DNA of 21,658 nucleotides, taken from a virus. A program made the position numbers and the translations under genes. The stretch lies in IMG/VR virus record IMGVR_UViG_3300032092_000298, positions 1-21,658 of that record; one strand, written 5' to 3'. Of this stretch, positions 1-21,658 are shown one piece after another. The notes below the pieces were generated by a model that saw only the letters and a program-made list of their open reading frames with translations, was not told where the DNA came from and did no database searches. The first letter of the stretch is position 1. Each line of letters opens with the position of its first letter.

Positions 1-183
1 AGCGACATGGTGATAGGGCTTGAGCGTAATGGACAACATGAAGACCCTCTGGTGAGAAACACTACTCAGCTTAGGGTTTTGAAGAACAGGTATAGTGGCA
101 CTACTGGACCAGCAGGTTGCTTGCTTTACAACAAAATCACAGGACGGATGACTCCTACTGGTGATATCTCTGACGTACTTTGA
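1..183 (+). CDS. Replicative DNA helicase (T7 gp4 / DnaB-type), C-terminal fragment
   Basis: The window opens inside this gene; frame 1 reads 60 residues and stops with TGA at 181-183. The visible end contains a segment of the type IGLERN, then RVLKNRYSGTTGPAG, then YN-x-x-TGR. This pattern is characteristic of the last strands of the RecA-like motor of SF4 helicases (DnaB, T7 gp4), where the basic LKNR-x-SG segment lies close to the C-terminus. The family unwinds DNA at the replication fork as a hexamer. Whether a primase domain is fused at the N-terminus cannot be seen. Its position directly before a DNA polymerase gene supports a replisome role. The family call is good; the exact subtype is inferred. 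Confidence 0.8.
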   Translation, partial: SDMVIGLERNGQHEDPLVRNTTQLRVLKNRYSGTTGPAGCLLYNKITGRMTPTGDISDVL

Positions 184-194
184 AAGGAAACATT

Positions 195-512
195 ATGGAC
201 AGCATTGAATATTGGCAATCCGTTTTAAACAAGCTTGATAAGAAATCATTTAAGGCAATTAATAAAATCAAACCCGTTGTTCATTATTTAGGAACACCTA
301 AGTTTTACTTCAATCACGATGAGTCATTTATCAGGGCAAAGGTTTTTTGTTTAGATCACCCGGAACTTGGGTGTCAGACTATCAATACAAGCATTGTTAT
401 TTCTATCAATGACGATGGGTGTTTTGAAACACTTAACACTTTTTATAAATCAAAACCGTTTGGTGAATCCCCTCTTTCATCTAACGTTGAAGAAATGCTT
501 TGCGCTGCTTAA
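195..512 (+). CDS. Hypothetical phage protein, 105 aa
   Basis: I do not recognise this protein. I place the start at the ATG at 195 because AAGGAA at 184-189 is a good ribosome binding site at normal spacing. A TTG at 180 in the same frame would overlap the helicase stop and lacks such a site. The product is 105 residues and soluble, with no signal peptide or membrane segment and a mixed charged/aromatic composition. The N-terminal third is rich in Lys and aromatic residues, and the C-terminus ends in a short acidic helix-like stretch. It sits between the helicase end and the polymerase (3-base gap to the polymerase), so it may be a replication accessory factor. That is inference from position only. 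Confidence 0.7.
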   Translation: MDSIEYWQSVLNKLDKKSFKAINKIKPVVHYLGTPKFYFNHDESFIRAKVFCLDHPELGCQTINTSIVISINDDGCFETLNTFYKSKPFGESPLSSNVEEMLCAA

Positions 513-515
513 ACT

Positions 516-2621
516 ATGAGTGATTATGTATATGATTTGGAAACCTACCCAAACATCTTTACTTTTTCCGCTATCAAAACAGATGGCAGTGAAAGACAAG
601 TGTTTGAAATGTCTACTCGTAAAAACGAAGCAGACAAAATGTTTTCGTTTCTTGATCGCTTACATGATAATGGTGATCGCTTGGTTGGGTTCAATAATGT
701 AGGGTTTGATTGGCCTGTCGTTAAAGGTTTGCTTGATGTTAGGGATAAGGCTGTCACTGTACCGGGCAAGTCCGTTGCAAACAAAGCCTATCGTTTAGCG
801 CAAGCAATCTTTAACGATCAGAAACAAGCGTTTAAGCCGGTTAAGTCTACAGATATGGTGGAACAGATTGACCTGTTTAAAATCTATCACTTTGATAACG
901 TAGCTAAAGCAACGTCTTTGAAGATGCTTGAGTTTAATATGAAGGTTGATGACATCCGTGATCTGCCTTTTCCACCGGGAACATTATTGACCGATGATGA
1001 AATGGATGTGTTGATTAGTTACAACATGCATGATGTTGATAACACTTTACGTTTCTACCTGTTGTCAATTCCTCTGATTACTTTTAGAGAAGAGTTGACA
1101 AAGAAGTATAAGCGTAGCTTCATGAATCATAACGATACCAAAATTGGTAAAGACTATTTCATTATGCAGCTTGAAAAGTCTATGCCAAATTCTTGTTATA
1201 AAAAGAACAAGGATGGGTCTAGGTCAATCAACCAAACAAAGCGTCCTGTTATTGCTATTAAAGATTGCCTGTTTAGATATTACAACTTTACTCGTCCTGA
1301 GTTCTTAGCAATAGTTAATTGGTTTAATCAACAGCACATCACAGAAACCAAAGGAGTATTCTCTGACATTGAAGAACACTTGCTTGGTGATGTTGCTCAA
1401 TACGCTGACACCATTGTTAAACGTAAGAAGTTTAAAGAGGAGCCAGATCAAGCAGCCTTGATTGACTTCAAGGCTGAGCATCCAATGGGCTGGGTCGAGC
1501 CTAAAGAGTTGAAGGTGAAGAAGAAAGGTGAAACTCAATACAGCTATTGGGGTCATTGGAAAGAAGCAACCAATCTTAATGTTGTAGTTGATGGCTTTCG
1601 TTTCGACTTTGGTACTGGTGGCATTCACGGCAGTGTGCCTCCTTCAATCATTGAAGAAGATTTTGATTACGTGATTGTTGATGCTGACGTTGCTTCTATG
1701 TATCCCAATGTTGCCATCAGTAACAACGTCTATCCAGAACATCTTACTGACGCTTTCTGTACCATCTACAAAGACGTATACGAACAGCGTAAGAGCTATG
1801 CCAAGAACACGGCAGAGAACGCTATGCTTAAGCTGGCATTGAACGGTGTGTATGGTGATAGCAACAACCAGTACAGCCCTTTCTATGACCCTAAGTACAC
1901 AATGACCATTACGATTAATGGGCAGTTGCTGCTTTGTTTGTTGGCTGAAAAGCTTCTTGCCATTAAAGGCTTGAAGATGGTTCAGATAAATACAGACGGT
2001 GTCACTGTGTTGTTGCCTCGTGGTAGTCGTCCTCAATACAATAAAATCTGTGAAGATTGGCAGAAGAGAGTTAACTTACAGCTTGAGTTTGCTGAGTATT
2101 CAAAGATGATTATTCGTGATGTCAATAACTACATTGCCATATACACAAACGGCAAGGTTAAACGCAAGGGCGCTTATCAATACGAAGGGCTAGGTTGGCA
2201 TCAAGATCAAGGTGGTCGTGTCATAGCGATGGCTGCTGAGGCTTCTATTTTGACAGGCGCAGACCTATACGACTTCATCAGCAACCATGAAGACAAGTAC
2301 GACTTCATGCTACGCACTAAGGTGCCTCGTAGCAGCAAGCTTGTTCAAGTGTTTAGTGATGGCACAGAAGTTCAACAACAAAACATCTGTCGTTACTACG
2401 CCTGTAAAACAGGTGGTCAGCTAATCAAAGTTATGCCTGCGCTTTATGCTGGTGATCCTGACAGAAGGCTTAGTGTTGAAAGCGGCTGGGCAATGAAGGT
2501 TTGTAACAACATCAAAGACTTTAGTTACGACATTGATTACGACTACTATGTTGAAGCGGCAAAGAAACTTTTGATAGGATGTGAAGAAACAGTTGCAATT
2601 CCTGAAGACCCCTATGTATAA
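516..2621 (+). CDS. Family B DNA polymerase with 3'-5' proofreading domain
   Basis: This 701-aa protein should copy the phage genome. The N-terminal DnaQ-like exonuclease is complete: Exo I is D7-L-E9, Exo II is N60-x4-D65 in GFNNVGFDW, and Exo III is Y169-NMH-D173. The polymerase motifs are of family B: motif A is D391-VAS-MYPN (391-398), motif B is K439-x3-N443-GVYG, and motif C is N492-T-D494-G. Motif C departs from the usual YxDTDS; the second Asp is kept and the first is Asn. The length suits a compact phage PolB. I see no clear Shine-Dalgarno before the ATG at 516, which lies 3 bases after the previous stop, so translation may be coupled. T7-like phages use a family A enzyme, so its pairing with a T7-type helicase is notable. 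Confidence 0.92.
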   Translation: MSDYVYDLETYPNIFTFSAIKTDGSERQVFEMSTRKNEADKMFSFLDRLHDNGDRLVGFNNVGFDWPVVKGLLDVRDKAVTVPGKSVANKAYRLAQAIFNDQKQAFKPVKSTDMVEQIDLFKIYHFDNVAKATSLKMLEFNMKVDDIRDLPFPPGTLLTDDEMDVLISYNMHDVDNTLRFYLLSIPLITFREELTKKYKRSFMNHNDTKIGKDYFIMQLEKSMPNSCYKKNKDGSRSINQTKRPVIAIKDCLFRYYNFTRPEFLAIVNWFNQQHITETKGVFSDIEEHLLGDVAQYADTIVKRKKFKEEPDQAALIDFKAEHPMGWVEPKELKVKKKGETQYSYWGHWKEATNLNVVVDGFRFDFGTGGIHGSVPPSIIEEDFDYVIVDADVASMYPNVAISNNVYPEHLTDAFCTIYKDVYEQRKSYAKNTAENAMLKLALNGVYGDSNNQYSPFYDPKYTMTITINGQLLLCLLAEKLLAIKGLKMVQINTDGVTVLLPRGSRPQYNKICEDWQKRVNLQLEFAEYSKMIIRDVNNYIAIYTNGKVKRKGAYQYEGLGWHQDQGGRVIAMAAEASILTGADLYDFISNHEDKYDFMLRTKVPRSSKLVQVFSDGTEVQQQNICRYYACKTGGQLIKVMPALYAGDPDRRLSVESGWAMKVCNNIKDFSYDIDYDYYVEAAKKLLIGCEETVAIPEDPYV

Positions 2622-2622
2622 T
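2593..2622 (+). promoter_or_regulatory. Possible sigma70-like promoter before the SSB gene
   Basis: TTGCAA at 2593-2598 and a perfect TATAAT at 2617-2622 are separated by 18 bases. They overlap the last codons and stop of the polymerase gene. Transcription would start near 2629 and include the hairpin at 2655-2675 in the leader of the SSB gene. The -35 is only 4 of 6, so this is a prediction. Confidence 0.4.
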
Positions 2623-2654
2623 CCATTGCTTGTTATGTTTAACAAGACGGCATA

Positions 2655-2680
2655 GATGGCCCCGATAGCGCCATCATTTT
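2655..2680 (+). terminator. Hairpin between polymerase and SSB genes (weak terminator or leader structure)
   Basis: GATGGC (2655-2660) pairs perfectly with GCCATC (2670-2675) around a 9-base loop, followed by ATTTTC. The 6-bp stem and short U run make a weak terminator at best. It may instead be a leader or mRNA-stability structure, since a promoter-like element lies just upstream. Confidence 0.4.
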
Positions 2681-2693
2681 CAAAAGGAACTCT

Positions 2694-3104
2694 ATGAGTG
2701 AAGATAAAAAACGAGTGAAGATTAAGGCAACCATCTACTGGTGCTTTCATAATAAGCTGAATGAGATGGCTGGTAAATACACAGTTGATCTTTGCAACTT
2801 GTCTGAAGCTGCCGTAACTGCTTTGGAAGAAATGGGAATCAGTGTTCAATCAAATGATAAGCATCCAGAAAAAGGAATGTATATCACTTGTAAGTCACAA
2901 AATCCGATTCGCATTTTCGATAACGATGGTGACGAAATTACAGAAGAGATTGGTAATGGCAGTCTTGCCAAAGCTATGATTGGTTCTTACGCTTGGACTT
3001 ATAAAAACAAGAAAGGTACTAGTCCCTCCATTGGCAAGTTGATCGTCACCAACTTGGTTGAGTATGGTGGTGGTGGTGACATTAACGAAGATGAGGCCCT
3101 TTAA
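2694..3104 (+). CDS. Single-stranded DNA-binding protein, phage type
   Basis: This 136-aa protein has the hallmarks of a phage SSB. It has a basic N-terminus (KKRVKIKA), an alternating hydrophobic core compatible with an OB fold, a conserved-looking segment NPIRIFDNDGDEI near residue 70-85, and a lysine-rich/aromatic stretch (WTYKNKKGTSPSIGKL). A glycine linker (GGGG) leads to an acidic tail, DINEDEAL. Such acidic tails recruit replication partners in SSBs and in T7 gp2.5. The start ATG at 2694 has AAGGA about 8 bases upstream. The gene lies between the polymerase and the exonuclease, as expected for a replication module. The OB-fold assignment is from pattern memory, not a search. Confidence 0.72.
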   Translation: MSEDKKRVKIKATIYWCFHNKLNEMAGKYTVDLCNLSEAAVTALEEMGISVQSNDKHPEKGMYITCKSQNPIRIFDNDGDEITEEIGNGSLAKAMIGSYAWTYKNKKGTSPSIGKLIVTNLVEYGGGGDINEDEAL

Positions 3105-3105
3105 A

Positions 3106-3291
3106 ATGAACGAACTTAAACTTACTTTTACCCTGTCGCTTGATCAAGCAAACCTTGTTATGGCTGCTCTAGGCAAACTGCCTTATGAAGCCTCAGCCAG
3201 TGTGATTGCTTTGCTGCAGCAGCAAGCTGATCCACAAGTTAAGGAAGCACAAGCCAACCACAGCCGCGCCCTTGAGCCTATTGCTGACTGA
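3106..3291 (+). CDS. Small conserved phage protein, 61 aa
   Basis: The start at ATG 3106 directly follows the SSB stop; an earlier in-frame start at 3058 would lie inside the SSB gene and is unlikely. The 61-residue product opens with a beta-like stretch (LKLTFTLSLDQANLV), followed by a helix with LGKLPYEASASVIALLQQQADPQ. Short proteins of this type, with an LPY-x-x-(A/V) segment and a QA-(D/E)-P-Q tail, recur next to replication genes in tailed phages; their function is unknown. The stop TGA shares its A with the start of the exonuclease gene (TGATG), implying translational coupling. Confidence 0.72.
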   Translation: MNELKLTFTLSLDQANLVMAALGKLPYEASASVIALLQQQADPQVKEAQANHSRALEPIAD

Positions 3292-4013
3292 TGATTGCAT
3301 TGCTGGACGCCGACATACTGGCTTACCGCATTGCCTTTGCCTGCAAGGATGAAAAGGTTAACGCTGCTAGGCTCAGACTTAGTAGCTACATCATTGACAT
3401 CCTTGCACTTAAAGTAGATCGAACATACACAGATTGCTTTGTTGATGATTGGAAACTCTACATTACGGGCAAAGGAAACTTTCGTGAACAGCTTGCAATA
3501 ACGGCTCCGTATAAAGGAAACAGAACAGCGCCTAAACCAGAACACCATCAGGCTATGCGTGATTGGTTGTTGAAGGAATGGAACGCTATCAATGTTCAGG
3601 GCAGTGAAGCAGACGATGCCATTGCCACTGAAGCAACAAAGCTTGGTGCAGGCAACTGCATCATGGTGAGCGTTGACAAAGACTTTGATCAGATACCGGG
3701 ATGGCATTACAACTTTGTCAAAGACATTGGATACTATGTCACTGAAGAAGAAGGATTGCTATCGTTCTATAAGCAAATACTGACAGGCGATGACGCTGAC
3801 AACATCAAAGGAATATATGGCATTGGCCCAGCGAAAGCTGGAAAGATGCTAGCAGAAACTGATAATGATGAGTTGGCAATGTGGCAAGTTTGTTTAGATG
3901 CTTATGAAGGTAATGATGATAGGGTTCTTGAAAACGCTAGACTGCTTTGGCTTAGAAGGTATGATAATGAATTGTGGGTTCCACCAACATTAAGGATTGA
4001 TAATGGAAATTGA
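3291..4013 (+). CDS. 5'-3' exonuclease (FEN/T7 gp6-type)
   Basis: This 240-aa protein is a PIN/FEN-superfamily nuclease. The metal-binding acidic residues appear in the family order: D6-A-D8 at the N-terminus, E106-A-D108-D109 in GSEADDAIA, D129-K-D131-FD in SVDKDFDQ, and D167-D-A-D170-N in TGDDADNIKG. The last is followed by a helix-hairpin-helix GI-x-GIGPAKA that binds duplex DNA. In T7-like phages such enzymes remove RNA primers and degrade host DNA for nucleotide recycling. Its length is close to that of other phage single-domain exonucleases. The start overlaps the previous stop by one base. Confidence 0.9.
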   Translation: MIALLDADILAYRIAFACKDEKVNAARLRLSSYIIDILALKVDRTYTDCFVDDWKLYITGKGNFREQLAITAPYKGNRTAPKPEHHQAMRDWLLKEWNAINVQGSEADDAIATEATKLGAGNCIMVSVDKDFDQIPGWHYNFVKDIGYYVTEEEGLLSFYKQILTGDDADNIKGIYGIGPAKAGKMLAETDNDELAMWQVCLDAYEGNDDRVLENARLLWLRRYDNELWVPPTLRIDNGN

Positions 4014-4338
4014 AATTAAACCAAACGATGTGATGATTGTCTTTCGCCCTATGGGTGTTGAGGATGGTGCTTGGGATGGCAATTACAGCATTGCTATTAG
4101 TGCTATTGGACCTTTAACATTGTCAGAAGACGATGTTGGTAAACTAATTTCATCTGCAATGATGACAGCAGCTTGTACTAAACTGCTTGAGACAGATAAT
4201 GAATTGGTTGAAAGAGCAGCTAAGCATTGCGAAGAATCTTTTGGCAACATGGAAGAAGCCATTGCCATTCCGATCAATGTTTATGACAAAGGTCATTCAT
4301 TGAGTAAAGATACTGAAACAGTTGGTGGTATGCAGTGA
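4003..4338 (+). CDS. Hypothetical phage protein, 111 aa
   Basis: I do not recognise this protein. The ATG at 4003 is preferred over a TTG at 3997 because TAAGGA at 3991-3996 is well placed as its ribosome binding site. It overlaps the exonuclease C-terminus by 11 bases. The product is acidic, with an N-terminal beta-like part (IEIKPNDVMIVFRP) and a central helical part containing a short Ala/Met-rich stretch (SSAMMTAACTKLLE). There is no membrane segment or catalytic motif that I can see. The stop overlaps the next start by one base (TGATG), so it belongs to the same coupled operon of nucleic-acid enzymes. Confidence 0.7.
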   Translation: MEIEIKPNDVMIVFRPMGVEDGAWDGNYSIAISAIGPLTLSEDDVGKLISSAMMTAACTKLLETDNELVERAAKHCEESFGNMEEAIAIPINVYDKGHSLSKDTETVGGMQ

Positions 4339-4697
4339 TGACTGAATCTCCTTTCATAACAGAACAGCAGCGTCTTCATGACTACGTTGATAAAATTAAT
4401 CAAGCTGAGGGAGTCGGTGTCAAATATGACGGTGGAAAACCTCAATGGAGTTTGATGCCTTGGGATGCACTCACTGAAGTTGTTGATGTATTGACATACG
4501 GTGCAAAGAAATATTCTTCAGACAATTGGAAGATTGTTCCTAACGCTCGTCAGCGATACATCGACGCAGGCTTTCGCCACTTCACTGCCTATGCTGCTGG
4601 TGAGAAAAACGATAGAGAGACTGACATGAACCACCTCGCTCATGCCATGTGCTGCATGTTGTTTCTTCTTGCCTTTGATAAGGATGGAATTAAATGA
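4338..4697 (+). CDS. dATP/dGTP diphosphohydrolase-like protein (DUF5664 / MazZ N-terminal type)
   Basis: This 119-aa protein matches the pattern I associate with DUF5664, renamed after phage MazZ: KYDGGKPQWSLMPWDAL (residues 29-45), then LTYGAKKY (52-59), then a helix with F-RHFTAYAAGE and a final HLAHAMCCMLFLLAF helix. The Glu, His and Asp residues on the helices would coordinate metal and nucleotide in an all-alpha NTP pyrophosphatase fold. In Z-genome phages MazZ removes dATP and dGTP, but PurZ and DatZ are not in this window, so a general pool-control role is as likely. The start at 4338 shares its A with the previous stop; a GTG at 4335 is less likely. Confidence 0.75.
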   Translation: MTESPFITEQQRLHDYVDKINQAEGVGVKYDGGKPQWSLMPWDALTEVVDVLTYGAKKYSSDNWKIVPNARQRYIDAGFRHFTAYAAGEKNDRETDMNHLAHAMCCMLFLLAFDKDGIK

Positions 4698-4867
4698 TTA
4701 CAGTAAACGTAACCATTGCTGCTGAGTTCGACGGTGTTGAAAAAGATTATGAAAACCATGATGATTTTCTAGACGCTGTTGTTGCTCATGTGCAATATGG
4801 CCTTGATCGACTTGATGTTATCTCCGTTGTCTATAGCGACAAGTCTGTACAATCACATTTGCTTTAA
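4694..4867 (+). CDS. Small hypothetical protein, 57 aa
   Basis: A short reading frame fills the gap between the DUF5664-type gene and the HNH gene. It overlaps the former (ATGA at 4694-4697) and shares one base with the latter (TAATG at 4865-4869). The product is acidic, beginning with a beta-like MITVNVTIAAEF and ending in DVISVVYSDKSVQSHLL, without membrane segment or recognisable motif. Exact stop/start sharing at both ends is the main evidence that it is translated. Function unknown. Confidence 0.65.
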   Translation: MITVNVTIAAEFDGVEKDYENHDDFLDAVVAHVQYGLDRLDVISVVYSDKSVQSHLL

Positions 4868-5235
4868 TGAGAAACGGTGGTGAATGGACAGAGGCTAGAT
4901 TCAGAAGCTTTGTAACATCGTCACTAAGGGCTGCTTCTCGTAGGTGGCCTGTGAAGTTTAAAGCACTGAAGGAAGCTTTTGTTGGTCGTAAGACTAATAA
5001 CAAAACTGGAAAGCTTGCTATGCATTACAAATGCGTTAGCTGTAATAAACATTTTGTAGCTGCTGATGTTCAGGTTGATCATATATCTCCAGTGGTAGAC
5101 CCCGTAAAAGGTTTCTTAAGCTGGGATGTTTATATAGACAATTTGTTTTGTGAACTGAATAACCTACAAATTTTGTGCCAGCCCTGCCATAAAAAAAAGA
5201 CGGCAGAAGAAAAACTGATGAGGAAAAAGAAATGA
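4867..5235 (+). CDS. HNH endonuclease, zinc-finger type
   Basis: This 122-aa protein has a complete HNH core: a zinc knuckle C56-VS-C59, the first catalytic histidine in V70-D71-H72-I73, an Asn in the ELNNLQ segment (98-99), and C104-QP-C107-H108-KKKT. The Arg/Trp-rich N-terminus (RFRSFVTSSLRAASRRWP) is typical of a widespread small phage HNH family found among replication genes of T7-like and related phages. It probably nicks or cuts DNA; whether it acts on host DNA, on branched recombination intermediates or as a free-standing homing enzyme is not known. Its start and stop overlap the neighbours, so it appears to be an operon member, not an insertion. Confidence 0.87.
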   Translation: MRNGGEWTEARFRSFVTSSLRAASRRWPVKFKALKEAFVGRKTNNKTGKLAMHYKCVSCNKHFVAADVQVDHISPVVDPVKGFLSWDVYIDNLFCELNNLQILCQPCHKKKTAEEKLMRKKK

Positions 5236-5402
5236 ATTTTATAGGAATGCTAACTCTACTGTTTATTGGACTTAAACTTACAGCAGTTATTGATTGGAGT
5301 TGGTGGTTTGTGTTGATGCCGTTGTATGTGTCTGTTTCATTGCCATTTTTGTTTTTTATTATGGGTTTTATTTATCGTCTAACTTATAAGAAAAAGAAAT
5401 GA
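5232..5402 (+). CDS. Small membrane protein (transmembrane Fragile-X-F type)
   Basis: A 56-aa product with two hydrophobic segments: residues about 3-18 and about 25-48, separated by VIDWSWWFVL, with a basic cytoplasmic-type tail (YRLTYKKKK). The pattern LKLT-x-VIDWSWWFVLMPL is one I recall from short phage proteins annotated as transmembrane Fragile-X-F; the function of that family is unknown. The start overlaps the HNH stop (ATGA) and its own stop overlaps the RNA ligase start (ATGA at 5399-5402). It could be a host-membrane modulator, but nothing in the sequence proves this. Confidence 0.7.
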   Translation: MNFIGMLTLLFIGLKLTAVIDWSWWFVLMPLYVSVSLPFLFFIMGFIYRLTYKKKK

Positions 5403-6295
5403 GCCTCTTAAAATACCCACATCTTGAACGGTTTGGCACCACTGAAGTAGAAGCCATTGAGGTAGGGACAGCCTATGTGTTTCCTAAACTTGATGGTACT
5501 AATGCCAGTGTATGGGCAGCGGAAGACTACTCAATCAAAGCAGGTAGTCGTAACCGTGAGCTAAGCCTTGACTCAGATAATGCTGGCTTCTATGCTGCTA
5601 TGCTGCAGGATAAACAAGTTGGTGCTTATCTACTTGAGTATCCCTATCACATCCTGTACGGTGAATGGCTTGTGCCACATACGGTGAAGACCTATGTTGA
5701 CACTGCTTGGCGAAAGTTCTATGTGTTTGATGTGTTTAATAAACTCACCAGCCAGTTCATTCCTTTCACTGAGTATGAAGAAAGACTTAAGGCATATGGT
5801 CTTAAATACCTAGCTCCCATTGCCATCATTAAGAACGGTGACCTTGATGTCTTTACAAAATGCCTTGAGAAGAACACGGTGTTGATTAAAGACGGTGAAG
5901 GTGTTGGTGAAGGCATTGTCATTAAGAACTATGACTATGTGAATAGGTATGGCAGGGTTACATGGGCTAAGCTAGTCACTAACGAATTCAAAGACAAGCA
6001 CCATAAAGAAATGGGAGCGCCTTTGATTGGTTGTGAAATTGTTGAAGAAAAGATTGTTAATAAACTTGTAACTGAATCACTAGTTGATAAGGTGGTTGCA
6101 AAGATTATTACTAGCAACGATGGTGTTTGGTCTAGCAAAAATATTCCTCAACTAATTGGCACAGTCTTTTACGACTTAGTTAGAGAAGACATTTGGACAA
6201 TGGTTAAAGACTTTAAGAACCCAACAATTAATTTCAAAACCCTAAGCCACTACACTACAGCAAAAATTAAAGAACTACGAAAGGATTTATTTTAA
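5399..6295 (+). CDS. RNA ligase, Rnl2-like nucleotidyltransferase
   Basis: This 298-aa protein belongs to the covalent nucleotidyltransferase (ATP-dependent ligase) superfamily. Motif I is K30-L-D32-G33-TN, with K30 the expected AMP-accepting lysine. A GSRNREL segment follows (motif Ia-like), then LYGEWLVPH and FYVFDVF (motif III region), EGIVIKNYDY (motif IV) and WAKLVTNEFK (motif V). The C-terminal ~90 residues form a helical extension typical of Rnl2-like enzymes. Such ligases seal nicks in RNA, for example to repair tRNAs cut by host anti-phage nucleases. No polynucleotide kinase partner is visible nearby. It is the last gene of the coupled operon and is followed by a terminator at 6325-6348. 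Confidence 0.85.
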   Translation: MSLLKYPHLERFGTTEVEAIEVGTAYVFPKLDGTNASVWAAEDYSIKAGSRNRELSLDSDNAGFYAAMLQDKQVGAYLLEYPYHILYGEWLVPHTVKTYVDTAWRKFYVFDVFNKLTSQFIPFTEYEERLKAYGLKYLAPIAIIKNGDLDVFTKCLEKNTVLIKDGEGVGEGIVIKNYDYVNRYGRVTWAKLVTNEFKDKHHKEMGAPLIGCEIVEEKIVNKLVTESLVDKVVAKIITSNDGVWSSKNIPQLIGTVFYDLVREDIWTMVKDFKNPTINFKTLSHYTTAKIKELRKDLF

Positions 6296-6306
6296 TGAAT
6301 AAATAG

Positions 6307-6312
6307 TATAAC
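6307..6312 (+). promoter_or_regulatory. Possible -10 element upstream of the reductase gene
   Basis: TATAAC at 6307-6312 lies in the short gap after the RNA ligase, 13 bases before a terminator hairpin. I find no convincing -35 at the usual distance, so a host-type promoter here is weakly supported. A transcript from it would have to pass the terminator to reach the reductase. Confidence 0.2.
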
Positions 6313-6324
6313 TGCCATCCCTTC

Positions 6325-6348
6325 AAGGAGCCTGTGCGCTCCTTTTTT
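6325..6348 (+). terminator. Rho-independent terminator after the RNA ligase
   Basis: AAGGAGC (6325-6331) pairs perfectly with GCTCCTT (6338-6344) around a 6-base loop, followed by a run of six T (6343-6348). This is a textbook terminator and closes the replication operon. Confidence 0.88.
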
Positions 6349-6368
6349 AATTTAACCAAGGAAACTTA

Positions 6369-8006
6369 ATGAGTGAATTTCGTAATAGCTTTGCAGAGAA
6401 TGTGTTTCGTTTTAAATATGCCCAAGGCCCCGGAGACACATGGGCAAAGTTGGCTGAGCGTCTTGTGGAGGATGTATGTGGTAGTCGTAACGGTACGATG
6501 TCGGTTCTTATGTCAACGGAAGATCGTAAGCAACTGACCAACTTGATTAAGGAAATGAAGTTCATTCCCGGTGGTCGTTATCTCTACTACGCTGGTCGTC
6601 CCTTCAAAGCCTACAACAATTGCTTCCTGCTTCGTGCTGAAGAAGACACCCGTGAAGAGTGGAGCAACGTGACATGGAGGGCTATGTCGTGCTTGATGAC
6701 AGGTGGTGGCATTGGCATTGACTACTCACGCCTGCGTCCTGCTGGCAAGGCTCTGTCGCGTACTGGCGGCACTGCCTCTGGTCCAATTCCTCTCATGTCT
6801 GCCATCAATGAGATTGGTCGTAACGTAATGCAGGGTGGTAGTCGTCGCTCTGCCATCTATGCCAGCTTGAATTGGCAGCATGAAGATGTGCAGAAGTTTT
6901 TATACATCAAGAACTGGAGCGACGATATTAAAGCAATGAAGCTCAAAGACTTCAATGCTTCGGCCCCACTGGACATGACCAACATCAGCGTTAATTACGA
7001 CGATGCTTCTTTGGTTGGTGGACTTGAGAACAATCCTGTGTTTATGCAGAATGTTCGTCAGGCAATGGAGACTGCAGAACCCGGCTTCAGTTTTAACTTC
7101 GGAGCTAAGCAGAACGAAACCCTGCGTAACGCTTGCACTGAAGTGACATCAGAGGATGATAGTGATGTATGCAACTTGGGCAGCATCAACATGGGACGCA
7201 TCACCAGCATCGAAGAGTTTAAACAAGTGGTTGAACTTGGCTCTAAGTTCTTGGTGTGTGGTACGTTGAGGGCTGATCTGCCTTATGAGAAGGTTTATAA
7301 AGTTCGTGAGAAGAACCGTCGTCTTGGCCTTGGCTTGATGGGCATTCATGAGTGGCTGCTGAAGAAGGGATATAAGTACGAGGTGACGCCAGAGCTACAC
7401 AAGTGGCTGTCGGTGTATCGTGATGAGAGCAAACGTGCTGCTGACGAACATTGCGATAGGTTCTTTATTAGCCATCCTGTAGCATATCGTGCCATTGCTC
7501 CTACAGGCAGCATTGGTATTTTGGCAGGAACCACCACAGGCATTGAACCATTGTTTGCTGTTGCTTACAAGCGTCGATTCCTCACTGAAGGAACCAAATG
7601 GAAGTATCAATATGTTGTAGATGGTACAGCCGACTTGTTGATTCAGCAATACGGTGTTAAACCAGAAGCTATCGAGAGTGCTCTAGACCTTAGCGAAAAC
7701 TATGAGCAGCGTATCAAGTTTCAGGCAGACATTCAAGACTATGTTGACATGTCCATTTCATCAACCATTAACCTGCCTTCGTGGGGAACTAAGCACAACA
7801 ACGAAGGAGAGGTTAAGAAGTTTGCTGGTGTATTGGCTAAGTATGCTCCTCGTCTGCGTGGGTTTACTTGCTATCCTGATGGTAGTCGTGGTGGTCAGCC
7901 ACTCACTGCTGTGCCTTATGAAGAAGCCCTGAGGCACAAAGATGTGGTGTATGAAGAAATTGATGTGTGCGAAATATCGGGCAAAGGTGGAAGCTGCGGC
8001 GTGTAA
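6369..8006 (+). CDS. nrdJ: Ribonucleotide reductase, class II (adenosylcobalamin-dependent) type
   Basis: This 545-aa single-chain enzyme should reduce ribonucleotides to deoxyribonucleotides for phage DNA synthesis. The catalytic set is present: C85 (NNCFLL) and C268 (SDVCNLGS) as the redox pair, and N254-A-C256-T-E258 holding the thiyl-radical cysteine and its Asn and Glu partners. STINLPSW forms the phosphate-binding loop and PTGSIG(I)LAG another substrate-binding segment. The tail C534-x8-C543-GV is the expected shuttling cysteine pair. No radical-generating NrdB gene lies nearby and the size is short for NrdA, which favours class II; B12 dependence is inferred. The start has AAGGAA at 6359-6364. 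Terminators flank the gene on both sides, so it may be a separate transcription unit. Confidence 0.88.
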   Translation: MSEFRNSFAENVFRFKYAQGPGDTWAKLAERLVEDVCGSRNGTMSVLMSTEDRKQLTNLIKEMKFIPGGRYLYYAGRPFKAYNNCFLLRAEEDTREEWSNVTWRAMSCLMTGGGIGIDYSRLRPAGKALSRTGGTASGPIPLMSAINEIGRNVMQGGSRRSAIYASLNWQHEDVQKFLYIKNWSDDIKAMKLKDFNASAPLDMTNISVNYDDASLVGGLENNPVFMQNVRQAMETAEPGFSFNFGAKQNETLRNACTEVTSEDDSDVCNLGSINMGRITSIEEFKQVVELGSKFLVCGTLRADLPYEKVYKVREKNRRLGLGLMGIHEWLLKKGYKYEVTPELHKWLSVYRDESKRAADEHCDRFFISHPVAYRAIAPTGSIGILAGTTTGIEPLFAVAYKRRFLTEGTKWKYQYVVDGTADLLIQQYGVKPEAIESALDLSENYEQRIKFQADIQDYVDMSISSTINLPSWGTKHNNEGEVKKFAGVLAKYAPRLRGFTCYPDGSRGGQPLTAVPYEEALRHKDVVYEEIDVCEISGKGGSCGV

Positions 8007-8025
8007 CAATAACTACAACAATAAG

Positions 8026-8049
8026 AAGGGGGCTTAGGCTCCCTTTTTT
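8026..8049 (+). terminator. Rho-independent terminator after the reductase
   Basis: AAGGGGGC (8026-8033) pairs with GCTCCCTT (8038-8045) around a TTAG loop, with one G-T wobble, followed by T at 8044-8049. This is a strong, compact terminator 20 bases after the reductase stop. Confidence 0.88.
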
Positions 8050-8050
8050 A

Positions 8051-8059
8051 TGCTAAACT
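8051..8059 (+). promoter_or_regulatory. Possible extended -10 promoter for phoH
   Basis: TGCTAAACT at 8051-8059 resembles an extended -10 (TGn followed by a 4/6 match to TATAAT). It sits just after the terminator and about 30 bases before the PhoH start. No good -35 is seen, which extended -10 promoters can lack. A prediction only. Confidence 0.3.
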
Positions 8060-8089
8060 ACAAGTCCCTTAACTCTATAGGACACCTTC

Positions 8090-8848
8090 ATGGTTACTAA
8101 GAAACGAAATCCCGCAGCGATTGAACAACAATCACTCACTACTGCAGAACACAAACGTCAGAACAGTCTTAAGATTCGTCTTGATGACATGATGACAATA
8201 CAGCCCAAGACAGACAAGCAACAACAATTCTTTGAAGCTTACCAAGCCGGTGATTACTTCATGGCTTTGCATGGTGTTGCTGGCACAGGCAAGACCTACA
8301 TTGCCCTGTACAAAGCGCTAGAAGAAGTGATGGATAAGAGCAACCCCTACACCAAGGTTGTTGTCATTCGTAGCTCTGTGCAAAGCCGTGACATGGGTCA
8401 CTTGCCCGGTAATGTTGATGACAAAATGGAAAGCTTCATTGCTCCCTATCGTCAAATCACAACAGACCTATTCAACCGCAAGGATGCATGGGACAGACTG
8501 TGTGAACAAAACTATGCTGAGTTTGTTTCAACATCGTTCATTCGCGGAACAACATTTACTAACTCCATCTTGTTGGTTGATGAGATTCAGAACATGAACT
8601 TTGAAGAACTCGATACCATCATTACCCGTGTTGGTCACACTAGCAAGATTATCTTTTGTGGAGACATTAGACAGACAGACTTGCGTAAGCGTGATGACAA
8701 GACTGGCCTGCCTAAGTTTCTATCCATTGCAGACAGGATGAAACAGTTTAGTCGCTTTGAATTTGGAACAGATGACATTGTGCGTAGTAGCTTGGTGAAG
8801 GAATACATCATAGCTAAGACGCATTACGAAGACACATCCAATGATTGA
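8090..8848 (+). CDS. phoH: PhoH-like P-loop ATPase
   Basis: This 252-aa protein has a Walker A at G62-VAGTGKT69, a Walker B at I160-LLVDE165, and a sensor-like segment IFCGDIRQTDL further on, in the order seen in PhoH proteins (an SF1-like P-loop family). PhoH is common in aquatic phages. A role in RNA metabolism or phosphate stress has been suggested, but its function in phages is not settled. The N-terminal 30 residues are basic and polar and precede the conserved QPKTDKQQQFFEAY segment. An AGGA is placed upstream of the ATG at 8090. It ends overlapping the next gene by 8 bases. Confidence 0.87.
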   Translation: MVTKKRNPAAIEQQSLTTAEHKRQNSLKIRLDDMMTIQPKTDKQQQFFEAYQAGDYFMALHGVAGTGKTYIALYKALEEVMDKSNPYTKVVVIRSSVQSRDMGHLPGNVDDKMESFIAPYRQITTDLFNRKDAWDRLCEQNYAEFVSTSFIRGTTFTNSILLVDEIQNMNFEELDTIITRVGHTSKIIFCGDIRQTDLRKRDDKTGLPKFLSIADRMKQFSRFEFGTDDIVRSSLVKEYIIAKTHYEDTSND

Positions 8849-9317
8849 GATGGCAATCACAGCAGACATGCTGATTGAAGCCAGAGACAAGGCAGCCTCG
8901 TTGGGAAAGCTATACAATAGCATCACCAGCGGGGCTGGCAACATTGCTGGCTTTATAGGAGAAGACATTGCTCATCAAGTTCTTGGTGGCAAGCTTGACA
9001 ATACCTACGACTATGACCTAGTGCTAGACAATGGTATTAAGCTTGATGTGAAGACGAAGCAAACCAGTGTTAAACCGCTGGAGAGCTATGAGTGTAGCGT
9101 TGCAAACTTGAACATTAAACAAGCCTGTGATGCCTATTGTTTTATTAGGGTTAAGAACGACTTCACTGTTGGTTGGTACTTAGGGGTTTATGATAAGCTT
9201 GCTTACCTAAACGATTCTGTGTTTATGAAGAAAGGAACCGTTGATCCTACTAACAACTATGTGGTAAAGTCTGATTGCTACAACTTAAAGATTTCTCAAC
9301 TAAAGGAAAAGATATGA
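8841..9317 (+). CDS. PD-(D/E)XK nuclease-like protein
   Basis: This 158-aa protein looks like a PD-(D/E)XK-fold endonuclease. The expected pieces are a helix with E41 in GFIGEDIAHQVL, an acidic strand Y-D57-Y-D59-LVL, and the catalytic strand IKLD69-V-K71-TK (D-x-K). Similar small phage proteins are often left as hypothetical. The likely role is DNA cleavage or processing, with substrate unknown. The ATG at 8841 overlaps the PhoH stop by 8 bases; ATG at 8850 is an alternative start that would not affect the core. The next gene starts within its stop (ATGA), so the three genes after the 8026-8049 terminator form one unit. Confidence 0.68.
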   Translation: MIEMAITADMLIEARDKAASLGKLYNSITSGAGNIAGFIGEDIAHQVLGGKLDNTYDYDLVLDNGIKLDVKTKQTSVKPLESYECSVANLNIKQACDAYCFIRVKNDFTVGWYLGVYDKLAYLNDSVFMKKGTVDPTNNYVVKSDCYNLKISQLKEKI

Positions 9318-9502
9318 ACATGTCTGTTAAAACCGTTGACCGTCGTCCACCCTTGAAGATTCAACTTCAACAAGGCTATTACGCTTTCCATAAAGGCTGG
9401 CTCACTAACCAGTACGACGCCTCATCTGTACAAGGACAGGAGTGGCAGCGAGGATTTGACGCTGCCTATTTTGACAACCTAAGTCAAATTAAGAAGCAAT
9501 AA
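9314..9502 (+). CDS. Small RMF-like protein, 62 aa
   Basis: The start ATG at 9314 has AAGGAAAAG just upstream and overlaps the nuclease stop; an ATG at 9320 is an alternative. The product contains GYYAFHKGWLTNQYD then GQEWQRGFDAAYF. The spacing of A-x-x-x-G, the polar loop and the final W-x-x-GF-x-x-A helix recalls the ribosome modulation factor fold (G-x-x-AG ... R-x-x-W-x-x-GW-x-x-A), which also occurs in short phage proteins. RMF silences ribosomes by dimerising them; whether this protein binds ribosomes is unknown. It is the last + strand gene and is followed by the convergent terminator. Confidence 0.6.
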   Translation: MNMSVKTVDRRPPLKIQLQQGYYAFHKGWLTNQYDASSVQGQEWQRGFDAAYFDNLSQIKKQ

Positions 9503-9506
9503 AAGA

Positions 9507-9524
9507 AGGCCCCGAAAGGGGCCT
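9507..9524. terminator. Bidirectional terminator between convergent gene blocks
   Basis: AGGCCCC (9507-9513) pairs with GGGGCCT (9518-9524) around a GAAA tetraloop. Read on the - strand, the hairpin is followed by TTCTTTTATT, a good U-rich tail for the right arm. On the + strand the tail is only TCTTAG, so termination of the left arm may be weaker. It lies exactly between the stop codons of the two converging arms. Confidence 0.85.
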
Positions 9525-9537
9525 CTTAGTTGGTGCG

Positions 9538-11355
9538 TCAGCGCTTTGTAATGAAACCACCTCTGGCTAGCTTTCGTGTAGCTTCTCTTGCTGTGTTAAG
9601 AGATTTGATAATGGGCTTGTCAGCCATAGCCCTTCCTTGTTGTGTCGAAGCATTTGACAACTCTTTCAATTTAACTCTAACATCTTCCAAAGCTTTAGCT
9701 TTCTGCACAGCACCCATGTCTTTAAGAATGGTAATAACGTCACCAATCTTTGATGCAGATATCTGATCAGAGAAAGAAACCAAGTTTGATTGATAGCTAT
9801 GGCCCAACCCCTTCTTAGCTGACACAGACTCAGCGCTGCCTAGCATTTCATTGGTTAAAGATTTGATTATGTTGTAAGTTAGGTATGCTGTTTTCCTGCG
9901 TTCTTTGATAGGGATGTTGTCATCGCTAACAATCTTGTTGTAGCCACGTAGCAATTCTCTCTCTTCTTTTATTTTCTGATTACGAGATACTGTGCTTTCT
10001 AACAGGCCTTTTCCATCTTTGCGAGTTGGTGTTGTTAATACTTCTTCAGCTATCTTAAGTTTCATTTGAGAAGAACTACCATTAAGCTTTAACTTATCTG
10101 CTTCAACAATGGCATCTTCTGTTTCATTGAAGGCTCCTCTAGGTAATGACAATGGTCGAACAACATTAGGGGAGCCGTTAATTGTTTGAGCAACTATGTT
10201 CAAGTCTTTAAAATCATAGTCTTTAGCTGGCATGTTAATGCGTTTAAACATGTAATCAGCATACGGCATTTCGGTGTAGACATAGTTTTCTTTATTATTA
10301 CCACCAAATTTTGGAGCGCTAACGCCAAGGCCAATGTCTTTAGTAAACGATGGAGCACCCACCTTCAACTCAGCGTGACCCGTCAAATATTGTTGAGGGT
10401 TCATAAAGCCTGAGTTTTTAACTCTCTCAATCTTTTCAGAAAGATTCCCATGAAACAACCTAACTGGTGGATCATTTTTGTACTTCTCTTTTAAGTCGTC
10501 ATACTTCTTTTGCAAAGACAAAGATAGTTTATAAAACTCTTCAACATCTTTTTCGTTGCTAGGGTCTGCTTCACGTTTGGCTTTTATACGGAAATCCCCC
10601 TGTGCCACTGCAACAACGTCTTCGTCAATGTCACGTAGCAACGGATTATTTGCAAGTTTATAGAATGACTTGTTACGGGCGTCTTTAATTTCAGACAACA
10701 CTTCATTGCGCTTAGCCATTGATGCTGTTCTTAAGTCTTTGCCTAGCACCCCTGTCAAATATTCACCAGAGTATTGAACCTCTTGCTCTGGAGCAACACG
10801 ACCCGCTGTTTTCTTTTCAATCTGACCAACAGGAATAGGGTTGCCCATGTCGTCGTATTTAACAATGGCTGTGTCAGCAACTTCGTAAGGCAGCGGTGGC
10901 AAACCTTTGTCTTTCTTCAACCCTAGAGTATCACCAGCATAGATGTGCAACATGTTGGCATAATCTTTAGGATCATTCTTAATCATGTTCTCAACTTCTT
11001 TAGCACCGAAGTCGCTAATAAGATCAGCCTTGCCTTTGACGTAGGCGTCTTCAGTGAATGGTCGAGTTGCTGGTGTTGCAGGTTTAACGATGGGCAATGC
11101 CTCTTCAGGCTGCTTTAACGGGGCTACAGGAGCCTTTGTAGCTGGTGCTGGTACAGGGATAGCTGCTTCTAGTAATGGAGGCACTACGGGCTTCTTAGCT
11201 GCAACAGGAGACTTGGTTAGCACCTTTGACATTTGATCAATGGCAGGAGATTCAAGCTCTTTAGAAACAATAGGCAAAGCCTCTTCTATATTCTTTGCAG
11301 AAAACTTAGCTTGTTGCTTCAGCCCTTCTTTTAACAATTGACGAACAATTGACAT
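9538..11355 (-). CDS. Large phage protein, probable virion/ejection component with possible ART-like segment, 605 aa
   Basis: I do not recognise the whole protein. The N-terminal 20 residues are basic. A Pro/Ala/Lys-rich flexible region (about 30-95) is flanked by two copies of EEALPIV (24-30 and 84-90). A mostly helical, charged region follows. Around 299-303 is RLFHG, and 336-338 is SFT within PSFTKDIGLG. This order resembles the R/H-x-x-G ... S-F-T elements of ADP-ribosyltransferase-like domains in phage polyvalent proteins, but a clear catalytic Glu motif is not evident. The C-terminus is helical and ends in ARGGFITKR. By eye it lacks cysteine. An AGGA lies about 11 bases before the ATG; the gap to the upstream gene is 2 bases. 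It is the last gene of the right-arm operon. Confidence 0.75.
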   Translation of the reverse strand: MSIVRQLLKEGLKQQAKFSAKNIEEALPIVSKELESPAIDQMSKVLTKSPVAAKKPVVPPLLEAAIPVPAPATKAPVAPLKQPEEALPIVKPATPATRPFTEDAYVKGKADLISDFGAKEVENMIKNDPKDYANMLHIYAGDTLGLKKDKGLPPLPYEVADTAIVKYDDMGNPIPVGQIEKKTAGRVAPEQEVQYSGEYLTGVLGKDLRTASMAKRNEVLSEIKDARNKSFYKLANNPLLRDIDEDVVAVAQGDFRIKAKREADPSNEKDVEEFYKLSLSLQKKYDDLKEKYKNDPPVRLFHGNLSEKIERVKNSGFMNPQQYLTGHAELKVGAPSFTKDIGLGVSAPKFGGNNKENYVYTEMPYADYMFKRINMPAKDYDFKDLNIVAQTINGSPNVVRPLSLPRGAFNETEDAIVEADKLKLNGSSSQMKLKIAEEVLTTPTRKDGKGLLESTVSRNQKIKEERELLRGYNKIVSDDNIPIKERRKTAYLTYNIIKSLTNEMLGSAESVSAKKGLGHSYQSNLVSFSDQISASKIGDVITILKDMGAVQKAKALEDVRVKLKELSNASTQQGRAMADKPIIKSLNTAREATRKLARGGFITKR

Positions 11356-11357
11356 AA

Positions 11358-14300
11358 TTAAATTCCTAAAGCTTTATTGGTTTGTTCAACTACACCACCA
11401 ACACTAAATGCTGGCAAGTCTTTAATAGCAGACTGATAGTCATATAGACTGTTGTAATCATTAGCCTCTTCTAGAGACACACCGTTTTCTCTTTTATAGT
11501 ATTCGTTGATTAACTTTCGATGGGTTAAAGGAAGCTTGTTAAACACAATCTTGTTATACTGAACTTCTTTTTCTGGAGTGAATTGCATATCATCCATAAC
11601 TTCTCTTCTAACCACATTAGCAGTTTTACGGACAGCTTCTGACATTACAATTTTCTTTTCTGCCAAAGATAATTTATTATATTCAAGATCAGCCATTACC
11701 TCTTTAATTATTGGGATGGTTTCTTTATTAGCTTTACGAATGAATGTATTATCAAACTCTTTATTACCAGAAGAAGGGCCATATAAAGAATATGGATTTA
11801 AATTTAAAGAAGTTATTTCCTTTTCTTCATTTGTTTTAGCCGGAGTTGTGCGTGTTGCGAACAACCTATTAAAAAACTCACCTTCTTTATAAATAACATC
11901 GCCTTCTTTTAATCTAGCAGAAGCTTCAGGAAGCGCTTCTTTTGCAATTGGAAGTTTAGACATAAGTCGTTGACCCGCCGCCTCACCAAAAGCACCAAAC
12001 CCTTCTCCTTCAATGACGTTAGGATCACGAGCAATTGTTCCATCTTTACGGAACAAATCTAGTATATCAAATCCTTGTTTCACAATAAAAGGTTGTGTAA
12101 ATCTTCCAATAAAATCACCAAGCACTTTACCGCCAGCAACGGCAGCAGCATCAGCTTCTTTCTCTGATGACATTGCGTTAATAAGTTGATCTAAGAAAAC
12201 ATTCTGCGAACCTGCTGGCATCTTTATACCAACAACAGCTTGGAAAGCTTCGGCAGTTTTAGCTGGTTCATCTTTATTAAGCTTAACCCAAAAATCAGCA
12301 ACTGCAAAATAGGGAGCTAGTGGGAAAATGGCACGAGTATCAATGACAGAACCGTTCCAACCTTTGACGTTATACCAATCGTCTTGTTGATTATCTTTGC
12401 GGTATTGAACGGCAGCGCCTAGTGCAGCAAAACCAACAGAACCTTGTGCAAATTTCATATTGGCTTGGCGAGTATGCATTGCCGCTTTAGCAAGATCGCC
12501 AGCTTTATCTGCAGCTTTAGCTAGTTGAAGTTCATTACCAATTCCTGCCCAACCAACAGGACTGTACTTATATTGGAATGCCATAGCATTTGCCATGAAC
12601 CGTGGAAACGGAATAGCCAAGCTTGAAAACGGAGTATCTTCAATTGTTTTAATAAGAGAAGACGCAGCGTTTTCACTCATAGTTTCAAAGCCACGCTTTG
12701 TTGAGTTATGATGTTTTGGGGCGTATGAGAAAGTTGTTTTGAGAGCATCATCCATTGCTCGTTTAACAACAGCAGTAGGTATGGCTTTATTCTTAGCTAA
12801 GAAATCTGTGTACATGTCCATACCTTGATCACGCAATTGTTTTTCAACAGATGCTGTGAACGAAGCTCTGCGGAATAAACCATCAACGGCAACGTTCAGT
12901 GTGTTAGCCCATCGACCAACTTTACTAATTTCTTTATTACCCGTTTCTTGCAATGCCGAAAATAAAGTATCACGAACAGTTGGATTAAATTTTAATATTT
13001 CATCAGCAGCTTCGGTTGCTAAACCACCATCTTTTAAATACTTCCAAGTACCAAGAGCATCAGCAAAAGAATCAGCAATAATCTTTTTAGACCTTCCGAA
13101 TCCTTTTCCAGTGACAGCATCCCTTACACCGGCACCAATTGCATAAGTAAAACCTTCAAGAAGCTGTGCTGCGCTTTGTGCTGTAATGCCAAGGGTAGTA
13201 CCAGCGGCGTTACGAGTGAGGGTATCTAAACCTGAAGTAACCCAAGCTTTAGATTCAGTTTCGCCACGTTTAACAAAATCCATAGCCTTTGCAAATCCTG
13301 TGACATATTCATCATCTTTCCCGTACAATGAATTAAACTGTTTCTCAAAAGCTGGATCAAGTCCTTTAAGAGCTTGCATCCATTTACCCATAATACCCAT
13401 GCTACCCAGCGTTCGACCAGCTTCAGACTGTGTGCTTACAAACATCCGAGCAAATTCTTCTTTGCTCTTTCCCATTTGTTGCAGACCCGCTTCAATAAAT
13501 GTTCCATCAAGAGCATCACTGTTTGCAAGAGTACGAGACAAAGCACTCATTGCGGTTTCACCGGGCTTTGGCATAAACTCAGGATTGTTTCTAATAATAT
13601 TAAACGCTGCTTGAACGCTTGTTCTGACCAGTTCGGTTTTAACTTTGCTATCAGTCAATACAGCAGCAGGATCAATTTCATCTGTGATTTGTTTGCCATA
13701 CAGTTTTGACATTTCCATAACAACATTATCCATGTTGTCACGAACAGGGTCGATGACGGCCTGTTCTAGTTGTGTAGGTGGTTGAGCAATGCTGCTGGAA
13801 ACCCCACTTCTGCTTTTAATAGCAGCGTCCAGTTTTCCTATGTATTTACTGGGGTCTTTGCTTACTGCTTTATAGCTACCCACCCCACTGACCGCCGCTG
13901 AAAACAATGACACTACAGCAAGTTCACCAATGTCAAGCTTAGGGGCTTCTTCACCCAAAGCAGTAGCTGTGGCTTGGTCTAGTCGTTGTTGTGTGTATGC
14001 GCCAATGCCACCAATCGCTCCTTCAGTAACGGCGCTAACTCCTGCCGCCTTACGGGCAACACTCTTCAACCCTTGTTCAGCAGCTTCTTTAGTTGCAGCG
14101 CTGGCAGCAATCTTTGCCGCTCCTGCAGTAACCGCTTTACCTACACCAAATCCAAAGTATGAAGCGGGGTCAGTGGCTACTGCAAATAGTGTATCAAAGT
14201 ATGGTCTAAAGCCCCCTTGACCACCTTCTTGAAACATACTTTTAGTGTTTTTAAATACACGCTGAGCCAATGCCGCTTTAGCAGCATCTTGTGCTGGAGC

Positions 14301-14762
14301 ATTCTTTATATATGCAAGCTCAGACACTGTTCCTAATGCCGTGTTCCAGTCTGTAAAGCGCATGTCATCCATGAAGTCTTTAACAAACTCTTCTTTGCTT
14401 TCGCCTTCTTTATAAACTTTATTGCGACGAACCTTTTGTGCGTCTTTAATAACTTCAAATAGTTCAGGCTTTTTTGATAACTCGTCAAAGCCAAATTCTT
14501 TTTCAAAATTAACAGACGGAGGTTTAACTTCTTCTAAAGATTTTGTAGATGAAGATGTTGCTCGTTGCCTATTCTTTATAGCAGTTTTTTCTTGTTCAGA
14601 AAGAAAAGATAAGGGATCAGAAATAGATGATACATTATTTTCTAACGATGATGCTGTTAAATTAGTTTGTGTATATGCTTCTGGTTTTTGTCGTTGTCTA
14701 TTTTTTATAGCAACTTTTTCTTCTTCAGAAAGAAAAGACAATGAATCAAATGTTGTAGCCAT
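11358..14762 (-). CDS. Giant internal virion (ejection) protein candidate, 1134 aa
   Basis: Size, composition and position suggest an ejection protein analogous to T7 gp16, which crosses the tail into the host envelope to help DNA entry. I see no lysozyme or transglycosylase active site. The N-terminus carries two copies of a motif, (D-S/P)-LSFLSE-x-EK-x-AIKNRQR, at 6-24 and 49-67, joined by a Ser/Thr/Asn linker. Residues about 188-300 are Gly/Ala-rich and hydrophobic (YFGFGVGKAVTAGAAK and following), a possible membrane or channel segment. Around 715-790 is a segment with IPFPRFMANAMAFQYKY, a pattern I recall from large phage structural proteins. It ends in FSVGGVVEQTNKALGI. No cysteine was found by eye. 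The flanking genes lie 2 and 5 bases away. Confidence 0.8.
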   Translation of the reverse strand: MATTFDSLSFLSEEEKVAIKNRQRQKPEAYTQTNLTASSLENNVSSISDPLSFLSEQEKTAIKNRQRATSSSTKSLEEVKPPSVNFEKEFGFDELSKKPELFEVIKDAQKVRRNKVYKEGESKEEFVKDFMDDMRFTDWNTALGTVSELAYIKNAPAQDAAKAALAQRVFKNTKSMFQEGGQGGFRPYFDTLFAVATDPASYFGFGVGKAVTAGAAKIAASAATKEAAEQGLKSVARKAAGVSAVTEGAIGGIGAYTQQRLDQATATALGEEAPKLDIGELAVVSLFSAAVSGVGSYKAVSKDPSKYIGKLDAAIKSRSGVSSSIAQPPTQLEQAVIDPVRDNMDNVVMEMSKLYGKQITDEIDPAAVLTDSKVKTELVRTSVQAAFNIIRNNPEFMPKPGETAMSALSRTLANSDALDGTFIEAGLQQMGKSKEEFARMFVSTQSEAGRTLGSMGIMGKWMQALKGLDPAFEKQFNSLYGKDDEYVTGFAKAMDFVKRGETESKAWVTSGLDTLTRNAAGTTLGITAQSAAQLLEGFTYAIGAGVRDAVTGKGFGRSKKIIADSFADALGTWKYLKDGGLATEAADEILKFNPTVRDTLFSALQETGNKEISKVGRWANTLNVAVDGLFRRASFTASVEKQLRDQGMDMYTDFLAKNKAIPTAVVKRAMDDALKTTFSYAPKHHNSTKRGFETMSENAASSLIKTIEDTPFSSLAIPFPRFMANAMAFQYKYSPVGWAGIGNELQLAKAADKAGDLAKAAMHTRQANMKFAQGSVGFAALGAAVQYRKDNQQDDWYNVKGWNGSVIDTRAIFPLAPYFAVADFWVKLNKDEPAKTAEAFQAVVGIKMPAGSQNVFLDQLINAMSSEKEADAAAVAGGKVLGDFIGRFTQPFIVKQGFDILDLFRKDGTIARDPNVIEGEGFGAFGEAAGQRLMSKLPIAKEALPEASARLKEGDVIYKEGEFFNRLFATRTTPAKTNEEKEITSLNLNPYSLYGPSSGNKEFDNTFIRKANKETIPIIKEVMADLEYNKLSLAEKKIVMSEAVRKTANVVRREVMDDMQFTPEKEVQYNKIVFNKLPLTHRKLINEYYKRENGVSLEEANDYNSLYDYQSAIKDLPAFSVGGVVEQTNKALGI
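14562..14747 (-). repeat. Duplicated 19-residue N-terminal motif in the ejection-protein candidate
   Basis: Two copies of D-(S/P)-LSFLSE-x-EK-x-AIKNRQR are encoded at 14691-14747 and 14562-14618, 43 residues apart, separated by a polar linker. 16 of 19 residues are identical. Confidence 0.9.
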
Positions 14763-14767
14763 ATCTA

Positions 14768-16429
14768 TTACATGCCAAAGGTTGAAAGAATTTTAGGCGT
14801 CCGTTGTTCTCCAAAAGAAGAAACGACACTGTCTTTAACTTTCTTACGAAGGTCTTCTTTAGCTTGCATCAGCGCAGAAAGGTCAGATTGCCGCCCAGCT
14901 TTAGCTGCAGTTAAATAGTCTAGTTCAGCTTTTTTGAATTGTTGAACCATCGGCATGATAGCGGCAGTTTTTTCAGCGTCTATTTTTTCTATAGTAGATA
15001 GGGGTTTAGTAGTGAACCCTGATGCTGGTGCAGCCTGTTGTGTAGGAGTAACGGGAGGTGGTTGTGTTACCAACTTTAATTCTTCTGGAGTTAAATTAAG
15101 CGTAGAAATATCTTGCTTTGCTTCCAACATTTTACGAGCAGCAGTCACAAGAGTTTGATCTGGAGCAGCAGCAGTCGATTGTTTTGATTTAGAACCAACA
15201 AAAAGCTTTCCACCTTCTTGATAAGTATTAACACCAGACGCAAAAAGCCACTGAGCGGCTTTAGCTGTTTTAACAGAACCATCAGCATTTAATGATCCAG
15301 AAAGGAGCAATGTCTCCTTAGCTCTGCGAGATTGAGCTTCTTTAATAATCCTTATGCCCTCTGGACTTTCAGCTCTAATAGGAGGACCGCCTTCTACTGG
15401 ATTTTGTACAACTTCAGAATCACCCCTCTTAAAAGTAACATCGTCCTTAGTTGATTTAATAACAAGACCCAAAAGGGATGCAATATTCTTATCAGTATCT
15501 TCTGGTTTTTCAGAAACTTTTATAGCAAGAGCATGCTCCCTTGCTCTATTAAGTTCAGCCTGCTGAAAGCGTTTGGCTTGCTTAACTTCTTCTGGAGAAA
15601 ACTTAGAAGGATTATTTAGAACTAAAACTGTTTTAGCTTTTTCTTGTAAAAGCTGTTTAGCATAATCTTCACCGTTTAATCGTTTCTCTTGAGCTAATTT
15701 TTGTTCAGCAATTACGTCAAACTTTTTAGTAGTTTCGTTAATTTTAGTTTGATCACCAGAAACAACCGCTGCAGTAACAGCAGATGCTGCTTCATTAAAT
15801 TGCTCATCTGTTGTTTTTATTTTACGCAGCCCTGCAAAATCAAATGATGCAGTAGAAACAGGAGCTTTCTCATTCAGCGCCTTTTGCATTTGTTCAGTGG
15901 TAGTGCCAAGAGCCAATGCTGTTTTCTCAGCAGCAGCCCTACCAGCGCTCTCACCAATCTGATCAAAGAAGCCCATTTGCTTTTTAGTGCTTTGCTCAGC
16001 AATCTTAGCTTTAAGTGTTGTATCAAGAGTGAGAGCTTGACCAAGATTTGTACGAGCAATATCAGGAGGATTACCAGTGGCAATCTTGATCATTTGGTCA
16101 GGGTCTAAGTTGCCAAAGTTAACATCACCCTTCTTAATGGCAGCAACAAGAAACTTCCTGTTGTTAGGACTACGAGCAAGTTCAGCTAGCTGTTCAGCAG
16201 AAAAGGTTTTACCACCAGCCATGTTTGTATAGTTTGATTGAATCAACTCCATTTCAGAAGCGGCTTCTTCAGCTTTTATTTTATTCTCTTCTTGAAGCTT
16301 AGTGTATTTTTCATACATGTTCTTTGTAGAAGCAATGGCAAACGTCTTAGCTTCTTTCTCAGCAGTATCCATCTTCTCTTCAATTGCTGTAGCAACACCA
16401 CCCGCAAATGATAACAAATTAAAACCCAT
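14768..16429 (-). CDS. Predicted virion protein, helical/coiled-coil, 553 aa
   Basis: I do not recognise this protein by family. It begins GFNLLSFAGGVATAIEEK, a short hydrophobic glycine-rich helix. This is followed by a highly charged helix rich in Glu, Lys and Ala (about 18-65), likely coiled coil. The middle is polar and helical (many Lys/Glu/Gln/Ala). Near 430-470 there is a Pro/Gln/Ala linker (QPPPVTPTQQAAPAS), then a final charged helix and QRTPKILSTFGM. No cysteine and very few aromatic residues are present. Size, the hydrophobic amphipathic N-terminus and position before the giant ejection-protein candidate fit a role like T7 gp15 (internal core), which is inference. The gap to the next gene is 5 bases, to the previous 3 bases. 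Confidence 0.75.
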   Translation of the reverse strand: MGFNLLSFAGGVATAIEEKMDTAEKEAKTFAIASTKNMYEKYTKLQEENKIKAEEAASEMELIQSNYTNMAGGKTFSAEQLAELARSPNNRKFLVAAIKKGDVNFGNLDPDQMIKIATGNPPDIARTNLGQALTLDTTLKAKIAEQSTKKQMGFFDQIGESAGRAAAEKTALALGTTTEQMQKALNEKAPVSTASFDFAGLRKIKTTDEQFNEAASAVTAAVVSGDQTKINETTKKFDVIAEQKLAQEKRLNGEDYAKQLLQEKAKTVLVLNNPSKFSPEEVKQAKRFQQAELNRAREHALAIKVSEKPEDTDKNIASLLGLVIKSTKDDVTFKRGDSEVVQNPVEGGPPIRAESPEGIRIIKEAQSRRAKETLLLSGSLNADGSVKTAKAAQWLFASGVNTYQEGGKLFVGSKSKQSTAAAPDQTLVTAARKMLEAKQDISTLNLTPEELKLVTQPPPVTPTQQAAPASGFTTKPLSTIEKIDAEKTAAIMPMVQQFKKAELDYLTAAKAGRQSDLSALMQAKEDLRKKVKDSVVSSFGEQRTPKILSTFGM

Positions 16430-16432
16430 GAT

Positions 16433-16948
16433 TTATACGCCTTGTTTAATATTACGAGCCATCAAACCTTTTACCGGTACAGCTTTTTCTTCAACAGCTT
16501 TAACCTCTTCAACTGGTTCTTTAATTGTTTTAAACACTTTATCAATTGCTTGTTTCATAACCCGAGGAGACATTGTTTCTTCTTTATCATAATCTGAGTT
16601 GTAATCTTTAACATCAACTCCATGAATCATGGCAATGGTTTTCATCATTTCCATCATGATGGGCATAGCTAAGATGCCAGCATCAATTGTATGAATACCT
16701 TTATCAACATTGGTAAGCATCATGCCTTCAGCAATTACAGACAAAGGCAACTTTGTTTCTAGCGTGTCTAACAAGTCATCACTAATATCTTCAGAAGAAA
16801 TAACTGCCATGTAAAACTGAATAACATCAGTTAGCTTTACATACTTTGGCGGGTTCTGCCACGGCCTACTCTTATCAGGAGCAGTCCATGATATTCCAGC
16901 AGGTGCTGCCATGAGCACTTCACTTGGTTTCTTTTGAGTTGTTGCCAT
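16433..16948 (-). CDS. Conserved-looking phage structural-operon protein, 171 aa
   Basis: Function unknown. The sequence contains PPKYVKLTDVIQFYM, then LLDTLETKLPLSVIAEGMML, then GIHTIDAGILAMPIMMEMM, a Met-rich hydrophobic helix. I recall small proteins with a similar VLE-x-x-(V/L)P ... GLHT-(V/I)D-x-GI-x-x-x-PI layout beside structural genes in uncultured marine phage genomes, without assigned role. The C-terminal ~40 residues are Lys/Glu/Val-rich and likely disordered. A segment around 90-108 could associate with membrane, but it is methionine-rich and may simply be a helix of an oligomer core. It is separated by 1 base from the upstream gene, so translation is probably coupled. Confidence 0.75.
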   Translation of the reverse strand: MATTQKKPSEVLMAAPAGISWTAPDKSRPWQNPPKYVKLTDVIQFYMAVISSEDISDDLLDTLETKLPLSVIAEGMMLTNVDKGIHTIDAGILAMPIMMEMMKTIAMIHGVDVKDYNSDYDKEETMSPRVMKQAIDKVFKTIKEPVEEVKAVEEKAVPVKGLMARNIKQGV

Positions 16949-16949
16949 G

Positions 16950-17171
16950 TTATTTCTTTGCCTTCATAAGTTCATCACGAGCTTCTCGGATGCCTTCAAT
17001 GTAATCAGCAACAAGTTCTACAGCATCTTTTTTGCTAACAGGAGCTTGATTACTTTTCTGTTCAGCAGGCGCAGCAAACCCTTTTGCTGACTTTGTTTTC
17101 TTAGCTGCTGGAGACTTACGCTGAGCTAAGATGTTTTCAATTTTACTAAAGTAACTTTTAATATGTTGCAT
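16950..17171 (-). CDS. Small basic protein, 73 aa
   Basis: Unrecognised. It has a short amphipathic N-terminus (HIKSYFSKIENILAQRK), a Lys/Ala/Pro-rich flexible middle (about 18-45), and a C-terminal helix with ELVADYIEGIREARDELMKAKK. The ATG at 17171 is preceded by GGAAAA at suitable distance. It lies between the giant repeat protein and the 171-aa gene in the same operon. The lysine-rich middle could bind nucleic acid or be a linker; nothing decides this. Confidence 0.68.
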   Translation of the reverse strand: MQHIKSYFSKIENILAQRKSPAAKKTKSAKGFAAPAEQKSNQAPVSKKDAVELVADYIEGIREARDELMKAKK

Positions 17172-17206
17172 TTATTTTCCAGTAGGAAGAATAGTAGATA
17201 TAAACT

Positions 17207-20200
17207 TTAAGGAAGAAGACCTTTTATAAACCTTTCAGCAGCATCAGAGGTAACTACTTTACCAAGCAATGAACCAAGAGCGGTATTTGCCGCAGCGTTT
17301 GATGATATGCCTGCAGAAGCCATTGTAGCGTTTGCTGTAATTGTTGTCTGAGCAATGTTGGTTATTCGGGTTTGCTCATTCTCGCCAGATGCATATGAAA
17401 ACTGCAGCAAGTCACGATAGGTTTGGCTTTGCTGTGCATAAACAGAAGCTGACAAATCAGTAGCATTCTTTGCCATAACAGCGTTAGCACTGTTGATGGC
17501 AGCGGTGTTGGCTGTAGAAATATCTGCTAAGATTTTAGAATTGGCAACATTAATCTGTGAAGTTAGTGTTGCATTAAACTCATCACGAGCGTTTTGTTGT
17601 GTAGCATTAAACTTAGCAATTTCATTTGAGGCTGCTGTATTTGCGATGGAAATCTTGTTTATTTCAGAGGCGTTAAACTGATTAGCTGTCAAAGCAAGTG
17701 TTTCAGAAATCTTATCAGCTTCAAGCTTATTGGCAGCGTTCGTAGCCTTAGCAGCATTTGCAGCAGCAGTATCGCTTAGGATGGCTTGTGAAATTGTCTG
17801 TGTTTTAAGAATAGCCATTTGCTGAGCATTATCCAAGTTCTTCATATCAGTTTCAAGGAAGGCTTTAGCATTCAACACAGCCGCCTGTTGGCGATTGTTT
17901 AGATTAGCCATATCCATTGTAGCCATAGTTGCTGCGTTTGCCAGAGCCGTTGCTTGTTCATTGTTTAAATCAGCAACATTAATTTGTTGAATGAAAGTTG
18001 CATTAGCCAAAGCTTTCTGTTGATCTGCTGTAAAATTAACATTAGCAATCTCAGACACACGAGCAGCATTAGTAATGTTAACTTGTTGTTTGTTGCTTAA
18101 CTCTTGACCAGTTAGTGCTGCGTCAATTTGAGCATTAGCCAAAGCTGCCTGCTGCTTATTAGACAGGTTGGTTGTTTCAATCTGCAAAGCATTGGTGGTG
18201 TTGAACATCTTTGTCTGCTGCTCAGCATTCAAGTTTATATTGCGCTCTGCCAGTTTAGAAGACACATTGAACAAAGACGTTTGTTGTTGATTAGACAACA
18301 CTTGTCCTTTAAGGGCGGCATCAGCGTTGTAGGTGGCAATAAAAGCTTGTTGTTGTGCGGAAGCATCAATACCAGCAGCTTCAAAGTTCTGTGTGCTTTG
18401 CAGCACTGCCATCTGTTGTTCGTTAGTAAGCTCTTGTCCCTGCAGAGTTGCCCTAACTTGCAGATTAGCCAACGCTGTTTGTTGGTTATTGGACAAGTTA
18501 GCCATATCAACCTGCATCTTATTGGTGCTGTTAGCCAACATCGTTTGCTGTTCAGCATTAAGATTTATATTGCGTTCTGCTAACTTTGAAGACACATTAA
18601 ACAACTGAGTTTGTTGTTGATTAGACAACACTTGTCCCTTAAGCGCAGCGTCAGCACTAAACGTAGCGAGGAAAGATTGTTGCTGTGCGGAAGCATCAAT
18701 GCCAGCAGCTTCAAAATTCTGTGTACTCTGAAGCACCGCCATTTGCTGTTCGTTAGTAAGTTCTTGTCCTTGAAGGGTTGCTGCAACTTGCAAATTAGCC
18801 AATGCTGTTTGTTGATTATTAGACAAGTTAGCCATATCAACCTGCATCTTATTAGTGCTGTTAGCCAACATCGTTTGCTGTTCAGCATTGAGATTTAGAT
18901 TACGCTCAGCCAACTTGGAAGACACGTTGAACAATTGTGTTTGTTGTTGATTAGACAACACTTGACCTTTGAGGGCGGCATCAGCCGTAAAGGTGGCAAT
19001 GAAAGATTGTTGTTGTGCTGTGGCATCAATCTGTGCAGCTTCAAAGTTCTGTGTACTCTGAAGCATTGCTGCTTGTTGTTTATTAGTAAGTTCTTGCCCT
19101 TGAAGAGCCGCCCTTACTTGCAAATTAGCCAATGCCGTCTGCTGAGCGTTAGACAAGTTAGCCATATCAACTTGCAAGTTATTAGCACTGTTAGTCAACA
19201 ATGCTTGTTGCTCGTTAGACAAGTTAATCTTACGCTCTTCTAACACTGAAGACACATTAAACAACTGAGTTTGTTGTTGATTAGACAACACTTGTCCTTT
19301 GAGGGCAGCAGCAGCTTGAGCATCCTGCATGTAAGCTTGTTGCTTATTAGTCGAAGTAATCTGCATTGCCTCAAAAGCTTGAGTGCTAGTGATCATTGCT
19401 GTCTGTTGTTCGTTAGTAAGTTCTTGACCAACAAGAGCAGCCCTAACTTGCAGATTAGCCAACGCTGTTTGTTGACGTGTGCTTAGCTTTGTTAAATCAA
19501 TTTGAAGATTCTCAGCAGAGCGTTGCATAAAAGATTGCTGTGAGTTATTCAAATTGATGTTATTAACTTCAGCAAAACGTGCAGCGTTAGTCAGAGCAAC
19601 CTGTGTCTTAACATCAAGATTCTTTTCCTGAGCAGCAGTTTTTAATTGAGCATTAGCCAATACAACAGCTTGTTGATTACTTAGTATCTGTCCTTGCAAA
19701 GCAAAAGCGTTGGTGCTATTCTGCAAAGCAACTTGCTGACGGTTGTTCAGGTTAGCTAAGTCCATGTTCTGCAAAGCAGCAGCATTAACCAAAGACACTT
19801 GCTGACGATTGCTCAAATTCGTTATTGCCATTTGAGAGAATGTCTGTGCATCAGCAGCAGCAATCGGCATAGCGCTTTCCATAGCCGCTTGTACAATGGC
19901 AGCACCAGCCATAGAGCTAGCACCAAGACCACGAGCAGCCATTGCGGCATTAGCATTGCGTATAGCACCAGCAGCCCATGCAGGGGTGCCATCGTTGAAC
20001 TGAGCCATCAGTGAAGACATCTGCCCAGCAACAGTGCTAGCGGCCTCTACAGAGCCTTGCTGAGCCGTTGCCAGCGATTGACTAAAGCTACCCTGCTGGG
20101 CAGTTGCTACAGCAGCCTTATCAAGAGCAGCCATTGTGGCAGCAACAGCTTGAACAGGTTCGTTTAGCTGCAGGTTTTGTTTAGAAACATCTACCAGTTC

Positions 20201-21658
20201 TTGTTGGGTAACAGCGCGTTGTGCAGCAATGGCAGTGGATGATGCAGCCGTTTCAGCAGCTATGGCTTCAGGAATAACACCAGCTTTAGCAGCGGCTTGT
20301 ACAGCAGTAGTAGTAGCTTCAGCAGACTTAGTAGCGTCTAGTTGAAACTGAGTGGCTGCAACAGCCGCTGGTGTTTGACCAGCAAGAGATGCACCAGTAA
20401 TGGCTTTAGCTGCAGCAGCTTTAGCAGCAACCGCTTGTTCTGCAGTGTCAGCTTTAGCAGCTTGTTCAACCAACGTCTTCTCAATTTGAGCAGCGTTGGC
20501 AGCGCCTAGAACATAGCCAGTTGCTGCTAGTGCTTCCGGTGTCACACCAAGCTGATTAGCTTTCATTATGAAAGCAGGATTAGCTTGAGCAGCTTTAGTT
20601 TGTACAGCAGTGTCAGCTTTAGCAGCTTGTTCAACCAACGTCTTCTCAATTTGAGCAGCGTTGGCAGCGCCTAGAACATAGCCAGTTGCCGCTAGTGCTT
20701 CAGGTGTAATACCAAGCTGATTAGCTTTCATTATGAAAGCAGGATTAGCTTGAGCAGCTTTAGTTTGTACAGCAGAGTCAGCTTTAGCTGCATCTTCTAC
20801 AATGGTGTCTTCAATTTGAGAAGATTTAGCTTCGCCAAGTTTATAGCTTGTAGCAGCAAGCGCTTCAGGAGTCACATCGAGCTGTGCAGCCTTAGTAATA
20901 AATTCTTTATCGGTTGTCTGAGCTGTAGCGGTTTTAACACCACCAACATCTGCAAGTGTTGCAGCCTTTGCCTTTTGACCATCCGTTAAAACAAGATCAG
21001 GAGTTTCTGCAATTTTTGCTGCTGTGCCAGCAGCAGCTTCTGCTTTAGCTCCTGCTGAAACTTCACCAGTTTCTGCTGTGGTTTTAGCTTCTTTAGATAC
21101 AAGACCACTAGCTGCTGTTTGTTTAGCTAATGCAGTATCAAGAGTACCTTTAGAAGTATCTGCTTTAATAGTATCTTCAACTATATTGGCTGGCATTGAT
21201 GATGTGTTAGCACTACCTGTTATAGAAGTACTAGCCATTGAAGCATCAGTAGGAGCAGGCGTTGATTCTGCTTTTAAACCAGAAGCCGTGGTATCTGTCT
21301 GAGCAGCAGTGTAGCTTGTTCCACCCGGAACTGATGGGTTACCCGTAGTAGGTAATGTTGATTCACGAGTTTTTAAAAGAGGAACAGCAGTATCAAATGT
21401 TGGAGGAATGTATTTAGTAACTGGAGTTTTGGTAACAGGGTTTGCTTCTAATGCTGCTTTAACCGATGCATCATCTGGTAGATATTTTTTTAAACCAATA
21501 GCAACATCTTCTTCAGAAAATCCCTTGTTACGTGATGCTTCAATAGCACTTTTAATTTGTGCGGGTGTGTAGGTAGTAACGGGTGGAGTAACAACAGTAG
21601 TGGTTGGTGGCACAACAGGGTTTAACGTTATGCTCTCATTTGGAAACCACTTGTCGCC
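17207..21658 (-). CDS. Giant repeat-rich virion protein, 5' end outside window (at least 1483 aa)
   Basis: The frame is open to the window edge, so the true start lies beyond it; the GTG at 21613 is probably internal. Counting from the window edge, residues 1-240 are Thr/Ala/Pro-rich and low in complexity. About 241-405 hold three 55-residue repeats, two nearly identical. About 405-600 are Ala-rich with a conserved-looking MAARGLGASS (573-582). Residues 614-1295 are 31 uninterrupted 22-residue repeats with the core LSN-x-QQ-x-x-L-x-N. A less regular Asn/Ala-rich tail with FNA motifs ends in ERFIKGLLP. No cysteine was seen. I recall similar NLSNRQQ-repeat proteins in marine phage genomes next to structural genes; an ejection or tail-associated function is inferred. 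It heads the visible right-arm operon. Confidence 0.82.
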   Translation of the reverse strand, partial: GDKWFPNESITLNPVVPPTTTVVTPPVTTYTPAQIKSAIEASRNKGFSEEDVAIGLKKYLPDDASVKAALEANPVTKTPVTKYIPPTFDTAVPLLKTRESTLPTTGNPSVPGGTSYTAAQTDTTASGLKAESTPAPTDASMASTSITGSANTSSMPANIVEDTIKADTSKGTLDTALAKQTAASGLVSKEAKTTAETGEVSAGAKAEAAAGTAAKIAETPDLVLTDGQKAKAATLADVGGVKTATAQTTDKEFITKAAQLDVTPEALAATSYKLGEAKSSQIEDTIVEDAAKADSAVQTKAAQANPAFIMKANQLGITPEALAATGYVLGAANAAQIEKTLVEQAAKADTAVQTKAAQANPAFIMKANQLGVTPEALAATGYVLGAANAAQIEKTLVEQAAKADTAEQAVAAKAAAAKAITGASLAGQTPAAVAATQFQLDATKSAEATTTAVQAAAKAGVIPEAIAAETAASSTAIAAQRAVTQQELVDVSKQNLQLNEPVQAVAATMAALDKAAVATAQQGSFSQSLATAQQGSVEAASTVAGQMSSLMAQFNDGTPAWAAGAIRNANAAMAARGLGASSMAGAAIVQAAMESAMPIAAADAQTFSQMAITNLSNRQQVSLVNAAALQNMDLANLNNRQQVALQNSTNAFALQGQILSNQQAVVLANAQLKTAAQEKNLDVKTQVALTNAARFAEVNNINLNNSQQSFMQRSAENLQIDLTKLSTRQQTALANLQVRAALVGQELTNEQQTAMITSTQAFEAMQITSTNKQQAYMQDAQAAAALKGQVLSNQQQTQLFNVSSVLEERKINLSNEQQALLTNSANNLQVDMANLSNAQQTALANLQVRAALQGQELTNKQQAAMLQSTQNFEAAQIDATAQQQSFIATFTADAALKGQVLSNQQQTQLFNVSSKLAERNLNLNAEQQTMLANSTNKMQVDMANLSNNQQTALANLQVAATLQGQELTNEQQMAVLQSTQNFEAAGIDASAQQQSFLATFSADAALKGQVLSNQQQTQLFNVSSKLAERNINLNAEQQTMLANSTNKMQVDMANLSNNQQTALANLQVRATLQGQELTNEQQMAVLQSTQNFEAAGIDASAQQQAFIATYNADAALKGQVLSNQQQTSLFNVSSKLAERNINLNAEQQTKMFNTTNALQIETTNLSNKQQAALANAQIDAALTGQELSNKQQVNITNAARVSEIANVNFTADQQKALANATFIQQINVADLNNEQATALANAATMATMDMANLNNRQQAAVLNAKAFLETDMKNLDNAQQMAILKTQTISQAILSDTAAANAAKATNAANKLEADKISETLALTANQFNASEINKISIANTAASNEIAKFNATQQNARDEFNATLTSQINVANSKILADISTANTAAINSANAVMAKNATDLSASVYAQQSQTYRDLLQFSYASGENEQTRITNIAQTTITANATMASAGISSNAAANTALGSLLGKVVTSDAAERFIKGLLP
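17774..19819 (-). repeat. 31 tandem 66-bp coding repeats (22 residues each)
   Basis: The coding strand can be cut into 31 consecutive units of exactly 22 codons with no insertion or deletion. The core is (N/E/V)LSN-x-QQ-x-x-L-x-N. By eye, 28 of 31 units have QQ at positions 6-7; units 3, 4 and 29 depart. The second half of each unit is more variable. The 22-residue period equals two 11-residue turns, which suits a long alpha-helical or right-handed coiled-coil rod. Confidence 0.93.
18302..19621 (-). repeat. Higher-order 330-bp repeat, four copies
   Basis: Within the 22-residue array, units 4-23 form four blocks of five unit types (110 residues, 330 bp), recognisable by the recurring VLSNQQQT, NLN-x-EQQ, NLSN-x-QQTALANLQV, ELTN-x-QQ and LKGQ endings. 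The two blocks at 18632-18961 and 18302-18631 differ at only about 6 of 110 residues. The block furthest upstream is the most diverged. Confidence 0.88.
20442..20936 (-). repeat. 165-bp direct repeats (55 residues), two near-identical and one diverged
   Basis: The blocks 20442-20606 and 20607-20771 differ by only four bases when aligned by eye. A third, diverged copy lies at about 20772-20936. In protein they read as TPEALAATGYVLGAANAAQIE units within the Ala-rich part of the giant protein. The near-identity points to a recent duplication. Confidence 0.9.

Follow-up and report, generated by a model that had tools for sequence, protein, structure and literature searches.

Among podoviruses, ejection proteins occur as gp14/15/16-like triads whose order and sizes have been tabulated (PMC8954989), and gp20-24 of phage SU10 are present in virions and missing from emptied particles (PMC9509320). 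The protein analysed here has its relatives in HMO-2011 phage1322_25 (ADW08438) and its homologues in the CRP phages, HTVC103P/104P/115P, phiM6, RHph_N3_19, CHOED and MQM1, all of which bear a 'hypothetical' label or a wrong name. Matching pieces are 29-50% identical, and a domain preceding a repeat array, the QQ repeat units themselves, an 11-mer segment and a downstream gene block are common to all, but these relatives carry 2, 3, 4, 6, 9 or 11 units versus 31 here. An 11-unit homologue (MW202701.1, L005:6936-9527) is labelled 'huntingtin' in the public record, a name that probably arose in error from its Q-rich repeats. We found no virion proteomics in the literature on HMO-2011-type phages.

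The window, i.e. the whole stretch of 21,658 nucleotides that was analysed, is a 21.7-kb virus contig. Its plus strand encodes a polymerase (phrog_1252, 3e-186), an exonuclease, a class II RNR and PhoH, and tblastn returned homologues in HMO-2011, Roseobacter CRP, Pelagibacter HTVC, Sinorhizobium phiM6 and Rhizobium phages. This gene content marks the window as part of an HMO-2011-type podovirus genome in which replication genes adjoin an HMO-2011-like structural block. The plus strand also holds an RNA ligase (PF09414, 5399-6295), an HNH endonuclease (PF01844, 4867-5235) and the N-terminal domain of a dATP/dGTP diphosphohydrolase (PF18909, 4335-4697). A search of 84,980 bacterial and archaeal genomes yielded only five relatives of the repeat protein, all on contigs binned into metagenome-assembled genomes (MAGs), a scarcity that is as expected for lytic phages. 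Two phage contigs (62,825 and 55,371 bases; L223-L226) recur in both Flavobacteriales and Neomarinimicrobiota MAGs, so their binning is unreliable.

Features of the repeat-protein locus and its downstream block (window coordinates)
Feature	Position	Strand	Remarks
Repeat-protein ORF	17207..21658	-	1483 residues within window; homologous ORFs in ~150 distinct phage sequences
N-terminal region, residues 1-527	20078..21658	-	Ala/Thr-rich; length and sequence differ among relatives (alignment)
Conserved pre-array domain, residues 528-613	19820..20077	-	...TPAWAAGA-R-ANAAMAARGLGASSMAGAAIVQAAMESAMPIA...; AlphaFold2 pLDDT low, 40-60
31-unit array, residues 614-1295	17774..19819	-	Per unit: predicted helix (positions 4-19) and loop (20-22, 1-3)
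Units 1-5, fixed leading quintet	19490..19819	-	Unit typing
Units 6-10, variable quintet copy 1	19160..19489	-	Unit typing, block comparison
Units 11-15, variable quintet copy 2	18830..19159	-	Unit typing, block comparison
Units 16-20, variable quintet copy 3	18500..18829	-	Unit typing, block comparison
Units 21-25, variable quintet copy 4	18170..18499	-	Unit typing, block comparison
Units 26-31, fixed six-unit closing block	17774..18169	-	Position and sequence match whole HMO-2011 six-unit array
Post-array segment, residues 1296-1416	17411..17773	-	11-residue register; predicted long continuous helix, low-moderate confidence
C-terminal tail, residues 1417-1483	17210..17410	-	Peptidase_S74 replaces or extends tail in CRP-3, CRP-235, CRP-738
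73-residue protein, second gene of conserved block	16950..17171	-	Named-phage gene order
171-residue conserved protein, gp14-sized	16433..16948	-	Conserved PGxSLT...PW..PPKF motif
553-residue block protein, gp15-sized	14768..16429	-	Order and size
1134-residue block protein, gp16-sized	11358..14762	-	Order and size

As the repeat-protein ORF has no upstream stop inside the window, the N-terminus lies beyond the window edge and the protein comprises at least 1483 residues. A common plan recurs throughout the family: the pre-array domain, the QQ units, the 11-mer segment and a short C-terminal domain, preceded by variable N-termini. A 16-residue spacer (PIAxxDA...) that is retained in nearly all relatives links the pre-array domain to the array, and the ~121 residues that follow the array contain conserved QFN 11-mers (QFNAxxxNQxx repeats) in the family alignment. 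The N-terminal region of the window protein harbours a 55-residue (165-base) tandem repeat of its own (20435-20884; 2.1-2.7 copies, the first copies matching at 96%). The family had been thought undescribed in function, and Pfam and PHROGs indeed offer no model for the array and nothing useful for the family. A match of the CRP-3 homologue to phrog_6121 ('virion structural protein') was rejected as a sign of homology, as it vanishes once the Peptidase_S74 (S74) domain is removed.

The array is exactly as the sequence-only reading described it: 31 consecutive units of 22 residues with zero indels. The LSN-x-QQ core that had looked invariant proved so in its QQ pair (Q6 in 30/31 and Q7 in 29/31 units), whereas L, S and N are consensus residues (L2 in 26/31, N4 in 22/31 and likewise N12 in 21/31), position 3 being S, N, T or D in all 31 units and position 21 a G in 12 and an N in 5 of them. 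Self-identity reaches 0.273 at a lag of 22 residues (z=14.8 versus 500 shuffles) and 0.617 at a lag of 110 residues (z=42.9 versus shuffles). Tandem Repeats Finder reported only the corresponding 330-base super-repeat in the array, because the single 66-base units are too diverged for it to detect. The 682 residues contain no Pro, Cys, Trp or His and are slightly acidic (37 K+R versus 47 D+E). An 11-residue register was detected in the post-array segment only, not within the array; 33- and 55-residue spacings, which were considered as 11-residue quanta within the array and rejected, lie mostly in or near that segment. Neither the continued register of this segment nor the five-unit super-repeat had been remarked on in the sequence-only reading. 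The strong selection on unit length that had been proposed also holds across the family: full units make up 150 of 151 related arrays, and loss of register, which the sequence-only reading had named as a result that would count against it, was found solely in L161, owing to a 2-residue deletion in one unit.

When units were typed against the window, long arrays displayed one architecture throughout: units 1-5, then n quintets of types 6-10, then units 26-31. Long arrays accordingly have 11, 16, 21, 26 or 31 units, and those of the HMO-2011 clade have 6, corresponding to the closing block. Altogether, 150 of 151 distinct arrays with at least six units contain 6+5m units (m=0-5), L161 again being the sole exception. 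This count leaves out arrays from outside the lineage [Pelagibacter phages (9 units), Slicky01 (4), CRP-3/CRP-738/phiM6/N3_19 (3) and CHOED/MQM1 (2)], and in it ~12 arrays that had been measured as far as an 11-mer beyond their end were shortened by 33 residues by rule, three of them being checked by eye. The rule was derived from the first loci and then applied to a held-out, separate scan, in which 46 of 47 new distinct arrays conformed. A quickly built maximum-likelihood tree of the flanking regions requires no fewer than 22 changes in length within the set of arrays with ≥11 units, every one of them a five-unit step. Total array length is not conserved, since the nearest relative (L159), with flanks 88% identical to those of the window protein, has 16 units versus 31. 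Two irregular cases were noted besides: at L038:9373 onwards an array runs into unrelated sequence after 15 units, possibly at a chimeric contig end, and CRP-9 and CRP-207 (L045 and L046) have exactly 11 residues fewer at the pre-array/array junction than their sister phages.

The quintet blocks of the window differ from each other by a dS of 1.0-1.5 at a dN/dS of about 0.06-0.27, values by which they are old and under purifying selection. Quintets that have diverged further still keep the five-unit phase, as in L031 and L041, where the blocks are merely 40-42% identical. The longest exact word common to two quintets of one array has a median of 14.5 bases and is below 60 bases in 31 of 32 cases, which makes assembly collapse or inflation of the repeats unlikely. 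We propose that whole quintets would be gained and lost, most likely via in-phase recombination between quintets of 40-90% protein identity. The single variable quintet of L159 resembles quintet 1 of the window at its start and quintet 4 at its end, one example that fits what in-phase recombination would be expected to leave behind. Since homology peaks at five-unit offsets, recombination alone could suffice to produce the quintet rule; a structural need for quintets is a possible alternative or additional cause. The 6+5m lengths thus pose a sharp constraint by which a purely recombinational cause can be separated from a five-helix structural module.

Given residues 528-1483 and a 22-sequence alignment, AlphaFold2 predicted for each unit one 16-residue helix (positions 4-19) followed by a 6-residue loop, with a pLDDT mostly of 79-93 in the array, and ten units modelled alone reached a pTM of 0.79. 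QQ sits in the first turn of the predicted helix, and the S/T/N/D-x-x-Q pattern would fit a helix capping box. In all four variable quintets the fifth helix is predicted to span 12 residues versus 16-17 elsewhere, such that five units may constitute a higher-order module in which four helices are regular and the remaining one is short. A BFVD homologue (56% identical) adopts a different overall shape (TM 0.18), hence the global superhelix modelled over the full array is unreliable. Foldseek found no fold match in the PDB (best E 0.034 for the whole model and 0.084 for ten units, TM ≤0.35), nor did sequence searches of the PDB match the family or its three neighbour proteins. The top structural matches, the designed helical repeats or α-solenoids DHR76, DHR8 and 8erw, resemble the array in having short helices and loops in tandem, but they differ in that they consist of two-helix repeats (E ≥0.08, TM ≤0.35), as opposed to one helix per repeat and a five-helix module. 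As five is an odd number, each added quintet would invert a simple up-down helix stack, and this together with the poor match to two-helix solenoids suggests another arrangement of the predicted helices. A β-solenoid with 22-residue coils and N/Q ladders was ruled out by composition and prediction. What is new in these results, and open to testing, is that a repeat predicted to have one helix per unit has evolved in steps of a quintet.

In the named phage records examined, compared with the table in PMC8954989, the repeat gene lies beside tail genes in a block with gp14-, gp15- and gp16-sized proteins. On one side it is flanked by genes for tail fibres or lysis; on the other, after up to a few small genes, come those for proteins of ~165-190, ~400-900 and ~820-1670 residues. 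In the window, the repeat gene is followed by genes for proteins of 73, 171, 553, 1134 and 605 residues. The 605-residue protein (9538-11355, minus strand) has no Pfam or convincing PHROG match, is absent from this place in several relatives and may be an additional component of the virion or of the injected material. At C-termini, Peptidase_S74 was found in CRP-3 and CRP-235 (Pfam) and in CRP-738 (alignment), and a Pfam search of the window protein returned no such domain; the CRP-235 homologue (L051:4318-6849) also carries an N-terminal peptidoglycan-binding LysM domain (PF01476, 8.7e-11). A gene for a HlyC-type toxin-activating lysine acyltransferase (PF02794, E=1e-15) adjoins or lies near the repeat gene of HTVC115P (L043:7312-7758) and is also annotated in CRP-235 (L051) and CRP-738 (L052), making acyl modification of a virion protein possible.

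We favour, at a probability of about 0.48, a joint reading in which the repeat protein is a modular virion protein, predicted to be all-helical, that would gain and lose quintets and act internally in DNA ejection. It would be the first product of the block with the gp14-, gp15- and gp16-sized proteins, exit the head via the short tail and then refold in the cell envelope, where it may line a DNA conduit or act in it as an extensible spacer; the array would determine the reach, and the conserved flanking domains would provide the contacts. The ejection role is plausible, resting by analogy on gene order and sizes, the LysM and S74 fusions and composition, an array free of Pro, Cys, Trp and His being compatible with threading and refolding. 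Judged by its gene neighbours, a trans-envelope conduit or internal virion protein, as suggested from the sequence alone, is still the likeliest role, but profile comparisons of the repeat protein with T7 gp14 and, outside S74, with the 7-11 ejection protein found no relationship.

The sequence-only reading had also entertained an α/11 helix through the array and a tape-measure-like ruler, neither of which fared well. A continuous hendecad (11/3) coiled-coil rod of ~100 nm has several observations in its favour (22 is 2 x 11, charged residues have a period of 22/6, spacings between unit matches across homologues are mostly multiples of 11, and the post-array segment keeps its 11-residue register in a predicted long helix), yet AlphaFold2 interrupts the helix in every array unit with good confidence, position 3 is always of the N-cap type, position 21 is often Gly or Asn, and the hydrophobic power in the helix band (6.2) falls within that of shuffles (maximum 8.7), so we consider such a rod improbable. 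That unit number sets a tail or head dimension is more doubtful by far, and we give it very little credence: the exact unit length and long helical array are broadly reminiscent of tape-measure proteins, but podoviruses lack a tube-like tail that could be measured, unit counts of relatives from short-tailed phages span 2-31, the window and L159 differ by 31 versus 16 units despite flanks that are 88% identical, and unit number is unrelated to contig size (Spearman 0.22, p=0.27, or -0.02 after subtracting the array, for IMG/VR contigs of unverified completeness).

Contig size bears likewise on the idea of an internal packing protein, a core or scaffold component associated with DNA or the capsid, that would stay behind on ejection; its length would be expected to track genome size, a correlation not seen with these contigs of unverified completeness. 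The slight acidity of the array does not favour DNA binding either, and we therefore hold this role to be rather improbable, even if a large, Ala/Gln/Asn-rich, low-charge helical protein encoded in the structural module would suit it. A tail component on the outside of the virion, be it a fibre, needle or collar protein, with the array as an extended stalk and a C-terminus that binds or is chaperoned like that of a trimeric fibre, strikes us as a stronger candidate, if still an unlikely one. Tail-fibre genes lie directly upstream of the repeat gene in HMO-2011 and the CRP phages, fibre stalks usually vary in length among phages, and three relatives terminate in Peptidase_S74, a self-processing chaperone domain typical of trimeric fibres; however, S74 also terminates the DNA-ejection protein of Salmonella phage 7-11, the repeat gene travels with the downstream block and not with the variable fibre genes, nothing resembling a receptor-binding domain is present at the C-terminus of the window protein, and helix-loop repeats are predicted instead of the usual β-rich or trimeric coiled-coil stalk.

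Within the favoured ejection reading, a bolder and on balance unlikely version holds that one helix per 22 residues and five helices per turn make up a new architecture, an extensible ejection tube or tether with a reach tuned by whole turns; lengths would then jump only by five units because whole turns are added or removed. The natural series of 6, 11, 16, 21, 26 and 31 units provides a ready-made experiment in which array length can be set against DNA-conduit reach across cell envelopes.

Profile comparisons with known ejection proteins linked the repeat protein neither to T7 gp14 nor, outside S74, to the ejection protein of phage 7-11, and revealed no homology of the 171-, 553- and 1134-residue neighbours to 7-11 gp022-024 or of the latter two to T7 gp15/gp16. 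The likeness to T7 gp14/gp15/gp16 and P22 gp7/gp20/gp16 lies in how the genes of the three downstream proteins are ordered and how large these proteins are, whereas the T7 and P22 ejection proteins have no counterpart of the tandem array, the profile comparison covering T7 only. The ejection protein of the 7-11/phiEco32 group (phrog_4287; SU10 gp20-24) is encoded at a comparable position, at the start of the ejection-protein cluster or close to it, and, in 7-11, has S74 in common with three members of the repeat-protein family, but it differs in having no 22-residue array. As the direct tests of homology were negative, we word the relation by analogy: the repeat protein plausibly works like these ejection proteins, as opposed to being a member of their families.
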